Virus record (IMG/VR): IMGVR_UViG_3300013004_000041
Location: 17,061-81,060 of that record
Reading direction: 5' to 3' (one strand)
From: a virus
Length of the DNA stretch: 64,000 nt
Shown here: one piece after another, positions 1 to 64,000 of the stretch
How the letters are laid out: each line of letters opens with the position of its first letter
How positions within the stretch are numbered: position 1 is the first letter of the stretch
Notes under the pieces: generated by a model
The model's input: the letters and a program-made list of their open reading frames with translations, nothing else
Told to the model about the DNA's origin: nothing
The model's database searches: none
Program-made: the position numbers and the translations under genes

Positions 1-104
1 ATAAATCTATAGCGCAAAATGTATTGTCTATTTTCACCGAAAAACCCTGGCAACTTTGACTTTGGTATAATTATTTTTTTTATACCCTGATCTGGATTTG
101 CCAT
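1..104 (-). CDS. Tail/baseplate protein, N-terminal fragment (runs off the window)
   Basis: The ATG at 104 overlaps the stop of the preceding gene (TAATG), the coupling used throughout this operon. The frame stays open for 34 codons to the window edge, beginning MANPDQGIKKIIIPKSKLP and continuing with an aromatic/basic stretch ending in RYRF. A Tyr/Phe-Arg-rich segment like this occurs near the start of phage baseplate and minor tail proteins, so a tail role is inferred from that and from position as the last gene of the tail block. Function cannot be fixed from 34 residues. Confidence 0.6.
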   Translation of the reverse strand, partial: MANPDQGIKKIIIPKSKLPGFFGENRQYILRYRF

Positions 105-1252
105 TATTGTACATCCATTGCAAATCTAAACTCAATATAGTTAGTTGTATTTGCTGCCTTTACTATAGTCTCTGCATTGTTATTTTTAATAACCGTATAA
201 CCAGTCATTCCATAAACTGGATTTACTGTAGAAATATTTTCAAATCTAATAGCGTCAAGCCCTACATAAAAATCAGAAGAAGGGATGCTATTTTTTAACA
301 CTGTTGTATATATTTTTACAATACTAACATTGTTCCATGTGAAACCTATACTTTTGTGTAACTCTTGTAACTCTTTTGTGATAACATAATATCTATTGGC
401 TGAAAAATCATAATCCTCTGATGACATAATAACTTCAAACCTTGCCCACTGACCTGATCCAGATGTATCAGTTTCTGCAAACTCAAGAATAATTCTAACC
501 TCTTCTGGAATTATTGATGGATCTGGGTCTTTGTTAATAATGCTAAACCCTAACTTTATCTGATCTGTTGGGGCATTCTTATTAAAATCTAATGCAGTAC
601 CAAGTAAGTGCATGTGCTCAGATCCAGAATCAATAGACAAATGATCTCCAGACATTCCTAAATTAGAAACGTCTCCACGCATCATAACTATATTATTGTA
701 AAATCTTGCACGTTCATATCTACTTAATCTATCTGAGTTAGTGAATGTTATATTGTCGGAGTTTGTTTGAAATACTTTTGCTACAAATGTTTGATCTCCG
801 ATTGTTTGATTAAAATCATTAATTATATTATCGTTATCTGAATCGTCTAAAGGAGAATATTTTACATCTAATGCACCAGCACCAAGTTCTCTATGATACT
901 CCCAGTTTTCATTTACAGTAAAAGCAAAAAGAGATCTACTGTCATATGCCCCAGCAGATGGGTTAGCACCAGCGGAATATACACCAACTTCTGATATTTC
1001 ATATCTTTCGTCTGTTGGTAATTCTGCTGTTAAAACTATCTTATTAATGCCATCTTCATTTACATATCCACGGGATGTGATTGGCACTCTAAACATTTCA
1101 AAATCTAAAGACTGCCTATCGCTATAGTCCCCAAAAGACTGATTGGTCGCTATTGGCTTGGCACCGCAGCCTATGGCTATGTATGAGGCATACGCTGGGG
1201 TTTGCCCTATAAGATATTTGGCAAGAATGCCTTTTCCTGTGTTAGTTATCAT
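104..1252 (-). CDS. Minor tail protein
   Basis: 382 aa. The N-terminus (ITNTGKGILAKYLIGQTPAY...AIGCG) is the type found on minor tail proteins of actinophages, where a short N-terminal domain anchors a variable C-terminal part. The rest is beta-rich and looks like a jelly-roll/concanavalin-like binding domain (about residues 185-335). No membrane segment is seen. The start ATG overlaps the upstream stop by 4 nt (ATGA, 1249-1252), implying coupled translation with the 164-aa gene. Role in tail tip structure or receptor contact is inferred from context; the exact family was not identified. Confidence 0.65.
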   Translation of the reverse strand: MITNTGKGILAKYLIGQTPAYASYIAIGCGAKPIATNQSFGDYSDRQSLDFEMFRVPITSRGYVNEDGINKIVLTAELPTDERYEISEVGVYSAGANPSAGAYDSRSLFAFTVNENWEYHRELGAGALDVKYSPLDDSDNDNIINDFNQTIGDQTFVAKVFQTNSDNITFTNSDRLSRYERARFYNNIVMMRGDVSNLGMSGDHLSIDSGSEHMHLLGTALDFNKNAPTDQIKLGFSIINKDPDPSIIPEEVRIILEFAETDTSGSGQWARFEVIMSSEDYDFSANRYYVITKELQELHKSIGFTWNNVSIVKIYTTVLKNSIPSSDFYVGLDAIRFENISTVNPVYGMTGYTVIKNNNAETIVKAANTTNYIEFRFAMDVQ

Positions 1253-1743
1253 AATGTCACCCCATATATTGTATCATCTAATACTGTCCCGTCAGAAATA
1301 ATAGAAACCTCTACTTGCTCATCTGGAGCCATATTGATTACATTAATGACCAGGTTTCCATCTTCGTCTAAGTATACTGTCTGACAATTTGGACCAGTAC
1401 CGCAGTTAGGAACCTTGCTTAAAAAGTTTATAGGAAACTTTCTAAAATAATTAATATCTATATCTTGCAATGCTAAAATGTTTTGTGGGTTATATTGAAA
1501 GTATAGGTTGGTTAAATTTTTAATTGGTTGATAAACTACGTTTTGTCCATTTACCAAATCTGATCGCAATATGTTAATAAGTTCTTGACCACCAATATTT
1601 TCAAATATAAGGTCAGTCATTATTTCTATTGGCATTGTTTCATCGTCAAATAAGATAATGTCAGTAGTGGCAACCTTTACATCGCTTGTATTATCTGATG
1701 CAGGTTTCTGCGGATTGTCTGGTGTACTATTTAATGTTGACAT
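1249..1743 (-). CDS. Putative tail protein, unknown function
   Basis: 164 aa, acidic, without a recognised domain. The first 30 residues are polar and low-complexity (Ser/Asn/Pro/Thr/Asp), suggesting a flexible N-terminus. The remainder is a compact mixed fold ending in a beta-rich stretch with three Cys (around VPNCGTGPNCQTVYL). It starts 2 nt after the stop of the 1469-aa tail protein, with GAGGT about 6 nt upstream as ribosome binding site. The location between two minor tail genes makes a virion role likely, but nothing in the sequence shows a specific activity. Confidence 0.55.
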   Translation of the reverse strand: MSTLNSTPDNPQKPASDNTSDVKVATTDIILFDDETMPIEIMTDLIFENIGGQELINILRSDLVNGQNVVYQPIKNLTNLYFQYNPQNILALQDIDINYFRKFPINFLSKVPNCGTGPNCQTVYLDEDGNLVINVINMAPDEQVEVSIISDGTVLDDTIYGVTL

Positions 1744-1744
1744 T

Positions 1745-4700
1745 TTATACCTCGCTTAAATACAAAACCATTTCTGGCCCTGAAGAATCCCTATTATATT
1801 CTATATGATAAACAACAAAGTTATTATTTTCTGATGAAATAATGTCTTGTCCTTCTTCATCTTTATAAAAAATATTTACAATATCTCCCAATTGAATTAT
1901 AGGATTGCTAAATATTTTTACACCAACACTTTTCCTTGGTCTTAATATTTTATTTATCATCCATCCCATCAAATCATTTGCATCATCATTTGACTGTATA
2001 TATACTGGATCTAAAGAAAAATCTTTTTTACCATACGACAGTCTGCTAGTTTTAATTTTATCATAGTCAATAGATGACCTTATTGGAGAAACAATTGTAC
2101 CGTCTTTATTAATTGCAGGATCAGAAAAATTACTATTCTTTGCAAAATAATTATCTACAGTTAATTGATCATTTGATTCTTGCGTAAATGTTATGCCCTG
2201 AATTCTTAAATAGTTACCACTTGTTTCATCTAAGTTTAAAGAAGTATCTGTTGAATTAAAAATTAAAAATTCTGCGCCATAGGAACCGCCTCTAAATCCA
2301 GAAACAACATATCCTTTAATTCTATTAAATACAGGAGACAGTTGAGAGTATAGCGCTGGATAAGCCTTGTCATATTTTGTTTTTATGTATGCTGCCTCAC
2401 GCATTATCGTTCCAAACTCATCAAAATATATATTAAAGGAAGGTGGCTGGTTTGGACTGATTCCAGATAGGTATGTTGACTGAACTATACCAGACATAGC
2501 ATATTTTCTAAAAGATTCATTTGCATTAATTTGTTCGTCTCCGAATGCTGCAGATACTGGGGTTGCTAAAGCAAAAGAGGTGTTTTGACTGTAGTTATTT
2601 GTAAGTGCATAGATATTTTCAAACATGCACTTTGAGCCACCCCTTACAAATAAGGCGACATTGTTATATATTGGTAGAGGAGAGGTATCGTCAACAACCT
2701 TTACTAAGTTATTATTTATATACAAATAAAATCTTCTTGTAGATTGAATGTCTTGATATTCAACAGCAAGATCGTATACCGTTGGATTTTCTTCGCCTAA
2801 CATTCTGGCCTGTCCAGTAAACTTTCCATCATCTACAATAATGTTACTTAAACCACCCCAAAGTTTAATTGGTATAGCATTTCCATCACTGTCAGAATAT
2901 ATTTTATAAAAAATAATATTGTGCAAATTATCTACGTCAGAAGAATATTGACTTACATCCTTTTCTGTTAAGGCAATAATTTCAAAATAGTATCCTACAT
3001 TTGTTGATGGATTCATCATAACTGCAATACCACCTGAACCTCCAGAAATATTTAACTGTTGGTTTGGTTGTGTTCCAGGCAAAACATAGTATGGTGTAGC
3101 ATTTACTGGAGTCTGTTCTTTAGTTTCACTAATTTCTATCTTTCCAATAATTCTCATTCTAGTTCCAAAATGCTTATACTTATTGTCTAAAGGTTTATAT
3201 TGATATGATAAGAATTCTAATGGTGACTCTGTTGTGCTAAATGATGGCCCACTCATAACAAGTGCAGATGATTGCATAGACCCTGCTTGTGTAGATAGGT
3301 TTGTATTATTTTCAGATTCATTTAAATAAGAATAGGATAAGAAATTTTTTATAATTCCAGTTCTAATATTTTGTTTAGATCTTACATTATTTACTCCAGC
3401 AGCATTTGTAGAAAGTGGTAGAGTTGCAATTGCATCATTGGTATAAACATCTCCATTTGTTAATCCAAATAAATGTTTTGATTTCATGTTCATTCCACGT
3501 AAGAAGTTATCATCTTTCCAATGTTGTGGAAGTCCAGCATTATGGTAAACAATTGGTGTGCCAAACTGTCCTCTACCATGTCTTGCTACTGCACCGTTTT
3601 TCATAACAGTAATTCCATTGATATCCTCATACTTCGGTTCTGAGTATATTCTTACTAGGCCAGTTGGGTATACCTTTCCATTGAACGGCAACTTAGACAT
3701 ATAGTCTTGATATTCTTGATTACTACTAATCCATACGTTTCCAATTGCGCCTACCGTGCTTGTGCTAAATGAAACTTGACCGTTAGATTCTTCTCTTGAT
3801 ATTATTTTTTCTGCACCAGGGATGTTATACTGAACTGCATCAAATCTAATGATTTCTCCATTAGCATAAAAATATCCAGAATTTCTACCAAGCCAATATA
3901 CTGCCTCACCTAAATCCATAACATTATTTGTTAATTGATTTCCGACAACAGTTGGTAGGGAATCAGAAAGATTAGAATTTAATGGTATTGCACTAAGGTT
4001 ATAAGATGATTGACTAGAGACTTCTCCATTAATAGACCTTGAATTCTGATCGCCAGAAATTTCCCATAGTAATGCTGGCTTATATATCCAATTTTTTGCA
4101 GCAACTTGATTGTCAATCATAGATGCTTGTTTTATAGATCCATACGATCTTTGTATATATCTGTTACTATAATTAATAACGCCGTCGTTATATATATTTT
4201 TGTCAGAAGAAACTATTTCTTTAATGTTAGCAAGTTTATTAGAAGAGTTTTTATTTTCTATAGCACCCTCTTCAACAAAGTCATTTGATCCGTACAAAGT
4301 AAAAGAAGAGTCTCTGTTTTCTTTTGATGGAAGCATGTAGTTCTTGCTCATCATTACAAAATTATTATATTCATCAAAGAACATTGCTGTTTGAGTAGAT
4401 ATTGCTAAATCACTTAAAACATCTGTAATGCTTTTATCTGGCGCTATATAGAAAAATGGAATAATTAATTCTTTTTCACCGCTAACTCTTTTAAATGTAT
4501 AATTTGAAAAACCTACAGAATCTAGCAATAGTGATACAGCATAACTAAGAGATACATTTGTAACTAGCATTTCTGGAGCAGTTATAGACTCAAAATAAAA
4601 ATATAAATCTCTTAAATTTAAATCAACCTTTTTATCTAAATACGAATAAGTTGGAAAACCTTCAGAGTACATTGTTTTAATTGGAACAAAATAGTCATAT

Positions 4701-6154
4701 CCATCTACATCTACTATGATGTCATAAAACTTAATCTGTATATTATTTGATAAATAATCTTTAATTATACTGCTTGTATTGTTTTCATTAAAAGAATTAT
4801 CATAATCGAAAACAGATAGAGTTCCAGTAGAGGCAAGCAATTGTCCTACTGGCAATCCGCTATTACCTAAGTCTGAGGCTATTTTAGCAATATTAAAACT
4901 AACAACTTTTTCCGAAATATCTGAAACTAGTCTTGGAGATAATTCAATTAAATCAAATGTAGAGTTTTCTTTATTCATTGTATCAACAACAACTCTAAGA
5001 CCACGAATATAATCTATCTCACGATACATGGTGGATCCATCTGACTCTGAAACAAATGATACTGGATTTGTAAAATCTGTAACAAAGTTTGTTAGCCTTG
5101 TTACAGTTTCTTCTTCAAGATACCAGCCGTATTCTGGTTTAAAAGTTTCATACTGATTATTAAACCAAATATGATATGTGCCTAAATCACCGTCATTTTC
5201 TTTAATTAAATAAGCATATCCGTTTATTGATTTTTCTGGAAGCCAATTAATGCTAGAGTATTCTTCTGCTTTTATAAAAACATCTTGATATTTTTGTGGT
5301 ACTTTTAATCCATAGGCTAGTTCTACATATCCATCATTTTTAATAATAGCCGTTCCATCTAGTCTTCTTGAAGATTGATTAAAGTTAACTAAGTCAACCC
5401 AATTATTACCCTGCAAAGATTGTATCTTCCACTTTACGGGAGTTGTCTTATTGCTGTCACCGTATAGAGGGTCTGAGAAAGATCCTGAAGAATTAGAAAA
5501 TGGTCCGAGGTCTATTGAGCCGACATTGGTCTGCATCTTTACTACAACTCTATTTGCTGGAACAGGATTCTCATAAACAACAAAAGGAGAAGAATCATCA
5601 ATGTAGTTTTGACCATTTACATATTTATTTGCAAGGCCTCTTAAATTTCCAGAGTCTGTTCTAAAAGATGTCCAGTATTTAAACTTATCACTCTTATCTG
5701 CCATATAATATCTTGGCCTATCAGCCATGTTTATATTTGAATGATGTAGTTTTCTGCCAGGCAAGTACGCTGCTTTGTTGATGCCAGATCTTGGTCTAAA
5801 TCTTTTAAAGCAATCTTCTAATGAATATAGCATACTATTTTTTTTATTATTTGGCAGTAAAAACCATGGCTCGTTGTTTGTTGTTGGGTCAATTCCTCCA
5901 TCAACTAAAACATCTGCGTCTGTTGCTCCAGTGTAATAGTTTCCTAAGTCATTAACATCAAAAGTGTTTGGCAATATCTTATATTTAAAATTTGAATCAT
6001 CTATATTGCTTGAAGCGGTTGGCCTATATCTATAGTTTCCTATTTTAAATATATTATTAGCAATGTTCATATTCCATTCAGCAATAACTGCTGTCTGTGT
6101 TTTAACTGTACTAGAGGACTCAAGGTGAGCCTTAAGTTCATTATTTTGAAACAT
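1745..6154 (-). CDS. Large minor tail / baseplate protein with concanavalin-like domain
   Basis: 1469 aa, the second or third gene after the tape measure, where siphophages place the tail-tip hub or large minor tail protein. It is rich in Asn, Ser and Tyr with no signal peptide. Residues about 995-1185 form a LamG/concanavalin-like beta-sandwich (aromatic strands, a 'YFEIIALT' strand and a late 'FYLYINNNLVK' hairpin), suggesting sugar or polymer binding. The last 60 residues (QLGDIVNIFYKDEEG to the end) look like the small beta-domain that ends many tail hub proteins. No peptidase or lysozyme motif was recognised. The start overlaps the preceding stop (TAATG). Confidence 0.7.
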   Translation of the reverse strand: MFQNNELKAHLESSSTVKTQTAVIAEWNMNIANNIFKIGNYRYRPTASSNIDDSNFKYKILPNTFDVNDLGNYYTGATDADVLVDGGIDPTTNNEPWFLLPNNKKNSMLYSLEDCFKRFRPRSGINKAAYLPGRKLHHSNINMADRPRYYMADKSDKFKYWTSFRTDSGNLRGLANKYVNGQNYIDDSSPFVVYENPVPANRVVVKMQTNVGSIDLGPFSNSSGSFSDPLYGDSNKTTPVKWKIQSLQGNNWVDLVNFNQSSRRLDGTAIIKNDGYVELAYGLKVPQKYQDVFIKAEEYSSINWLPEKSINGYAYLIKENDGDLGTYHIWFNNQYETFKPEYGWYLEEETVTRLTNFVTDFTNPVSFVSESDGSTMYREIDYIRGLRVVVDTMNKENSTFDLIELSPRLVSDISEKVVSFNIAKIASDLGNSGLPVGQLLASTGTLSVFDYDNSFNENNTSSIIKDYLSNNIQIKFYDIIVDVDGYDYFVPIKTMYSEGFPTYSYLDKKVDLNLRDLYFYFESITAPEMLVTNVSLSYAVSLLLDSVGFSNYTFKRVSGEKELIIPFFYIAPDKSITDVLSDLAISTQTAMFFDEYNNFVMMSKNYMLPSKENRDSSFTLYGSNDFVEEGAIENKNSSNKLANIKEIVSSDKNIYNDGVINYSNRYIQRSYGSIKQASMIDNQVAAKNWIYKPALLWEISGDQNSRSINGEVSSQSSYNLSAIPLNSNLSDSLPTVVGNQLTNNVMDLGEAVYWLGRNSGYFYANGEIIRFDAVQYNIPGAEKIISREESNGQVSFSTSTVGAIGNVWISSNQEYQDYMSKLPFNGKVYPTGLVRIYSEPKYEDINGITVMKNGAVARHGRGQFGTPIVYHNAGLPQHWKDDNFLRGMNMKSKHLFGLTNGDVYTNDAIATLPLSTNAAGVNNVRSKQNIRTGIIKNFLSYSYLNESENNTNLSTQAGSMQSSALVMSGPSFSTTESPLEFLSYQYKPLDNKYKHFGTRMRIIGKIEISETKEQTPVNATPYYVLPGTQPNQQLNISGGSGGIAVMMNPSTNVGYYFEIIALTEKDVSQYSSDVDNLHNIIFYKIYSDSDGNAIPIKLWGGLSNIIVDDGKFTGQARMLGEENPTVYDLAVEYQDIQSTRRFYLYINNNLVKVVDDTSPLPIYNNVALFVRGGSKCMFENIYALTNNYSQNTSFALATPVSAAFGDEQINANESFRKYAMSGIVQSTYLSGISPNQPPSFNIYFDEFGTIMREAAYIKTKYDKAYPALYSQLSPVFNRIKGYVVSGFRGGSYGAEFLIFNSTDTSLNLDETSGNYLRIQGITFTQESNDQLTVDNYFAKNSNFSDPAINKDGTIVSPIRSSIDYDKIKTSRLSYGKKDFSLDPVYIQSNDDANDLMGWMINKILRPRKSVGVKIFSNPIIQLGDIVNIFYKDEEGQDIISSENNNFVVYHIEYNRDSSGPEMVLYLSEV

Positions 6155-6810
6155 TATACCTCTTCCAAGGTAACGTTAATATTCCAAAAGTCAAAATTGC
6201 TGCCGCCTCTTTTTACTACAGAATAGTTAAAATCTGAAAAATACATTTGTATTAATTGACTATATTGCGCTAAGTGGGTATAGGCGTTATCATCTTTTCC
6301 AAAGTTAGAATATTTATCATAAGATAAATAGACCCAAAAAGGACCTTGATGATTTTCGTACCAATCTAATAATTCTACTCCACCAGCCCCTCCGTCTGTA
6401 GTATATTGTAGGTCTGGTCCAGAAGAACTACCATATACATTGTGCGGAGAAATACCTGTGCTTGGGTTAAAATCTGGTAATGAAAAATATGATCTTGATG
6501 GAAGCATTTGCCAGGATGTGCCTATTGTTAACTTATCTGCAATATGATGTGATCTCATGCGACCATTAATCATTCTCTCTCTTGTTTCTATCCTTGTTGG
6601 CGTGAAATCTATTGGGCTTCGGTTATCATCGGACAAAATTAAAAATTGATCATATTGAGATTCATCTGTTTCTGTTCCTGGATTTTGTCCAACCTCTAAA
6701 CCATTTGGAACATATAACCCATCGATCAATGTTCCAGAGTTATCTGACCATAGCATAGCCTGTGGTCTTTGATATTTTTTACGTCCAAGCATATAGTTAG
6801 AAGTTGACAT
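6154..6810 (-). CDS. Distal-tail-like protein
   Basis: 218 aa, directly downstream of the tape measure and translationally coupled to it (TAATG overlap at 6810). The position and size fit a distal tail or tail-tip adaptor protein, which caps the tube and holds the baseplate. Trp/Tyr-rich strands such as 'GPFWVYLSYDKYSNFG' and the terminal 'FDFWNINVTLEEV' suggest a beta-rich galectin-like or adaptor fold. The assignment rests on synteny; no diagnostic motif was found. Confidence 0.55.
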   Translation of the reverse strand: MSTSNYMLGRKKYQRPQAMLWSDNSGTLIDGLYVPNGLEVGQNPGTETDESQYDQFLILSDDNRSPIDFTPTRIETRERMINGRMRSHHIADKLTIGTSWQMLPSRSYFSLPDFNPSTGISPHNVYGSSSGPDLQYTTDGGAGGVELLDWYENHQGPFWVYLSYDKYSNFGKDDNAYTHLAQYSQLIQMYFSDFNYSVVKRGGSNFDFWNINVTLEEV

Positions 6811-9800
6811 TATAATCTAGTACCCCCAAGTTTTCTAGAATCTACCTGCTTAATATGTGACATAACTGCTCGTGCAATTTCGTCTGGATTAGCATCAGAT
6901 TTAACATTTACGTTAATACTATAATTATACACTGACTCTCCTACTGAATCCCCATTGTTTATTGCTTTTAATTTGTCTACCCCGTGATTTTGAACAGCAT
7001 ATCTACTCATAACAAATTCTCCAGGAGTTAGCATTGCAGGAACTATATCTGTTCCAAGCGCCATTCCTCCAGAGGCTAAATATTTTGCAATTAGGCCACC
7101 TTTATTTTCATAGCCCCAATCACCCATAAATCCTCTTTTTCTGTTTCGGGCTTCTTCTTCTGCTGCCTTGGCTGCTGCTGCTGCTGCCGCTGCTGCTGCT
7201 GCTTCTGCGTCTGCTTTTTCTTTAGCAGCCTTAGCAAGTGCATCAAGATGTCCATCTTCACCACTTTGATTGATAGGAACACATTGGCCACTTGCGTTTT
7301 TAACAAAACCTGTAGGGCAAGTATTAGTATTATTATTTTTGTTGTTATTGTTGTTATTGTTGTTATTGTTGTTATTGTTATTATTATTGTTGCTGTTATT
7401 GTTTCCAGAACTTCCATTATCAATGGTTGTAATATATCTTGTAATATATTCAGTAATATTTCTAATTTCATCAATAATTTGTTTTGTTGTAACGCTTTCT
7501 GGAATAGCCTTAATAGTATCTAAGATACTTTGCCAAGAGGCGTCCGCTGCTGCTGCTGATGCTTCCGCTGCTGCTAATGATATGGCATAATCTTCTGCTA
7601 ATTTTTCAATATCTATTAACTTATCTACTGTTTCTTCCCACTTCTCTAAAGTCATTCCAGTACTATCGTCAAGCGCAATTGCCTCATCTACAATAGACTG
7701 CAGATATGCTTCTTGAGATTCTAACTCTAAATCTTGCGCTTCTAATGTAGCCAAAATTTTATCCTGGTTTTCTAATTCAAGTTTTACCCTATCTAATTTT
7801 GCCTGAGCATCTGCGATAGCCTTTTCATTTAAAATTCTGGCCTTATCTAATTCAACAACTCTTTCTTTTTCAAGTCTGGTTATTTCTTTTTGTGCAGCCT
7901 CTATTTGCTTTTCAAGTTCAAGTCTCTTAGGATCATTTTCTAATTTATATATTGCTTGAGTTATTTGGAACTGTCTTTCAGTTATCTGCTCTCTTGTTAA
8001 TCCACTTTCAGCACCACGTAAGTTACCAAGTTCTCGTTGACGTGCTTGCTCTATACTTGACATCTGAGCATTTAACATAAACTCTGATGAAGAGGCTCTC
8101 ATCTCTTGCGCTGCACGTGCTGCTGCTGCGATATCTCCTTGAGATAAAGCATCTGCCAAACCTAATTGCTGCTTCTGACTATTAGCAATTTCTGAATTAA
8201 TATCGCTAACCTTTTGTAATGCTTCTACCTGCTTATCATATTTTGTATTAATCTTTTCAGCAAGATTATCCATAATAGCAAGATCATTGCTTAACTTTCC
8301 GCTTTCTTTGTTTAGTGCAGATACCTTATCTTCAAACTCTGACTTAATTTGTTCTTCAAGAGAATCAATCTTGTCTCTTTGGGTTTTTACTAAGTCGTCA
8401 TATTTCTTGTCTACTGAATCTAAAGCCTTTTCTAAATTGTCTTGTGCAGCAGTTAACTCATTTTGTGCAGCAGTATATCTTCCCTGTATCTCTCTTGTTT
8501 TTAATTGAACAGCCTGCATTCTCTTTGCAAGTTCTTCTCTTTCTTTCTTTACACCCGTTAAAGTTTTTCCTGCAATACCCACTGGAACTCCTGGACCTCC
8601 TGGAGCATTAAATCTAGCATTTACTCTTTCTTGTGCTAATTTGCCTACCTGAGTTATTTTTCCAGTCAAAGGATTAGTTACTGATTGACCGCCAATTTCT
8701 CCTACAGTCATATTGTTATAGGCAACTCTTTTTGCTGCAAGAACTCTTTGCGCTGCCTGCATGCCTGCTTGAGCCTTTTCAGATAAATTCTTAGTAGCAA
8801 AGTCAATTGCTATCTTTATATTAGAGTTTGCTTTAATTGCGTTTAAGCCGTCAACTATTTCTTTTAATCTTTCAGCAGCACCTGCTGCTCCATTCTTGTA
8901 ATCTTGCATTGCTGCAATTGCTGCAGCAAGTTGTGTTGGGTCTCCTATAAGGTCTAGCATTGCTCCTGATGATAATTTAAGTCCTCCACCTGCTAACTCT
9001 TGGAAGAACTTAATAACATCTGGAACCTGTTTAATATTTGCCTGCTGTTGAAGAGCGTCTCTTCCACTCTGAATTAATCCATTAATTCTTTCTCTAATTG
9101 ATACCTGCTTTGCAAGACTAGCGTTTGTATTTAATTCTTCTTTAGTAATTTGTCCAATTGCTATTTGCTGCGTCATATATTCGTCTTCAAGTATTCTTTG
9201 AATAGTTAAGTTGTCATACCCAGCAGCAATTAGTTTTCTATAAGCCTGCTCTTGATAGTTAATATTATTTAAAGATTTTTGCTGTGCAACATTGAAATCC
9301 CCAACTATTGCTGCATCTAGCCCTTGCTCATATTTCTTTGCATTAGGACTTAGAACTACCTGGCCTGGCTTAATGCCCTTTTCTTTTTTGCCAGTAAACG
9401 GATTAACATTTTTCTTAGTTGCAGTCTTAACCCATTTTGCTTGTTCTTTTGGATCCATACCAGTTATCCAGTCAATGAACTGCTTGTTAGCCTTCATCCC
9501 CATTAACTGTTGCTCTAATCCATCAAACTTATTCTTTACTGCCTTATCTCCACTTTTAGCCAATGCCTTATTAAGTTCTGCAATTCCTCCTGCAGCATTA
9601 ATGGCAGCATTTCTTACATTCTTTAATCTTGACAATACCCATTCATAAGGATCTTCTTTAGTACCTCCGCCACCAGCGCCAGTACCAGGACCTGAATTCT
9701 TTGACTCAATAGCATTCTTTACGGCTTGAGGAACTAGGTCTCCAGCAATAGCCCCGACATCGTAAATTGGCTTACCCTTTTTATCGTATCCAGTAATATA

Positions 9801-10355
9801 CTGAGATCTTACGGCATCGGCAATATGTGAAGGAAGCCCCTTTGTTTTTTCTGCTACAAATGATGATGCCTCAGCATCTCCAATAGTTTTATAAATGCTT
9901 ATATATTCTTGAACAACTGTCTTCTTGACTTCATCTGGCAGGTTTGCATATTTATCCCAAATATCAATTAGTCCTTGCATAGGAGGCATGTCTGGATCTG
10001 TTTTTTGCAAATCAATTAAAGTTGTCTTGGTTAATTTCTTTGGAAACTTTTCAACTTTACTTAAGAGTGTTGCAAGTTTTTGTAGTGCTTGTAATGGGCT
10101 TCCGCCTTCTGGAGTATTGTTTTTAATGAAAGCATTAATATTAATTTCTTTGCCATCCATTGTATTTAATAAGTTAAGGACGCTTTGATATTCTTTTAAT
10201 TCTTTAGGGTCTATACCAGCAGCATCAACTAATATAGTTTTCTTTATTGATGGATCCAAGCCTCCTAGTGAATTGACTAACTCTGTTACAGATCCTGGAT
10301 CGTGAATTTTTGTCAATAAATCAAATGTTTTTTCAAATGTTTCTTCGTCCAGCAA
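6810..10355 (-). CDS. Tape measure protein, C-terminal part (second reading frame)
   Basis: 1181 aa open frame. Residues about 560-860 are long coiled coil with heptads of Leu/Ile/Glu/Lys. Then come a near-pure Asn run (about 980-1012), a short Cys-containing loop (CPTGFVKNASGQCVP) and an Ala-rich helix (about 1050-1075). The end carries the usual tape-measure tail signature (GTDIVPAMLTPGEFVMSRYA, about 1095-1115). This is therefore the C-terminal half of the tape measure whose N-terminal half lies upstream. The frame is +1 relative to that gene and overlaps it by 23 bp (10333-10355). There is no ATG; TTG at 10355 follows GGAG at 4 nt. Either coupled TTG initiation or a +1 frameshift would express it. 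Confidence 0.85.
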   Translation of the reverse strand: MLDEETFEKTFDLLTKIHDPGSVTELVNSLGGLDPSIKKTILVDAAGIDPKELKEYQSVLNLLNTMDGKEININAFIKNNTPEGGSPLQALQKLATLLSKVEKFPKKLTKTTLIDLQKTDPDMPPMQGLIDIWDKYANLPDEVKKTVVQEYISIYKTIGDAEASSFVAEKTKGLPSHIADAVRSQYITGYDKKGKPIYDVGAIAGDLVPQAVKNAIESKNSGPGTGAGGGGTKEDPYEWVLSRLKNVRNAAINAAGGIAELNKALAKSGDKAVKNKFDGLEQQLMGMKANKQFIDWITGMDPKEQAKWVKTATKKNVNPFTGKKEKGIKPGQVVLSPNAKKYEQGLDAAIVGDFNVAQQKSLNNINYQEQAYRKLIAAGYDNLTIQRILEDEYMTQQIAIGQITKEELNTNASLAKQVSIRERINGLIQSGRDALQQQANIKQVPDVIKFFQELAGGGLKLSSGAMLDLIGDPTQLAAAIAAMQDYKNGAAGAAERLKEIVDGLNAIKANSNIKIAIDFATKNLSEKAQAGMQAAQRVLAAKRVAYNNMTVGEIGGQSVTNPLTGKITQVGKLAQERVNARFNAPGGPGVPVGIAGKTLTGVKKEREELAKRMQAVQLKTREIQGRYTAAQNELTAAQDNLEKALDSVDKKYDDLVKTQRDKIDSLEEQIKSEFEDKVSALNKESGKLSNDLAIMDNLAEKINTKYDKQVEALQKVSDINSEIANSQKQQLGLADALSQGDIAAAARAAQEMRASSSEFMLNAQMSSIEQARQRELGNLRGAESGLTREQITERQFQITQAIYKLENDPKRLELEKQIEAAQKEITRLEKERVVELDKARILNEKAIADAQAKLDRVKLELENQDKILATLEAQDLELESQEAYLQSIVDEAIALDDSTGMTLEKWEETVDKLIDIEKLAEDYAISLAAAEASAAAADASWQSILDTIKAIPESVTTKQIIDEIRNITEYITRYITTIDNGSSGNNNSNNNNNNNNNNNNNNNNNKNNNTNTCPTGFVKNASGQCVPINQSGEDGHLDALAKAAKEKADAEAAAAAAAAAAAKAAEEEARNRKRGFMGDWGYENKGGLIAKYLASGGMALGTDIVPAMLTPGEFVMSRYAVQNHGVDKLKAINNGDSVGESVYNYSINVNVKSDANPDEIARAVMSHIKQVDSRKLGGTRL

Positions 10356-13300
10356 AACTCTCCATTAACTTTAATGCTGTTGCTGGAGGCATTTGCCCAG
10401 CAGCAACAATTGTATTTATCTTAACTTCTAACTCTTTACTCTTTAAATCTGCTGTACCCTCTAGGAATGGATCTAGGAATGCCTCTTGTGAAGTCCCCTT
10501 ATATTTTGTCCTTACTTGAGACTTTAAAGAATCAAAGAATGCATCTTCTGTTAAATTACTTCCTTGTGCTTGCTTAAATAAATCCATTTGATCTTTTAAT
10601 AATTTTTCATTATTTGCAACAAGAACTCTTTGACCATCTGCTCTTTTTGTTTCAAGATCAAGTATTTTTGTTTCTAGTTCTACTTGCTTTGATTTATCAG
10701 TTGTTGCTTCCTTTTGCTTCTTTAATGATTCAATTTGCTTATCGTAATACAAATTAAATGAATCTAGTTGTGCTTGATTTAACTCAAGATTTTGAACAGA
10801 CATAGCGGCACCTGCTGCTATAAGTTTTTTATCTCCTACAAAAGAATCTCCCTTAATAAAGGCATTCTTAACAATATCTTGAAATAGTCCTCTTCCTTCT
10901 TCAACAATCTTTAACCTTGTTTCAAGAGGATTGTTTATTAAATCTTCTCCATTTGGACCAACAAGATTTACAATCTTTCCGTTAATGTCCATCGCAAGAG
11001 TCATGTCTTCCATATTAATTCCAATTGCTCTTGCAATACTCTTTGCTTGCTCTACTGTTAATATTCCATCAGAAATATAAGCAGATAATTCTAACGCTAA
11101 TTTCTTTACAGCAGCGTCTCCTGCAGTTGCAAAATCTTTAGTAAAGGAGTCAAGCATTCCCTTGCCAACTTCGCTTTCTAAGAATGTAGTTCCAAACTGC
11201 TGCTTTCCTCTTTCAAATCCAGTTGTATATTTATCAGAAAAGGCATTTGATCTTCTTCTTCCCATGATTTCTGAAGCGCCAACTTTATTTGTTATGGCTC
11301 CAATCTTTGCCATTTTTTCTGTTGTTGCTGTCACGGAATCTACATATGAAGATTGAGATTCAGCAGCCTTTTTTGCTGCTCTATCAAGTAAGTACATTCC
11401 TCCAACAACAGCAGTTATTCCTGTTGCAGCCCAACCTGCAGGACCCATACCAGCAAGCATAGGGGCCATTCCAGCGACTGCAGAGGCTCCCATAAGGCCC
11501 ATTCCCATGCCTTGGTTGCCTGCCATCATGGCAGCCATACCAGCCGTTCCTAGAGCCATTGAAGCCCCTCCAGACCACCTTCCAACCTTTTCTTGACGTG
11601 CTATTTTTGTTTCATTTCTTAATTTTTTCTTTGCTTCTTTTGCTTCTTGTTTAGCAAGTCTTTCATTTATTCTGTCTCGTTCAATTTTTGATTGCCTTCT
11701 TTGTTCGGCCTTTTCTGCATCTTTAATTGATTTTCTATGAATATTTTCTTCTTCCTTTTGTCTTGCTAATTCTCTCTTTGCTGCTTTTTCAGCAGCCTCA
11801 GCCTCTCTTCTTTTTGCATCTATCTCTCGCTTTTGAATCTTTCTTAATGTCTTGTCAATTTCTTCTTGAGAAAATCCTTTACGACGCATTTCAACTGCTG
11901 CTTCTCCCATTTTTTTGGTAGGGTTTACAATTCTTGCTCGTGGATCTCCTTGGTCTCTACCACCCATAACCAGAGTACGACCAGCGGCTCTAGCCTGTTG
12001 TGCGGTTACAACTCTTTGTGTTGGAGTTTCCGTTGCTACTCTTCGGTCTGTTGCTTTACCAGTATCTGCAACAGCGCCCTTAGGCTTTGCTCCTGTATTT
12101 GCTGAAGTCAGTTTTGTAATTTGTCCAGTTTCAGTATCGAGCATATATTCTTTATTAGGATTTACCAAAACATTTTGAGTTCCTGTTTTACCAGTTCCTA
12201 AATCAAATTGCGGTCTCCATTGTTTGTAATATCCAGTTCCTAGTCTATCGTCAATTAATTGCGCTACCGCTCTAGACTGTCTAACTTCTCCAAGATTTGG
12301 AAATCCTGTTGGTTTTTTGCTTTGAGAATTTAAGAAATCTTCAGAAATAATATCTAACTGTGCTGCTGCACGAACTAGTTTAACTTGAGCCTCAGTTGTT
12401 GGATGACCTTGGCTAGACATAAAGTTTGCTGCAGATCTAAATTCTTTAATTTGATCTGGAGTTAATCTTAATGGATTATTATTTTTTGCATTCCAGTCAA
12501 GTATGCTTGCAGATCTTTTGCCAGTATTCATGTAGTTATTTAATAGTCTTACGTCAAATAATGCAGTTCCTTTAAGCCATTTTTCAGCGCCTCTTCCAGA
12601 CTCTCCAGTCTTTGCAATGTGAGACAATTCTGGCCTTAAGGCTTGTGCAATTTGCTTGTCTGTATATCCTAACCCCTTCATTGATTCTTTTAAAGAACCA
12701 AGTGGATCATTTTTTCCAGACATTGCATTTGCTGCTTTAAATTCTTTTTCTTGTAAATCTAAAGTCTTGTATAGTAATGATCCCTTAGGTATTGCATTTC
12801 TCCATCCACCACTTGCTTTTCCTGTTGGACTCATATCAAAGCGTAATTTAGAAACATTCATCTTTTTAGGGTTGGTAAATTCTCCACCCTTAGTTACTGC
12901 TCCTAATCTATAAAGAACATTCTTCCTTACTTCATCGTATGTTTTACCAGCACTCGTTACATTGGCACCAGCGTCAATAGATTTTTTATCATAATATAAT
13001 CCATCTTTATAAACTAATTCATCATTTACATATTTAAATAAATCATGCTGTGATATATTTGATGGAGTTATTCCCTTTTTATTTAATAAGCCAGTCACAA
13101 TATCATATTGCTTAGGGTTTGAGTTTTTTAAACCTTCTATTTCTGTAACTGCGTCTTTGCCTAATCTTTGTACAAGAGCGTCTATTTGATTTTTTGATTG
13201 TGGGGCAGATTTTAATTCATCAAAAGTTCCCAAGCCAAATTTCTTTAATTGTTTTTCTACAGCAGAAGCATTAGCGTCATCATTAACACCTTTTATTAAC

Positions 13301-16300
13301 TTTGATACTCCTTCTCCAGCCCTGGCATGAATTGCTTGGAACTTAGACCAATCTACCTTTTTACCGTCTTCAAGTCTTTTAATCATATTCTGATATACGA
13401 CTTGCTCTGCAGGATTTAAGTCAAAGCCAGCAATTGTGCTCTTTAGTTTAGGTAATACTTTATCTATTTCTTTTATAATAGCATCATGGTATTGCTTTGG
13501 TGTCATGTTTGCTGCAACGCCAGACGTCTCTTGTGCAAAGAATTTCTTAGCACCACCTTTAACGCCTAATAAATTAATCATCGCTTGCTCTTCCATTGAA
13601 GGAAGTGCTTTTGCAAAATCTCTAAACCCAGATGCCTTAGTAAATACACCAGCGTTACCTACGTCTGCTAAAACATTGCCAGAAAGATTAGCCTGTTGTA
13701 AATCTTTATCTGCTCTTAATAATGATGCAACAAGTTGAGATATTGTTTCCTTTTTAGTAAACTTTCCAGGCGTTGTTGCAAACCTTGGATCATATGGAGA
13801 CTCTAAAACAATAAACTTTCTTTTACCTGATGGATCTGTTGGATCAATCATAGTTTTAATATTTTGTTTTGGAGCAACTAGTCCGTGGACATCTCTTGCT
13901 ATCTCAGTAGCACGAACCTCTGCAAGCGCAGTCTTTTCATCTATTGTAGGTTTTACTACTACGAGTTCTCCATTAGGCTTTCTATAAATACCGCCAACTC
14001 CACGCACAGGAAAACTTCTACCAGAGAACGGTTGAATTAATGTTCCAAAGTCTGTTGGATCTACTCCAGCATATCTTCCAGAAGATACATCCTTTGCAAT
14101 TTTATCAACAACTTCTCTTGATTGAGAAACTTCTTTAATTCCCTTAGGCATTCCAACATGCACTGCGCCAGACTGAGTTTTTGGATGTGGTACGCTACTG
14201 CCCCATGGAAGTCTTCCAGCCATGAATCCTGGAACCTTGTCATGAAAAATTGCTGTAATTAATCCACGATACTTTTCTGATGTTTTTGCAGGAATAATAG
14301 ATTCACCAGGAGAGACAAGTGCAGGAATGATGTCTCCAGCACCCTTTGGTCCTGGAACACTAATAATTCCATCTTCATACCCCTTTGGTCCCTTAGGTAG
14401 TTTTGCAACTGCTCTTTTTGCTCCGCCAAGTCCTCCAGCAAATAATCCTGGATTTTGTGCAGCCATAGTATTCATTTGTGAAGTTAGAGATCCGTAGGCT
14501 GCCGCTAATTGCATTGCTGCAGTTTTCTCGACATTGAATACTTCAACTAATCTAGTATGAGTGTTATGTAATGCCTGACCTGCTGCCTGCTGCTCAATTT
14601 GTTCTTGAGTAACATAATTAAATCCTGCTCCAAGTACACTTGTCTGACCATTTAATTTTGCTATTCCACCACGAATTGTTGCAAATAGTTTAATGAGGTT
14701 AGCAAGTCCGTTTGCAAGCAAACCAAAGGTCATCAAAGCAATTGGACCAAGCCCTGCTATAACTCCTACTATTACCGCTATAACCTTCTTTGTATTATCG
14801 CTAAGTCCATTAAACTTTTCAAATAAACTTCCAAAGAATTTTACTATTGGAGTCATTGCTTCTAGGAATGCTTTTCCTAATGGCATAATATCTTGCTTAA
14901 ATTGTTCAACAGCAGCCTGAAACTTTGTCCCTACCGCATCTTCTACCTTCTTCATTTCTCGTTCAGATAGAATTGCTAATTCTTCAACAGATGCACCAGC
15001 CAAATCAAATGCTCTTGCTGCCTGAGTTCCATCTTTGCTAACATTTTGAAATAGTGTTGATAAACGTGCAAACTGGAATTTACCGAATAACTGCTCGATA
15101 GCACGTGCACGATTTAATGGATCTAGTGTATCTAATGCTCTTGCAAAGCCAACAACTGTTGCTTTAATATCTCCCTTGTTGCCTTCTACAATTCCCTTAA
15201 TATTAATTCCCATTTCAGCAAGCATCTTTGATGCTTTTTCTGTTGGGTTAATTAAGGAAGCAAGACCAGACTTTAATGCGTTAGCACCTTCTGATGCATT
15301 AATTCCGCCTTCTTTCATAGCAGTTAGGAAGAATGCAAGATCTTCAACATTACCGCCTAATTGCTTTACTACTGGTGCCGCTTTTGGAATAGCAATTGTT
15401 AAGTCTTCAATAGATAGAACTGTTTGGTTTTCTACTGCGTTTAAGAAATTAATCTTACTTGCAAGTTCTTCTGTAGATAACCCAAATGCATTCTGAAGTG
15501 AAATGGTTGTCTCTAGTGCCTGCTGCTGTTCTACTTGTCCTAATACAGAAAGTTTTGTAGCAGTTTTAATCTGCTCCTCTAAAGCCTTGCCTTGGAAACC
15601 TGCTGCTGCAGCAGTTGCTGCCATTTCTACAGTATCTTTAACTGCAACGCCATACTTAGTAAACTCTTCAGCAAGTTTTCTTATATTGGCTACTGCAGCC
15701 TCTGTCTCTGCCTCATTTGTAAACGCATCTCCATAAACACGTCTAAATTTTAATGTAGCCTGTTCTAATTCTCTGAATGCTTTAGACGCATAACCACCAA
15801 GCATCATTAATGGGATTGTCATACCGACCATTAACTGACGACCAGCCCACTGCATATTCTTACCAAAGTTTAGTAGTTGAGTTGATCCTTGTTTTAATAG
15901 TTGATTTAATAATTGCTGTCTTTGTGCTGCATATTGAATTCGAGTTCCAAGTTCTGTAAATCTACCATTTGCCATAACTAATGTTTTTGGCATAATCTTC
16001 ATAGCATCAATAAACCCACCCTGGGCTTTTGACAATTGAATGTATTGGGATTGAAGAGCCTTTACTCTATCTCTACGTGCACGGTTTATTATTTCTCGCT
16101 CTTGAGCAAATGCTTTGCCCATAACTTTTGTATTGGCTGTAGCAGCAGCCATGCTATATCTGTAGTATTCACGAAGAGATAATTTATTTTTTTCTAAGGC
16201 ACTTGTAAATGCCATAGTACTTGATGCAACTTTTACTTGACTTGCAGAAAACTTTCCAGTTGCGCCAACTGCTTGAATAAGTTGAGCGTTTAAACCTTTT

Positions 16301-16437
16301 TGTGCATTTGCTGCAGCCAGGTTTCCCTCAGCAAGTGATTGATGGAAAGTGCTGAGGGCTGCCTGTAATCTGCGTAATTGTGCTAAGGCATCGGCAGTAT
16401 TAAAATTAATATTTATATTAGAGTTTACATCTGCCAA
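10333..16437 (-). CDS. Tape measure protein, N-terminal part
   Basis: 2034 aa. It sits directly after the tail assembly chaperones. The N-terminal 200 residues are helical and Gln/Ala-rich. Residues about 215-480 match the TP901-type tape measure core (repeated 'LSTEELASKINFLNAV' and 'GINASEGANALKSGLASLI'-like helices). A 'GAGDIIPALVSPGESIIP' motif at about 700 duplicates the signature seen at the far C-terminus. Residues about 805-1010 carry kinase-like motifs (see findings). A highly charged coiled coil (about 1520-1620) precedes hydrophobic Gly/Ala/Met-rich helices (about 1626-1685). The start is TTG at 16437 with GAGGTG 9 nt upstream; the nearby ATG at 16448 is out of frame and soon stops, and an in-frame TGA lies two codons before the TTG. 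Confidence 0.9.
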   Translation of the reverse strand: MADVNSNININFNTADALAQLRRLQAALSTFHQSLAEGNLAAANAQKGLNAQLIQAVGATGKFSASQVKVASSTMAFTSALEKNKLSLREYYRYSMAAATANTKVMGKAFAQEREIINRARRDRVKALQSQYIQLSKAQGGFIDAMKIMPKTLVMANGRFTELGTRIQYAAQRQQLLNQLLKQGSTQLLNFGKNMQWAGRQLMVGMTIPLMMLGGYASKAFRELEQATLKFRRVYGDAFTNEAETEAAVANIRKLAEEFTKYGVAVKDTVEMAATAAAAGFQGKALEEQIKTATKLSVLGQVEQQQALETTISLQNAFGLSTEELASKINFLNAVENQTVLSIEDLTIAIPKAAPVVKQLGGNVEDLAFFLTAMKEGGINASEGANALKSGLASLINPTEKASKMLAEMGINIKGIVEGNKGDIKATVVGFARALDTLDPLNRARAIEQLFGKFQFARLSTLFQNVSKDGTQAARAFDLAGASVEELAILSEREMKKVEDAVGTKFQAAVEQFKQDIMPLGKAFLEAMTPIVKFFGSLFEKFNGLSDNTKKVIAVIVGVIAGLGPIALMTFGLLANGLANLIKLFATIRGGIAKLNGQTSVLGAGFNYVTQEQIEQQAAGQALHNTHTRLVEVFNVEKTAAMQLAAAYGSLTSQMNTMAAQNPGLFAGGLGGAKRAVAKLPKGPKGYEDGIISVPGPKGAGDIIPALVSPGESIIPAKTSEKYRGLITAIFHDKVPGFMAGRLPWGSSVPHPKTQSGAVHVGMPKGIKEVSQSREVVDKIAKDVSSGRYAGVDPTDFGTLIQPFSGRSFPVRGVGGIYRKPNGELVVVKPTIDEKTALAEVRATEIARDVHGLVAPKQNIKTMIDPTDPSGKRKFIVLESPYDPRFATTPGKFTKKETISQLVASLLRADKDLQQANLSGNVLADVGNAGVFTKASGFRDFAKALPSMEEQAMINLLGVKGGAKKFFAQETSGVAANMTPKQYHDAIIKEIDKVLPKLKSTIAGFDLNPAEQVVYQNMIKRLEDGKKVDWSKFQAIHARAGEGVSKLIKGVNDDANASAVEKQLKKFGLGTFDELKSAPQSKNQIDALVQRLGKDAVTEIEGLKNSNPKQYDIVTGLLNKKGITPSNISQHDLFKYVNDELVYKDGLYYDKKSIDAGANVTSAGKTYDEVRKNVLYRLGAVTKGGEFTNPKKMNVSKLRFDMSPTGKASGGWRNAIPKGSLLYKTLDLQEKEFKAANAMSGKNDPLGSLKESMKGLGYTDKQIAQALRPELSHIAKTGESGRGAEKWLKGTALFDVRLLNNYMNTGKRSASILDWNAKNNNPLRLTPDQIKEFRSAANFMSSQGHPTTEAQVKLVRAAAQLDIISEDFLNSQSKKPTGFPNLGEVRQSRAVAQLIDDRLGTGYYKQWRPQFDLGTGKTGTQNVLVNPNKEYMLDTETGQITKLTSANTGAKPKGAVADTGKATDRRVATETPTQRVVTAQQARAAGRTLVMGGRDQGDPRARIVNPTKKMGEAAVEMRRKGFSQEEIDKTLRKIQKREIDAKRREAEAAEKAAKRELARQKEEENIHRKSIKDAEKAEQRRQSKIERDRINERLAKQEAKEAKKKLRNETKIARQEKVGRWSGGASMALGTAGMAAMMAGNQGMGMGLMGASAVAGMAPMLAGMGPAGWAATGITAVVGGMYLLDRAAKKAAESQSSYVDSVTATTEKMAKIGAITNKVGASEIMGRRRSNAFSDKYTTGFERGKQQFGTTFLESEVGKGMLDSFTKDFATAGDAAVKKLALELSAYISDGILTVEQAKSIARAIGINMEDMTLAMDINGKIVNLVGPNGEDLINNPLETRLKIVEEGRGLFQDIVKNAFIKGDSFVGDKKLIAAGAAMSVQNLELNQAQLDSFNLYYDKQIESLKKQKEATTDKSKQVELETKILDLETKRADGQRVLVANNEKLLKDQMDLFKQAQGSNLTEDAFFDSLKSQVRTKYKGTSQEAFLDPFLEGTADLKSKELEVKINTIVAAGQMPPATALKLMESFAGRRNI

Positions 16438-16462
16438 TTCTCATAACACCTCTTTTTATTTT

Positions 16463-16789
16463 TTACTTTCCTAGCGAACTAAGAACCGCTCCTGCATCTG
16501 AATTTGGAATACCAGACGCTGCATCCACAATTTCATATACTGTTGGTAGATCAAGAAGTTCTTCTAATTGCTCCTTGCTATCTGCCAACTCTGGCTTGTA
16601 CTGCTTCATTGCAATCTGTACGCAATCAAGAAGAATGTCTACTGACTTATCATTGTCTTCTGTTACCGCTGCTAATTCAGCGAACTTTGCCATGAAAGGC
16701 TTTAGTAATGATAACTTTAATGCTCTAACTTCGATTTCTGTACCATCGATTAGTGTTATTGTCTTTTTGTTTGAAGGCTTTTCGGCCAT
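16463..16789 (-). CDS. Tail assembly chaperone, short (G-like) paralogue
   Basis: 108 aa, just before the tape measure, where siphophages encode the G/GT assembly chaperones that coat the tape measure during tail building. It aligns along its whole length with the first 105 residues of the next gene upstream (shared pattern: DG-E---LK---L--FM--F, then QY-P---QLE--ID/LPT-Y-I---SGI). It stops cleanly and has no downstream frame that could give a T extension. AAGGAGG lies 5 nt before the ATG, unlike the leaderless long paralogue. Confidence 0.75.
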   Translation of the reverse strand: MAEKPSNKKTITLIDGTEIEVRALKLSLLKPFMAKFAELAAVTEDNDKSVDILLDCVQIAMKQYKPELADSKEQLEELLDLPTVYEIVDAASGIPNSDAGAVLSSLGK

Positions 16790-16815
16790 TATTCCTCCTT
16801 AAGGTTAGTGAAATA

Positions 16816-16821
16816 ATTATA
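16816..16821 (-). promoter_or_regulatory. Possible -10 box for the short chaperone/tape measure
   Basis: TATAAT on the minus strand, 26 nt before the ATG at 16789, with a strong ribosome binding site between. It lies in the gap between the two chaperone genes. No convincing -35 was found. Confidence 0.4.
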
Positions 16822-16834
16822 CCACAGAGGAGTT

Positions 16835-17521
16835 TTATTTTTTGGTTAAATCCTCATATTCTAGACCCATACCAATACCAAATCCAGCCTTTTGTGCATT
16901 AACTCCTTGTAGGGCCAATACATCTTTTGCATTTGCTGCTTTACCCTGACTAAATACTCTAGCCTTCATTTCCTGCCAAGCATCTTGTTTGCCACTTGCC
17001 TTGTCTAAGTCTACTCCTTGCATTGCTGCCAAAAACTTTTTATTTTGATAATCTAGATCTCTTTTTATTTTTAATGTTGCTGTTAATTCAGGCATTGACA
17101 TGGATGACTCTAGTTCATCATAATCTTTCCATATACCAAGCAAAAAAACCTCAGACTCTAATTCTGCTAAATCTAAGTCGTCCCAGGTAGAACCTCCCTT
17201 TTCTGCTTGATCTTTCACAGGCTCTTCTGACTTATCATTTATTTTAATACCCGCCGAATATTCTAATATTTTATATATAGTTGGCATATCAATATTATCT
17301 TCTAATTGCTCTTGCGTCTTAATATCTGGACAATACTGTCTCATCATTATTGTTGTGCAGGCACATAATGCATCAATTGCATCTTCATCATTTTTTGCTT
17401 TTTTAACAGTTTCAAATTCCTGCATAAATAATTTAAGATATTTTATTTTTAATGGGGTAATATATAATTCTCTACCGTCCATTAAAGAAACAATAGTATT
17501 GGGATAAATTTGAGTTGGCAT
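16835..17521 (-). CDS. Tail assembly chaperone, long (GT-like) paralogue
   Basis: 228 aa. Residues 1-105 are paralogous to the 108-aa gene downstream (the G domain). Residues about 115-228 add an acidic linker and a helical region ('STWDDLDLAELESEVFLLGIW...LKIKRDLDYQNKKFLAAMQG') that fits a T-type extension contacting the tape measure. In lambda-like phages the GT form comes from a -1 frameshift; here the long form is a single in-frame gene and the short form a separate one. It has no ribosome binding site: TATAAT ends 6 nt before the ATG, so the mRNA is probably leaderless. Confidence 0.7.
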   Translation of the reverse strand: MPTQIYPNTIVSLMDGRELYITPLKIKYLKLFMQEFETVKKAKNDEDAIDALCACTTIMMRQYCPDIKTQEQLEDNIDMPTIYKILEYSAGIKINDKSEEPVKDQAEKGGSTWDDLDLAELESEVFLLGIWKDYDELESSMSMPELTATLKIKRDLDYQNKKFLAAMQGVDLDKASGKQDAWQEMKARVFSQGKAANAKDVLALQGVNAQKAGFGIGMGLEYEDLTKK

Positions 17522-17527
17522 AAATTA

Positions 17528-17533
17528 ATTATA
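17528..17533 (-). promoter_or_regulatory. -10 box of a leaderless promoter for the long chaperone
   Basis: TATAAT with 6 nt between its end and the ATG at 17521. It immediately follows the terminator at 17545-17567, so it restarts transcription after the major tail gene. Confidence 0.6.
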
Positions 17534-17544
17534 CCAAACAGAAA

Positions 17545-17567
17545 AGCCCAGCCTTTTGGGCTGGGCT
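17545..17567 (-). terminator. Intrinsic terminator after the major tail protein gene
   Basis: Perfect 9-bp G+C-rich stem AGCCCAGCC/GGCTGGGCT with a 5-nt loop, 20 bp past the tail gene stop. Read leftward it is followed by TTTTCTGTTT. Its position fits limiting read-through from the highly expressed tail tube gene into the chaperones. Confidence 0.85.
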
Positions 17568-17587
17568 AATCTTTTTATTTAATTGTA

Positions 17588-18205
17588 TTATAGAGAACGA
17601 TCTACGATTTTACCGTAAGATGCGTTATCATTTGGAAGCAGACGGAATGAGACTTCAAACATTGTTGCCTCATCACGCTTTGCACCAACAGTTACGCTCT
17701 CAATTGAGAGTGCACGATATGCAACATAGACTCTTTCAATAGAATCTGAGTCAGCACAATCGCCAGTTCCTGGACCAACTGCAACCAAACCACGCTCTAC
17801 TGGACATTCGCCAATATCGCCTGCTGAAAGATTGAGTGTTGGATTACCAGATACTGTAGTTAGATTATCATCCTTGCTTGCAAGTGCGAACAAGAGATTT
17901 TCCAATGTTGCCTCAGCAAATGTAGTATTTAGGTTAACCTGCATACCTTGCTTGAACAACTTGGCAACGTCGAGAACCTGGTCAACCTGTACTTCGCCGA
18001 AGTCTGGTTGGAACTGTAATTCAAGACCGTTCATTGTGTAACCTACGTTACGGAACCCTTCCTCTGTGGAAAGAGTTTCCTTGTAGGATGTACCTGCTGT
18101 GTATCCTGGAAGGACACCAGCCTCTGGTAGTGGACCGCCTTCATACGTAAAAAGTGCTGCTGCACCTACGATGATTTGTGTACTATCACCACGTGTATAT
18201 GCCAT
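17588..18205 (-). CDS. Major tail (tube) protein
   Basis: 205 aa, beta-rich, beginning MAYTRGDSTQIIVGAAALFTYEGG, a pattern typical of siphophage tail tube subunits, which polymerise around the tape measure. It lies between the tail completion gene and the assembly chaperones, the standard slot. GAGGTGA precedes the ATG by 4 nt. It is followed by the strongest terminator in the window, as expected for a very abundant virion protein. Codon choice is cleaner (more G+C) than in the fibre genes, like the major capsid gene, consistent with high expression. Confidence 0.8.
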   Translation of the reverse strand: MAYTRGDSTQIIVGAAALFTYEGGPLPEAGVLPGYTAGTSYKETLSTEEGFRNVGYTMNGLELQFQPDFGEVQVDQVLDVAKLFKQGMQVNLNTTFAEATLENLLFALASKDDNLTTVSGNPTLNLSAGDIGECPVERGLVAVGPGTGDCADSDSIERVYVAYRALSIESVTVGAKRDEATMFEVSFRLLPNDNASYGKIVDRSL

Positions 18206-18259
18206 TTATTTCACCTCTTTATTTTTCTAGAAATTAAAGGGGATGTTTCCTCATTGATT

Positions 18260-18265
18260 ATTATA
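18260..18265 (-). promoter_or_regulatory. Possible -10 box for the major tail protein
   Basis: TG immediately followed by TATAAT on the minus strand, 54 nt before the ATG at 18205, in the 68-bp gap behind the tail completion gene. It would give a leader containing the GAGGTGA ribosome binding site. The -35 region is weak. Confidence 0.4.
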
Positions 18266-18273
18266 CAGCCTGT

Positions 18274-18798
18274 TTATTGATTTATAATATCTGGCATTTG
18301 ATGATAATCATAGTCAATAATAATCTTATTACCAGCATAGGTTCGGGCTGTTCCGAAATCTACTATGTCCCGTGCCTCTTCTAACTGATATATTTTGAAG
18401 TCGTGGAAGTAGAATTTACAAGACATGTCATCAAAAGTCTTGCCTTTAGTCCAGGTGTTGAGTTCTTGGGCACTTTCATCTCCACGATCTAAAAGTCTAA
18501 GAACAGCCTCCTGTATCTTAACCATTTTCAAAGTAGGTTCACTTGCTGAAGCATAAAAATAATATAAGACCTGCTCACATTTTATATGAGGAAACGGTCC
18601 TCTACGCATTCTAAACATTCTGTCATAAACAGCCATAGCACCACCTTCTGGAAACTGTGTTTGTAAGGTTTCTAATGTTGATGGTCCAGTAGGGAAAAAT
18701 GGAATAAAGTCACCTTCTAAAACATCTTGTAGTTTTTCCTGAAGATATTTATTAATCCACAGCACTGGTGTATTTAATACTGATGTTGATTCTGTCAT
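18274..18798 (-). CDS. Tail terminator / completion protein
   Basis: 174 aa. In siphophages the gene directly before the tail tube encodes the tail terminator, a small alpha/beta ring protein that caps the tube and joins it to the head. This protein has the expected size and mixed alpha/beta pattern ('KCEQVLYYFYAS', 'MVKIQEAVLRLLDRGDESAQELN'). The start overlaps the preceding stop (TAATG at 18798). The role is assigned from order and size. Confidence 0.6.
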   Translation of the reverse strand: MTESTSVLNTPVLWINKYLQEKLQDVLEGDFIPFFPTGPSTLETLQTQFPEGGAMAVYDRMFRMRRGPFPHIKCEQVLYYFYASASEPTLKMVKIQEAVLRLLDRGDESAQELNTWTKGKTFDDMSCKFYFHDFKIYQLEEARDIVDFGTARTYAGNKIIIDYDYHQMPDIINQ

Positions 18799-19469
18799 TA
18801 TAATCCTACCCCCGCATTAGCAATCCATTGAAATCCTGTTCGAATTCCGACTGCTCTTCCACCACGCTTACCAGCATTTAGATTTTTGCTGTAGACCTTA
18901 GGATACTTTAAGTATTCCTGTAATCCACTTGCTTGTAAAAATGATTGTCTAAAGTATACACCAAAAAAGTTATTAAGTACATTTTCAAATTGACCCTGTG
19001 TTTGTCCTCCAGGATTTTCTACTCGTACCTCTCTTGATGTATAAACTTCTTGTCCATCTATTTCAAATCTTAATGCTTTTGCCTTAACTGGTTTTATTGT
19101 AACTCCAATGCCGTTTTCCATAATCGTTGCTTTATTATAAAACGGAACTGTTGATCCATCTTTAATCGAAGAAGATTGTCTTAGTGATGACTTAAACGTT
19201 AATCCTACATTGCTTACTGTATAACTAATATCAAATAGTCTAGCCCTTGGACTTCCTACTCTATTCCATTCATATATGTGATGTAACATTTCTGGAGATA
19301 CCCTTGCGTTTGCATCAACAAACTGAGATGCTAATTCTGATATCTTTGGTCCGAGAGACATGTATAGCGCTTTCTTTCCTCTATTTACACCTTCGATAAA
19401 ACCAAAAGAATAATCGACTATCTTATTCATTTCCATTTTAAACTTTTTAGAATCAACTCTAACTAACAT
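18798..19469 (-). CDS. HK97 gp10-like head-tail/tail component
   Basis: 223 aa, third of four connector genes between the capsid and tail tube. It begins with an amphipathic helix (FKMEMNKIVDYSFGFIEGVNRG) followed by beta strands and a basic C-terminus (KRGGRAVGIRTGFQWIANAG), similar in layout to HK97 gp10-type tail components. Coupled to its neighbours by TAATG overlaps on both sides. Identification is by synteny; no catalytic motif is present. Confidence 0.5.
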   Translation of the reverse strand: MLVRVDSKKFKMEMNKIVDYSFGFIEGVNRGKKALYMSLGPKISELASQFVDANARVSPEMLHHIYEWNRVGSPRARLFDISYTVSNVGLTFKSSLRQSSSIKDGSTVPFYNKATIMENGIGVTIKPVKAKALRFEIDGQEVYTSREVRVENPGGQTQGQFENVLNNFFGVYFRQSFLQASGLQEYLKYPKVYSKNLNAGKRGGRAVGIRTGFQWIANAGVGL

Positions 19470-19918
19470 TAAACATCTACCGCCTGATTTTCAGATCTGC
19501 GAATAACTAACTTATAATATTCTGTACTGCCAAAAGGACCAACAAATGGATCTTGTGTGGCTATTTCAAATATTGTAGATTTACCTGCACGTGGTCCAGA
19601 TGTTTCTAAATATATTTCATTACAGTTTTTATCTCTTATATTTGTAATAATGACGTTAGTAATTGAATTACGAGCCTCTAAACTTGAGATACGAATATCA
19701 GTTCTAGCCCGTCCAAGTAGCACCTTGTCTTGTGTAATATTAATATTTGGGGTTACTTCTTCTTTAAATGCAGTTCCAGCAGCAGTAAATGAGCATGCAA
19801 TAACTCTATCTAAAATCCAAGTTTTCTTTACTTCTCCGTAAATGCCCTGCTCAACTATTGGGTGATATACATCTGCTTGCATTGGGAATGCGAAGTCTGG
19901 AGTTTCGCATATAACCAT
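19469..19918 (-). CDS. Head closure-like connector protein
   Basis: 149 aa, beta-rich ('KVLLGRARTDIRISSLEARNSITNV'), lying between the adaptor and the gp10-like protein. The size and place match head-closure proteins (gp16/FII class) that seal the packaged head. Translationally coupled (TAATG). Assigned from gene order only. Confidence 0.5.
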   Translation of the reverse strand: MVICETPDFAFPMQADVYHPIVEQGIYGEVKKTWILDRVIACSFTAAGTAFKEEVTPNINITQDKVLLGRARTDIRISSLEARNSITNVIITNIRDKNCNEIYLETSGPRAGKSTIFEIATQDPFVGPFGSTEYYKLVIRRSENQAVDV

Positions 19919-20796
19919 TACAGAACTCCGACAAATTCTATTGGCTTGCTGTATTTATCAAGAATCTTATCTACAATTAAATTACCAGTGCCTTCAAAAA
20001 CAGCCTTATCAAATTGAATTCTAAATTGATCTGTATTATAAGCACCGATGTATCTCTTATAATAATCTAACTTACCGCACTCAATATCATGTATTAACAA
20101 CTCGGTTGCTCTCTTAATATCTTGTGGAACTTTGTTATATCCTACTTCAAGAGTAATTCTATAATCCCAGCCCTTGGGAAATCCTCTTGCAGAATAATCT
20201 AATTCAACAATATCTGTTGGAGATGCTGGCAATAAAATTCGTGCTGATTCATCTCTATTGATTGCATCAGAATACTTCATTGTAATTGCAGATCCGTCCG
20301 CAATGATTTCAAAATCTGTTACTGCATTCTCTAAATCATTTATATCATAAAGCAAAACGTTATTTTCATATACCTTAATAACTTCTTTTGCATCTACCCA
20401 AATTGGAATATAGTCTACTCCAAGTCCTGTTGTTTCTAAAACTCTTTTCTTATAATAAAACTCTACATCGCATACGGAGTCTATAATTGCTCTTGCTAAT
20501 TCTTCATTATTAGCATACGCTGCGATTTCGCTTGCTGTGTTTCCATGTTCATTTGGATTTACATATGGACGAACTACATCTACATATGTATCTTCTCCAT
20601 CTACCGTGATTTTATACTGAGTGTCATATTTTGAAGAAAGTGGAATTATTACTTTGCTTTCTGTACTAGAAGTAACTTCTCCAACTAATTCTGAAAAGTC
20701 CGCCATATCAACTACAGTATATTCATACTCAGTTGAAGCATTAGAAACATCTAATGTAACTGTTAAATTATATGGCGGAACTCTCAAAATTTGCAT
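19918..20796 (-). CDS. Head-tail adaptor (connector) protein
   Basis: 292 aa, first connector gene after the capsid block. Residues 1-90 are a beta-rich domain (YTVVDMADFSELVGEV, then YKITVDGEDTYVDVVRPYV). The C-terminal half has a helical segment ending 'DIKRATELLIHDIECGKLDYYKRYIGAYNTDQFRIQFDK', which resembles head-tail adaptors that sit under the portal. It begins 1 nt after the stop of the 170-aa gene (TAAATG). Longer than the usual ~110-170 aa adaptor because of the extra N-terminal domain. Confidence 0.55.
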   Translation of the reverse strand: MQILRVPPYNLTVTLDVSNASTEYEYTVVDMADFSELVGEVTSSTESKVIIPLSSKYDTQYKITVDGEDTYVDVVRPYVNPNEHGNTASEIAAYANNEELARAIIDSVCDVEFYYKKRVLETTGLGVDYIPIWVDAKEVIKVYENNVLLYDINDLENAVTDFEIIADGSAITMKYSDAINRDESARILLPASPTDIVELDYSARGFPKGWDYRITLEVGYNKVPQDIKRATELLIHDIECGKLDYYKRYIGAYNTDQFRIQFDKAVFEGTGNLIVDKILDKYSKPIEFVGVL

Positions 20797-21309
20797 TTAG
20801 CGACCAAACTCCTTGGCTACTTCTTCTGGTGTAGCAAGTCTAATATGACTACGTGTTAACCACTTTTCTGCTTGATCTGGTGTAACAATGTTATATCCAC
20901 GATACACCTTGCCTACTGGACTCCAACTTACATTTTTAGTTGAGTAAAGTGCTACTGTCTTTTCTGCTTTCTTAGGTGCAGAAGCGGCAGGCTTATTTAC
21001 TTTACGTGGAGTTTCAGTAACACCAATTACACCGTTAACGACTGATCCAATTCCCTGAACTGTTTCAGAGTTTGATCTGCCGAAATCTGATGTTGTAATT
21101 GCATCTGTAGATTCTTGAGCCTCAGAAATTGATGCTTCAAGATTATTTTCTACCGCCACCTCTTCAACCTTAGTTTCTGGCATAGGAGCCTCTACAACTG
21201 GTTCTTCGACAACTGGTACTTCTACTGGTGCTTCTACTGGTGCTTCTGGAGCAACAGTATCTTCTACTGGTGCTTCATTAACTTCATTATTAAAATTATT
21301 TTCTTCCAT
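20797..21309 (-). CDS. Head-associated protein with acidic Pro/Glu/Val-rich N-terminus
   Basis: 170 aa in two parts. Residues 1-80 are a low-complexity acidic stretch built from APVEAPVE-type units, probably disordered. Residues about 110-170 are a basic folded domain (KKAEKTVALYSTKNVSW...WLTRSHIRLATPEEVAKEFG). It follows the major capsid gene, has its own probable promoter and AGGAGG ribosome binding site, and precedes the adaptor. A capsid decoration or head-completion role is plausible; not proven by sequence. Confidence 0.5.
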   Translation of the reverse strand: MEENNFNNEVNEAPVEDTVAPEAPVEAPVEVPVVEEPVVEAPMPETKVEEVAVENNLEASISEAQESTDAITTSDFGRSNSETVQGIGSVVNGVIGVTETPRKVNKPAASAPKKAEKTVALYSTKNVSWSPVGKVYRGYNIVTPDQAEKWLTRSHIRLATPEEVAKEFGR

Positions 21310-21331
21310 TATTTAACCTCCTATGTAAACT

Positions 21332-21337
21332 ATTATA
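21332..21337 (-). promoter_or_regulatory. Possible -10 box for the connector operon
   Basis: TATAAT on the minus strand between the terminator at 21355-21387 and the AGGAGG of the gene at 21309. This arrangement mirrors the terminator-promoter junction at 17.5 kb. Confidence 0.5.
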
Positions 21338-21354
21338 ACAGAATACTAAAGATA

Positions 21355-21387
21355 AGAGGGGGAGGAGAATTAACCCCTTCCCCCTCT
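21355..21387 (-). terminator. Intrinsic terminator after the major capsid gene
   Basis: A perfect 9-bp stem AGAGGGGGA/TCCCCCTCT with a 15-nt loop, 20 bp beyond the capsid stop codon. The downstream T tract is short (TATCTTTA), so termination may be partial, lowering expression of the connector genes relative to capsid. Confidence 0.75.
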
Positions 21388-21407
21388 CAAAAGGTACTGA
21401 TTACAGA

Positions 21408-22535
21408 TTATGCATCTGCTGCAGCATCTGCCCACGCAATTGCGTCTTCTTCTTCCCATTGAATACCGAAGCGAACGAACACAGTATATTCAATTGTGTC
21501 CTTCTTAGCAACATATTCACGGTTGACGACGATATCACGCTGGAAGCCCCATACACGGTTCTGTGGGAATGTCAAATCGACATATCCTTCAGGGTAGTAA
21601 GGAACTTCTTGGACATCAATTCCGAGGACACGAGTTGTACGTGCTCCACCGAATGTCTGGCCTTGACCATCAAGGTATGCCTGTGTATTTGCATAGGTAT
21701 TACCATTCTTACCAAGTGCTTCAGCGATTGCATCAGACAATGTACCGTTATTCTTAACGATACCTGCGAATGCATCTGTACCTGCGTAGAACTTAAGATT
21801 GTTCTTAAGTGCACGGTACTTGCGTGGCATAGCAAGGATAATTTCCTGCATCTTCTCTGGAGTCCATGCATTGTCAGCAACGGTAATTGCTGCTTCATGT
21901 GAGTCTCCATTGTCCTTGTGCTTCTTGATGAAGCCAGACATAATTGAAAGGAATGGCGCTGTTGCACCATCACCATTGATAGCAAGATCCTCAATATCGT
22001 TAGCAAAAGCATTGGTCATCAAGCGAACTAGATGATCTTCCAATGCACCTCCTTCGACATTGTCTTCAAGTGCTTCAGCAGAAACTTCCCAATCAAGACG
22101 AATCTTCTTGGTTGTTAGTTCTACCTTTGAGAATGTAGCACCAGTGTTTGTGTAATTACCAACTGCCTGAGCAGCGGCACGAATAACACGCTCACCAACA
22201 TTAATCTTCTCTAATTCCATACTGTTTGCTCGCATAGTCACACGACGACCATCTTGAGCAAGAATGGTTGCATCCCAAACATAATCGATAAAACGACGTG
22301 CTTGTTCAGGACGTAAAATTCCGCTTGCAGCATCACCCGAAGGATTTACGGCATTAGGACCAGTGGTTACTCCAAAGTTAGCATTTGGGATGTTACCAAG
22401 TGTGTCTGCACCTGGATCTGTTACACCACCAACACCACCTGAAGCAAAAGCGCCTTGACCTTGATAAAGACCTGGTGCTGTTCCGCCTAGTTCGCCAGTT
22501 TCTCCTGGCTGGTTTTTCTTAATCTCTTCCGACAT
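21408..22535 (-). CDS. Major capsid protein (HK97 fold)
   Basis: 375 aa. The N-terminal ~75 residues are Gly/Ala/Pro-rich and disordered. The rest follows the HK97-type pattern: an N-arm (ILRPEQARRFIDYVWDATILAQDGRR), E-loop strands, a spine helix region (DHLVRLMTNAFANDIEDLAINGDG), then a P-domain and A-domain ending FVRFGIQWEEEDAIAWAD. It is preceded by the protease/scaffold gene and followed by a strong terminator. AGGAGGTGA lies 6 nt before the ATG, the best ribosome binding site in the operon. Codon use is richer in G+C than neighbouring fibre genes, fitting high expression. Confidence 0.9.
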   Translation of the reverse strand: MSEEIKKNQPGETGELGGTAPGLYQGQGAFASGGVGGVTDPGADTLGNIPNANFGVTTGPNAVNPSGDAASGILRPEQARRFIDYVWDATILAQDGRRVTMRANSMELEKINVGERVIRAAAQAVGNYTNTGATFSKVELTTKKIRLDWEVSAEALEDNVEGGALEDHLVRLMTNAFANDIEDLAINGDGATAPFLSIMSGFIKKHKDNGDSHEAAITVADNAWTPEKMQEIILAMPRKYRALKNNLKFYAGTDAFAGIVKNNGTLSDAIAEALGKNGNTYANTQAYLDGQGQTFGGARTTRVLGIDVQEVPYYPEGYVDLTFPQNRVWGFQRDIVVNREYVAKKDTIEYTVFVRFGIQWEEEDAIAWADAAADA

Positions 22536-22558
22536 ATTGTCACCTCCTAAGTGATTAC

Positions 22559-23893
22559 TTAATTAAATAAGTCGGCTGTTTTGAGGAAACGTCCGCCCCA
22601 TAGGGATTTTTCAACCATTTCTGGTTGTTCCTGTACGATCTCGCCTAGATCGCCAGACTTTCGGAAAGCAGTATCTGCTTCTACTGCGTCTACTCTCTTT
22701 CCAAATTTATTAACTTGTTCTGTTGTTGCAGCAATGTCTTTGGCGACTGCATCAAGTGAACTTTTTACTGTTTCTGTATCAACCTTTGTAGACTTAAGCA
22801 TTTCTACTTCTGCCTGCAAAGACTTTACAGTTTCAACTAAATCGCTAAAGGCTGATGTGATTGTATTCTTGATTTCTGCAACTGCGTCAACAATTGCTTC
22901 ATCTGATTTAGATACTTCTGTAGCAACCTCTGCTGCTGGTGCTTCAACTGATTCCTCAGCCTTTGCAACTTCTTCTGCTGCAGCCTCTTCAGACTTTTCA
23001 ACAGTTTCTTCTGCTACGACAGTCTCTTCAGACTTTTCAGTAACTTCTGCAACAGGAGCCTCAACTACGGCATCTGCCTCTGGAGCGATTTCTTCTGACT
23101 TAATAACTTCGACTGAATCATCAGCCTTTGTCTTTTTTGCCATAGGATCTTCCTCCTTGTTAATCTTAGCATCAATGCCTTTAGCACTATCTACTAAGAA
23201 TTTGATTATATCCATTTTTTCATTATCCGTTTTTTCAACGAACCCTATATTTTTCATTTCGTTTCCAGTAGTTGGACTAACGACTGTTTCTTCTTCTGAT
23301 ACCATAACTAATCCAGACTCTTCATCATAAAAAACATTTTCAAGTGCTACATCTGCACCCTTAACAATTTCAACACCGTCAACTTTTTCTACATGCATAA
23401 TATTTGCAAATTGATTTGCTGGAGAATCTACAAGAGATAACTCTACAAGATCATAATCTTTAATAATTCTAATTGTGGAATCTGACTTCTCATCATAACC
23501 ATCATCCCACTTATTCATACGACCACCAATAGAAAATCCTGTTAGTGTACCGTCCAAAACTTTTTCCCATGTATCTTGTGCACCTTTTGAAACATATGCT
23601 GAAACAAAAACTCCAGAATAAAATTTCTTTGTCTCTGGATCGAAATATCTATCTTCTTTAAAATTAACCATCTTGCCAACTGCTAGTGGTTGATGCATTT
23701 CACGAATGTTTCCACGAAACTTTGAAAAGGCTTTCATGGATGCATCTGATGTAACAATATCTCCTTGCTTATCAAGGTTATCAAGGGATGCAAATCCTGA
23801 GACGATACGTCTCTCTTTATCTACCTTCGCAAAAGGAAGGGAAAGGCGAACATTCTCGCCCTCTGTATTCCAATGGGCTTTTGATATAGTCAT
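22559..23893 (-). CDS. Prohead protease fused to scaffold domain
   Basis: 444 aa. Residues 1-160 are a prohead protease of the S78/XkdF type: H67 in EMHQPLAVGK, S121 in GFSIGG and E151 in LVELSLVDSPAN match the His-Ser-Glu order and spacing of HK97 gp4 (H65, S114, E148). Residues about 195-330 are Ala/Val/Glu-rich and acidic, and 330-425 are coiled coil (IVDAVAEIKNTITSAFSDLVETVK), the layout of a scaffold. A fused protease-scaffold explains why no separate scaffold gene precedes the capsid. No ribosome binding site; TATAAT lies 10 nt before the ATG, suggesting a leaderless mRNA. Confidence 0.85.
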   Translation of the reverse strand: MTISKAHWNTEGENVRLSLPFAKVDKERRIVSGFASLDNLDKQGDIVTSDASMKAFSKFRGNIREMHQPLAVGKMVNFKEDRYFDPETKKFYSGVFVSAYVSKGAQDTWEKVLDGTLTGFSIGGRMNKWDDGYDEKSDSTIRIIKDYDLVELSLVDSPANQFANIMHVEKVDGVEIVKGADVALENVFYDEESGLVMVSEEETVVSPTTGNEMKNIGFVEKTDNEKMDIIKFLVDSAKGIDAKINKEEDPMAKKTKADDSVEVIKSEEIAPEADAVVEAPVAEVTEKSEETVVAEETVEKSEEAAAEEVAKAEESVEAPAAEVATEVSKSDEAIVDAVAEIKNTITSAFSDLVETVKSLQAEVEMLKSTKVDTETVKSSLDAVAKDIAATTEQVNKFGKRVDAVEADTAFRKSGDLGEIVQEQPEMVEKSLWGGRFLKTADLFN

Positions 23894-23903
23894 ACTAGTA
23901 TAT

Positions 23904-23909
23904 ATTATA
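23904..23909 (-). promoter_or_regulatory. -10 box of a probable leaderless promoter for protease/capsid
   Basis: TATAAT ending 10 nt before the ATG at 23893, with no purine-rich ribosome binding site in between. It lies in the 53-bp gap after the portal stop. Confidence 0.5.
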
Positions 23910-23946
23910 GAGCCTTTTTATATAAATGTGGAAAAACTGTGGAAAA

Positions 23947-25548
23947 CTATGTGGATGAACGGCCTTCACCCTTTGGGTTTCTACCACTAATTGTGGCAGC
24001 ACCGTCAGACTGATTGTTCATTCGTTCTCCGTCCCTTGCCCTATCAGCATTATCATTTGCTGCTTGTTCTGGCTTAGGATTAAAAGGCTCGTCTCCTCCT
24101 TCCCTTTGTGGGAGGCCAAGGATTGATCTAGCCTCATTTGGAAGCATAACCTGTGTCTTTATATATCTTTCTACAATCTGAGATTGAGCAATTTCGTCTG
24201 TTAAAGTTAGTTCATTAAACTTTAATACTAGAACGTCCGTCTTTTCTTTAACTATCTTATTTATAATTTTTTCTAATTCTCTTTGTGCTGGTCTTGCAAC
24301 CTGCTCTTTAAATGTACGGTCTTGAGCCATCGCTGCTGCTATTGAGCCAGCGTCACCTCCACCAATCTTTGACAATGGAACTTGGTGAGCAATTAAGACA
24401 TCGTCTCTATTTTGTTTGCGATATCTTTCAAATGATCCTTCTTGGACACCATTTTCAATCGGTTCCATTTTAAACTCAACCTTGTTGGTATCTGAATCAC
24501 CAGGGAGTGGGATATAAAGCGTTCTATGAGATTGACCCTTAAGTCCCGTTTGCAAAAATCTAAACATTTTATCTTCTGCGTCAGCCGAAAGTTTAGCACC
24601 CTTTAACGTCACAACATAACGAGGGACAGCCTTATTGCTAAAGTAGTCAATGTTATATTGCGACGCTAACTGGTCTCCATGGAGCGATGTTATTGCCGAC
24701 ATGATATCTGGAACACCATAAAAAGTATTTAAAGGCGAATACTGTTTAAAGTGAATAATCTCGTTAGGTCTTGGATCGTCCGTAACTGGATTATTGTTTT
24801 TTGCTCCAAAATTTCTAAAGTATACAACTTTACTTCCAATGATTTGAACATACCCATCACGTAATCTACGAACACGCATTGTGGTTGCAGGAATGTGTCC
24901 GATGTATCCAATTTCTCCACGAGTTGTTCTACCAACTTCTAAGAAACCGTTTCCTACTGCCTGAACATCTGTATATACTTTCATCATTGTTGTTGTAAAA
25001 GAATCATCATCATTTAATGATTCAATCCATTCATGCATTTCAATTTTTGCACGTTCAATTCTATTTCTTGCTCTTCCTACTTGATCTTTATCTTTATTAG
25101 ATTCAAGTCGTAACATTGTGCTTGGAGATACTTCAAAGTCATACCCAAGTCCTACAATATTTTCTACCTTTGCGTCAATCGCTGCGTGGTTTGCAAAAGA
25201 TGTATCATAATAATTTGCAAGTTCGTAAACATTCCATGGTGGTGTGATTACATCAAATAGTCCGTATCCATTTCTGTATACCGTTCCAGGATTAATTTCT
25301 TTTGACTTTGCATCTCCTAAGCCATGCTGCTCTGCTCTTGCACTATCAATATATCCCTGACTTGGGTTATTAGCAGTTGCTTTTTCAACAACTCTGTTAG
25401 TTCTTCTTTTAAAATTATTATCAATACCAGAATAGGACTTTAATTCTGTCCAAGACTTGTTAAATGGATCTGCAGATTTAAATGCATCGTTTTGATTGAT
25501 TGGCTCATCAATTCTTGCGCCGAGCACATATTCTCTTTCTTCTGACAT
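23947..25548 (-). CDS. Portal protein
   Basis: 533 aa, of the phage portal family related to PBSX/SPP1 portals: the dodecamer forms the DNA entry vertex and docks the terminase. Diagnostic segments include 'FKQYSPLNTFYGVPDIMSAITSLHGDQLASQYNIDYFSN', 'HQVPLSKIGGGDAGSIAAAMAQDRTFKEQVARPAQRELEKII', a wing and clip region, and a polar C-terminal tail. Its start overlaps the stop of the 134-aa gene (TAATG). The protease/scaffold and capsid follow, as in HK97-like modules. The terminase, usually adjacent, is not upstream here. Confidence 0.9.
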   Translation of the reverse strand: MSEEREYVLGARIDEPINQNDAFKSADPFNKSWTELKSYSGIDNNFKRRTNRVVEKATANNPSQGYIDSARAEQHGLGDAKSKEINPGTVYRNGYGLFDVITPPWNVYELANYYDTSFANHAAIDAKVENIVGLGYDFEVSPSTMLRLESNKDKDQVGRARNRIERAKIEMHEWIESLNDDDSFTTTMMKVYTDVQAVGNGFLEVGRTTRGEIGYIGHIPATTMRVRRLRDGYVQIIGSKVVYFRNFGAKNNNPVTDDPRPNEIIHFKQYSPLNTFYGVPDIMSAITSLHGDQLASQYNIDYFSNKAVPRYVVTLKGAKLSADAEDKMFRFLQTGLKGQSHRTLYIPLPGDSDTNKVEFKMEPIENGVQEGSFERYRKQNRDDVLIAHQVPLSKIGGGDAGSIAAAMAQDRTFKEQVARPAQRELEKIINKIVKEKTDVLVLKFNELTLTDEIAQSQIVERYIKTQVMLPNEARSILGLPQREGGDEPFNPKPEQAANDNADRARDGERMNNQSDGAATISGRNPKGEGRSST

Positions 25549-25952
25549 TATTCTTCGTCTCCATACTTTGCAATAGTATCCTTGGCTGCTTGTACTGCTC
25601 CAAGGTCGTTAAGGTTAGGTATAAGTCCAGCCTTCATTCTATCTACTTGCTCTGAGTATTCTTCATCAGTTACTCTACCCATACCAGCAAAAAAGTATGG
25701 CTCTCCATCTGGCTCTCCATAGTATGCTGCTGCCTGCTTTAATTCTGCGATTCTTCCAAGATCACCCTTCATTGATGGAATATTTAATATGTTTCCATTT
25801 CCATCAGTAAACCATTTGCCATTAGACTTTTTCCAAACATAGATTCCCCAGTCATAGTTTTTATCTATTAGAGTTACCTTAGTTTCGCCTATCTGTCCAG
25901 GCATTCTGGGCTTACCGTTTTTGTCAAAAAGTGACTGATCTTTGTTTTTCAT
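25548..25952 (-). CDS. Small protein before portal, unknown function
   Basis: 134 aa from the ATG at 25952 (an in-frame GTG sits two codons earlier). Residues about 25-75 form a compact domain with aromatic strands (KNYDWGIYVWKKSNGKWFTDGNGNILNIPS). The C-terminus is helical and acidic. I chose the ATG because TATACT ends 7 nt before it and there is no ribosome binding site, the same leaderless spacing seen at other genes. It is coupled to the portal gene, so a head-assembly or virion role is possible. Confidence 0.55.
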   Translation of the reverse strand: MKNKDQSLFDKNGKPRMPGQIGETKVTLIDKNYDWGIYVWKKSNGKWFTDGNGNILNIPSMKGDLGRIAELKQAAAYYGEPDGEPYFFAGMGRVTDEEYSEQVDRMKAGLIPNLNDLGAVQAAKDTIAKYGDEE

Positions 25953-25959
25953 AACCACC

Positions 25960-25965
25960 AGTATA
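25960..25965 (-). promoter_or_regulatory. -10 box of a probable leaderless promoter before the portal operon
   Basis: TATACT ending 7 nt before the ATG at 25952. A second TATAAT lies 10 bp further upstream (25970-25975). Confidence 0.5.
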
Positions 25966-25970
25966 CCATA

Positions 25971-28900
25971 TTATACTGGATCTGATATCTGAGATTGCCA
26001 TGCTATATCCTTATATACAGAATATTCGTAACTCTTAAACCTGAATGGCCTTGTGTCATCAACAATTATTTTATTAGTTCCTGTATATGCCTTATATAAA
26101 TCTACTGGGCTAACTCCATAATAACTTATTGAAGACTGGACTAAGACTCCTTGCCAAACAAAATAGTCTGACCAATATTCCCAATTAAATAATCCATCAG
26201 TAGCAAACTTTACTCTAGACCAAGGTCTTTCCGCTACTGTCTGAATTGCCTGAAGGCTAGTAGTTTCATAAAAGGACAGAGCGTTAAAAATAATTGGTCC
26301 ATTAATCATAATTGAGCCAGTATAAGATTTAAAATTTAATATTTGAGGGAATCCTATTCCAAGCATTATCCACTCATTAACATTTATTACTGGCTCTTTA
26401 ACTATTTGACCGTTTACATAAAATGAAACACCATTATATAACGCTCCAGTACTTGCGTCTATTGCATATATTTTTGCCCTTTTGCCTGTAGGATGATTTG
26501 CTACCATATAAAACTTTATTGTTTTACCCTTTGCATTAATTTGCATTATTTGTGTTGGTGCGTATGAGAAAAAATCTCCATTAAACCTAATCAATGATTG
26601 CATAGCCATGACTTCATAATCTTGATATTTATTTGAGTTTATAGGAATTGCAACTCCACGATTTATAAAAGGATCATAGTCTCCTCTAAGTTCTAGCCCA
26701 GAATGTCTAGTTAGATATAGGTAAGGGGATGAACCTTTGTAAACTGTTAATGGGTTTTTAGTTTTGTAGTTATAGTAATAACCGCTATTTGTATATGGAT
26801 ATACTTGTGTTCCAAATCTTGTACCTATATTGTTTGCTGTATTGTAATTAAATGCCTGAGATGCCACCTGCAAACTTTTTATCTTTATTGGATGATATTT
26901 TATTCCATTTACATTAAACTCTAAATGAAAAACAATTGCTATATCATTAAAGTCTACACCACTTGGCGGATAGATAACTATATTATCCACAACCTCATAT
27001 TTTGTTGTCAACCAGTCGCTGCCTGGAGTTACTACTCCATTTTTAGGAACACTTTCTGTATTAGTAAAAAATCCATTAGATGCATTAGCGCCATCTTCTA
27101 AATACTCAAAAGTAATATAAGACTTTAACATAGAATTTGATGTATCATAAAAATATGACTTAACAGATCTTTCTGCTAAATCTTCATAGTTAACGTAACC
27201 AGTGTATAAATAATTGTCTAAAGATTCATAAGTTCTTTGTTGTGGGAAGGAGTATTCTGCAGATAGTTCTGAATATGTCCAACCGTCTTCGTCTATAACT
27301 TCAGACTCAACAAATTTAACTGGTGCTGGATAGTTAATATTAAACTGTAAAAAGTCTAAACTAAATTTACTATTACCATATTCATCTGTAATGTATTGTC
27401 CAAAATATGACAACGGAACATAGTCTTTCCAAGATCCGTTTACATCAACATCAACATAAAATGAATCAAAATAATTTTTAGGATTTATAGCAATGCTTGG
27501 CTTATGATCTGTTAATTTGTTTACAATAAATACAGAGGCGTCAAATTCAAAAGGATTTTCAGAGTTTATATAAGATGTCCAAAACTCTTGATCTGCGTCT
27601 CCACCATTATAATCAATTCCTGGACCGTATAAATTAAATATGTTCTCATAGTCTTTTGGTACTCCTAAATTATTAAATAAATTTTCTAAGTCTTTAATAT
27701 TTTTTTCTGAGCATATACCAATCTTATAAATGTTTCCAGTAAATGTTTTATCAAAGTTTTTTGTTCCTCCAACATACAGTTTTGAGGAATACAAGTTGTT
27801 GAAGAATGCTGTTAGATTGTTTCCGAAGTAGTCCCTAAATATGTCAATCTCTACTCCTACTGTAAAAATTTCATTATTAGGCACCTCTAAAGATTCATAA
27901 ATAGTTATTGGATTTTCTTGTCCGTACTTAAGAATATACTTAACTTTTTCTATGTCATCTTCTTTTATACACTCAATTGAAAAATATCCCGACTCATTCT
28001 CTATTCTCATTAAAACTTGTGCGCTGCCATTAAATGCTAATTCTTTTTTAAATATTCCGTAGAATCCATGAACTGGTTGGTTGTATAAATTAAAGTTATC
28101 AAAGTATAAATAAGAAGATATGCCGTCCCACTCTTCTGTAGGCTTTAAATTTAAAAATAGTTCTTCCTCATTTTGAATGACTGCACAATCAGTTAGTAGA
28201 TCTAATCCAGTTAATAACGTATTATTAGTTATTATTTCTGGTGTTGAGAATGTTGGCATGCTTAAAGTATTGTCTTGAACAACTATGTTGTCTAAAGATC
28301 CCTGAGACCAAGAACCAAGGTCTGGGTAATTATAGTTCTTTGTGTAATCTGCAAATCCATAGTCAAAGAGAACAGAACTGCCTCCGTATGACGCATTTAA
28401 ATTTTCTGGATACTGGACGCCTTGTCCATAAACAAATCTTCTTTTGGCAACAATTAATGGAACTAAGTAAGGATATATCGCTATACAGTCTACTTCTATT
28501 GGCTGAATATCTGAATATGCATAAAAAGCAATCCAATTATTAGACTTTCCAGATTCATCATAGTCATCTGGTAAAGAAAGAGAATCCCTTTCACTATTAA
28601 TTTGCAAAGATATGATCTCTTCACCATTAACTAATACCGTTGATAGCCCCTCAGAGTATCTCCAATGCATTAAAATAGGTCTTTCCCATTCACCTATGTA
28701 GTACGATTGGTAATTATTATTTATTTTTAAAACTATAAATGGTCCATCCAAATATATACCGTCGGTAGATCCTATTGGACCTACAATTCTTTTTGATGTA
28801 TTTGATGAATTGTTTGTTCTAATCCAAAACTCTAAAGTATAATCTTTATATCTTCCGCTTTCAGACATCATTCCATTTGAAGGTATAATTAAAGATGGCT

Positions 28901-29696
28901 TATTTGAATTATCATACAACTTAGTAATGTTTCCAGATCCAAATACCATTGGAACACCAAAGTTTTTTGCAACTAGAGCATTGTCATTAATAAAATAATA
29001 TCCAGGATTTTCTACTAATCCATATGCCTTTGCTTCTACAACCTTTGACGCTGAAAGAGAAATTGATGACGGTAAATCTATAGATGTAACACCTAAGGAA
29101 CTTGACTGAAATTCTTCAGACCACTGACCAAAAGTTACTCCGTTAATATAAAAAACATAGTCTTCTGTATTTAATGAAGATCCTAAATAATTTACATTAA
29201 TTACTATTCTTACTGGTTCTGATGTTTGCTCTGGACTAAATGTTTCTGATAAAAAGAACCATCTATCTTTAATTGATCCGTCATATGATTTTAAAACATC
29301 TACATATGATTCTAAAGCATCATCATAATATCTATAACCTATTTGAATTGTTAAGATGTATGGACTATTTGAATAAAAATAAGACCCTATGGAAAATGTT
29401 TTTAAAACATCGTTTATTTCATCGGTGTTAATCAAATTAGGGCTAACTAATGTTAATGAAAAATTTTCAGATGATACAGATGTTGGAGTTATCTTATTAA
29501 TAATGCTATCTGGAAATGGTGCATCTAGCAGTTCTTCTGTTTCTTCAGAGGCACCGTTGTCTATACTCCAGAGCGATGTATCCCTGTTGGAATCAGAAAT
29601 TAAAGATACGTAGTCAGCCTTATCATCTAAGGCCCAAAGATACTGAGGGTGCTCAGAGAATATTTTTTCAGCATATAGATTAGAAGCGCTAGACAT
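25971..29696 (-). CDS. Large virion/tail protein with LamG-like domains
   Basis: 1241 aa, Ser/Asn/Tyr-rich, without signal peptide. At least two concanavalin/LamG-like beta-sandwiches are visible: about residues 275-410 ('YTLEFWIRTNNSSN...ILMHWRYSEGLSTVLVNGEEI') and about 1040-1180 ('YEVMAMQSLIRFNGDFFSYAP...GKTIKFYMVANHPTG'). Such domains on phage tails bind cell-surface glycans. It lies upstream of the portal rather than in the tail block, between ribonucleotide reductase and head genes. No ribosome binding site: an extended -10 (TGATAAAAT) ends 9 nt before the ATG. Confidence 0.65.
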   Translation of the reverse strand: MSSASNLYAEKIFSEHPQYLWALDDKADYVSLISDSNRDTSLWSIDNGASEETEELLDAPFPDSIINKITPTSVSSENFSLTLVSPNLINTDEINDVLKTFSIGSYFYSNSPYILTIQIGYRYYDDALESYVDVLKSYDGSIKDRWFFLSETFSPEQTSEPVRIVINVNYLGSSLNTEDYVFYINGVTFGQWSEEFQSSSLGVTSIDLPSSISLSASKVVEAKAYGLVENPGYYFINDNALVAKNFGVPMVFGSGNITKLYDNSNKPSLIIPSNGMMSESGRYKDYTLEFWIRTNNSSNTSKRIVGPIGSTDGIYLDGPFIVLKINNNYQSYYIGEWERPILMHWRYSEGLSTVLVNGEEIISLQINSERDSLSLPDDYDESGKSNNWIAFYAYSDIQPIEVDCIAIYPYLVPLIVAKRRFVYGQGVQYPENLNASYGGSSVLFDYGFADYTKNYNYPDLGSWSQGSLDNIVVQDNTLSMPTFSTPEIITNNTLLTGLDLLTDCAVIQNEEELFLNLKPTEEWDGISSYLYFDNFNLYNQPVHGFYGIFKKELAFNGSAQVLMRIENESGYFSIECIKEDDIEKVKYILKYGQENPITIYESLEVPNNEIFTVGVEIDIFRDYFGNNLTAFFNNLYSSKLYVGGTKNFDKTFTGNIYKIGICSEKNIKDLENLFNNLGVPKDYENIFNLYGPGIDYNGGDADQEFWTSYINSENPFEFDASVFIVNKLTDHKPSIAINPKNYFDSFYVDVDVNGSWKDYVPLSYFGQYITDEYGNSKFSLDFLQFNINYPAPVKFVESEVIDEDGWTYSELSAEYSFPQQRTYESLDNYLYTGYVNYEDLAERSVKSYFYDTSNSMLKSYITFEYLEDGANASNGFFTNTESVPKNGVVTPGSDWLTTKYEVVDNIVIYPPSGVDFNDIAIVFHLEFNVNGIKYHPIKIKSLQVASQAFNYNTANNIGTRFGTQVYPYTNSGYYYNYKTKNPLTVYKGSSPYLYLTRHSGLELRGDYDPFINRGVAIPINSNKYQDYEVMAMQSLIRFNGDFFSYAPTQIMQINAKGKTIKFYMVANHPTGKRAKIYAIDASTGALYNGVSFYVNGQIVKEPVINVNEWIMLGIGFPQILNFKSYTGSIMINGPIIFNALSFYETTSLQAIQTVAERPWSRVKFATDGLFNWEYWSDYFVWQGVLVQSSISYYGVSPVDLYKAYTGTNKIIVDDTRPFRFKSYEYSVYKDIAWQSQISDPV

Positions 29697-29705
29697 TATG
29701 AGTCT

Positions 29706-29711
29706 ATTTTA
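29706..29711 (-). promoter_or_regulatory. Extended -10 of a probable leaderless promoter
   Basis: TG-A-TAAAAT on the minus strand, ending 9 nt before the ATG at 29696. It separates the ribonucleotide reductase gene from the large LamG-like gene. Confidence 0.45.
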
Positions 29712-29716
29712 TCACA

Positions 29717-31747
29717 CTACGAGATTTTTATTTCACAAACATCTGTAGTACAGTACATTTCGCCCTGTGCCTCAAGATTTTCTGCTCCGTCATAAATAGC
29801 GGACCAGTCTATCTTTTTAATCTGACCAATATATGCATTATATTCTTCTTCGGTAATTTCTGTATATGGCTGTTGTGGATATACTTTATTTCCCATTGGC
29901 AAGAATGAAACTGCTTTTAATTGTCCTTCATACATATGTAATGCAGGAGCAACATGCTTTGACTCTGTTTCTTTGTCAAATGAAAGTGTTACAGAAACAC
30001 CATTATCAGACCAGTACTTCTGAGCAGTAGCAGCAAGCGCAATCTTTTCAAATAATGTAACATCCTTTTCAGATCTTGAGTGGCCTGAGTGAACTGGGAA
30101 ATATACGACAGTTGTATTTGCTGATACAAGGTCATCTTCCATTTTATATCCAGCAGCCTTGAATAAATGCAACATGGGGTCAGTATTTCCAAAGCGAATT
30201 GCTCTCAAGAAATAATTACCTCCTGGTGCCCAGTGAACTCCTGGCGTTGCGCCAGAAAGAATTGATACAGACCCTGATGGCTTAATAGTTGTAACTCTAA
30301 TGGACTCACGAACGCATAGCCACTCTGAATACTGATGATCATATTTACGAATAGTATTATAACCTTCGTCCATCCATTCTCTTACAACAGGTAAGCCATT
30401 CTTGTCTGAGAATGAGGCAATGCCTGTAAGTGATGTTCCAATGCGACGATTACGCTGCATAATCCCATTTGTCTGTTGCCAGTGTGTAGGAATCAGCGTT
30501 ACAGTCTTTCCGTATAGATAGGCAAACTTAAGGGTACGCAAAAAGTCTTCCTTGGATTCATGTCGATTTAAGTGCACTTCTACAAGTGTACATAATTCAT
30601 ATGATTCCAATGGCTGCTCTGCACATGGATTGAATCCCATAACACGGTAATCCTTTCCATCTGGCGCATCCTTAAGTCTGCCGTAGTTACGAGCAACGTC
30701 AAGCCAGATAAAGCCTGGTTCTCCGTTGTTAACGATAAGATCTACATAGTCTTCGTACTTTGTTCCTATTTCAGCAGCGATAGAATTATTAGACATCCAT
30801 GCCCACCCTGGATTTTCTGGATCAAATGAATTTCTTTCTGGGAATACCTCTGCATTTTTTAAATTCATAAAGTCTTCATCTTTAGCAGCACCCAAAGCCA
30901 AGGTAGCAGATCTTCTAACATTTCCTGATACAACGCAGGTACCAATCAAATTAACTATATCTACTATTGCTCTTGAGTCAAGTGTTTCTCCAGCCCTTCC
31001 GCCAATTACAGACCTAATCTGATTGTGGAGTTGAATTAATGGTGCTGGACCACTTGCTGTACCGCCAAAACCCTTGATAGGCGCTCCTAGAGGCCTAATT
31101 AGGTCATAGTTAAACTCTTGAATAAAATGATTTGGCCTTAAGTATGAGTTAATAATTAATCTTACAGACTCTACCCAGCCTTCTCTTGTATCTGGAATTT
31201 CATATACTTGTGCTGGCTCTGTTGGTTCATAAATAGGAAGTTGCTTATCAGCACCGACAGTATCGAACCCTACTCCTACACCCATCATTAATGCGTCCAT
31301 AACCCAAGCAAACAAAGTACCTGGATCGTTTCTATCTATGTCTTTTGTAGATACCATCGCACAATTTTGTAGTGCTGCAGAGTTTTTCTTTTCCATGGTT
31401 AGCGGAGTTCCAAATGCCCACATACCACGTCCTGGTGGCGTCCACTTTAAATTAAACATGCGATCAAACGCTTCTTTGGCAGATGCTTGTGCCTTATAGT
31501 CATTCCAAGGTAGCCTGTTTTCTTTAGCATGATTCTTTTGAGCCGAATACATACCCTCGATTACTCTACGACAAACCTCATGCCATCTTTCTTTGGTTCC
31601 GTCTTCTTTCATACGAGAGTAGGTACGAATAAAAGTAATCTCTCCAAGTGAATTACCACCAGCATCTGCAAAACCGAATGGTGGCTCTTTTGTTTTATAC
31701 TCTCCTACAAACTCTTCTGACAAACGAAAACTAAAAAAATCTGACAT
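29717..31747 (-). CDS. nrdJ: Class II (adenosylcobalamin-dependent) ribonucleotide reductase
   Basis: 676 aa monomeric-type enzyme reducing ribonucleotides to deoxyribonucleotides with coenzyme B12, supplying dNTPs for phage replication. Every key residue known from the Lactobacillus leichmannii enzyme has a counterpart: C129 (in LQNCAM) and C386 as the redox pair (C119/C419), C375 as thiyl Cys with N373 and E377 (C408, N406, E410), and the C-terminal shuttle pair C666/C671 (C731/C736). The spacings 375-386 and 666-671 are identical to the model. No intein is seen. AAAGGAG precedes the ATG; a TATACT box at 31779-31784 may drive it. It does not need a partner subunit, so a lone gene is expected to be functional. 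Confidence 0.95.
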   Translation of the reverse strand: MSDFFSFRLSEEFVGEYKTKEPPFGFADAGGNSLGEITFIRTYSRMKEDGTKERWHEVCRRVIEGMYSAQKNHAKENRLPWNDYKAQASAKEAFDRMFNLKWTPPGRGMWAFGTPLTMEKKNSAALQNCAMVSTKDIDRNDPGTLFAWVMDALMMGVGVGFDTVGADKQLPIYEPTEPAQVYEIPDTREGWVESVRLIINSYLRPNHFIQEFNYDLIRPLGAPIKGFGGTASGPAPLIQLHNQIRSVIGGRAGETLDSRAIVDIVNLIGTCVVSGNVRRSATLALGAAKDEDFMNLKNAEVFPERNSFDPENPGWAWMSNNSIAAEIGTKYEDYVDLIVNNGEPGFIWLDVARNYGRLKDAPDGKDYRVMGFNPCAEQPLESYELCTLVEVHLNRHESKEDFLRTLKFAYLYGKTVTLIPTHWQQTNGIMQRNRRIGTSLTGIASFSDKNGLPVVREWMDEGYNTIRKYDHQYSEWLCVRESIRVTTIKPSGSVSILSGATPGVHWAPGGNYFLRAIRFGNTDPMLHLFKAAGYKMEDDLVSANTTVVYFPVHSGHSRSEKDVTLFEKIALAATAQKYWSDNGVSVTLSFDKETESKHVAPALHMYEGQLKAVSFLPMGNKVYPQQPYTEITEEEYNAYIGQIKKIDWSAIYDGAENLEAQGEMYCTTDVCEIKIS

Positions 31748-31778
31748 TGTTTTTCTCCTTTAAATTCTATGTTGGTTA

Positions 31779-31784
31779 AGTATA
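31779..31784 (-). promoter_or_regulatory. Possible -10 box for ribonucleotide reductase
   Basis: TATACT on the minus strand, 31 nt before the ATG at 31747, just downstream of the hairpin at 31787-31811. The leader contains the AAAGGAG ribosome binding site. Confidence 0.4.
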
Positions 31785-31786
31785 CC

Positions 31787-31811
31787 AGAGTTTTTGTTTT
31801 TATAAAACTCT
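31787..31811. terminator. A+T-rich hairpin between sugar epimerase and ribonucleotide reductase
   Basis: 8-bp stem AGAGTTTT/AAAACTCT with a 9-nt loop in the 87-bp gap after the epimerase stop. The stem is weak and there is no clear T tract, so termination would be partial at best. Confidence 0.4.
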
Positions 31812-31834
31812 AATGTTATTATTGAGGGTTGTTG

Positions 31835-32842
31835 TTAAGAATTAAAAATGCTTTGATCTATCCAAGTTTTTGGAGTTAGATCATTTACAATTTCCACTGG
31901 CAAATAAAAATTAAATTCTTGTGGGCCACGGCTTCTTACAAATTCAATCATTCTAGTTAATGTTGTATCTAGTGGAGTTGAAGGATTATAATCTAAAAGC
32001 ATCCTTGCTTTATCTGCTGAACAGTTAGCAAACCTTACTTCCTTTGGTCTATCTGGAAGATAGATTGGATCTAAGTCAAATTCTAATAAGTTTGCTATTC
32101 TAGATGCCAATTCATTAATTGTTATAAAGTTTTGATCTGGTCCAAGATTTACTACTTCTCCATCTGCAACATCTGTTTCCACTATTTTTGCAATAGGATC
32201 TACAACATCCTGAATGTCTGAAAAACATCTCATCTGTGAACCATTACCGTATATGATTGGCTGTCTTCCTTGAAGCATTCTATTTATCATAATACCCGCA
32301 ACATTTCTAAAAGGGTCTGTATAGACCTGTCCAGGGCCTATGATGTTGTGGGGTACAGTTATAGTAAAACTAATGCCGTGAACCTCTGAAAGGACCCTCA
32401 GAGACTGTTCAAAGGCTACTTTAGCGACTCCATAAGGATCCTGTGGTTTTGGAGTCATATTTTCCGTAAATGGCAAAGAGTCCTGGGTTCCGTATCTAGC
32501 CATACTGGAGGTAAATATAAACTTTTTTACATTAGACTGTATTGCACATTTTAGTACATTCATAGATATTCCAAAGGTGTTATCAGTAATTGTCTTGGGA
32601 GAAAATATAGACAAACCCTCATGTGGTGTACATGCTGCGTGAATTACTATATCTATATCAGCAAAATCTTCTGCTGTAAGATCATTGCAGTCTTTTTCAA
32701 TAAACTTAATATTTCCTGGAACATTGTCTTTGTACCCCCCAATAAAATTATCAACACCGATAACCTTATGCTTTATAGAAAGTCTATTTGCTATGTTACT
32801 ACCAACTAACCCAGCAACTCCAGTTATTAAAATATTACTCAT
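31835..32842 (-). CDS. NAD-dependent sugar epimerase/dehydratase (extended SDR)
   Basis: 335 aa from the ATG at 32842. Rossmann glycine motif GVAGLVGS near the N-terminus, conserved Asp-containing 'DIVIHAAC' strand, the active-site Tyr-x3-Lys in 'YGVAKVAFEQ', and a C-terminal substrate domain. It resembles UDP-glucose/GDP-sugar 4-epimerases and dehydratases that supply nucleotide sugars. It follows the GT2-like glycosyltransferase with a short overlap (ATGAGTAA), so it probably makes or modifies its donor. I prefer this ATG to the one 6 nt upstream because the AGGT element is 8 nt away rather than 2. The exact substrate cannot be told. Confidence 0.85.
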   Translation of the reverse strand: MSNILITGVAGLVGSNIANRLSIKHKVIGVDNFIGGYKDNVPGNIKFIEKDCNDLTAEDFADIDIVIHAACTPHEGLSIFSPKTITDNTFGISMNVLKCAIQSNVKKFIFTSSMARYGTQDSLPFTENMTPKPQDPYGVAKVAFEQSLRVLSEVHGISFTITVPHNIIGPGQVYTDPFRNVAGIMINRMLQGRQPIIYGNGSQMRCFSDIQDVVDPIAKIVETDVADGEVVNLGPDQNFITINELASRIANLLEFDLDPIYLPDRPKEVRFANCSADKARMLLDYNPSTPLDTTLTRMIEFVRSRGPQEFNFYLPVEIVNDLTPKTWIDQSIFNS

Positions 32843-33983
32843 AGCCATTACCTAAAAAATAATCAAAACTATTTTTTGCTAACTGCTCATGCCTTTTGCC
32901 ATAACCAATATTTGAAAAAATAATATCTGATAACTGCTCTAATATATTTTTTTCAAAATCTGTAATATCTTTAGACATGTTTAAAATATTTATAAAGTCT
33001 AACTCTATATCTGATAAATAATAACTGCTCCAATTTTTATCATTTCCTTCAAAGAAATCTTTATCAATTTGTAGATACTTTATAACTTTATTCAATTTAT
33101 CATATTGCTTGGTTTTTATATAAATAGCAGCAATTCTTAAATACAAAAACATTTTTTGATATTCGCTAATATCTGTATTCATTAAAGAATCATAAACTGT
33201 TTTTGTTTGTTCTGGGTTAAATAATGTATAGGCTAAACTAACCAAATATTGATCAGGGATTTCAACATTAACTGAAGATTCTACGTCTTCTATAAAAGCG
33301 CTAAGTTCTTTATATATTAAGTTAAAATTATCCTTGTCATCTTTTTCATAATATGAAAGAGCAAGGGACATTAGGCCAGATAACATTATTTGATTATTTC
33401 TGTATCTTTTAATCTTGCCAACATAATTTAAAAATGAATTTATATATAATGTTTCTCTATTTTCAAATCTTTCATAATCTCCTGGCATATCTCTAACTTC
33501 TACATCTAAAAAAGTTCTTGTCATTTCTTCTGGGAAATACCCATATTTTTTAATCTCTGGCCTATATCCGAACCAAAAGCATCCCTGTCTTTTGTGAATT
33601 CTAAATAATTTTTTAACAACATTTCCATCTGCCAAACCTTCAGATGACATTAAGTTACAAACTAAAATTTCTTTATCATCATTATGATCAATTACTTTTG
33701 CTTTCCAGTCTTTTGTAATCATGTGCTGATCTATGTCTAAATTAATACAATAATCATATTCTAAAGGAATTAAAGAAAGTGCTGTATTTTTTGCATGTGT
33801 TTCATCCCATGGATTAAATGCTGCATTTATTACGTTTATGCCGAAAGACTTTGCGATTTCTATAGTTTTATCTGTGGATCCAGTATCAAGATATAAAATA
33901 TAGTCTGCATCTTTTATGCCCTCATACCATCCAGCAATATTAGATTCTTCGTTTTTACCAACACCATAAGCAGCAATTTTCAT
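32835..33983 (-). CDS. GT2-like glycosyltransferase with helical repeat C-terminus
   Basis: 382 aa from the ATG at 33983. The GT-A fold shows in 'YGVGKNEESNIAGWYEGI' (nucleotide binding), 'ILYLDTGSTDKT', and the metal-binding 'LDIDQ'. This matches family 2 enzymes that often glycosylate proteins or surface polymers. Residues about 190-380 are helical and repetitive (TPR-like), a layout seen in GT2-TPR proteins. Its ATG overlaps the stop of the 41-aa zinc-ribbon gene (TAATG). The epimerase follows. Likely acceptors (tail protein, host surface glycan) are inferred from context only. Confidence 0.8.
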   Translation of the reverse strand: MKIAAYGVGKNEESNIAGWYEGIKDADYILYLDTGSTDKTIEIAKSFGINVINAAFNPWDETHAKNTALSLIPLEYDYCINLDIDQHMITKDWKAKVIDHNDDKEILVCNLMSSEGLADGNVVKKLFRIHKRQGCFWFGYRPEIKKYGYFPEEMTRTFLDVEVRDMPGDYERFENRETLYINSFLNYVGKIKRYRNNQIMLSGLMSLALSYYEKDDKDNFNLIYKELSAFIEDVESSVNVEIPDQYLVSLAYTLFNPEQTKTVYDSLMNTDISEYQKMFLYLRIAAIYIKTKQYDKLNKVIKYLQIDKDFFEGNDKNWSSYYLSDIELDFINILNMSKDITDFEKNILEQLSDIIFSNIGYGKRHEQLAKNSFDYFLGNGYE

Positions 33984-34108
33984 TATGGCTTTATCCTTTT
34001 TGCCCCGCATCTAGTACATGTTTGATAGGTTCTCATTGTATATGGGCATGTTACTTCATCCTTAGATGTTTTATGACCTTTAATATTACACAATATTTTT
34101 TTAATCAT
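33983..34108 (-). CDS. 41-aa zinc-ribbon-like protein
   Basis: Begins MIKKILCNIKGHK and contains C7, a His at about 12, C21, and a CTRCGAK pair near the end. This is the layout of small phage zinc-ribbon proteins of the DUF1660 type. It overlaps the ferredoxin gene by 8 nt at its start and the glycosyltransferase by TAATG at its end. Function unknown. Confidence 0.6.
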   Translation of the reverse strand: MIKKILCNIKGHKTSKDEVTCPYTMRTYQTCTRCGAKRIKP

Positions 34109-34298
34109 TTACTTCCTTAAATGAAATTGCCCTATTCGGACAATGAGATGCAGCAAGTTCAACCTTATCTTTTAATTCATTAGGAACTGAATATTTCCAA
34201 GTTTTTCTTTCACTATCTACAAGTTGAAATATTTCTGGAGCATCAAAAACACATTGTCCCCACGACTGGCATGCTTTTCCAATCTTAATCTCAATCAT
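34101..34298 (-). CDS. Small ferredoxin ([3Fe-4S] or [4Fe-4S] type)
   Basis: 65 aa from the ATG at 34298 (GGAG 9 nt upstream). The pattern ACQSWGQCVFDAPEIFQL ... AASHCPNRAI is that of single-cluster ferredoxins which serve cytochrome P450 and Rieske systems: Cys-x5-Cys and a late Cys-Pro. The residue at the variable second-ligand position is Trp/Gly rather than Cys, favouring [3Fe-4S]. It is soluble, with no signal peptide. It sits between a membrane-anchored small protein and a zinc-ribbon gene in the modification cassette. A redox partner for a phage or host enzyme is likely; the partner is unknown. Confidence 0.8.
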   Translation of the reverse strand: MIEIKIGKACQSWGQCVFDAPEIFQLVDSERKTWKYSVPNELKDKVELAASHCPNRAISFKEVND

Positions 34299-34608
34299 TT
34301 TTAACATCTCCGTAAAACTCAATTTCTTTTAGTGCGCTTATTAACTCATACTTTGCGTCGCCATCAAAGTTGTCAAAGTCTGTTTCTTCAATATCCTTTA
34401 TTAAAACATCTATTCTTTTTTTAACATTTTGATATTGTGCATCATTAACTTTTGACTCCTTATTTAAAAAATAAAGTCTATTCCATAATGTATTTCTAAA
34501 ATAATCTTTATCTTTCTTTAGTTCTGCAATTGTTAGTCCAGTATCTATAGAATACTTTTTAAAAACAATTAATAAAAAAATAAGCGCAACTAAAAGAACA
34601 TAAGTCAT
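34291..34608 (-). CDS. Small membrane-anchored coiled-coil protein
   Basis: 105 aa. Residues 1-16 (TYVLLVALIFLLIVF) are one membrane helix, followed by KK and a charged, mostly helical cytoplasmic domain with little else to recognise. It overlaps the ferredoxin start by 8 nt and follows the 2OG oxygenase-like gene by 1 nt. Its place in this cassette suggests anchoring of a complex, but that is inference. Confidence 0.55.
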   Translation of the reverse strand: MTYVLLVALIFLLIVFKKYSIDTGLTIAELKKDKDYFRNTLWNRLYFLNKESKVNDAQYQNVKKRIDVLIKDIEETDFDNFDGDAKYELISALKEIEFYGDVKND

Positions 34609-34609
34609 A

Positions 34610-35272
34610 TTACACCAGTGGAATCCAGTGTTGTTCCCATTCCTTTGGAATAAAGCGTAATGGAATTACGTCGTATGCCATTGTAATTCTTGGACCATCC
34701 CAGTCCCAATCTCCCATAGCATGTGGATGCCCTGTTTCAGAAAGAATTGCACGATTATTCTTATTGTGATTTTCTATTTCATTTTCAAATACACGATAAT
34801 GAGTAATAGATGGTTCAGCCTTTACACAATAATAACCGTGGAAGTACGGAGCACCATCTCCTCCATGTTCATGCCAGTCTAATTTTCCAATGTGGTTATA
34901 GTTTACGTTAAACCATCCTTGAACCATAAACTGCTCTTGAGTAAAATCTAATTCATAATAATCACAAGCATCCTTAGTCATATCACGAACTGCACGGAAA
35001 AGAGTATGAATATTAGGATCGTACATTTGAAAAACATTATACTTATTCCAGTTCATAGTAGTAATGCTTCCAGAATTATCCCACGGAGTATTATCATTAA
35101 GTTTTTGCTTAACAACCTCTCCTCTTTCAATTCTCTTATACTGATCTAAAAGAAATACTTCTAAATCTTCTAGATTATTGATGTCAATTTGTCTCTCAAA
35201 AAACTTATGTTCTTTGGTAGATTTACTTGTACTAGGCTGTGTTGCATCGCCATACTCTGATTGATTTTTCAT
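34610..35272 (-). CDS. 2OG-Fe(II) oxygenase-like protein (2OG-FeII_Oxy_5-like)
   Basis: 220 aa. The C-terminal half shows the double-stranded beta-helix signature: 'QGWFNVNYNHIGKLDWHEHGG' with an HxH pair in place of HxD, a distal His in 'GHPHAMGD', and Arg in 'GPRITMAYDVIP' for 2-oxoglutarate binding. This matches putative phage oxygenases of Pfam 2OG-FeII_Oxy_5, common in cyanophages. The first 30 residues are polar and probably disordered. The HxH variant may alter metal binding, so activity is not certain. It lies in the second modification cassette beside ferredoxin and glycosyltransferase genes. Confidence 0.7.
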   Translation of the reverse strand: MKNQSEYGDATQPSTSKSTKEHKFFERQIDINNLEDLEVFLLDQYKRIERGEVVKQKLNDNTPWDNSGSITTMNWNKYNVFQMYDPNIHTLFRAVRDMTKDACDYYELDFTQEQFMVQGWFNVNYNHIGKLDWHEHGGDGAPYFHGYYCVKAEPSITHYRVFENEIENHNKNNRAILSETGHPHAMGDWDWDGPRITMAYDVIPLRFIPKEWEQHWIPLV

Positions 35273-35280
35273 TTTTTATC

Positions 35281-36042
35281 CTATCTATATTTTTTTCTCA
35301 CCCAACGGTGCTTTTTGTAGAACCCATAAAGATAATTTCTTTTTCTTTCTACGTCCCAGATTCCTTGATTTTGTAAACTATGATCTATCTTTTTTTCCCA
35401 ATTAGCACGTTTAATTGGAATAAACTGAATAATAGGTGTTCCCTTTTTAATTGTACCTTCAAAATCTTTTCTTAAAAAGAATGTAACTACATTTCCACTA
35501 AACCATCTGTCTGAATCTTGAACTGCAGTCATAGTAAAGAATGGAAGGTCATATCTATTAGTTGGATGAGTAATCATTAAAGACCATCCATCTGGTAATT
35601 TGCATCCCCATCTCATGTCCCATAAAAAGTGTATAGGATAGCATCCTGATGGTACTGGGATCTCTAAATGGCCACGCATTTCGATTGGTCTTGGCTCGTC
35701 ATCTCCCCAAGTAACTTCTGGCTTATTTGGATCATCTGTTTTTTTAACATGAACATCACATGCAAGTGGTAACTGATATCCCATAGTTAGGGCATCAAAA
35801 AATGGCATACAGTGCTTAATGCTAATTGCAGCAGAGTCTGCTCCTTTATTCCAAGTGACACTAAGATCGTCTATATTGTCATGTAATTGGTATAAGGGTC
35901 TATCCTTCCACCAGTCTGGTAAATTGTCAATTGCTGCTACTGGTTCTGGTGTAAACTGATAAGCAGTTGAAGCCCAGAACTCTGCCGTAAGATTTTCCAT
36001 TTCTGGAACATCTTTATACATATCCTCTAACTTATCTCCCAT
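35281..36042 (-). CDS. Paralogue A of a phage-associated Trp-rich family
   Basis: 253 aa, paralogous to the next gene upstream. Shared landmarks in order: 'NLPDWWKDRPLY' near residue 40, 'SIKHCMPFFDALTMGYQLPLACDVHV', a 'HPTNRYDLPFFTMTAVQDSDRWFSGNVVTFFLRKDFEGTIKKGTPIIQFIPIKRANWEKK' block, and a basic C-terminus. This resembles a family of unknown function in cyanophages and other tailed phages (DUF6065-like in my recollection). The strict pattern of Trp/His/Asp and the beta-helix-like block suggest an enzyme or binding fold, but I do not know its role. Coupled to its paralogue by TAATG. Confidence 0.55.
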   Translation of the reverse strand: MGDKLEDMYKDVPEMENLTAEFWASTAYQFTPEPVAAIDNLPDWWKDRPLYQLHDNIDDLSVTWNKGADSAAISIKHCMPFFDALTMGYQLPLACDVHVKKTDDPNKPEVTWGDDEPRPIEMRGHLEIPVPSGCYPIHFLWDMRWGCKLPDGWSLMITHPTNRYDLPFFTMTAVQDSDRWFSGNVVTFFLRKDFEGTIKKGTPIIQFIPIKRANWEKKIDHSLQNQGIWDVERKRNYLYGFYKKHRWVRKKYR

Positions 36043-36755
36043 TACTTAAACACCTTCTTTTCCCACATAAAATTTTTATAAGATCCGCCAAACTTAGCCC
36101 TTAGTTTATACGAAATTGCTTTAAGAGCATGCATATCTGGCTTTTCTAATATTTCAGATCTAAACTCTTCTCTTTTATAAGGAATACATTGTACTAGGGG
36201 AGTGCCCTTTTCAATCGTACCCTTAAATCCTCTTTTTACTAAAAGAGAGAATGGTCCATCTGAGATGTACATATCGGTATCAATTATAGCAGGAACAATA
36301 ACAAAAGGCAAATCATCATGAAATGATGGATGGATAAACATAGTACTATATCCTTTTTCAGTTCCAATTACCCACATAGGGTGTACTCTAAAAATATCAT
36401 CTACATATAAATTTTTATCGTATGTCCATCCATCTATCTGCTCTCTGCTGTGCTTACCAATTACATCATTATGTATTGGATGTACTTGAACTTCAAGGCT
36501 TTCTCCAGTTGCATCAACATAAACATCACATGGAAACTTTAACATGTAACCCGTAACCATTTGATCTAAAATTCCTGGACACTTTTTAATTGTTTCATTA
36601 TATTGTCCACCAATTAATTTTCTTTCTCCCCCAACAAAAGGCTCTGTCTTTCTCCACCAGTGAGGTATATTCTTAGACATTGGTTCTGGATGTGGCGCAT
36701 ATTCAAAAGTAAACTCATCTTTTGGAATAAATTTAATATTTTTTTGTTTTGACAT
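36042..36755 (-). CDS. Paralogue B of a phage-associated Trp-rich family
   Basis: 237 aa. Same order of motifs as the next gene: 'NIPHWWRKTEPF', 'TIKKCPGILDQMVTGYMLKFPCDVYV', 'HPSFHDDLPFVIVPAIIDTD', 'FSLLVKRGFKGTIEKGTPLVQCIPYKREEF'. The two copies have diverged well below obvious identity outside these blocks, so the duplication is old or the copies are specialised. Starts after GAGGAA, 3 nt past the upstream stop. Function unknown. Confidence 0.55.
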   Translation of the reverse strand: MSKQKNIKFIPKDEFTFEYAPHPEPMSKNIPHWWRKTEPFVGGERKLIGGQYNETIKKCPGILDQMVTGYMLKFPCDVYVDATGESLEVQVHPIHNDVIGKHSREQIDGWTYDKNLYVDDIFRVHPMWVIGTEKGYSTMFIHPSFHDDLPFVIVPAIIDTDMYISDGPFSLLVKRGFKGTIEKGTPLVQCIPYKREEFRSEILEKPDMHALKAISYKLRAKFGGSYKNFMWEKKVFK

Positions 36756-36757
36756 TA

Positions 36758-37534
36758 CTATTCCTCTACTCTCATGTACATAAAAATCTCATCATGTTTA
36801 ATATAAGGAGATTTGCTTCTTACATTGACATACAATTGTACAGGAACCTGAACACTTTTGGTATCAACTGGACAATCTATTGTTATTTCTTCAACCTTTA
36901 TTCTTAATCTTTTTTCTATTTCTTCATCTGTAAAAAATGTCACCTTAGAAGAATTTTTTGGAAGCCATCGAATATTCCATAAATACCAGTAAGGGTACAG
37001 AGCATTCGTATCGTTTTTGCTATATAAGTTATCTATCTCTTCTTTTGTTAATTTTATATCTTTAATTTTTTCATCATCAACCTCTAGGTGCTGATAGAGA
37101 GTTCTACTTAAAGGCATTGGCATTGGAAGGCTAAAATCTTGTCCAGTTAAAGTATAATTATAATTAAAACTATTCTTTAAAAAAAACACATCAGCAGAAA
37201 CACGAAGACGATATAGGTTATCTTCAACTTTTTCTGGCTTATAATTTGTTTCATGAACCCATCTATTTTCAGGAACCCAATAAGATGCTCCATCATCATA
37301 TTCTTTATGCCAATCACTTGGAGAATATTGTGGTTGTAGTTCTCCAGAATCTAGTTTTGGCTGAATTTTTTTTTCATATTCTTTAGTCTCCATGGCAACC
37401 TGAGAACTAATTAAAAATGGAGTAGACCTTGTTTTTGACAAAGTTTCTTTATTCATTGCAACTGTATCATCAGACCACAAGAACTCTTGTTCGCTATAAT
37501 CTGGATAATAGTTGTCGTTATATTTACGAGACAC
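36758..37534 (-). CDS. Hypothetical protein related in part to the Trp-rich pair
   Basis: 258 aa. It starts with GTG at 37534, immediately after the stop of the PASTA-Hint gene. The central part ('DWHKEYDDGASYWVPENRWVHE', then 'LRVSADVFFLKNSFNYNYTLTG' and 'YPYWYLWNIRWLPKNSSKVTFFTDEEI') keeps some features of the downstream pair, such as a strand 'RVSADVFF' where they have 'CDVYV', so it may be a remote third member. No catalytic motif is evident. Confidence 0.5.
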   Translation of the reverse strand: MSRKYNDNYYPDYSEQEFLWSDDTVAMNKETLSKTRSTPFLISSQVAMETKEYEKKIQPKLDSGELQPQYSPSDWHKEYDDGASYWVPENRWVHETNYKPEKVEDNLYRLRVSADVFFLKNSFNYNYTLTGQDFSLPMPMPLSRTLYQHLEVDDEKIKDIKLTKEEIDNLYSKNDTNALYPYWYLWNIRWLPKNSSKVTFFTDEEIEKRLRIKVEEITIDCPVDTKSVQVPVQLYVNVRSKSPYIKHDEIFMYMRVEE

Positions 37535-37536
37535 TA

Positions 37537-38583
37537 TTAGTTATCTTTCGTATCGAAAACCAACATTGTTTCTGTAAAGAAGTTGTCGTACGGCTCACAG
37601 TTAATAGAGATAACATTGTCAATATAGTTTAATTCTGTTACGCTTGTAACTGCAATCCAGTCTTGATTAGAATAATCATAAACTTCATAAGATGTATCTA
37701 TATCTCTTGAAAGAACAAACTTATAAACATCATCTTTTCTTGCAAAGATCCAGTGTGTTGGAGAGAAAAGGCTTCCGTTGATGTTGTAAATCTTATCAAC
37801 AGTCTTTTCTTGTATCGCAACCACCTGAGTTTCAACAACTTCGATCCCGTCGAATGTTGAAGATGTCCATACTGCTGGATCAAATTGAGAAGTTCCTACT
37901 TCTGCGATATTTAGTCCTAGAAGTGTATCTCCAACTTGTAAAGAACCTGCAGTTACAATTCCTCCTGGAGTTCTAACACCAGTTGATGGTGATAATGAGA
38001 AGTAAGATCCGAAACCACCGTATCCTGCTGGAGCATGGCTAAAACCACCATAACCATGACCAAAGTTATGGTAGAAGCCACCATATGAGTGTGAGAAGTT
38101 GTGGTAGAACCCACCATATGAGTGTGAGAAGTTGTGGTAGAACCCACCATATGAGTGTGAGAAGTTGTGGTAGAAGCCATGGTAGAAACCTGCGTAATGG
38201 CTAAATGAGTGGTAGAAGCCATGGTAGAAACCAGCATAGTGGCTGAAACCAGCATAGTGGCTGAAGCCTGCGTAGTGACTGAAACCAGCATAGTGGCTGA
38301 AACCAGCATAGTGGCTGAAGCCTGCGTAGTGGCTGAAACCTGGATAAACATACTGATAGTAATTAATAGCAACGCTGGTACCAATATTAACTACGGTACC
38401 AGCGGTCACTGATTGTGTATTTATCTTTTGATCTAAGTTAGCATCAGAGGTAGTAGTGCTTGTCTCTGTATATGTTAACCCCTTTAATGTAAGTTCTGCC
38501 TGATACTGACTTCTTGTCATACCAGATAGGCTAGGTACAGAAACCTTTCTTATACCTCTATCACCAGTTCTTTGTAGTGCCAT
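37537..38583 (-). CDS. PASTA domain - His/Tyr/Gly repeats - Hint-like domain tail protein
   Basis: 348 aa in three parts. Residues 13-77 form a PASTA domain (VPSLSGMTRSQYQAELTLKG ... AGTVVNIGTSVAINYY), a module that binds peptidoglycan in bacterial kinases and penicillin-binding proteins. Residues 80-182 are tandem units GFSHYA and GGFYHNFSHSY. Residues about 194-348 resemble a Hint (hedgehog/intein) domain: S196 at the nucleophile position of a S-L-S-P-S-T-G-V block, RTPGG, LQVGDTLLG, S274-P-T-H277 as block B, and a C-terminal 'DNFFTETMLV' followed by F343-D344 instead of His-Asn. Self-cleavage at S196 is possible but the C-terminal splice residues are absent. AGGAG precedes the ATG. Confidence 0.7.
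   Translation of the reverse strand: MALQRTGDRGIRKVSVPSLSGMTRSQYQAELTLKGLTYTETSTTTSDANLDQKINTQSVTAGTVVNIGTSVAINYYQYVYPGFSHYAGFSHYAGFSHYAGFSHYAGFSHYAGFSHYAGFYHGFYHSFSHYAGFYHGFYHNFSHSYGGFYHNFSHSYGGFYHNFSHSYGGFYHNFGHGYGGFSHAPAGYGGFGSYFSLSPSTGVRTPGGIVTAGSLQVGDTLLGLNIAEVGTSQFDPAVWTSSTFDGIEVVETQVVAIQEKTVDKIYNINGSLFSPTHWIFARKDDVYKFVLSRDIDTSYEVYDYSNQDWIAVTSVTELNYIDNVISINCEPYDNFFTETMLVFDTKDN
38038..38346 (-). repeat. In-frame tandem repeats (18 bp and 33 bp units)
   Basis: The right part holds 18-bp units coding for AGFSHY (six in a row); the left part holds 33-bp units coding for GGFYHNFSHSY (three near-identical) plus mixed FYHGFYHN forms. The units keep frame, so copy number can vary without breaking the gene. 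High His, Tyr and Gly content. Confidence 0.9.
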
Positions 38584-38627
38584 TTAGATCATTCTCCTAT
38601 CAATATTTTATTTAATTTTACTGCTTT

Positions 38628-40445
38628 TTATGAAGAGGCAAGGTCTCCAACAACAACGAAGGTGTTGGCTGCTCTCTTAATAATTGTCGCTCCAGACCAA
38701 GTAGTTCTTGTCTTAGCGGTTGGTGTTCCATTTACAGTTACACCTGATCCACCAGCAATTGTTACCTGTCCTGCAGCAACTTGAAGAACTTCAAGTCTTT
38801 GACCCACTGGCCAGAAAGAGTTATCTGCAGGAATTGTAAATGTTCCTGCTGAAGCAGAGTTATACTCAATAATCATATTGACATCGCTTGATACGAATGT
38901 ATATGCGCCTGTCTTTTGAGCAATGTCTGCCGTCTTATTAGCCTTTGTATCAAGTGTTGTTGAAAGTGCTGTTCCGTTTAATGTTACAGAAGATGATGCT
39001 GGAAGAGCAACTGTTCCTGTAAATGTTGGAGATGCTAACGGAGCCTTTAATGCAAGTGCATTAGTTACTGTAGTAGCATAATTTGCATCGTCTCCAAGTG
39101 CTGCAGCAAGTTCATCAAGAGTATTTAATGCTCCTGGCGCTGCTGCAATAACTGCATCAACTTCAGCCTTTACGAATGCTGTTGTAGCAATTTGAGTAGT
39201 GTTTGTGCCTACTGAAGCAGTTGGAGCAGTTGGTGTTCCAGTTAATGCTGGTGAAGCCAACGGTGCCTTTGATGAAACTGCAGTATCTGTATATGTGTTT
39301 GCAGATGCTATTGCATTTGTTCCTGCTGTGTCAGCATATGTCTTTGTAGCAAGTGCTGATGTGTCTGCAATACCATGAACAGATGTTGTTGCTGCTTCGT
39401 GTGTATCAAGATCTGAGACAACAGTTGCTAAAGTACCTTCTGCTGTATCAAGATCTCCCTGAAGTGTAGAAATATTTGATTCTGCAGTATTTACATCAGA
39501 CTGTAGGGTAGAGACATCAGACTGTAGGGTAGAAACATCTCCCTGTAAGCCAGTGATGCTTACTTCTGCTGTATCGAGGTCTCCCTGGATAGCAGAGATA
39601 TTTGACTCTGCGGTTCCAAGGCTTGTATTAATTGTTCCAATGTCTGTTTCTGCATCAGTAACTCTTGAAGTTAAAGATGATAGATCAGATGTAGTAGTAG
39701 AAATTGTTCCTTCTGCTGCATCTACTCTTGTGTCTAATGATGCAATTGCAGATTCTGCATTATCAACATCAGTTTGTAATGTTGTTATGTTTCCTTCTGC
39801 TGTAGAAAGATTAGTCTGCAATGACCCAACATCAGTCTGTAGTGTTCCAATGTTTCCTTCTGCTGTATTTAAATCTGTTTGCAGATTTGTAATATTTGTT
39901 TCTGCTGTTGCTAAATCGCTTGCAGTATCTGATAAAGTTGCTGCATCTGCATACCCCTGAGACTTAACCCAAAATGTTGTTGCAATTCTTGTTGAATTTT
40001 CGTTAGAGTCTGGGTTTGGTGCTGCTGGTGATCCAAAGAATGTTGGGGATGTCAATGGAGCCTTTGTAGATAAAGCATTAATAATCGTATTTCCAAAAGA
40101 TGAATCTTCGTCAATTGCTGTTGCAATCTCGCTCAAAGTATCTAATAGGGCTGGTGCTCCATCAATAATATTTCCAAGTTGTGACATTGGAATATTTCCT
40201 GTGCTATCAAGAGTTGCAACGCCGTTTGCTGATGCCTTCTCTGTTAACAAAATATAATCGTCTAAATTACCACCTAGGTCTTCTAGGTTCTTAAAGTAGG
40301 AGAGATCTTCCCAATGGTTAACACCGTCACCAATTTTAAATTGGTTTGTGTCAGTTTCAAATCCGATTTCTCCTGCTGCCAAAATTGGATCTGCATCTGT
40401 CCATTGCTGTGCAGTTCCTCTGCGTTGCTGCATTCTTGTTGCCAT
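38628..40445 (-). CDS. Tail fibre protein with Mtd_N-like N-terminus
   Basis: 605 aa. Residues 1-50 (MATRMQQRRGTAQQWTDADP, then AGEIGFETDTNQFKIGDGVNHWEDL) match the N-terminal domain of major tropism determinants and many tail fibres, which attaches the fibre to the tail. Residues about 165-340 are a trimeric coiled coil of NITTLQTDVDxAE-type units. Two 'KAPLASPTFTGTPTAP...ATTAFVKAEVDAVIAAAP' fibre repeats follow. The last 100 residues are a small beta domain shared with the 209-aa protein at 49643-50272. No reverse transcriptase or variable repeat is nearby. AAGGAGAG precedes the ATG. Confidence 0.8.
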   Translation of the reverse strand: MATRMQQRRGTAQQWTDADPILAAGEIGFETDTNQFKIGDGVNHWEDLSYFKNLEDLGGNLDDYILLTEKASANGVATLDSTGNIPMSQLGNIIDGAPALLDTLSEIATAIDEDSSFGNTIINALSTKAPLTSPTFFGSPAAPNPDSNENSTRIATTFWVKSQGYADAATLSDTASDLATAETNITNLQTDLNTAEGNIGTLQTDVGSLQTNLSTAEGNITTLQTDVDNAESAIASLDTRVDAAEGTISTTTSDLSSLTSRVTDAETDIGTINTSLGTAESNISAIQGDLDTAEVSITGLQGDVSTLQSDVSTLQSDVNTAESNISTLQGDLDTAEGTLATVVSDLDTHEAATTSVHGIADTSALATKTYADTAGTNAIASANTYTDTAVSSKAPLASPALTGTPTAPTASVGTNTTQIATTAFVKAEVDAVIAAAPGALNTLDELAAALGDDANYATTVTNALALKAPLASPTFTGTVALPASSSVTLNGTALSTTLDTKANKTADIAQKTGAYTFVSSDVNMIIEYNSASAGTFTIPADNSFWPVGQRLEVLQVAAGQVTIAGGSGVTVNGTPTAKTRTTWSGATIIKRAANTFVVVGDLASS

Positions 40446-40496
40446 ATTTTATCTCTCCTTATAAGGGTTCTGCCCCTATTTTTTTTTCTACTGCTT

Positions 40497-40502
40497 ATTA
40501 TA
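40497..40502 (-). promoter_or_regulatory. Possible -10 box for the Mtd_N fibre gene
   Basis: TATAAT on the minus strand, about 50 nt before the ATG at 40445. It is followed in the leader by a short AGGG/CCCT hairpin and then AAGGAG. Confidence 0.35.
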
Positions 40503-40511
40503 ACATCAATT

Positions 40512-40967
40512 TTAGTTGAAGTTATCTACTGGAGAACCACCGTCAAATACTTGAGTCCAAGAATTTGAAGAAGGAGACCCTCCGTCTAAACTAGTGCCTT
40601 GTGGGCTATTGAAACTACCACCTTCACGGAAAGTAGTAACAATAAATCCTGTTCCATCGATTGCTGTATCGTGGATATGTTGTGGTAGGTTTAATGTATC
40701 ATCAATTGTTGCTTGTGTGTGCCATGCACCATTATAATAAAAGTTAACTCTATTTGTTAATGTATCAAGCCATTGTGTACCATTTGTTGGTGAAGAAGGA
40801 GCAGTATCGCCTACTGCCATAGATCCAGTTAATGAATCAACATATTCTTTGGTTGCTGCATGAGAGGCTAGTGTTGGTGCCCCTACTGTTACTGCACTTC
40901 CGAATGTACCGCCGTTAGTTACGACTAATCCATTCTTGACCTTAAAGTCTTTATCTACTGTTGCCAT
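40512..40967 (-). CDS. Short tail fibre protein
   Basis: 151 aa. The start (MATVDKDFKVKNGLVVTNGG) is nearly the same as that of the 543-aa fibre gene just upstream, so both probably attach in the same way. 'APTLASHAATKEYVDSLTG' is a common fibre segment, and 'PSSPTNGTQWLDTLTNRVNFYYNGAWH' is a typical small knob found in phage fibres. The C-terminus is Gly/Ser/Asp-rich. AAGGAG lies 6 nt before the ATG. A minor fibre or adhesin role is inferred. Confidence 0.7.
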   Translation of the reverse strand: MATVDKDFKVKNGLVVTNGGTFGSAVTVGAPTLASHAATKEYVDSLTGSMAVGDTAPSSPTNGTQWLDTLTNRVNFYYNGAWHTQATIDDTLNLPQHIHDTAIDGTGFIVTTFREGGSFNSPQGTSLDGGSPSSNSWTQVFDGGSPVDNFN

Positions 40968-40996
40968 TTACTGCTCCTTCTTACCGTTTTATTTTA

Positions 40997-42628
40997 TTAC
41001 TTTAAAAGTGTTCCCATAACAGCAACTGTTGAGTTGTTATTATCGGTTGTTACACGAAGACGAACATCATTTCCAGAAACATCTGCTGAAACTGATCCAA
41101 GTGAACCATTTGTTCCAACCATTGCGTATTCTGTTACTGCGACATTGTCTGATGTATCAAGTGTCAAGATAACCTTTGAAACCTCTGTATGAGTTCCATT
41201 TGCAATCTTAACAAGGAATTCAGCAGAACGATAGTTTGCCTTAGCCCATGAAACTGCTGTGTTTGTGCTTGCAGTTGCAACAGATGCTTCTGCTGCCACC
41301 TGCTTTGCTACTGAGGCAATCTCTACTGCAGGGAAGTCTGGAGTAACTGCCTCAAGAGCAGAAACTGCACGAGCATCTGTGAAGTAAAGGTTTGTTGTAC
41401 CTTCTGCAAGTTGATCAGTATTAGAATCTGCTACACCGTTTTCTGCGGTGATGATAAGACCTGTAGTACTGTTACCTGTAATTGCGATATTTGTTAGTGA
41501 TGCATTGAGAAGAAGATTTGCTGCTGAAGCCTTTGCACGAGCATCTGTGTGGTAAAGGTTTGCTCCTCCCTCTTCAATATCATCTGTGTCAAGACCATTT
41601 ATTGCATTTGTTGTAAATGTCTCAGCATTAGTCTGTGCTGTTGAAGCAGAACCTGCTGCATCGTAGTTGATTGCAAGGCCGTCTGCGTAGTCTTCTGCTG
41701 CTTCTTGTGCTGCTGCTGCTGCACCATACATATCGTATGCTGCTGCTGTTGCTGCAAGGGCTGCTGTGTTAAAGTCAGAAATCTCTGCAGAGGTAAGACC
41801 TGTTACAGAAATAACATCATTTGTAATATCAATATTTGAGCCTGCAGTTAGAGTATCTTGCTTTCCTGCAACCAAGTTAGCAACATCTGTTGCGTAGTTT
41901 GGATTGTTAGCGATTGCATCAGCCAACTCATTGAGTGTATCAAGAAGTGCTGGTGCGCCATCTACAAGTGCTGCGACTGCCTCATCTGCATGCTGCTCTG
42001 CTGCTGCTTGTGCTGCTGCTGCTGCACCCTTTGCATCGTATGTATTAGATAGATCTAATGCTGTAATAGCATTATCTGTATAGGTATTTGCATCTGTTTC
42101 TGCATCTGCAATCTGTCCTTCAAGAGTTGTTACTGCTGAAGAAAGAGCATTTGATGCTGTTAGTTCTGCTGCTGCCTGGGCTGCGTTAGCCTTTGAAGTA
42201 GCGTCTGCTGCTGCATCTGCAATTGCTTCACCCTTTGCTGTAGCAACCTCTGCGTCTGTAGCAAAATCGCTATCAAGGGTTGTTGAAATTTGTACGTTTG
42301 CTGTACCGTCAAAAGATACAGAACCAGTTACATCACCAGTAAGTTCAATTGTACGAGCAGTCTCAAGTGCTGTTGCTGTATCTGCATTACCAGTTACATC
42401 GCCTGTAAGATTTGCTGTTATTGTTCCAGCAGAAAAGTTGCCTGAGCCATCACGCTTTACAACCTTATTTGCTTCATTTGCTGATGTGGCAGTTCCGCCA
42501 ATCAGGCTGACGATATAATTCTGATCGTCTGTTTTCTTTGTAAGAATGTCAAAATTGTCAACCGTTGCTGTTGTGCCTTCAACAATGAGACCATTCTTTA
42601 CCTTAAAGTCTTTATTTAATGTTGCCAT
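40997..42628 (-). CDS. Long tail fibre protein
   Basis: 543 aa. It begins MATLNKDFKVKNGLIVEG, then a 'GGTATSANEANKVVKRDGSGNFSAGTITANLTGDVTGNADTATALETARTIELTGDVTG' shaft of the kind found in many phage fibres. Ala-rich coiled coil follows (AAAQAAAEQHADEAVAAL). Several 'TNLYFTDARA' units are present. The last ~95 residues form a domain shared with the 148-aa protein next upstream. It probably trimerises. AAGGAG precedes the ATG. Confidence 0.8.
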   Translation of the reverse strand: MATLNKDFKVKNGLIVEGTTATVDNFDILTKKTDDQNYIVSLIGGTATSANEANKVVKRDGSGNFSAGTITANLTGDVTGNADTATALETARTIELTGDVTGSVSFDGTANVQISTTLDSDFATDAEVATAKGEAIADAAADATSKANAAQAAAELTASNALSSAVTTLEGQIADAETDANTYTDNAITALDLSNTYDAKGAAAAAQAAAEQHADEAVAALVDGAPALLDTLNELADAIANNPNYATDVANLVAGKQDTLTAGSNIDITNDVISVTGLTSAEISDFNTAALAATAAAYDMYGAAAAAQEAAEDYADGLAINYDAAGSASTAQTNAETFTTNAINGLDTDDIEEGGANLYHTDARAKASAANLLLNASLTNIAITGNSTTGLIITAENGVADSNTDQLAEGTTNLYFTDARAVSALEAVTPDFPAVEIASVAKQVAAEASVATASTNTAVSWAKANYRSAEFLVKIANGTHTEVSKVILTLDTSDNVAVTEYAMVGTNGSLGSVSADVSGNDVRLRVTTDNNNSTVAVMGTLLK

Positions 42629-42645
42629 TTGTTATCTCCTTTTTA

Positions 42646-43092
42646 TTACGCCTTAAGTCCAATTCGTGCATAACGAACTGTGACTGGACGGATTGTTGGG
42701 TCTGGAGTTACTGTAATTGAAACAGTATTTCCTACCCTAGAGACGCTAATGGTGCCAATATTCCCATCGTTGTCTATTGTTCCATATTCAGAGACGCTTA
42801 CATTTGTACCGTCTACTAAAATGGTCAATTCTGTTGCATAGAATTTATTGTCTCCTGCTGTTACTTTAGCAATCGACACAAGGTACTTAACCATACGCCA
42901 TTCAGTGGCATCGAAGTTATCGATAACTGTTGGGTTCTCAATACCGTTGATTGTATTTTCATTATTACCGTGTGAACCAAGATCAAGCGACTGACCAGCA
43001 GCGCTGTCAATTAAATCTTCGTAGTCTTGTTGACTTGGACGATCTCCAGATTCAAACTTTGTTTTTAGTGTAGCAAGTGATATTTTTGCCAT
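42646..43092 (-). CDS. Short fibre-associated protein sharing the long fibre's C-terminal domain
   Basis: 148 aa. The first 35 residues (AKISLATLKTKFESGDRPSQQDYEDLIDSAA) resemble the head-binding N-terminus of several phage fibre proteins. Residues about 65-148 match the end of the adjacent 543-aa fibre in order (W-M-KYLV-IA...TELTILVDGTNVSVSEYG.I-N-G-IG-.SV..V.GN.V.I.VT). It may be a separate receptor-binding tip or a remnant of duplication. No ribosome binding site; TATAAT ends 6 nt before the ATG, indicating a leaderless mRNA. Confidence 0.65.
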   Translation of the reverse strand: MAKISLATLKTKFESGDRPSQQDYEDLIDSAAGQSLDLGSHGNNENTINGIENPTVIDNFDATEWRMVKYLVSIAKVTAGDNKFYATELTILVDGTNVSVSEYGTIDNDGNIGTISVSRVGNTVSITVTPDPTIRPVTVRYARIGLKA

Positions 43093-43098
43093 GGCTAT

Positions 43099-43104
43099 AT
43101 TATA
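43099..43104 (-). promoter_or_regulatory. -10 box of a leaderless promoter
   Basis: TATAAT ending 6 nt before the ATG at 43092; a GGGAG further upstream is too far (more than 12 nt) to act as ribosome binding site. Confidence 0.6.
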
Positions 43105-43122
43105 ACTCCCTTTTTATTTTTT

Positions 43123-43368
43123 TCAGAGGATGTAGTTATTGTAGCCAACAACTGCAACTCCAATACCAGCAGGATTTTCTTTAGAAAACCCAAAAACACC
43201 AACATTTATAAATTGCACCCTGAAAGGTAAAATATCTTCTATTGTAGATTTATATTTTATATCATTTATTCTAATTGATCTTTTATCGAGTTCTGTTATT
43301 TGTGCATGTGCTAAACGATGAGTGGTTCTATATATTTGCTTAGATAGTTTTTGTGCGTTTGTTTGCAT
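43123..43368 (-). CDS. Small protein, unknown function
   Basis: 81 aa, basic N-terminal half (QKLSKQIYRTTHRLAHAQITELDKRSIRI) and a beta-rich hydrophobic C-terminal half ending GYNNYIL. It overlaps the preceding BppU-like gene by TAATG. Within the fibre region a structural role is likely, but nothing specific can be recognised. Confidence 0.5.
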   Translation of the reverse strand: MQTNAQKLSKQIYRTTHRLAHAQITELDKRSIRINDIKYKSTIEDILPFRVQFINVGVFGFSKENPAGIGVAVVGYNNYIL

Positions 43369-43757
43369 TATTCCGTTACATCTTCAATGATAACCATAGA
43401 TCCCTTGGCTACCGTCCAAACTCTTGTGCCAGAATCTAATTCTGTGAGTTGGATATCAAAGATGTCTCCTGTTTCTAAAATTTCTGATTGTGCTGCTGTC
43501 AAAGAAACAGTAAAACTACCCTCTACATCTTGAAACTCAATTGGTTCAGGAGTTAAAGATAAAACAACTTCGTCTGTTGATGGACGATAAACATCCATGG
43601 CAACTTCCCAATCTTCAAATAATAATGGATTTCTTTCGTCATCTGTTACATAAACTCTAAATGCTGCAGAGTCTCCTCTAACTACCGTCCAACGAATTTC
43701 TGGTGGTGTTGAACCTAAAGAATAACTATCTGTTGTTTGATTTCTAAAGGTGGCCAT
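43368..43757 (-). CDS. BppU-like N-terminal domain protein (copy 1 of 3)
   Basis: 129 aa. 'IRWTVVRGDSAAFRVYVTDDERNPLLFEDWEVAMDVYRP...VWTVAKGSMVIIEDVTE' follows the plan of the small beta-sandwich at the N-terminus of phage upper baseplate proteins (BppU). Two further copies lie at 52533-52964 and 54513-54911, each beginning with a (R/K)GDT/S strand and ending in a G-I-V-x-GxVTP-like strand. It starts without a ribosome binding site, 6 nt after a TATAAT. Confidence 0.6.
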   Translation of the reverse strand: MATFRNQTTDSYSLGSTPPEIRWTVVRGDSAAFRVYVTDDERNPLLFEDWEVAMDVYRPSTDEVVLSLTPEPIEFQDVEGSFTVSLTAAQSEILETGDIFDIQLTELDSGTRVWTVAKGSMVIIEDVTE

Positions 43758-43763
43758 ATCTTG

Positions 43764-43769
43764 ATTATA
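43764..43769 (-). promoter_or_regulatory. -10 box of a leaderless promoter
   Basis: TATAAT ending 6 nt before the ATG at 43757. Confidence 0.6.
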
Positions 43770-43774
43770 TCATA

Positions 43775-44290
43775 TTAGGCTAGTCCAGCCTTCAATGCTC
43801 CCCATGTTCCATTGCCTTTTGCTTGAATAACAATTACACCAGTTGTAGGGTTTGAAACAGCAACAATTCCAATGGCCCCACCAACGACGGTATCTGTAAG
43901 AGAACCAGAAGAATCTACATATAATAATTCTCCTACAGAAAAACCACTAGTATTAACATTTGTTAAAACGCCAGCAACTACCACTTCTCCACTTGCACCA
44001 TCTGTCAATGATGTTTTTGTCAACCCAAGAAATGGATAATTATCTGATAGTGATGATGTAAATAATTCTATTTGAGTTTTATTATTAATGTGACCTACAG
44101 CATAGACTGGCTTTGCTGCGCCTATTGTTGATCCTGAATTATTTATTACTTTTACCCGCACATTTGACGCATCAAGAGAAGCAATAGCATCGTCAACATC
44201 GTCTGCTAATTTTTTAATATCATTATGCACATTAACAGAGTCAGTTGCCTGTGGATAAGTTAGACCATAGTTATTAGTTATTTCAGCCAT
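43775..44290 (-). CDS. Tail fibre/adaptor protein
   Basis: 171 aa from the ATG at 44290 (a TTG two codons upstream is also in frame). It begins AEITNNYGLTYPQATDSVNVHNDIKKLADDVDDAIASLD, a short coiled-coil head that many siphophage fibres carry. After it comes a beta-rich domain ('VKVINNSGSTIGAAKPVYAVGHINNKTQIELF...GIVAVSNPTTGVIVIQAKGNG') of the type found as a repeated module in phage structural proteins. I chose the ATG because TATAAT ends 8 nt before it. Confidence 0.6.
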   Translation of the reverse strand: MAEITNNYGLTYPQATDSVNVHNDIKKLADDVDDAIASLDASNVRVKVINNSGSTIGAAKPVYAVGHINNKTQIELFTSSLSDNYPFLGLTKTSLTDGASGEVVVAGVLTNVNTSGFSVGELLYVDSSGSLTDTVVGGAIGIVAVSNPTTGVIVIQAKGNGTWGALKAGLA

Positions 44291-44298
44291 AGACAAAT

Positions 44299-44341
44299 AT
44301 TATATCATTGTTTGACTATATGTCCCAAATTGTGTTATACT
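44299..44341. promoter_or_regulatory. Overlapping divergent promoters for lysin (+) and fibre gene (-)
   Basis: Plus strand: TTGACT at 44312-44317, 18-bp spacer, extended -10 TG-T-TATACT at 44336-44341, reading into the lysin. Minus strand: TTGGGA at 44323-44328, 18-bp spacer, TATAAT at 44299-44304, reading into the leaderless gene at 44290. The two -35 regions interlock, so polymerase can occupy only one at a time. Confidence 0.6.
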
Positions 44342-44351
44342 AAGAAGTAAC

Positions 44352-44375
44352 ATGGCACCCTTTAACAAGGTGTCA
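44352..44375 (+). other. Hairpin in the lysin mRNA leader
   Basis: Between the promoter and AAGGAGG, the leader has CACC(C)TT/AAGGTG arms around TAAC. It may modulate lysin expression or protect the 5' end; no T tract follows, so it is not a terminator. Confidence 0.4.
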
Positions 44376-44397
44376 TTCCGTTTCTAAGGAGGAAACT

Positions 44398-44961
44398 ATG
44401 ATGAACTTTATGAATAATAACAGGCAAATCATTGGCACACTCAGCATATTAGCAATGTTTGGCGTTTGGTCAAATGCCGCTAATGCTTCTGAAAACCGAT
44501 TAGACGATAGTAAAAATATCGTGCTGCAAGAAACAATAGAGGCCACGAAAGTGGCCAAAAGTGTTTCTGAGGCTAAAGAAGATCAGTTAGAAAAATATAA
44601 AAATGCTGTAAATCTATCTGACAAAGAACTTAAAAATCTACTATATTTAGTAGGTTTTGAAGGTCAAAAACTAAGAGAGGCTTGGGCTATTGCTAAGAAA
44701 GAATCTGGCGGTAGACCAATGGCGTTAAACCTTAGTAAAAGAACTGGAGATAGTTCTTATGGCTTATTTCAAATAAATATGATTGGCGACCTTGGTCCTG
44801 AGCGTAGAGATAAGTTTAAATTAGAATCAAACTACGAGTTATTTAATCCAGTATTAAATGCTCAAATTGCATTTCACATGTCAAACGGCGGTGAAAATTG
44901 GATTGCCTGGAAGGGCATCACTCCAAGAACAAAAAGTCTAATGTCTAATTTTCCACATTAG
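44398..44961 (+). CDS. Secreted lytic transglycosylase-type endolysin
   Basis: 187 aa. Residues 1-30 look like a signal peptide (basic start, hydrophobic IIGTLSILAMFGVWS, ANA-S cleavage site), then a charged helical linker. Residues about 75-187 are a lysozyme-like/SLT-type domain with catalytic Glu102 in 'KKESGGRP', followed by 'DSSYGLFQINM', the conserved Gln/Asn strand of transglycosylases. It cleaves peptidoglycan glycan strands at lysis or during entry. It is the only rightward gene within the 55-kb leftward block and has its own promoter and AAGGAGG (5-nt spacing). Its 3' end overlaps a leftward gene by 17 bp. Export via the host secretion route would leave the holin a regulatory role. 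Confidence 0.85.
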   Translation: MMNFMNNNRQIIGTLSILAMFGVWSNAANASENRLDDSKNIVLQETIEATKVAKSVSEAKEDQLEKYKNAVNLSDKELKNLLYLVGFEGQKLREAWAIAKKESGGRPMALNLSKRTGDSSYGLFQINMIGDLGPERRDKFKLESNYELFNPVLNAQIAFHMSNGGENWIAWKGITPRTKSLMSNFPH

Positions 44962-45661
44962 TATTTTCCCATAAGTGTTTTTCTTTTTGATATCTTTCTT
45001 CAAATTCTAAAACACCACGGTAATCACAGCATGGGCATATTGGTCTTCCGTCGGAATAATCTGGCTGAGACCAATATCCCATTCTGGCCCTAAATCTAAA
45101 GTCTGCCTCATGTCCATGCTTATCAAAACCAGCCTTTCCGCCTTCTGTAAAAAACCAATGGTCTGGCTCCGCAAATTGCATAAACAATAATGTTACATAG
45201 TCATCTTCGTTATCGCTTGGGTATGGAGTTCTCCAATGAAGCATATCATTTCCAGAAAATAACACACAACTATTAGGCTCTTCTTCAAACTCTTGATCTT
45301 CAACAACAAGTTTCCAATCTACAGTTTTCTCAATACAAATATCTAAAGAATATTGACAAGCAGACTGATCCCAATGCTTCCACAATTGTGGCTTAATTCC
45401 ATTTTGCATTTGGTACCTTGCTGTATGAAAGCCTGCACGTTTTAAGTTTGGATTATTAAATGTTTTTCTTGCTATATCTAAGATTTCTTTTTCTGTTTCT
45501 TCATCAAAATGAATTTCTGTAAGCCATCTACCAGCAACGGTATGATAGAAATGATTTCCGTCTGGTCCCATATTTTTATCTAATATTTGCTTTTTAACAT
45601 TGCCAAACATATGCGGTGGCAAAAAATTTTTAATAGCGATTGGGCTAGTTATTGATGACAT
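44945..45661 (-). CDS. 2OG-Fe(II) oxygenase-like protein with Cys-rich C-terminus
   Basis: 238 aa. It shares blocks with the next gene upstream: an HxD pair in 'WKHWDQSACQYSLDI', a core 'EEEPNSCVLFSGNDMLHWRTPYP' with the distal His, and 'EPDHWFFTEGG'. This is the double-stranded beta-helix layout of 2OG-Fe(II) oxygenases of the prolyl-hydroxylase-like superfamily. Residues about 205-225 add 'CPCCDYRG', a likely zinc-binding knuckle. TAGGAG precedes the ATG. Its end runs into the oppositely oriented lysin gene by 17 bp. The substrate is unknown. Confidence 0.7.
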   Translation of the reverse strand: MSSITSPIAIKNFLPPHMFGNVKKQILDKNMGPDGNHFYHTVAGRWLTEIHFDEETEKEILDIARKTFNNPNLKRAGFHTARYQMQNGIKPQLWKHWDQSACQYSLDICIEKTVDWKLVVEDQEFEEEPNSCVLFSGNDMLHWRTPYPSDNEDDYVTLLFMQFAEPDHWFFTEGGKAGFDKHGHEADFRFRARMGYWSQPDYSDGRPICPCCDYRGVLEFEERYQKEKHLWENTNVEN

Positions 45662-46205
45662 TATTACTCCTATTTTGTTCTCTTATTTTTTCAACATACC
45701 CTGGGCCTTCTGTAAAAAACCAATGGTCTGGCTCTACATAATGAAAAAACACTACACCAATTTTATCATAATTATTAACTTTAGTATCTCTCCAATGCTC
45801 GTACTTTTCACCCATAAACATAACTGCCTCATTTGGCTCTGCCAAAAATTCAACACCATCTACAAATATTCCCCATGGCTCATTTTGATACAGAACTAGG
45901 TCTAGGGTATATGTACATGCATTGGCATCCTTGTGTCTATGTAAACTAATAGTTTCTGATGAATATTCAGCAAAAAGAGAGTATGAAGGAAGGGCTGTTT
46001 CTGTTCCAAAAAACTCCCTTACTTTTGGCAATAATATATTACTATATTCTTTTAGTATTGACTCTGACCCATCACCAAGTAGTTTTCTGCCAAACTCGTC
46101 TGTTCCTATTCTAGACAATAGTTCATGATTTTTAAAATATTCACAGATTCTATTAAAGTCTTCTGGGCTAAGAGCATTTTTTATAATTCCTAACTCTTTA
46201 TTCAT
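45645..46205 (-). CDS. 2OG-Fe(II) oxygenase-like protein
   Basis: 186 aa. The putative iron ligands are the His and Asp of 'LHRHKDANACTYTLDLVL' and the distal His of 'MFMGEKYEHWRDTKV'; 'YVEPDHWFFTEG' matches the downstream paralogue. Overlaps both neighbours (8 nt with the glycosyltransferase, 17 nt with the next oxygenase), so the three are translated as a unit. Enzyme class is supported by motif order; substrate unknown. Confidence 0.7.
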   Translation of the reverse strand: MNKELGIIKNALSPEDFNRICEYFKNHELLSRIGTDEFGRKLLGDGSESILKEYSNILLPKVREFFGTETALPSYSLFAEYSSETISLHRHKDANACTYTLDLVLYQNEPWGIFVDGVEFLAEPNEAVMFMGEKYEHWRDTKVNNYDKIGVVFFHYVEPDHWFFTEGPGYVEKIREQNRSNNVINN

Positions 46206-46983
46206 TTATATACCTCTTCATATTTCCAGAAAAATAATGATGTATAAAGACATCATCTTTATTTGTTGTATCAAAGTCTGTACCTAAACATATATCTTTA
46301 TCTTCAAAATACTCATATTTTATATTGCTTTGACGAATATTATAATATGCAGCATATTGAGAAACATTCCAGAAGAAGATGTGATCTGTATTTGAATTAA
46401 GGCTACTAAAAATTTTATCTGTAAAATTATTAATTGTATCTATCCACAGTAGTTCAAAGTCTTTTAAGATTTTATTTATTTCTGTTTTACTTAATATCAT
46501 TTGTCCATCATTGATTCCTGGATTTATATTAAGACTCTTTATAAAATTTTGAACAACGCCGTCGTTAAACTCTTTTTTAAAATAACACATGTCCTTATTG
46601 TATTTATTTAATAATTCTATTGGACTTTTATAAAAAATAGTATCTGTATCTAAAAATAAAACTCTATCATATTCATGCTGTTTGATAAAATTTAAAATAT
46701 TTATCCATCTATGATGAAGCCAAATGTTCCATGGATGAACTGGAACTTTATTGCTCCATCTTTTAAAAACCTCATCATTGTTAAAATCAATAAGAATAAC
46801 TTTATTATCTATAAAAAACTGGTCTATAATTTTTGTTTTAGATGATATGTAAACAAAAATATCAATATCTGAAAACTTTCTTATTGAAGATATGGAATGT
46901 TTCAATTGTTTATAGTTATGATGAACTGATGGATTGTCTTCAAAATATAAAGAATATAAAACTGCAGTTTTTAGGCCATCCAT
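46198..46983 (-). CDS. GT8-like glycosyltransferase
   Basis: 261 aa, no signal peptide. The GT-A fold is marked by a strand 'YDRVLFLDTDTIFYKSPIELL', whose D-x-D binds the metal and nucleotide sugar, and by a later 'GINDGQMILSKTEI' and 'FFWNVSQYAAYY'. The overall pattern resembles family 8 glycogenin/galactosyltransferase-like enzymes. It lies between two 2OG oxygenase-like genes and overlaps both. The product could glycosylate a hydroxylated tail protein or a host glycan; this is inferred from the neighbours. Confidence 0.7.
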   Translation of the reverse strand: MDGLKTAVLYSLYFEDNPSVHHNYKQLKHSISSIRKFSDIDIFVYISSKTKIIDQFFIDNKVILIDFNNDEVFKRWSNKVPVHPWNIWLHHRWINILNFIKQHEYDRVLFLDTDTIFYKSPIELLNKYNKDMCYFKKEFNDGVVQNFIKSLNINPGINDGQMILSKTEINKILKDFELLWIDTINNFTDKIFSSLNSNTDHIFFWNVSQYAAYYNIRQSNIKYEYFEDKDICLGTDFDTTNKDDVFIHHYFSGNMKRYINE

Positions 46984-47537
46984 TGAACTATCACATACCT
47001 TAATCCATCTGTAACTGGATGAACCTCGTGGTTATATACAAAGTTTGATGGGAATATAAGAAGTTGATTTTTTTGAGCCTTAAATCTTAGGCCAAATCGT
47101 TTAAACTCTACATCCCCTCCTTCATATTCATCATTTAGGTAATAAGTCAAAGATATTCTTCTTGTAAAAAATGGATGATCGTCTATATGGTCATGGAACT
47201 TTTGTTCTTTACCATACCTCAAAAGTTGTGGGTGTTCAAATTTTTCTATTTTTGCTGCATAATAAGCAAGGTATTGATCAAGACATGGTCTAAGTTCTTT
47301 GTGAAATTCTTTAGAAAAGTCTGCAAGTAATCCAGTTGCATCATTCATGTGATGTGGTAGCATTATCAGATCTGTATCTCTTGCTTTATAATTTGTACCA
47401 GATTTATTTTCATCCTGATTAACTAAGACTTCTGCTGCTTGCCAAGACATGCCCTGATCTTCTATTTTATTAATATACTCCATAGAGTTTTGAAATATAT
47501 TATCAAAAACAACAATTCCTGGTGCTAATTCTTTCAT
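46971..47537 (-). CDS. Prolyl 4-hydroxylase-like 2OG-Fe(II) oxygenase
   Basis: 188 aa from the ATG at 47537. The C-terminal half fits the prolyl 4-hydroxylase family closely: H117 and D119 in 'FHDHIDDHPF', strands 'RISLTYYLNDEYEGGDVEFKRFG' (very typical of P4H), distal H170 in 'VYNHEVHPVTDGLRYVIVQW', and R180 for 2-oxoglutarate. P4Hs hydroxylate proline in collagen, extensin-like and elongation-factor substrates. I chose this ATG, not the upstream in-frame one, because AGGAAAGTGG lies just before it. It is two genes after the (TPPV)n protein and overlaps the glycosyltransferase. Confidence 0.85.
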   Translation of the reverse strand: MKELAPGIVVFDNIFQNSMEYINKIEDQGMSWQAAEVLVNQDENKSGTNYKARDTDLIMLPHHMNDATGLLADFSKEFHKELRPCLDQYLAYYAAKIEKFEHPQLLRYGKEQKFHDHIDDHPFFTRRISLTYYLNDEYEGGDVEFKRFGLRFKAQKNQLLIFPSNFVYNHEVHPVTDGLRYVIVQWMA

Positions 47538-47539
47538 AC

Positions 47540-47770
47540 TTACCACTTTCCTAATGGGCACGTGGCCCCTTCTAGTTTTACTTTAAGGTTCATTAAACAT
47601 CCACACTTCTTGCATTGCTTTGTAGCATTGATTAGTTCTGGACACAATAAGCATATATTATATCTAGAGTATGCGACCTCATCTGTTGCCCTTGGTGCTT
47701 GAGGATTTAATAAATCCCAAGGCCTTGTTGATCCTAAATTTTGCTTATATCTCTCCCATGGAGTTGTCAT
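47540..47770 (-). CDS. Small Cys-rich zinc-binding protein (copy 1 of 2)
   Basis: 76 aa. Two CxxC-type pairs: 'ICLLCPELINATKQCKKCGCLMNLK' and a terminal 'CPLGKW' ending the protein. A paralogue at 57262-57462 in the right arm has the same spacing and the same last six residues. Similar small phage proteins are annotated as DUF6171 in my recollection. The N-terminal half (TPWERYKQNLGSTRPWDLLNP) is not shared. The pattern suggests a zinc ribbon that binds a protein or nucleic acid. Function unknown. Confidence 0.65.
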   Translation of the reverse strand: MTTPWERYKQNLGSTRPWDLLNPQAPRATDEVAYSRYNICLLCPELINATKQCKKCGCLMNLKVKLEGATCPLGKW

Positions 47771-47772
47771 TT

Positions 47773-48138
47773 TTATTCTTTCTTAGTTCTTATAGAATGA
47801 CCAAAATGTAACTTTGGATTGCTTGCAAGCATTGATCCAAGTTGTGATGTAGTTGTTAACTGATTTATTTCATTATTATTAATATCAATAAACTTAATAA
47901 TTGAACAATCATCATTTACGCATTCTATTTTAGATGAATTCTGTAATATTTCTATAAACCAGGAATGCGTAGAAAACTGTTTAGCAGCCTCAATTTTTCC
48001 ATCATCATTATAAATGCAAACAATTGTTCCAGGAACGTGATACTCATCACCAACATTTAATTTTTCAGTTAGCAATGCCTCGTCTTCATCATTAAAAAAT
48101 ATATCATTATCAGTTAACATAGTAATCCATTCTATCAT
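47773..48138 (-). CDS. Hypothetical acidic protein
   Basis: 121 aa, acidic, with no recognised motif. An in-frame ATG six codons in could also be the start; neither has a clear ribosome binding site. It lies between the (TPPV)n adhesin and the Cys-rich protein in the modification cassette. A beta-rich middle ('GDEYHVPGTIVCIYNDDGKIEAAKQF') is the only visible fold. Confidence 0.45.
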   Translation of the reverse strand: MIEWITMLTDNDIFFNDEDEALLTEKLNVGDEYHVPGTIVCIYNDDGKIEAAKQFSTHSWFIEILQNSSKIECVNDDCSIIKFIDINNNEINQLTTTSQLGSMLASNPKLHFGHSIRTKKE

Positions 48139-48165
48139 TAAACTTAAAGTTTTGCAAGTTATATT

Positions 48166-49635
48166 TTATAAACATCCGCAACCTGATGATGGGCTTGTAC
48201 TTGGACCACCGCATAGTCCAGATCCATATCCTCCATCACAAACAGCATTTGCTGTATCAGCAGCCTCTGCTGCGCTGCTAAATGAATAAGATTGGCATCC
48301 ACCTAAGTTACCACAGCAGCACCAATAATATGTTTGAGTACTTGATGGTGTTACAGGTGGAGTAACTGGTGGAGTCACAGGTGGAGTAACAGGTGGCGTT
48401 ACTGGTGGAGTCACAGGTGGAGTAACAGGTGGAGTCACAGGTGGAGTAACAGGTGGAGTCACAGGTGGAGTAACAGGTGGCGTTACTGGTGGAGTAACAG
48501 GTGGCGTTACTGGTGGAGTAACAGGTGGCGTTACTGGTGGTGTAACAGGTGCTGGTGTACAACTTGGTGTTCCTGCTGCTGCAGAAGAACCACAAACAAA
48601 GCCGCTTGGAAGATATCCATAAGCATTTTCTAGTCCATTTGATAAGTCGTTACATGATTGATTATATGGGCCGAAAGGTCCTTGTGGTGAATTCGTAGTT
48701 GAACAGAATCCGTAGTAATTAGTGTATGTGTTTGGTGGAGTAACAGGTGGAGTCACGGGTGGGGTTACTGGTGGTGTCACAGGTGGAGTAACAGGTGGAT
48801 TTGCTCCAGTACAAGAAGTTATAACGTTAGTAGAAACTCCTCCGTTTAATGTTGCGCTTATAGAGAAACAGAATGATTCAGCATTTGACTCTGCTTGAGT
48901 AGCATTTGATGCTGTGGTTGTTCCAATAGTGTTATCGTCGCAACAGAAATAATATGTTTGCGTTACTGGTGTTACAGGTGGAGTCACAGGTGGAGTAACA
49001 GGTGGCGTTACTGGTGGAGTAACAGGTGCTAGAGTACAGTCTGGAATTCCACTTGCTGGTGTAGTTCCACAGGCCCAACCAATTGGTGGATATCCGTATG
49101 CGTTTTCCCAAGTTTCAAGAATTGATGAGCATGGGCCATACACTGTTGACTGTGTTATTGGTTCTAGTGTTCCTTGATCACACCATCCATAGTAGTAAGT
49201 GGTGACTGGCGTTACTGGTGGAGTAACTGGAGGCGTCACAGGTGGAGTCACAGGTGGAGTCACAGGTGGTGTGACAGGTGGTGTGACAGGTGGTGTGACA
49301 GGTGGAGTAACAGGTGGAGTAACAGGTGGCGTTACTGGTGGAGTAACAGGTGGAGTCACAGGTGGAGTAACAGGTGGCGTTACTGGTGGAGTAACATAAT
49401 TATAATATTCAAAATCTAAAGTTGCTTCATATTCACGAAGTTCGTTTGTATCAGATCTTTTTTTTGCTTTTCCATTGTTAGAAGAATTTGCACCTGTTGT
49501 TGTTGAAGATTCTGATCCTAATTTAAAGCCTGCCTCTGTAATAGCATTCCTTGCATCATTTAAAGTTAGTCCCTCAATATCAGGAACTTTTCCCATTCCT
49601 TTTGAAGATGCCCATTTGCCAAGGAATCCAAGCAT
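48166..49635 (-). CDS. PASTA domain adhesin with (Thr-Pro-Pro-Val)n linkers and four Cys-rich modules
   Basis: 489 aa. Residues about 16-77 are a PASTA domain (KVPDIEGLTLNDARNAITEAGFKLG). Four blocks of TPPV repeats follow (about 80-145, 202-223, 278-300, 360-430). They separate four small Cys-rich modules that start with YYYGWC, YYFCC, YYGFC and YYWCC; modules 1 and 3 are close paralogues sharing 'ENAYGYxPxGxxCG'. Extended Pro-rich linkers with small disulphide- or metal-stabilised knobs suggest a surface-exposed fibre. TAGGT precedes the ATG. The (TPPV)n stretches resemble proline hydroxylation substrates such as extensins and lie close to a P4H-like gene. Confidence 0.75.
   Translation of the reverse strand: MLGFLGKWASSKGMGKVPDIEGLTLNDARNAITEAGFKLGSESSTTTGANSSNNGKAKKRSDTNELREYEATLDFEYYNYVTPPVTPPVTPPVTPPVTPPVTPPVTPPVTPPVTPPVTPPVTPPVTPPVTPPVTPPVTPPVTPVTTYYYGWCDQGTLEPITQSTVYGPCSSILETWENAYGYPPIGWACGTTPASGIPDCTLAPVTPPVTPPVTPPVTPPVTPVTQTYYFCCDDNTIGTTTASNATQAESNAESFCFSISATLNGGVSTNVITSCTGANPPVTPPVTPPVTPPVTPPVTPPNTYTNYYGFCSTTNSPQGPFGPYNQSCNDLSNGLENAYGYLPSGFVCGSSAAAGTPSCTPAPVTPPVTPPVTPPVTPPVTPPVTPPVTPPVTPPVTPPVTPPVTPPVTPPVTPPVTPPVTPPVTPPVTPSSTQTYYWCCCGNLGGCQSYSFSSAAEAADTANAVCDGGYGSGLCGGPSTSPSSGCGCL
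48345..48555 (-). repeat. 12-bp tandem repeats coding TPPV (block 4)
   Basis: Around 18 units of GGTGGAGTAACA-like 12-mers with synonymous variants (GGTGGCGTTACT and GGTGGAGTCACA). Three other blocks lie at 48735-48800, 48965-49030 and 49200-49395. All keep frame. Confidence 0.9.
49200..49395 (-). repeat. 12-bp tandem repeats coding TPPV (block 1)
   Basis: About 16 units of the same 12-mer as in block 4. Synonymous variation shows selection to keep the peptide. Confidence 0.9.
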
Positions 49636-49642
49636 CTGGTAC

Positions 49643-50272
49643 CTACGCTGTCAAATCGCCAATAAGGACCCAGGTATCTGTACCAGTTTTGATAAGAGTT
49701 GCACCAGAATACCTCGCAGCAATTTTCTTGTTAGAATTTTTACTATTAATCGTTACACCAACAGCACCAGCAAACGTAACATTACCAGTATTTAGTCTTA
49801 CTACGTCTAATCTCTGTCCATTTGCAAACGGTACAGAAGAGTTAAGCGGAACAGTTACAGTTCTATCAATTGTAGAATCAATTAAAATTGTTTGTCCTGC
49901 ATCTGCAAGACCTAAAGTATAATCAGCAGTTTTTGTATTAAGAGTTGCTGTATCTAACATTCCTACCCATGATGTACCGTTATAAATTTGAACTTGATTT
50001 ATATCAGTGCCACCATTTGTTTGCTCAACAAAACATACTGTTCCCTTAATTGGAGATAGAATTACCATATCTCTTGCCATTGGGTTTTGAAATCTATTTA
50101 CTCCACCCTTAGCACGGATAACATCATTTACGGTTACTATTGATCCAAAAGTGTGTGCGGCATTCCATGTGTATGCAACATTTGTGTTAGCAGTTCCAGC
50201 AACGGCATACCAAGTGTCTGATACTTGATCATACATGTATGCTACTTTACTGGTTGAACTAACTGTTGACAT
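49643..50272 (-). CDS. Fibre-tip-like structural protein
   Basis: 209 aa. The C-terminal ~100 residues ('TKTADYTLGLADAGQTILIDS...FANGQRLDVVRLNTGNVTFAG...GATLIKTGTDTWVLIGDLTA') match the last domain of the Mtd_N fibre at 38628-40445 in order, with the same 'GATIIK..NTFVVVGDL' ending. The N-terminal half has 'YDQVSDTWYAVAG', a small knob motif. It overlaps the 61-aa gene by TAATG. A receptor-contact role is inferred. Confidence 0.65.
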   Translation of the reverse strand: MSTVSSTSKVAYMYDQVSDTWYAVAGTANTNVAYTWNAAHTFGSIVTVNDVIRAKGGVNRFQNPMARDMVILSPIKGTVCFVEQTNGGTDINQVQIYNGTSWVGMLDTATLNTKTADYTLGLADAGQTILIDSTIDRTVTVPLNSSVPFANGQRLDVVRLNTGNVTFAGAVGVTINSKNSNKKIAARYSGATLIKTGTDTWVLIGDLTA

Positions 50273-50457
50273 TAATTATTTTCCTCCGATAAATTTATTT
50301 CTGGAAAGAATACTCCACCATCAATACCATTATTATAATCCCAACCATTTGTATATTCAATATACTTGCCAGGGTTAGCAGCAACTACTTCATCTTCTAC
50401 GCCAACAATAATGTTGACTACTTTGTTATCTTCAATAACTGCAAATAATTTATCCAT
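50272..50457 (-). CDS. Small tail protein
   Basis: 61 aa: 'KLFAVIEDNKVVNIIVGVEDEVVAANPGKYIEYTNGWDYNNGIDGGVFFPE'. This short beta-rich module, ending in an aromatic G-rich stretch, is known as a small fibre-associated protein in tailed phages. TAGGAG precedes the ATG. Function not defined. Confidence 0.55.
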   Translation of the reverse strand: MDKLFAVIEDNKVVNIIVGVEDEVVAANPGKYIEYTNGWDYNNGIDGGVFFPEINLSEENN

Positions 50458-50466
50458 TGTTATCTC

Positions 50467-50991
50467 CTATACCCAGTATTCAACGTCAATACGACCTGAA
50501 CCACCGTTGCCCCCTGGGCGACCAGAATCTCCACCGCTTCCACCAGCGCCACCTGCTCCAATTGAATAAGAAATTGATGCACCTGGTGTTACTGAAAGAG
50601 TACTGCTAACAATTACTCCGTTTATTCCGAACTGAGCATTTGTTCCGCCAACACCAGTGCCACCTGCTCCACTTCCGCCAAGACCTGAACTACTAGGAGC
50701 GTTTACTCCAGTCTGCGCTGTATTTCCAGTGTTTCCATAAAATCGAACTCCACCAGTTCCTCCAGGCGCTGAAGTTGCGCCAGTAAAAGTAGTAGTTCCT
50801 CCATCACTTCCATAACTTGGATTTGTACCGCCACTAGTGCTGCACCCACCACCTCCACCGCCACCGCCAACAAGAGTTACATTAAGATATGTAACTCCTG
50901 CAGGGACGGTGTAAGAAGTACCAGAGGTAAGTGTTGTGCGATACATAGTTTTGCTACCTGCTGCTGGAGCAGGAAATACTGAGTAACCCAT
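50467..50991 (-). CDS. Glycine-rich tail protein
   Basis: 174 aa. Begins with a beta-strand pair ('YRTTLTSGTSYTVPAGVTYLNVTLVGGGGGGG') that is typical of phage glycine-rich tail tips, followed by Gly/Ser/Thr-rich runs (GGTGG, GLGGSGAGGTGVGG, GGAGGSGGDSG). The polyglycine sandwich type forms the tip of some phage adhesins. It overlaps its upstream neighbour by TAATG. Composition alone is strong evidence for a surface structural role. Confidence 0.7.
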   Translation of the reverse strand: MGYSVFPAPAAGSKTMYRTTLTSGTSYTVPAGVTYLNVTLVGGGGGGGGCSTSGGTNPSYGSDGGTTTFTGATSAPGGTGGVRFYGNTGNTAQTGVNAPSSSGLGGSGAGGTGVGGTNAQFGINGVIVSSTLSVTPGASISYSIGAGGAGGSGGDSGRPGGNGGSGRIDVEYWV

Positions 50992-51293
50992 TAGATAACT
51001 TCAACTCCGCTTATATGAAATTTAACAGTAGTAGCAGATGCAGATCCAGAGATGGTGTCTGCTGCTTCTAATATCTGCTTAATTTCAAAAGTTGCTATTG
51101 ATTTTGCTGCAAGGGTTGCGCCAGAGATTAACTCTGTTCCATTTAAGTTAATTGAAAATGTAGTAGATACGGTATCTGTATTAGTAACACATATATCAGT
51201 AACAATTCCAGTCTTTCCAGAACCAACAGTATAAAGTGTTGCATTAGTTAATGCTGCTGCTCCACGATACATTAATTTTGGTGTAGTCGCCAT
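50991..51293 (-). CDS. Small virion protein
   Basis: 100 aa: 'LTNATLYTVGSGKTGIVTDICVTNTDTVSTTFSINLNGTEL...VKFHISGVEVI'. This beta-sandwich recurs in actinophage tail regions as a small virion protein. AGGAGG lies before the ATG. Confidence 0.6.
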   Translation of the reverse strand: MATTPKLMYRGAAALTNATLYTVGSGKTGIVTDICVTNTDTVSTTFSINLNGTELISGATLAAKSIATFEIKQILEAADTISGSASATTVKFHISGVEVI

Positions 51294-51301
51294 ATTTCCT
51301 C

Positions 51302-51943
51302 CTAGTACGCACCCATTACGGATGAAATTATAATAGACTCAGTGTCTACCTGTTGCCATTTGACACCAAGTGGGCTTGAGTTGTCTGCAGTTAATACTGT
51401 TCCATTTGCACCTACAGTCAAATTATCAATATTTGCTGCAGAACTGCCAATAAGTATATCACCTTTTGCCTGAATAATGTTCTTAAGATCGTTAACCCTT
51501 ACCCATTCATCATCTATTTGATTGTAGACATATAGGTCTAATGCTTCTGAATCTTTGTCTACCCAAAGAACTCCATCAACGATGTCTGTAGTTGGAGCCT
51601 CATTTGTATAAAAAGCAGAAGCATATAAGGTTTCAACTGCTCCACCATTTGAATCTGATGCCATGGCAATATAGCCGTCTGTTTGTCCTGTTAATGCTGT
51701 TATTTGTGCTAAGGTTAAATAATCGGATCCAATACCTTGATCTTCTAAAAATGTAACATCATCTCTTAGGTTTTGTAGATGTTTTGCTAATGATGGATTT
51801 GGTAATTGTGTTGGGTCCGTACTTGTAGTGTCATATGTATAACTACCATATAAAAATGCTTTTAGGGCTGCCTGAATATCAGCAGCGTCGTCATATCCAG
51901 GCTGCTTTGTATTATATAAACCACCAATATTTTCTACTGCCAC
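51302..51943 (-). CDS. Minor tail protein
   Basis: 213 aa, starting with GTG at 51943 (AAAGGGG about 9 nt upstream; TATAAT about 21 nt upstream). N-terminal 'YNTKQPGYDDAADIQAALKAFLYGSY' and 'LAKHLQNLRDDVTFLEDQG' resemble fibre-attachment helices of actinophage minor tail proteins. The middle 'APTTDIVDGVLWVDKDSEALDLYVYNQIDDEWVRV' is a small knob often found in phage fibres, as is the 'KGDILIGSSAANIDNLTVGANGTVL' stretch near the end. Confidence 0.65.
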   Translation of the reverse strand: MAVENIGGLYNTKQPGYDDAADIQAALKAFLYGSYTYDTTSTDPTQLPNPSLAKHLQNLRDDVTFLEDQGIGSDYLTLAQITALTGQTDGYIAMASDSNGGAVETLYASAFYTNEAPTTDIVDGVLWVDKDSEALDLYVYNQIDDEWVRVNDLKNIIQAKGDILIGSSAANIDNLTVGANGTVLTADNSSPLGVKWQQVDTESIIISSVMGAY

Positions 51944-51960
51944 TTACATCACCCCTTTGA

Positions 51961-52533
51961 TTATACCACCGAAATATGAAGGTTGGCTGTTCTAGATCCT
52001 ACTACATCTATCCAGTCAGTACCGTCAAATTCCTTGGCATAAAATGTTATTTTTAAATTGTCTATTCCGCTAACAGAAACTACCTCTGTTTTAATAGAAG
52101 ACACTATAGGCATCTCTTCTGATGTTGCAAATGTTGTCTGAATACTAAAGTTTGCAGCGGTAGTGCTACCAATATATGCTGGATCTACGATTGCAGATAT
52201 TGGAATATAGCAATAGTTTGCGGTACTAAAATTAATACTTTGATTTACTACATATGTATTAGGAATTAATTTTGTAAGAGTCTGCCACTGTGTTGTACCT
52301 AAAACTTCTACATACTGATATATCATTAGGTATTCGTCATCAGTTGTTAATAAGTTTATATATAAATCAAATATTCTTGGATCTTGTCCAATATCAATTA
52401 AATCTGGTTTTCCATTACCTACAAAAACTAAACTTCCTCTATCACCTTTTAAGCCAAAGTCAACTTCGACATTAATTGATTCTGGGCCGCCCAAAACAAC
52501 TAAGTCATCATTTGCTAATAAAACTTCAGCCAT
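51961..52533 (-). CDS. Minor tail protein
   Basis: 190 aa. N-terminal 'VLLANDDLVVLGGPESINVEVDFGLKGDRGS' is a short beta-rich tail attachment segment with a single collagen-like 'KGDRG'. The rest is a beta-sandwich. Overlaps the preceding BppU-like gene by TAATG, so the two are made together. Tail adhesin role by context. Confidence 0.6.
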   Translation of the reverse strand: MAEVLLANDDLVVLGGPESINVEVDFGLKGDRGSLVFVGNGKPDLIDIGQDPRIFDLYINLLTTDDEYLMIYQYVEVLGTTQWQTLTKLIPNTYVVNQSINFSTANYCYIPISAIVDPAYIGSTTAANFSIQTTFATSEEMPIVSSIKTEVVSVSGIDNLKITFYAKEFDGTDWIDVVGSRTANLHISVV

Positions 52534-52964
52534 TACGGAGTAACCTGTCCTGTTACAGAAATTGTTCCTGTCAGCAATGTATGTACTATTGGATATGTAA
52601 ATGGGTTTCCATCTGATGTGTCGTTTGATGGACGAGTTACCTGAACGTCATAAACATAAGTTGTTCCAGGGGTTAAATATTGAGCATCATCTGGTCTAAT
52701 AGCACAACCGACAAATGTTTTTGTCGAATCAATCCATGCTGCACACTTATGCCAGGATGTTGATCCTCTTGATGTGGCAAAAGTAAAAATTACATTGTCA
52801 TATGGAACATTTGGGGTAAGTGGATCATTATCGTCATCATAAGATCCTCCGCCTGTATATGGTGTTAAGTCAAAAATGTCTCCGCTTGGAGTTTTTGGGT
52901 AAATACGAAATTCATAGGTATCACCCTTATAGTACGAAATATTATATGTTCCTGGAAATGCCAT
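52533..52964 (-). CDS. BppU-like N-terminal domain protein (copy 2 of 3)
   Basis: 143 aa. Same plan as the other two copies: 'YYKGDTYEFRIYPKTPSGDIFDLTPY' near the start and 'HTLLTGTISVTGQVTP' at the end. It has an extra Asp/Asn/Pro-rich loop (about residues 40-55). AAGGAGG precedes the ATG, and a TATAAT lies just upstream. Probably a small baseplate/fibre adaptor. Confidence 0.6.
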   Translation of the reverse strand: MAFPGTYNISYYKGDTYEFRIYPKTPSGDIFDLTPYTGGGSYDDDNDPLTPNVPYDNVIFTFATSRGSTSWHKCAAWIDSTKTFVGCAIRPDDAQYLTPGTTYVYDVQVTRPSNDTSDGNPFTYPIVHTLLTGTISVTGQVTP

Positions 52965-52980
52965 AGTTCCTCCTTGTAAA

Positions 52981-53700
52981 TTATATCACAGACACGTATA
53001 TAGAATTCATCAATACTGAAGAATCATAGTCTGCCCTAATTTGAGGTACCGCTCCAGAACTCCACATGGCACTGTCTTCTATAAAGAAATTTTGTGTAAC
53101 ATACATGTTATATACATATTGATATTTTAATGATGCCACAAATTGAGAAATTTCAGTAGTAGATTTAGGGAAAAAGGTTCTAATCCAAACCTCTGTATTA
53201 TTACTATACGTTGTAAGTTCAAAATTATAAGTAACAAAAACTTGAGATCCTACATTTAATCCTTTAAAATTTAACTGTCTTGTGTTTTCATTCCATAGGC
53301 TTACAGAGTCTTTTGGTAAATATTTTTCATTGGTATTGGACCCTTTTGAATCTACCCAAACACTAACCCATCCGTCTTCACCTTTATCTGCGCCAAGTCT
53401 AATTTCTTTTCTATTATTGTTAAAGTATGCTCCCCATCCAGCCTGTTGACCAGACGCAGATAGAGAACTTAGTCCATCTTTGCCAGGGGTACCTCTTTCG
53501 CCTTTAGATCCTTGTATGCCGTCTTTTCCAGCAGGTCCCTGAGGTCCAGGTACCCCTGCAGGTCCTTGAGGCCCCATAGGGCCAGGTACAGGAACATAAT
53601 TAATTAATACATCAGTATTTGTTGTTTGAGTTTCTACAACTTGTGCAGCATAACTAGATTTTTTGTTTGTAGGAAAATCCATGGATTTAGAAACGGCCAT
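52981..53700 (-). CDS. Collagen-like tail protein 2
   Basis: 239 aa. Residues about 36-77 are Gly-X-Y triplets (GPMGPQGPAGVPGPQGPAG then KDGIQGSKGERGTPGKDG), rich in Pro and Lys at the Y position, which would form a trimeric triple helix. The C-terminal part is beta-rich ('GWGAYFNNNRKEIRLGADKGEDGWVSVWVDSKG', later 'TTYSNNTEVWIRTFF'), fitting a fibre head. Ribosome binding site is weak (AAAGAAAAG). Proline at X/Y positions is a plausible target of the P4H-like enzyme encoded downstream. Confidence 0.75.
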   Translation of the reverse strand: MAVSKSMDFPTNKKSSYAAQVVETQTTNTDVLINYVPVPGPMGPQGPAGVPGPQGPAGKDGIQGSKGERGTPGKDGLSSLSASGQQAGWGAYFNNNRKEIRLGADKGEDGWVSVWVDSKGSNTNEKYLPKDSVSLWNENTRQLNFKGLNVGSQVFVTYNFELTTYSNNTEVWIRTFFPKSTTEISQFVASLKYQYVYNMYVTQNFFIEDSAMWSSGAVPQIRADYDSSVLMNSIYVSVI

Positions 53701-53709
53701 GGCTTTTCT

Positions 53710-54513
53710 TTATAGGTCTCCGACTTTATTTACTGTAACAATAACTGACGGAATAGATGGGACTCCAACTGGTGTACCAGAGTCAGCAATGGCAGCAATA
53801 GAAACATTTGTGCTTGCTGTGTACCACATCAATTGAAAATCTTGAGGCAGAACATCACAATTTACAAAGAAATTCCACGCAGCAACGTTGTAAGTATTAT
53901 TATTAGCCATGTGAATAATTGTTGCTGTATCTGGAACATCTACATCGTTATGTCTCATCCAAACATAAATATCTGCTGCAGATCCACCAGTTTTTTCTAA
54001 TTGTAAACTAAATGCAATATTATAAATACCTAAAATATCCATTGTTATTCTTGAACCATCTACAATATTTATCCCATTTGAAAAATCTGTAGAGTTTAAG
54101 GTTATAGCCTTAATTGATCCACCTGTTTGAATAGTTGTATCAAAAAATGATCCTAGTTTGGCTCCAGTTAAACTTCCTGGCTCACCTTGAATTCCTTGAA
54201 TACCTTGCTCACCTTGTGGTCCTTCTTCGCCCTTTGCTGCAACTAAATCCCAAAATAAACCTTCAGATGGAGTATCTCCAACATTGCCACCATTTGCATT
54301 TTTACGATACCATGTTTGGCCGTCATAAGTTACAACATCTCCAACTACGTAAGATGCTCCTGGATTGTATTCACCATTGTAATACCATGCAGCGTCTGCA
54401 CCTGCTGGACCCTGTTGTCCTACTTCTCCCTGTGGACCTTGTGCACCAGTTGCACCTGTGTCGCCTTGTTGTCCTTCTGCGCCTGGCATAGGAACTATCT
54501 TAATAACTGCCAT
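53710..54513 (-). CDS. Collagen-like tail protein 1 with carbohydrate-binding-like module
   Basis: 267 aa. Residues 11-40 and about 92-112 are Gly-X-Y triplets. Between them 'AWYYNGEYNPGASYVVGDVVTYDGQTWYRKNANGG' is like a chitin/cellulose-binding module of the CBM5/12 type. The C-terminal 140 residues form a C1q/TNF-like beta-sandwich ('SRITMDILGIYNIAFSLQLEKTGGSAADIYVWMRHNDVDVP...NVAAWNFFVNC'). A trimeric adhesin is likely. AGGAGG lies before the ATG, which overlaps the upstream stop (TAATG). Confidence 0.75.
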   Translation of the reverse strand: MAVIKIVPMPGAEGQQGDTGATGAQGPQGEVGQQGPAGADAAWYYNGEYNPGASYVVGDVVTYDGQTWYRKNANGGNVGDTPSEGLFWDLVAAKGEEGPQGEQGIQGIQGEPGSLTGAKLGSFFDTTIQTGGSIKAITLNSTDFSNGINIVDGSRITMDILGIYNIAFSLQLEKTGGSAADIYVWMRHNDVDVPDTATIIHMANNNTYNVAAWNFFVNCDVLPQDFQLMWYTASTNVSIAAIADSGTPVGVPSIPSVIVTVNKVGDL

Positions 54514-54911
54514 TATAAACTTCCTCCTGGTGTAACATCACCTAACACATAAATAGTTCCAATAACTGGAGTCCAAATTGTATCTTCTATTTCATTAGCA
54601 ATTGTTACCTGTAAATCAAATGGTAACTCTGCAACTGTTGCTGCATATTTTAATCCCCAGTTTTTTGTAACTGAAGGATAGGCTGTAATGTCTACATAGC
54701 CATCTGCTGGTTCGCAATCAAGCGCATCCAAAATATCTCCAGATTGATCATATGCAGTTGCCCTGTATATCCATCCTTCAGTATCGTAATAAGTAACTTC
54801 ATCGTCGTTATAAAATTCTACACGTAGTGTGGCTGTATCTCCACGTACAACTCTCCATTGAACGTTTACTGGATCAGCACCAAATTTTTCGGGAGCGCAG
54901 AAGTTTGCCAT
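54513..54911 (-). CDS. BppU-like N-terminal domain protein (copy 3 of 3)
   Basis: 132 aa from the ATG at 54911 (an in-frame start 30 codons earlier is unlikely). 'VQWRVVRGDTATLRVEFYNDDEVTYYDTEGWIYRATAYDQSGD' and the last strand 'GTIYVLGDVTPGGSL' match the two paralogues. The start is leaderless by the usual test: TATAAT ends 9 nt before it and no ribosome binding site is seen. First gene of the fibre operon. Confidence 0.65.
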   Translation of the reverse strand: MANFCAPEKFGADPVNVQWRVVRGDTATLRVEFYNDDEVTYYDTEGWIYRATAYDQSGDILDALDCEPADGYVDITAYPSVTKNWGLKYAATVAELPFDLQVTIANEIEDTIWTPVIGTIYVLGDVTPGGSL

Positions 54912-54920
54912 AATACAAAG

Positions 54921-54950
54921 ATTATACCATAAAATATAGACTTGCCCCAA
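54921..54950 (-). promoter_or_regulatory. Leaderless promoter of the tail fibre operon
   Basis: TTGGGG (54945-54950), 18-bp spacer, TATAAT (54921-54926), 9 nt, ATG. The predicted start of transcription falls at the ATG. Confidence 0.6.
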
Positions 54951-54984
54951 GGTCGGTGGGTATGGAGACGGACCAAAGGGCAAG
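54941..54984 (-). terminator. Two-step hairpin upstream of the fibre operon
   Basis: Outer stem CTTGCCC/GGGCAAG (7 bp) and inner GGTC/GACC around a 16-nt loop. Leftward, it is followed by a modestly T-rich stretch (TCTATATTTTA), so it may end transcription from the holin-like gene. It overlaps the -35 of the fibre promoter. Confidence 0.5.
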
Positions 54985-55196
54985 CATTTAAAGTATATCA
55001 TAACAGTACAAAATGGACATCAATATCTCATATGTTTGAATCATAAAATTCTTTATGGTATAGTTGTTATCGGGTTTGTGGGGACTTTGCACTAGAGATA
55101 TATCTTCACTTCCACCATTAGATGTAACAAAAAATCTATGGGGGGAGGGGGGGACTTTCCCTCAGAGATAATTATTCTTTATATATAATATATAAA
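54985..55196. other. Intergenic region with a ~28-bp imperfect direct repeat
   Basis: No convincing gene. Two copies of a GGGGACTTT...AGAGATA element (about 55079-55107 and 55149-55177) lie about 70 bp apart, each followed by an A+T-rich stretch. A G-rich run (GGGGGGAGGGGGG) precedes the second copy. Possible regulator sites or a processing signal. Confidence 0.45.
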
Positions 55197-55481
55197 CTAC
55201 TTTTTACTAGATATATAATCCAAAAGAATCATATACATTTTGTCAAGTTTCTTATCCATATCTCTACGCATTTGATCTGCTTCATCTTGACGTTCTTTAA
55301 TTTCTTTAATTTCTCTATTTGTGGCTTTAATCTCATCTCTCATTGATGAGCCAGAATTTGGTTTTAATTCAGAAAGGTAATGTTTTACTAACCACTTGAC
55401 TCCAGCAGAAAAGCCTGCTAGAATAGTGAATACACCAATTATGATTTCTATAATAAGAGCGGTTCCTTCTGTAGCAAACAT
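55197..55481 (-). CDS. Holin-like membrane protein (DUF2746-like)
   Basis: 94 aa. One membrane helix (residues about 8-30, IIEIIIGVFTILAGFSAGVKWLV) followed by a highly charged coiled coil (EIKATNREIKEIKERQDEADQMRRDMDKKLDKMY). This is the layout of the DUF2746 family of actinophages and of XhlA-type hemolysin/holin partners, often near lysis genes. It is first on the leftward strand. TATAAT lies 9 nt before the ATG with no ribosome binding site, so the mRNA is probably leaderless. Confidence 0.65.
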   Translation of the reverse strand: MFATEGTALIIEIIIGVFTILAGFSAGVKWLVKHYLSELKPNSGSSMRDEIKATNREIKEIKERQDEADQMRRDMDKKLDKMYMILLDYISSKK

Positions 55482-55490
55482 AACAGGTAA

Positions 55491-55519
55491 ATTATAAGGG
55501 GAGTTTTTAAAAAATACAA
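55491..55519 (-). promoter_or_regulatory. Leaderless promoter of the holin-like gene
   Basis: TTGTAT (55514-55519), 17-bp spacer, TATAAT (55491-55496), then 9 nt to the ATG at 55481. Confidence 0.6.
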
Positions 55520-55570
55520 ATGCTATCCAAAATAATTAAAAAAATTAAGTATCTAATATGGAGAAGAAAG

Positions 55571-55600
55571 ATGCGTAAGAAGCAGGAGTTTATTTACTAA
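55571..55600 (+). CDS. Possible 9-codon leader peptide
   Basis: ATG at 55571 encodes MRKKQEFIY and stops at 55598-55600 in a TAATG overlap with the SGNH-like gene. GGAGAAG precedes it. Coupling through this short frame would explain why the downstream ATG has only a distant AGGAG (11 nt). Confidence 0.4.
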   Translation: MRKKQEFIY

Positions 55601-56502
55601 TGGCTGAATTAGAAGAAGATCCATTTTTTGGAGTATTAAATCGTGACTTTGTCTATATACTTAACGGAACAGAAGATATAAAACTTCCAAATAATTCCTA
55701 TTCAACTTGGTGTATGGATTGTGATCATCCTGTGTGTGTTAAAAGACAGCATAGAATTATTAAAAATAATTGGCATAAATACCCTGCTTTTGAATACAAA
55801 TTAAACAACTATGGCTTTAGAAGTGATGACTTTTCTTCAGAACTCGCTGGATCAAATATTCTTTATGGTGGATGCTCAAATACATTTGCACTTGGAGTTC
55901 CAATTGAATACTCTTGGGCATATCAACTAAATAAACATTTAGGGAAAAATAAATATTTTAGTACAGCAGTTAACAGTTCATCTATTGATGTAGTTGTTCA
56001 CAATACAATAAATTACATTCGTAAAATTGGAAAGCCTTCTGGAATTATTCTTTTACTTCCAGATTTATTGCGAGTAGTTTCGAAAATTGACATGAGACTG
56101 GATAAAAAAGTAGGAACATATCCAATCCTTGTAAATACAGGAAAGCAGATAATGGGAGATGAAAAAACATTTCCAATCATTCGTGGAAACTTGTTATTTA
56201 GATTTTATGAAGACGTTACCGCATTGGAAATGATTTGTGAAACATTAGATATTCCTCTTATGTGGTCTACATGGAACGAAGATTTAAATAATATTATAAA
56301 AGAAGAACTACATGATAAATTTAATCACTATGTCAATATGCTTGATAATATAAGATTTGAGCATTGGCAAGAAAATGAAGAGGCAGACAGTAGTATGTTT
56401 TGGAAGGCTTCACGAGAAGGCCATTATCCAGGAGTAACTCATAAAGTATACGCAGATGTAATGTTTGAGTTATGGCAGAAAAAATATGGATCACCTTCTT
56501 AA
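55600..56502 (+). CDS. SGNH/GDSL-like hydrolase
   Basis: 300 aa. Block I is 'NILYGGCSNTFALGV' with Ser93 as nucleophile (GxSxT type), followed by 'YFSTAVNSSSIDVVVHNTINYIRKIGKPSGIILLLPDLLRV', the glycine/asparagine blocks of SGNH hydrolases. Near the C-terminus 'SREGHYPGVTHKVYADVMFELW' fits the acid-His block V, with Glu in place of Asp. Similar proteins deacylate glycans or lipids; some phages use them to alter surface glycans. Opens the rightward arm. Two CxxC-like pairs (CMDCDHPVC near residue 38) may bind metal. Confidence 0.65.
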   Translation: MAELEEDPFFGVLNRDFVYILNGTEDIKLPNNSYSTWCMDCDHPVCVKRQHRIIKNNWHKYPAFEYKLNNYGFRSDDFSSELAGSNILYGGCSNTFALGVPIEYSWAYQLNKHLGKNKYFSTAVNSSSIDVVVHNTINYIRKIGKPSGIILLLPDLLRVVSKIDMRLDKKVGTYPILVNTGKQIMGDEKTFPIIRGNLLFRFYEDVTALEMICETLDIPLMWSTWNEDLNNIIKEELHDKFNHYVNMLDNIRFEHWQENEEADSSMFWKASREGHYPGVTHKVYADVMFELWQKKYGSPS

Positions 56503-57265
56503 GGAGAGTATTAAATATACTCTGGATTACTCCACAAAACTAATCATCTCGCCAGATATGGATGGTTTAGTTTCGGCGCAATTACTAAATAGATATAATG
56601 GATCTACTATTGTCGGCACATATGATAAAAATGTTTTATGTCTCGCCGACGGTATAGATGTCAAAGAGTGCCTATTCGTTGACTGTGATATGAATCACGA
56701 AAATTTTGTTTCAATTGGAAATCATATGCGACTGGTAAACGATAATGTTTCGTCGAGAGGATTTAATCCGAATCAATATTTCGGCATAAATAAATATACA
56801 TCAAAGTTTCCGTTCGCAACGGCTTACTTAATTGCGTTCGGATTAGATCTTGAAACATCGGCGACAGATATGATACGCATGGCATACGCTGATTCTACTT
56901 TAAAAAATATGGAAAATTACAGCGATAACATGCGAACATGGTCTGATAGGATGAATTGTCCATCTGTTGAATATGTTATACGTAACTCAGAAATTGCCAA
57001 ATATGCGGATGACACATTTAGGGCGGTATACCCAAATCAATCCCTTACATCCAAAAGATATGGCAAAGAACGTTACATACAAACCCTTAATGATCAATTA
57101 ACACATGAGAATGTTTCACATGAAACCTTGGTATCCTATCAAAAATATAAGTCCGATAAGATTGGTTTGACTACATTGAATAAATATATGTCCGACATAA
57201 TGTCATATGCTGAAATATATCAAGGTGAGTATTCTGTTACGTATTATGATAAGATAGATGAATGA
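56486..57265 (+). CDS. DHH-like phosphoesterase-fold protein
   Basis: 259 aa from the ATG at 56486, overlapping the SGNH-like gene by 17 bp. 'LIISPDMDGLVSAQLLNRY' is the DHH-type motif I (DxDG) and 'CLFVDCDMNHENF' fits motif II. 'YFGINKYTSKFPFATAYLIAFGL' follows as in RecJ-like folds. The strict DHH triplet is not present, so activity as a nuclease or nucleotide phosphodiesterase is uncertain. Role may be nucleic-acid or signalling-nucleotide turnover during infection. Confidence 0.55.
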   Translation: MDHLLKESIKYTLDYSTKLIISPDMDGLVSAQLLNRYNGSTIVGTYDKNVLCLADGIDVKECLFVDCDMNHENFVSIGNHMRLVNDNVSSRGFNPNQYFGINKYTSKFPFATAYLIAFGLDLETSATDMIRMAYADSTLKNMENYSDNMRTWSDRMNCPSVEYVIRNSEIAKYADDTFRAVYPNQSLTSKRYGKERYIQTLNDQLTHENVSHETLVSYQKYKSDKIGLTTLNKYMSDIMSYAEIYQGEYSVTYYDKIDE

Positions 57266-57462
57266 GTGATGATGTTAGGTTTATAGACCTATTTGATCCT
57301 AATCAGCCAAGAAGCGATAGGGATCTCATTGAGTCCCGTCTCGAAATTTGCAATACCTGCCCACATTTCAATAAAAGACTTGTCAAATGTAAGAAGTGTG
57401 GATGCTATATGAAATTAAAGACAACACTTGTTCAAGCGAAATGTCCACTTGGCAAATGGTGA
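57262..57462 (+). CDS. Small Cys-rich zinc-binding protein (copy 2 of 2)
   Basis: 66 aa. 'RLEICNTCPHFNKRLVKCKKCGCYMKLKTTLVQAKCPLGKW' aligns with the end of the protein at 47540-47770, including the last six residues. Five or six Cys likely bind zinc. ATGA overlap with the DHH-like gene. The two copies sit in separate operons on opposite strands. Confidence 0.65.
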   Translation: MSDDVRFIDLFDPNQPRSDRDLIESRLEICNTCPHFNKRLVKCKKCGCYMKLKTTLVQAKCPLGKW

Positions 57463-57477
57463 TTGATCTGCTACAAT
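57449..57477 (+). promoter_or_regulatory. Promoter for the 59-aa gene
   Basis: TTGGCA (57449-57454), 17-bp spacer, TACAAT (57472-57477); AAGGAG and the ATG follow at 57501. The -35 lies inside the end of the Cys-rich gene. Confidence 0.6.
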
Positions 57478-57500
57478 ATAAGAACAATAAAGGAGACAAA

Positions 57501-57680
57501 ATGATTACTAGAGAAACCATCGTAAATGCAGTTGTGGAGACTGTAGAAGATAATATTAGATCAGAAGCACCAAAGGATATGTCATCCCAAGAGGTTGATG
57601 CTATGCTTACATTAGGTAGACAAGGTCTTGTAACTACCGCTCAAAAAATCGCAGATAAACTTTTAAATAAAAACGTTTGA
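57501..57680 (+). CDS. Small helical protein
   Basis: 59 aa from the ATG with AAGGAG 6 nt upstream. Mostly helical ('TIVNAVVETVEDNIRSEAPKDMSSQEVDAMLTLGRQGLVTTAQKIADKLL'). No recognised family. Confidence 0.6.
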   Translation: MITRETIVNAVVETVEDNIRSEAPKDMSSQEVDAMLTLGRQGLVTTAQKIADKLLNKNV

Positions 57681-57712
57681 GCAAAATCTGAAAAATTTTT
57701 TATAAAGTCATT

Positions 57713-57742
57713 TTGACAAAAATCTGAATATTTTGCTAATAT
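57713..57742 (+). promoter_or_regulatory. Promoter-like sequence without a downstream gene
   Basis: TTGACA (57713-57718), 18-bp spacer, TAATAT (57737-57742). There is no coding frame downstream on this strand; the transcript would be antisense to the leftward small genes and could be a regulatory RNA. Chance occurrence in A+T-rich DNA is possible. Confidence 0.35.
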
Positions 57743-57801
57743 GTACGATACAGGAAATTTAAAAATAAATACAAAAAAATAGTGAGCACATAATAGAAAG
57801 A

Positions 57802-57844
57802 TCGCACCATTACTGATGCGACCTAATCTTTTATACTGGTGCGA
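57802..57844 (-). terminator. Hairpin at the end of the leftward small-gene cluster
   Basis: 7-bp stem TCGCACC/GGTGCGA with a long loop that contains a smaller TCGCA/TGCGA alternative. Leftward it is followed by TCTTTCTATTAT. It lies just after the stop at 57847 and between convergent genes, so it may work in both directions. Confidence 0.5.
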
Positions 57845-57846
57845 CT

Positions 57847-58029
57847 CTATCTTATAGGAGCCGTGCCCTGTAAATAACCATCTATACCCAGCAGGTCGCA
57901 AGTAACCTTCACTCGTTGATTTTTCTTTAGGTTATTGCGATACAATTCAATAAAGTATTGGACATTTTCTTTTGTAGGTAAATCCATGTCCATCTCTTTA
58001 CCGCTCATCGTTGTTATTGTTACTTTCAT
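57847..58029 (-). CDS. Small protein, paralogue of the 58-aa gene at 59527
   Basis: 60 aa. 'KVTITTMSGKEMDMDLPTKENVQYFIELYRNNLKKNQRVKVTCDLLGIDGYLQG' shares the 'ITLT...S-n-G' start and the 'LKVECDLLAISGTVRG'-like end with the rightward gene at 59527-59703. AAGAAAG lies before the ATG. Function unknown. Confidence 0.6.
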   Translation of the reverse strand: MKVTITTMSGKEMDMDLPTKENVQYFIELYRNNLKKNQRVKVTCDLLGIDGYLQGTAPIR

Positions 58030-58132
58030 TTATTTCTTCTTTCTTGTAATGACTTCTATCGTAATTTGCTATTGTGCCACCATTGGCTAAGTGTGCTTTT
58101 CTGCGGAGTTGTTCCTCACTATACCCCGCCAC
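57998..58132 (-). CDS. Possible 44-aa protein
   Basis: GTG at 58132 in a TAGTG overlap with the 36-aa gene; encodes AGYSEEQLRRKAHLANGG then a basic stretch, overlapping the next gene by 32 bp. 'GYSEEQLRRKA' is a plausible helical start of small phage proteins, but the GTG has no clear ribosome binding site. Confidence 0.4.
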   Translation of the reverse strand: MAGYSEEQLRRKAHLANGGTIANYDRSHYKKEEINESNNNNDER

Positions 58133-58242
58133 TATAACACGCACTCGCAAGGCTCGATGGAGTAATCCTCGTTATCACCATAGAAAATAATACCTCTACC
58201 TGAGCAGGTATCGCACTCAATAATTTGTAATGAGTTTATCAT
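58132..58242 (-). CDS. 36-aa Cys-rich protein
   Basis: 'IIECDTCSGRGIIFYGDNEDYSIEPCECVL': a CxxCxGxG half-repeat like the DnaJ zinc finger and a closing CxC. Starts directly after the stop of the previous gene (TAAATG) with AGGTGAG upstream. Likely a small zinc-binding protein. Confidence 0.6.
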   Translation of the reverse strand: MINSLQIIECDTCSGRGIIFYGDNEDYSIEPCECVL

Positions 58243-58440
58243 TTACTCACCTACCTTTACCGCAATAATTCTGTAATTATCCTTATAGGAATAAGGGGTT
58301 CTAACTAATACTCGATACGCTTCTGCGTTAGAATACCAGACATCAGATTTTTCTGCTGAAATAATCTCGCCCGTCAAAGTATTTGAGCGATAGGTTTTGC
58401 CTACTAATAGGCTTTCGATTGTGTATAGATTTGCTGACAT
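58243..58440 (-). CDS. Small protein, paralogue of the 70-aa gene at 60300
   Basis: 65 aa from the ATG at 58440. 'SANLYTIESLLVGKTYRSNTLTGEIISAEKSDVWYSNAEAYRVLVRT...YRIIAVKVG' matches the rightward gene at 60300-60512 along its length. GAAGG lies before the ATG. A small beta-barrel (SH3-like) fold is plausible. First gene of the leftward cluster. Confidence 0.7.
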   Translation of the reverse strand: MSANLYTIESLLVGKTYRSNTLTGEIISAEKSDVWYSNAEAYRVLVRTPYSYKDNYRIIAVKVGE

Positions 58441-58522
58441 GAGCAACCTTCTTTCTTTCTTTTGATAATTCTATTCTATCAGGGGGGTCTGACATTTTGG
58501 CTACTTATTTGCTGAGGCTCAT

Positions 58523-58538
58523 TGTGAGTTGTATCACA
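58523..58538. promoter_or_regulatory. CRP/GlxR-type palindrome (perfect)
   Basis: TGTGA-N6-TCACA. Confidence 0.55.
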
Positions 58539-58641
58539 CTTATTCGCTCAGGCTCATTAGCCTTGTGTCCTTTATTTATTTGTATAGGAGAATAATAACA
58601 TAGATACCATCAAAAGTCAAGTACCTTATCGGCGTGTCGCA

Positions 58642-58657
58642 TGTGGTGTTTATCACA
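58642..58657. promoter_or_regulatory. CRP/GlxR-type palindrome (one mismatch)
   Basis: TGTGG-N6-TCACA. Confidence 0.5.
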
Positions 58658-58697
58658 TAGACAAAACGGACATATCGGACAACTACCTAGGAAAAAG

Positions 58698-58706
58698 TTA
58701 TCCACA
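58698..58706 (+). promoter_or_regulatory. DnaA box
   Basis: TTATCCACA, an exact match to the consensus DnaA box. Confidence 0.55.
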
Positions 58707-58722
58707 GGTCTGACCATTCATG

Positions 58723-58731
58723 TGTGGATAA
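58723..58731 (-). promoter_or_regulatory. DnaA box
   Basis: TGTGGATAA, an exact reverse-complement DnaA box 16 bp from the previous one, facing it. Confidence 0.55.
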
Positions 58732-58735
58732 CTAA

Positions 58736-58751
58736 TGTGAGCCTTATCACA
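58736..58751. promoter_or_regulatory. CRP/GlxR-type palindrome (perfect)
   Basis: TGTGA-N6-TCACA, 4 bp from a DnaA box. Confidence 0.55.
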
Positions 58752-58858
58752 AAAATACTTTTCCGACACGCCCGAAAAACACCCTAATTTGTCAGACCCC
58801 TGTGTTAGACTTACAGAGTAAGAAAATAAATAGTAATAAAAAAGAAAGGTGGTCTCAA

Positions 58859-59038
58859 ATGACTACACTAACAATAACAAAATGCGTTGAGCATAACCCT
58901 ATGAAATCTGCTATCTCCGAAATCGGTGATGAGCAATTTACTTTCTGCCAAAATTGTGAGCAGAACATTGAGCGTTACTACTATGATAGCGACCCTGAGC
59001 GTTTGCCTATGTGGACAGATTGGTATGTATCTAAATGA
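58859..59038 (+). CDS. Small Cys/His-containing protein
   Basis: 59 aa from the ATG after AAAGAAAGGTGG. 'TTLTITKCVEH' at the start and 'FTFCQNCEQN' in the middle could bind zinc. The leader and first four residues (MTTLT) are the same as for the gene at 60032, pointing to a shared, duplicated 5' region. Ends in an ATGA overlap. Confidence 0.6.
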   Translation: MTTLTITKCVEHNPMKSAISEIGDEQFTFCQNCEQNIERYYYDSDPERLPMWTDWYVSK

Positions 59039-59217
59039 ACGACACTATGCAATTTATAGATGAGCAAGGCTTATGCGCTATGGATAACATTTGTGCATTT
59101 TGCATAACACTATTTGACGGGTGGAATAGATTTTGCCCAGCGTGTAAGGACTACAAGGGCGTAATGGCTCTACCTGATTTTATCAACACTTATGGAAAGG
59201 AAGGACTTAAAAGATGA
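59035..59217 (+). CDS. Small zinc-ribbon-like protein
   Basis: 60 aa with 'NICAFCITLFDGWNRFCPACKDYKG', two CxxC pairs 13 residues apart, a likely zinc ribbon. Coupled to both neighbours by ATGA overlaps. Confidence 0.65.
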   Translation: MNDTMQFIDEQGLCAMDNICAFCITLFDGWNRFCPACKDYKGVMALPDFINTYGKEGLKR

Positions 59218-59378
59218 GTACCTTTATTAACTTAGACTCAGTTTGCGGTGCTACTACTGCAAGCGTTGATGTCTATGACTTAGACCTTAACCCTCATGGG
59301 GTTATCTGTTGCGATAACTGCAAATCTATCGTGTTATGCCGTAAGGCTTGGGATTTTCTATACAAGAAAGGAGAATAA
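59214..59378 (+). CDS. Small Cys-rich protein
   Basis: 54 aa. 'DSVCGATTASVDVYDLDLNPHGVICCDNCKSIVLCRKAWDFLY' has CCxxC and a further Cys that could bind zinc. ATGA overlap with the preceding gene. Confidence 0.6.
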   Translation: MSTFINLDSVCGATTASVDVYDLDLNPHGVICCDNCKSIVLCRKAWDFLYKKGE

Positions 59379-59382
59379 CTAA

Positions 59383-59523
59383 ATGGCTATTTTTAATTTT
59401 GAGTTATTCGTAGATGTAGAAGCAGATGATTTTGAGTCTGCTTATTCATGGCTAAAGGCTATGCCACTTGAGAGACAGTTAGACTTTCATGTAATTGACT
59501 ATCGAGAAATAGAAGGAGAATAA
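59383..59523 (+). CDS. 46-aa protein, paralogue of the gene at 61759
   Basis: 'AIFNFELFVDVEADDFESAYSWLKAMP' matches 'PLFEFNTFINVEAEDYDSAIEVFD' of the later gene in the pattern F-F--F--VEA-D--SA. AAAGGAG lies upstream. Small alpha/beta protein of unknown role. Confidence 0.6.
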   Translation: MAIFNFELFVDVEADDFESAYSWLKAMPLERQLDFHVIDYREIEGE

Positions 59524-59526
59524 ATA

Positions 59527-59703
59527 ATGATAACCCTAACTCTTACCTCGTACAATGGTAATACTAAAAAAATGCCTTTCTATACAGAAAAGCAGGTGCG
59601 TAGTTTTATTTCTGCGCTTCCATCACAATTAAACAAAACAACATCTCTAAAAGTAGAGTGTGATTTATTAGCAATTAGCGGAACAGTTAGAGGAGAAAAA
59701 TAA
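59527..59703 (+). CDS. 58-aa protein, paralogue of the leftward gene at 57847
   Basis: 'ITLTLTSYNGNTKKMPFYTEKQVRSFISAL' and 'LKVECDLLAISGTVRG'. The pair lie on opposite strands about 1.7 kb apart. GAAGGAGAA precedes the ATG. Confidence 0.6.
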   Translation: MITLTLTSYNGNTKKMPFYTEKQVRSFISALPSQLNKTTSLKVECDLLAISGTVRGEK

Positions 59704-59847
59704 ATGAAAAAAAATGTTTTAATTAGTTTTGTAACTGAAGCAGATACAGATCTTCAAGCAGTTTTTAATTTAAATAAAGTTTTTGCTAAACTTAGCGAAA
59801 ACGAATTAGAAAAATTTGATGCGTTTGAAGTTTTGCCTGTTGAATAA
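59704..59847 (+). CDS. 47-aa protein
   Basis: 'KKNVLISFVTEADTDLQAVFNLNKVFAKLSENELEKFDAFEVLPVE', compact alpha/beta. Starts directly after the previous stop (TAAATG), with AGAGGAG upstream. Last gene of this operon. Function unknown. Confidence 0.55.
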   Translation: MKKNVLISFVTEADTDLQAVFNLNKVFAKLSENELEKFDAFEVLPVE

Positions 59848-59856
59848 ATAAAAAAG

Positions 59857-59881
59857 TTTTTTGGACTTCCCCTCCAAAAAA
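59857..59881. terminator. Hairpin after the 58.9-59.8 kb operon
   Basis: Stem TTTTTTGGA/TCCAAAAAA with a 7-nt loop just beyond the stop. Rightward there is no T tract beyond the A-rich arm, so efficiency is unclear. Confidence 0.4.
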
Positions 59882-59896
59882 TTCCTAGGCAATCTA

Positions 59897-59916
59897 CCTA
59901 GCGTGTCGTCCACAGG
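59897..59916 (+). repeat. Exact 20-bp intergenic repeat, copy 1
   Basis: CCTAG-CGTGTCG-TCCACAGG, identical to 61259-61278. Here it is followed by a DnaA box in the reverse orientation (59920-59928). Confidence 0.85.
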
Positions 59917-59919
59917 GGG

Positions 59920-59928
59920 TGTGGATAA
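59920..59928 (-). promoter_or_regulatory. DnaA box
   Basis: TGTGGATAA, exact consensus in reverse. Confidence 0.55.
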
Positions 59929-59932
59929 CTAA

Positions 59933-59948
59933 TGTGGTATAAATCACA
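59933..59948. promoter_or_regulatory. CRP/GlxR-type palindrome (one mismatch)
   Basis: TGTGG-N6-TCACA, next to a DnaA box and 22 bp before the -35 at 59970. Confidence 0.5.
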
Positions 59949-59969
59949 TACGACACGCCGTGTTTGGAC

Positions 59970-59998
59970 TTGACTTTTTGGCTTTTGTGTGTTATTCT
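59970..59998 (+). promoter_or_regulatory. Extended -10 promoter
   Basis: TTGACT, 17-bp spacer ending TGT, TATTCT. Drives the gene at 60032. Confidence 0.65.
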
Positions 59999-60031
59999 TG
60001 CAGTATTAGAAAATAAAGAAAGGTGGTCAAA

Positions 60032-60208
60032 ATGACTACACTAACATTAGAACAAAAAATCGCTAAGGCTGCTCACATGATAGCAGACGGAGAGTGTGTA
60101 TCCTTTAGAGGTGCCTCATTCGATACATACATGAAGGTAGAGCGTCTCGCTAATCGTATCAAGCAAGAGCGAGAGTTTCCTCAATGCCCTTGCGGAGAGT
60201 GTGACTAA
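60032..60208 (+). CDS. Small protein
   Basis: 58 aa: 'TTLTLEQKIAKAAHMIADGECVSFRGASFDTYMKVERLANRIKQ' and a C-terminal 'CPCGECD' cluster. AAAGAAAGGTGG precedes the ATG. Helical with a Cys-rich tail; function unknown. Confidence 0.6.
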   Translation: MTTLTLEQKIAKAAHMIADGECVSFRGASFDTYMKVERLANRIKQEREFPQCPCGECD

Positions 60209-60215
60209 GGTCACA
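60200..60215. promoter_or_regulatory. CRP/GlxR-type palindrome (perfect)
   Basis: TGTGA-N6-TCACA, straddling the stop codon of the 58-aa gene, 21 bp before the next -35. Confidence 0.55.
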
Positions 60216-60236
60216 TAGACACAACGGCGTGTCGAA

Positions 60237-60265
60237 TTGACTTTTTAGCAAAAAAATGAAATAAT
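60237..60265 (+). promoter_or_regulatory. Extended -10 promoter
   Basis: TTGACT, 17-bp spacer ending TGA, AATAAT. GGCGTGTCG lies just upstream (60226-60234). Confidence 0.6.
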
Positions 60266-60299
60266 AGGATTATTAGAAACTAAAGAAAGGTGACAACTA

Positions 60300-60512
60300 A
60301 TGTCAGCAAATGTCTATACTATCGAAAACCTACTTGTAGGAAAGACTTATCACTCAAAAACCCTAAAGGGTGAAATTATCTCAGCCGAAAAGGCTGATGT
60401 CTGGTATGGAACAGATACCGAAAGTTATCGTGTTCAGGTGCGACCTCACTACTCAGCACCACTAAACCTAAAAGATACTTATCGTTATTTAGCAGTAAGG
60501 ACAAACGACTAA
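60300..60512 (+). CDS. 70-aa protein, paralogue of the leftward gene at 58243
   Basis: 'SANVYTIENLLVGKTYHSKTLKGEIISAEKADVWYGTDTESYRVQVRP...YRYLAVRTND'. About 60% of positions match the leftward copy. AAAGGTGA precedes the ATG. A small beta-rich fold is plausible; role unknown. Confidence 0.7.
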   Translation: MSANVYTIENLLVGKTYHSKTLKGEIISAEKADVWYGTDTESYRVQVRPHYSAPLNLKDTYRYLAVRTND

Positions 60513-60628
60513 TGAAATTAGATGAATTCAAAGCCCACATTGAGGCACAGCGTAAAGCGCAACAATTGACAAACTTAGAGAAAATCGCTAAAATTGTAGT
60601 AACAACAAACACGAAAGGTAAAAACTAA
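60512..60628 (+). CDS. 38-aa helical protein
   Basis: 'KLDEFKAHIEAQRKAQQLTNLEKIAKIVVTTNTKGKN', a basic amphipathic helix. TAATG overlap with the preceding gene. Confidence 0.55.
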   Translation: MKLDEFKAHIEAQRKAQQLTNLEKIAKIVVTTNTKGKN

Positions 60629-60630
60629 CT

Positions 60631-60888
60631 ATGACTAACACAACTTATACAGATTTCCCATTCACCGCTAACGGAATAAATTTTATTTCACGCATTCACT
60701 CCGACTCCCCGTTTCTATCTCAAATTCAAAGCCTGCCAGAAGGTGTATTTGCTCAGATGAACATTCAAGCAGTAAATGAATTGCTAACTATTGGTAAGAC
60801 TTATACCATTGAGGAAGTGCAAACAGAATTGGACCGAGTAAACGAAGGTGGAAGCCATGCGTTTATTTTGTTAGGAGAAAACAACTAA
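60631..60888 (+). CDS. Small protein, unknown function
   Basis: 85 aa, 2 nt after the previous stop. 'FTANGINFISRIHSDSPFLSQIQSLPEGVFAQMNIQAVNELLTIGKTYTIEEVQTELDRVNEGGSHAFILLGEN' looks like a folded alpha/beta protein but matches nothing I know. Confidence 0.6.
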   Translation: MTNTTYTDFPFTANGINFISRIHSDSPFLSQIQSLPEGVFAQMNIQAVNELLTIGKTYTIEEVQTELDRVNEGGSHAFILLGENN

Positions 60889-61088
60889 TGATGACACGAA
60901 AAGACTATGTCGCAGTTTCAGAAATTCTTGGCAATTACTTTGCTACATCTGTTTTTGATGAGCAAGGAGAAATTTTATTTGCTGATTTGGTAGATGAATT
61001 TTCTCTAATGTTTGAAAAAGATAACCCAAGATTTGACGCAAATAGATTTGCTATTGCTTGCTATAAAGACTTGGAGATGATTTCATGA
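60888..61088 (+). CDS. Small acidic protein
   Basis: 66 aa. 'RKDYVAVSEILGNYFATSVFDEQGEILFADLVDEFSLMFEKDNPRFDANRFAIACYKD' has the pattern of small actinophage proteins annotated only as hypothetical. TAATG start; the second ATG is an alternative. Confidence 0.6.
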   Translation: MMTRKDYVAVSEILGNYFATSVFDEQGEILFADLVDEFSLMFEKDNPRFDANRFAIACYKDLEMIS

Positions 61089-61210
61089 CAAGGGCTGCAA
61101 CTACAATCGTTCAACTATTTTTAGCGTGTAGCGTTTTTATTTTATTTAGAATGATGTTACCAATGCTAAAAGAAGATTTACAAGAAATAAAAAAAGATTT
61201 TAGAAAATAA
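61085..61210 (+). CDS. 41-aa single-pass membrane protein
   Basis: One membrane helix (TTIVQLFLACSVFILFRMML) then a charged tail (KEDLQEIKKDFRK). ATGA overlap. Could be a small inner-membrane regulator. Confidence 0.6.
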   Translation: MTRAATTIVQLFLACSVFILFRMMLPMLKEDLQEIKKDFRK

Positions 61211-61220
61211 AATCAGATCC

Positions 61221-61250
61221 TGAGCATGATTGAAAACTGCTCAAATTTTT
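61221..61250 (+). terminator. Intrinsic terminator
   Basis: 6-bp stem TGAGCA/TGCTCA, 11-nt loop, followed by AATTTTT, 10 bp past the stop of the 41-aa gene. Confidence 0.6.
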
Positions 61251-61258
61251 GCTAGGTG

Positions 61259-61278
61259 CCTAGCGTGTCGTCCACAGG
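61259..61278 (+). repeat. Exact 20-bp intergenic repeat, copy 2
   Basis: Same 20-mer as 59897-59916; here followed at once by a DnaA box in direct orientation. Confidence 0.85.
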
Positions 61279-61287
61279 TTATCCACA
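61279..61287 (+). promoter_or_regulatory. DnaA box
   Basis: TTATCCACA, exact consensus, abutting the 20-bp repeat. Confidence 0.55.
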
Positions 61288-61296
61288 GGCTTTACG

Positions 61297-61312
61297 TGTG
61301 ATTAAAAACACA
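61297..61312. promoter_or_regulatory. CRP/GlxR-like palindrome (one mismatch)
   Basis: TGTGA-N6-ACACA. Confidence 0.4.
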
Positions 61313-61344
61313 CCAACAATTTTCCCGAAACCTGCACTTTGGAT

Positions 61345-61373
61345 TTGATTTTGTCAGTACGAAATGATAGGCT
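61345..61373 (+). promoter_or_regulatory. Extended -10 promoter
   Basis: TTGATT, 17-bp spacer ending TGA, TAGGCT. Drives the operon beginning at 61404. Confidence 0.6.
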
Positions 61374-61403
61374 TGATTTATCAAGTTAAGAAAGAAGGCA
61401 TAA

Positions 61404-61544
61404 ATGACCGACACCTGTATCCAATGCAACGAAAATGCAGTATCCATTACTGAATTGTATTGCTATAACTGCTATCTTGATAATAATGCAGAAATAGACT
61501 ACACTAAGATTGACCTACTATGGACTACTAAGGAGAACGCATAA
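61404..61544 (+). CDS. 46-aa zinc-ribbon-like protein
   Basis: 'TDTCIQCNENAVSITELYCYNCYLDN': two CxxC pairs, 12 residues apart. AAGAAGG precedes the ATG. First gene of a four- to five-gene operon. Confidence 0.65.
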   Translation: MTDTCIQCNENAVSITELYCYNCYLDNNAEIDYTKIDLLWTTKENA

Positions 61545-61759
61545 TGGAATACCTATACTCAGTAACAGTTACCTATGACTCTAACCCTACACCTGCTTGG
61601 GTTGGTCGTTACTCAGATGCTTTAACTGCCGTTGAAGTTTATCAGAAGTTTGTTGATGTAGGGTTTGCTAACGAATACTCAACAGTTAATCTATCAGAGC
61701 CTTCAGGCAAAATGCACACAAAAACTCTTTATGCTTCAGGATTGGTGGTAACACGATAA
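61544..61759 (+). CDS. Small protein
   Basis: 71 aa. 'EYLYSVTVTYDSNPTPAWVGRYSDALTAVEVYQKFVDVGFANEYSTVNLSEP' is of a kind common in actinophage right arms (short ferredoxin-like alpha/beta). TAATG overlaps at both ends. Confidence 0.6.
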   Translation: MEYLYSVTVTYDSNPTPAWVGRYSDALTAVEVYQKFVDVGFANEYSTVNLSEPSGKMHTKTLYASGLVVTR

Positions 61760-61902
61760 TGCCACTATTTGAATTTAACACTTTCATAAATGTAGAAGCA
61801 GAGGACTATGACTCAGCAATAGAAGTGTTTGATAGTAATATCAGATACGGATTACTAAATAAAAATGATATATATGTAGCAGATATAGAGGAGAAAAAAT
61901 AA
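61759..61902 (+). CDS. 47-aa protein, paralogue of the gene at 59383
   Basis: 'PLFEFNTFINVEAEDYDSAIEVFDSNIRYGLLNKNDIYVADIEEKK'. TAATG overlaps on both sides. Together with the 71-aa gene it may derive from one duplicated alpha/beta module. Confidence 0.6.
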   Translation: MPLFEFNTFINVEAEDYDSAIEVFDSNIRYGLLNKNDIYVADIEEKK

Positions 61903-62222
61903 TGGGAAGCGTAACAGCAATTGGATTAGCAGATAGCGTCCTTGATTTAGAAACACAATTAGCCTATCACTTACAGGGTAATCACTATCCACCCGTACCA
62001 CTAAGCATGGTGCAACCTTGCATTGATGCTATTGATGCTTACTATGATAATGATGCTATGAGACAGATTGCTATGCCAGATGGCGTATTCTACAAGGGCA
62101 TGAGTCATGCACCAGCGTATGCGATTATTGAACAACACCACTTAGATTTTTGGTTGCCACAAGATGATGAATACTATGGTGAAGAAGATGCAGGGTATGA
62201 ATTAGGATTGGGGCTTGAATAA
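61902..62222 (+). CDS. Conserved-looking small protein
   Basis: 106 aa. 'LETQLAYHLQGNHYPPVPLSMVQPCIDAIDAYYDNDAMRQIAMPDGVFYKG' is of a type I recall from actinophages, with no known function. The C-terminus is very acidic (QDDEYYGEEDAGYELG). Coupled to neighbours by TAATG. Confidence 0.6.
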   Translation: MGSVTAIGLADSVLDLETQLAYHLQGNHYPPVPLSMVQPCIDAIDAYYDNDAMRQIAMPDGVFYKGMSHAPAYAIIEQHHLDFWLPQDDEYYGEEDAGYELGLGLE

Positions 62223-62449
62223 TGTCTGCTACAATGATGAGTATGGAATTGCGATTCGCTGATTATCTTTTGCCAAACCAATTGGCAGAAGGTGATTTGG
62301 TAAAAATTGAAGATCAGTTTGTAACAGTAAAAACAATAATGGAATCTAATGATGGTTATCATTTAATTTTGCTTGATGACTTTGGTGATGAAGTTGAAGC
62401 ATTTGTTTTAGATGATGACAAAATTGAATGGTACGTTTTTGTGGAGTAA
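62222..62449 (+). CDS. Small beta-rich protein
   Basis: 75 aa. 'DYLLPNQLAEGDLVKIEDQFVTVKTIMESNDGYHLILLDDFGDEVEAFVLDDDKIEWYVFVE' reads as a small SH3-like beta-barrel. Last gene of its operon. Confidence 0.6.
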   Translation: MSATMMSMELRFADYLLPNQLAEGDLVKIEDQFVTVKTIMESNDGYHLILLDDFGDEVEAFVLDDDKIEWYVFVE

Positions 62450-62488
62450 TCCGCAAAACCGCCTAGGCAATTTGGACAAATCGGACAT

Positions 62489-62517
62489 TTGCATTTTTAA
62501 TATTTTTATGATAAGAT
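62489..62517 (+). promoter_or_regulatory. Leaderless extended -10 promoter
   Basis: TTGCAT, 17-bp spacer ending TGA, TAAGAT, then only 6 nt to the ATG at 62524. Confidence 0.6.
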
Positions 62518-62523
62518 TAAATC

Positions 62524-62652
62524 ATGAGAAAGAAAACCCCTGAGGAATTAAGACGTTTAATGGAATTACGTCGTTCCAATGCCGCCACCCCATTACGCAG
62601 CAAAAAGTGGTATTCCCGAAAGATTAAACACAAAAATAAGAGTGTCGCTTGA
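62524..62652 (+). CDS. 42-aa basic protein
   Basis: 'RKKTPEELRRLMELRRSNAATPLRSKKWYSRKIKHKNK', strongly basic, probably nucleic-acid binding. The mRNA is probably leaderless. Function unknown. Confidence 0.6.
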   Translation: MRKKTPEELRRLMELRRSNAATPLRSKKWYSRKIKHKNKSVA

Positions 62653-62677
62653 TTTTTAATTAAAAAAATGTTATTAT
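62649..62677 (+). promoter_or_regulatory. Extended -10 promoter
   Basis: TTGATT, 17-bp spacer ending TGT, TATTAT. The -35 overlaps the stop of the basic protein gene. Confidence 0.6.
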
Positions 62678-62700
62678 AGAAGTCTAAAGAAAGGACCCCC

Positions 62701-63420
62701 ATGAAACTAAAACGTTCTATGGATAGGAAGGTAGCAAATGCAGTATCAAAAAATGGAAAAACCCCAACAATCGCCAACACTTTTGGATTACCTGCTGGAA
62801 AGGCTTATTCATGCCCTAATCAAACCTCTGTATGCGCTAAGGTATGCTACGCAGGAAAACTCGAAAAAATCTACAAAGGAGTAAGAGATAATCTTATTCA
62901 TAATTGGGATCTATTGAAAGACGCTAACTATGATGAAATGGTTAGATTACTTGATGAGATGATTCTTGATTTTAAGGCAGACTGTGTAAAGAAGGACGCC
63001 CCTATGTTATTCCGTATTCACTGGGACGGGGATTTCTTTAATGATACTTATACCCTCGCCTGGAGCACAGTAGTTAAAAATCATAGCGATGTTAAATTCT
63101 GGGTTTATACTCGTGTACCCTCTGCAATAGAAATTCTCAAGGGTATCGATAATCTATCTGTTTATTTTAGTACAGACGCAGATAATAAGGATGAAGCAAT
63201 AAAACTATTTAATGCTCATGGCGTTAAATTAGCATACCTTGCAGAAACTTTTGCTATAGGTCAAGAGGACATGAAGGCAATGATAGGTAAGGTAGGCGCT
63301 AAGTGCCCTGAGAATAAGAAGGCTATCCCCCTAATCTCACAGGCTGGATCTGCTTGCGTATCATGCGGCTTGTGTATTGACAACAAATCTGCTATAGTAT
63401 TTTCAACAAAGAAAAGGTAA
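62701..63420 (+). CDS. GP88-like phage protein with two Cys clusters
   Basis: 239 aa. N-terminal 'NTFGLPAGKAYSCPNQTSVCAKVCYAGKLEK' (C38, C45, C49) and C-terminal 'GSACVSCGLCIDNK' (about 219-225) are the hallmarks of the mycobacteriophage gene product 88 family, as I recall it. 'RIHWDGDFFNDTYTLAWSTVVKNHSDVKFWVYTRVPSAIEIL' is the conserved middle. The Cys clusters may bind an Fe-S centre or zinc; the biochemical role is not known. Ribosome binding site is AAAGGA. Confidence 0.7.
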   Translation: MKLKRSMDRKVANAVSKNGKTPTIANTFGLPAGKAYSCPNQTSVCAKVCYAGKLEKIYKGVRDNLIHNWDLLKDANYDEMVRLLDEMILDFKADCVKKDAPMLFRIHWDGDFFNDTYTLAWSTVVKNHSDVKFWVYTRVPSAIEILKGIDNLSVYFSTDADNKDEAIKLFNAHGVKLAYLAETFAIGQEDMKAMIGKVGAKCPENKKAIPLISQAGSACVSCGLCIDNKSAIVFSTKKR

Positions 63421-63427
63421 GGAAATC

Positions 63428-63496
63428 ATGAAACTAATAGGCTTATTACTTACAGCCCTACTATTGTGGGTCATTTTTTACCCCCCTCTAAAGTGA
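63428..63496 (+). CDS. 22-aa hydrophobic peptide
   Basis: 'KLIGLLLTALLLWVIFYPPLK', one membrane helix, AAGGAAATC before the ATG. It resembles tiny phage membrane peptides; expression not shown. Confidence 0.45.
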   Translation: MKLIGLLLTALLLWVIFYPPLK

Positions 63497-63507
63497 CCCA
63501 AATCACA
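63492..63507. promoter_or_regulatory. CRP/GlxR-type palindrome (one mismatch)
   Basis: AGTGA-N6-TCACA, 40 bp before the promoter at 63548. Confidence 0.4.
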
Positions 63508-63547
63508 CGAGAGAAATCTCAAAATGTGAGAAAATGTCAAAAATAAC

Positions 63548-63576
63548 TTGACACGGCAAGAAATAAATGTCATAAT
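63548..63576 (+). promoter_or_regulatory. Extended -10 promoter
   Basis: TTGACA, 17-bp spacer ending TGT, CATAAT. Drives the gene at 63608. Confidence 0.6.
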
Positions 63577-63607
63577 AATAACATAACCAAAACAAAGGAG
63601 AAAAACA

Positions 63608-63775
63608 ATGTCAGTAGCAACCGCAACTTACAAGGTAGGCGACCTATACACTTCACAGAAGTCAAAGGTTACAGGCACAATTACAGAAATCAAGCCAAAC
63701 AAGGACGGCTCAACTGTTCGTGTAAAACTTGATGTAAATGGCACACCTCGCTGGACAACTTGGACGGCTAAGTAA
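63608..63775 (+). CDS. Small beta-rich protein
   Basis: 55 aa: 'YKVGDLYTSQKSKVTGTITEIKPNKDGSTVRVKLDVNGTPRWTTW', probably an SH3/OB-like barrel. AAAGGAG precedes the ATG. Codon use is balanced, suggesting good expression. Similar tiny proteins occur in actinophage right arms. Confidence 0.65.
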   Translation: MSVATATYKVGDLYTSQKSKVTGTITEIKPNKDGSTVRVKLDVNGTPRWTTWTAK

Positions 63776-63830
63776 TTCCTAACTAAATAAACAGGAAAAG
63801 TCCTGAGCATGACTACTAAAAAGGCTCAAC

Positions 63831-63859
63831 TTGATTTCTAACAGAAAAAATGTTAGACT
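63831..63859 (+). promoter_or_regulatory. Extended -10 promoter
   Basis: TTGATT, 17-bp spacer ending TGT, TAGACT. A short TGAGC/GCTCA hairpin (63804-63828) lies upstream. Confidence 0.6.
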
Positions 63860-63896
63860 TAGATAGACCCAAACCCATAAGAAAGGAAATAAACAA

Positions 63897-64000
63897 ATGG
63901 CAAGAGGACAAAAAGCAATTAGCGTAAAGATTGCTACAACTAAAGTTATCAAGGCTTTAGAAACAAAGTTAGCACAACTCCAAAAGGATAAGGCTAATCA
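63897..64000 (+). CDS. Small basic protein, truncated by the window edge
   Basis: ATG at 63897 after AAAGGAAATAAAC. Encodes ARGQKAISVKIATTKVIKALETKLAQLQKDKA and continues out of the window. Coiled-coil-like, basic. Confidence 0.6.
   Translation, partial: MARGQKAISVKIATTKVIKALETKLAQLQKDKAN

What the first reader, a model, noticed from the sequence alone, without database searches (positions are those of the whole stretch)
37537..38583. Hint (hedgehog/intein)-like domain at the end of a PASTA repeat tail protein
The last ~155 residues keep Hint block A (S196 at the nucleophile position, TGVRTPGG, LQVGDTLLG), block B (S274-P-T-H277) and a C-terminal DNFF-x4-V segment, but the final His-Asn is Phe-Asp. 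That fits a domain that could cleave its N-terminal peptide bond without splicing. Self-cleavage could release or covalently attach the PASTA-repeat part to an acceptor, as hedgehog does with cholesterol.
Basis: partly seen in the sequence, partly recalled or inferred. Interest (0 to 1): 0.7.

Follow-up and report, generated by a model that had tools for sequence, protein, structure and literature searches.

The report
Phage tail protein with self-cleaving domain
A phage tail protein ends in a domain of the kind that lets hedgehog proteins and inteins cut themselves; in this widespread, apparently undescribed phage family the parts needed to cut on the front side are kept while those needed to splice are lost, so the protein probably clips off its own tail end.

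Summary
The ORF at 38583-37537 (- strand, 348 aa) carries one PASTA domain, a Gly/Phe/His/Tyr-rich repeat tract (not PASTA repeats) and a C-terminal ~150-aa domain. AlphaFold (pLDDT 87, pTM 0.83) and Foldseek put that domain in the Hint fold: all 50 best PDB matches are BIL, intein or hedgehog Hint domains. About 77 distinct relatives were collected, nearly all from uncultured viruses, at the C-terminus of tail-region proteins. A distant group in jumbo phages keeps Cys1 and His-Asn. In the window's clade the nucleophile is Ser in 42 of 43 80%-identity clusters and the block B His is in all 43. The His-Asn pair is replaced, mostly by Phe-Asp. The one lineage that lost Ser1 also lost the block A Thr and block B Ser/Thr. 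So the clade looks selected for acyl shift and cleavage before S196, with splicing abolished. No sterol-recognition region follows (4 residues remain), so attachment to an acceptor is possible but unsupported; hydrolysis is the simplest fate. I found no description of this family in the papers searched, though some database entries are named "Hint domain" or "intein domain". New variant of a known kind; cleavage itself is untested.

The parts
37537..38583 (-). 348-aa phage tail-region protein: PASTA + aromatic/Gly/His repeats + C-terminal Hint domain
   Evidence: ORF; 143 of the fetched loci hold a homologue
38365..38544 (-). single PASTA domain (residues 14-73)
   Evidence: Pfam PF03793 E 5.9e-7, above curated cut-off
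38014..38343 (-). low-complexity linker, GFSHYAGF / FYHGFYHNFSHSYG repeats (about residues 81-190)
   Evidence: translation; tandem repeats 38063-38179 and 38227-38340
37540..37998 (-). Hint domain, residues 196-348
   Evidence: AlphaFold pLDDT 87; Foldseek PDB and BFVD
37996..37998 (-). S196, putative N-terminal nucleophile (Hint position 1); the bond before it is the predicted cleavage site
   Evidence: Ser in 42 of 43 80%-identity clusters of the clade, Cys in four jumbo-phage clusters; codons 41 TCN, 1 AGT
37753..37764 (-). Hint block B, S274-P-T-H277 (TxxH equivalent)
   Evidence: His in 47 of 48 clusters; S/T at 274 in 44 of 48
37552..37608 (-). Hint blocks F/G, S326-INCEPYDNFFTETMLV-F343-D344; Phe-Asp replaces His-Asn
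   Evidence: alignment with C1...HN relatives
38628..40445 (-). upstream tail fibre gene (Mtd_N domain), conserved neighbour
   Evidence: Pfam PF18454 E 3e-14; gene order TF > HINT in most loci
35281..36755 (-). two downstream phrog_7084 / DUF6065-like genes, conserved neighbours
   Evidence: phrog_7084 E 7e-40 and 5e-30; present in 109 loci

Best explanation
The C-terminal domain is a Hint autoprocessing domain that keeps the N-terminal half-reaction and has lost splicing. After folding, S196 attacks the preceding carbonyl (N-to-O acyl shift helped by H277, S274 and T201), forming an ester between the PASTA/repeat part and the Hint domain. Water, or another nucleophile, then resolves the ester, releasing the adhesin-plus-repeat part from the ~17-kDa Hint domain. 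Because His-Asn is Phe-Asp and there is no C-extein, neither Asn cyclisation nor splicing can follow. Shown here: the fold (by prediction), the domain's position, conservation of the N-side residues and loss of the C-side residues. Inferred: that cleavage occurs, that hydrolysis is the usual fate, and that it serves maturation of a tail adhesin in the virion.
For: Model pLDDT 87 / pTM 0.83; all 50 best PDB folds are BIL, intein or hedgehog domains (BIL2 6y75 E 7e-7, hedgehog D46H 6tyy E 5e-5). Profile hits in PDB are led by the gp41-1 intein and a BIL domain, though weak (E 0.003-0.016). Pfam: 22 of 54 members match Intein_splicing, 13 Hint_2, 3 PT-HINT, 3 Hint at E <= 1. Ser1 in 42 of 43 clusters while neighbouring positions vary; block B His in all 43; a single lineage (L145/L146) lost Ser1, T201 and block B Ser/Thr together. 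Four kinds of TCN codon plus one AGT at Ser1 suggest selection on the amino acid. Tree: the jumbo-phage group is split off at 99/99; the C-side pairs in the Ser1 clade are FD, YD, KD, MD, HD, WE or YN. Thr B:7 and His B:10 act on the N-terminal bond (PMC4031507); hedgehog uses only the first acyl shift (PMC7664689).
Against: No cleavage data. The block F Asp that affects N-site chemistry (F:4, PMC4031507) is Ser in this clade. Block B Thr is Val in 3 clusters. The residue before Ser1 is not conserved. A conserved Ser could have a purely structural role. No structure coordinates were available, so active-site distances were not measured.
Confidence: 0.6

Rival explanations
1. Catalytically silent Hint fold: the domain is a structural cap or assembly/trimerisation module of the tail protein, and Ser1 and TxxH persist for folding or packing.
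For: F:4 Asp is Ser; the invariant NCEPYDNFF motif and C329 look structural (C329 persists even in L145/L146, which lost Ser1); block B Thr is Val in some clusters.
Against: Ser1 is near-invariant while positions -1, +2, +3 and +4 vary freely; its state in the jumbo-phage group is Cys, the other Hint nucleophile; the one lineage losing Ser1 also lost other N-side positions.
Confidence: 0.27
2. Acyl transfer: the ester at Ser1 is resolved by a specific nucleophile, attaching the PASTA/FN3 part to another virion protein, a small molecule or a host-surface group (hedgehog-like).
For: Hedgehog with the same half-set of residues does this (PMC9163320); the N-terminal parts are adhesin-like (PASTA, FN3).
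Against: Only 4 residues follow the domain, so there is no sterol/adduct recognition region; the Asp46-like position is Glu in 38 of 48 clusters and varies otherwise; no acceptor is evident.
Confidence: 0.1
3. Intein or BIL-type splicing or C-terminal cleavage.
For: Jumbo-phage relatives keep Cys1 and His-Asn and could do so.
Against: In the window F-D replaces H-N, and no C-extein exists: the stop codon comes 4 residues later.
Confidence: 0.03

Closest known systems
Jumbo-phage tail-region proteins with C-terminal Hint (Alexandravirus, Yersinia phage fHe-Yen9-02, phage NCTB BN7874_136/132)
   Same: Hint domain at the extreme C-terminus of a virion/tail protein, TxxH, EPYDxxF-like motif
   Different: Cys1 and His-Asn kept, collagen-like N-terminal part in those checked, about 25-30% identity
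Bacterial intein-like (BIL) domains
   Same: fold (best PDB matches), N-terminal nucleophile, no +1 nucleophile
   Different: BILs retain His-Asn and C-terminal cleavage (own knowledge); here Phe-Asp
Hedgehog autoprocessing domain (Hog)
   Same: Hint in the C-terminal part, TxxH, no His-Asn, only the first acyl shift expected
   Different: Ser instead of Cys nucleophile, no sterol/adduct recognition region, Asp46 not conserved as Asp
Class 1 inteins (e.g. gp41-1)
   Same: fold and blocks A and B
   Different: no C-extein, no block G His-Asn, no homing endonuclease
UniProt entries of uncultured Caudovirales (A0A6J7WKC1 'Hint domain containing protein', A0A6J5NY54 'PASTA_pknB', A0A6J5MFV5 'Fibronectin type III')
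   Same: same fold in BFVD at E 1e-13 to 1e-10; apparently the same family
   Different: database names only; no mechanism described that I found

Membership tests
HINT superfamily | Hint fold | tested here: met
   AlphaFold pLDDT 87 plus Foldseek prob 1.00 to BIL, intein and hedgehog
HINT superfamily | Cys/Ser at position 1 (block A) | tested here: met
   S196; Ser 42/43 clusters in the clade
HINT superfamily | block B T/S-x-x-H | tested here: met
   S274-P-T-H277; His 47/48 clusters
Intein | C-terminal His-Asn (block G) | tested here: not met
   F343-D344
Intein | inserted between two exteins with a +1 nucleophile | tested here: not met
   stop codon 4 residues after D344
BIL domain | His-Asn kept, +1 nucleophile absent | tested here: not met
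   His-Asn lost; met only by some jumbo-phage relatives such as NCTB
Hedgehog (Hog) | Cys1 nucleophile | tested here: not met
   Ser1 throughout the clade
Hedgehog (Hog) | SRR/ARR after the Hint domain | tested here: not met
   4 residues follow the domain
Hedgehog (Hog) | general-base Asp46 | tested here: inconclusive
   aligned by eye to E251, Glu in 38/48 clusters
Hedgehog (Hog) | cleavage with adduct formation | not testable with these tools
   needs biochemistry
PT-HINT (pretoxin) | toxin domain following Hint | tested here: not met
   nothing follows
PASTA proteins | PASTA domain above Pfam cut-off | tested here: met
   29.8 bits against cut-off 23.2

The most novel reading that the evidence does not exclude
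A phage version of hedgehog chemistry: the Ser1 ester is passed to a specific nucleophile, so the tail adhesin becomes covalently attached to a virion partner or to the host surface.
Probability: 0.1. Interest if true: 0.85.

Novelty: new variant of a known kind. Interest (0 to 1): 0.55.

Why it matters
If active, it would be a natural, phage-encoded Hint family that has kept only N-terminal autoprocessing, with a Ser nucleophile, mounted on swappable adhesin modules in tail-region genes of many uncultured phages. It would reveal a maturation step of phage tail proteins and supply new single-cleavage or acyl-transfer domains. The series of His-Asn, His-Asp, Tyr-Asn, Tyr-Asp and Phe-Asp relatives makes the loss of splicing testable.

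Tried and rejected
Scan of 84,980 species genomes: no relative; the patterns used were from the C-terminal motif, so distant cellular copies could be missed. Sequence-only search of PDB with the single domain gave only chance hits, mostly PDZ; the family profile was needed. Class 3 intein mechanism through C329: rejected, because counting back from the C-terminus C329 does not align with block F:4 (that is S326) and Ser1 is kept. The downstream phrog_7084 gene was modelled as a possible partner enzyme: DUF6065-like, weak similarity to dUTPase folds, no clue to an acceptor. Papers on jumbo phages (PMC7824862, PMC7412058, PMC6143709) and inteins do not describe the family in the passages found. 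A bias to note: many relatives were found through the NCEPYDNF pattern, so that motif's invariance is partly built in; Ser1, T201 and H277 were not in the patterns of that first search, and a second search keyed on block B (which does contain the His) gave the same picture for Ser1 and the C-terminal motif.

Full report
The ORF and motifs. The finding lies on the - strand, 38583 to 37537, 348 aa. Pfam finds one PASTA domain at residues 14-73 (E 5.9e-7) and only a sub-threshold intein match at the C-terminus. Residues about 81-190 are tandem GFSHYAGF and FYHNFSHSYG units.

Relatives. tblastn against annotated phages finds 33 jumbo-phage records at 24-34% identity, several annotated 'virion structural protein' and one 'putative phage tail protein, contains intein domain' (phage NCTB). 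IMG/VR gives about 140 loci, many overlapping, from two pattern sets; 77 distinct sequences remain with the jumbo-phage ones. In the full-length copies the domain sits at the C-terminus. N-terminal parts differ: PASTA, fibronectin III or Pro/Thr-rich, followed by different low-complexity spacers (FGAFGAF, FFPPFFP, PVIIAEP). Pairs of paralogues on one contig share the Hint domain more than the N-terminal part: for example 153/156 against 73/145 identical, and 112/158 against 95/350, so the domain behaves as a separate module.

Is it a Hint domain? The AlphaFold model from 50 sequences has pLDDT 87 and pTM 0.83. All 50 best PDB matches are BIL, intein or hedgehog Hint structures with probability 1.00. 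Viral matches include entries named 'Hint domain containing', 'PASTA_pknB' and 'Fibronectin type III'. A profile from the jumbo-phage domains alone hits the window domain at 6e-18; the best of 5000 shuffles reaches 0.18.

Which half-reaction survives? In 48 clusters at 80% identity, position 1 is Ser in 42, Cys in 4 and lost in 2 (NCTB's short stand-alone Hint BN7874_135, and L145); block B His is present in 47. The four Cys1 clusters all end in His-Asn. The other clade ends in FD (29), YD (5), KD (3), and one each of MD, HD, YN and WE; L145 reads FY and one copy is truncated. The tree separates the two groups at 99/99; its root is a midpoint, so that Cys1/His-Asn is ancestral is an inference from inteins and BILs. 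L145/L146 lost Ser1, the block A Thr, the block B Ser/Thr and much of the C-terminal motif together, as a decayed copy would. Ser1 codons are 41 TCN of all four kinds and one AGT. Reviews place Thr B:7, His B:10 and F:4 at the N-terminal bond (PMC4031507), and state that hedgehog uses only the first acyl shift and that BILs lack the +1 nucleophile (PMC7664689). By that logic this clade keeps N-side catalysis and has lost C-side catalysis, except that F:4 Asp has become Ser.

Fate of the ester. Hedgehog uses a sterol recognition region after the Hint domain (PMC9163320); here 4 residues remain. Hydrolysis is therefore the default expectation, and acyl transfer to an acceptor remains open but unsupported.

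Context. The gene follows a tail fibre gene with an Mtd_N domain and precedes phrog_7084 genes, often then a possible 2-oxoglutarate oxygenase and ribonucleotide reductase; variants of this order recur across most loci. The window is part of an 81-kb uncultured virus record with portal, head protease and major head genes.

Limits. No cleavage was observed; no coordinates were available for active-site geometry; presence in virions rests on annotation of distant relatives. The literature searched is open-access PMC only, so an earlier description elsewhere cannot be excluded.

Noticed in passing
window 35281-36755: Two tandem phrog_7084 genes, conserved next to the Hint gene in 109 loci and also found in haloarchaeal HF1/HF2-type viruses and cyanophage S-RIM4; AlphaFold model pLDDT 90 with weak similarity to dUTPase-like folds and DUF6065.
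   Followed up: partly
window 34610-35272: Protein with a His-rich HxHGG...H pattern resembling a 2-oxoglutarate/Fe oxygenase by eye (no Pfam hit), conserved downstream of the Hint gene in 38 loci.
   Followed up: partly
L081 (phage NCTB) 5444-5905 and 7269-10390: NCTB has three Hint proteins close together, one a stand-alone Hint lacking the N-terminal nucleophile but keeping His-Asn.
   Followed up: partly
L007/L041, L028/L030, L020/L066, L027/L070: Paralogous pairs on one viral contig with near-identical or similar Hint domains but different adhesin modules, suggesting module exchange or gene conversion.
   Followed up: partly
L145, L146: Decayed Hint copies that lost Ser1, block A Thr and block B Ser/Thr together.
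   Followed up: partly
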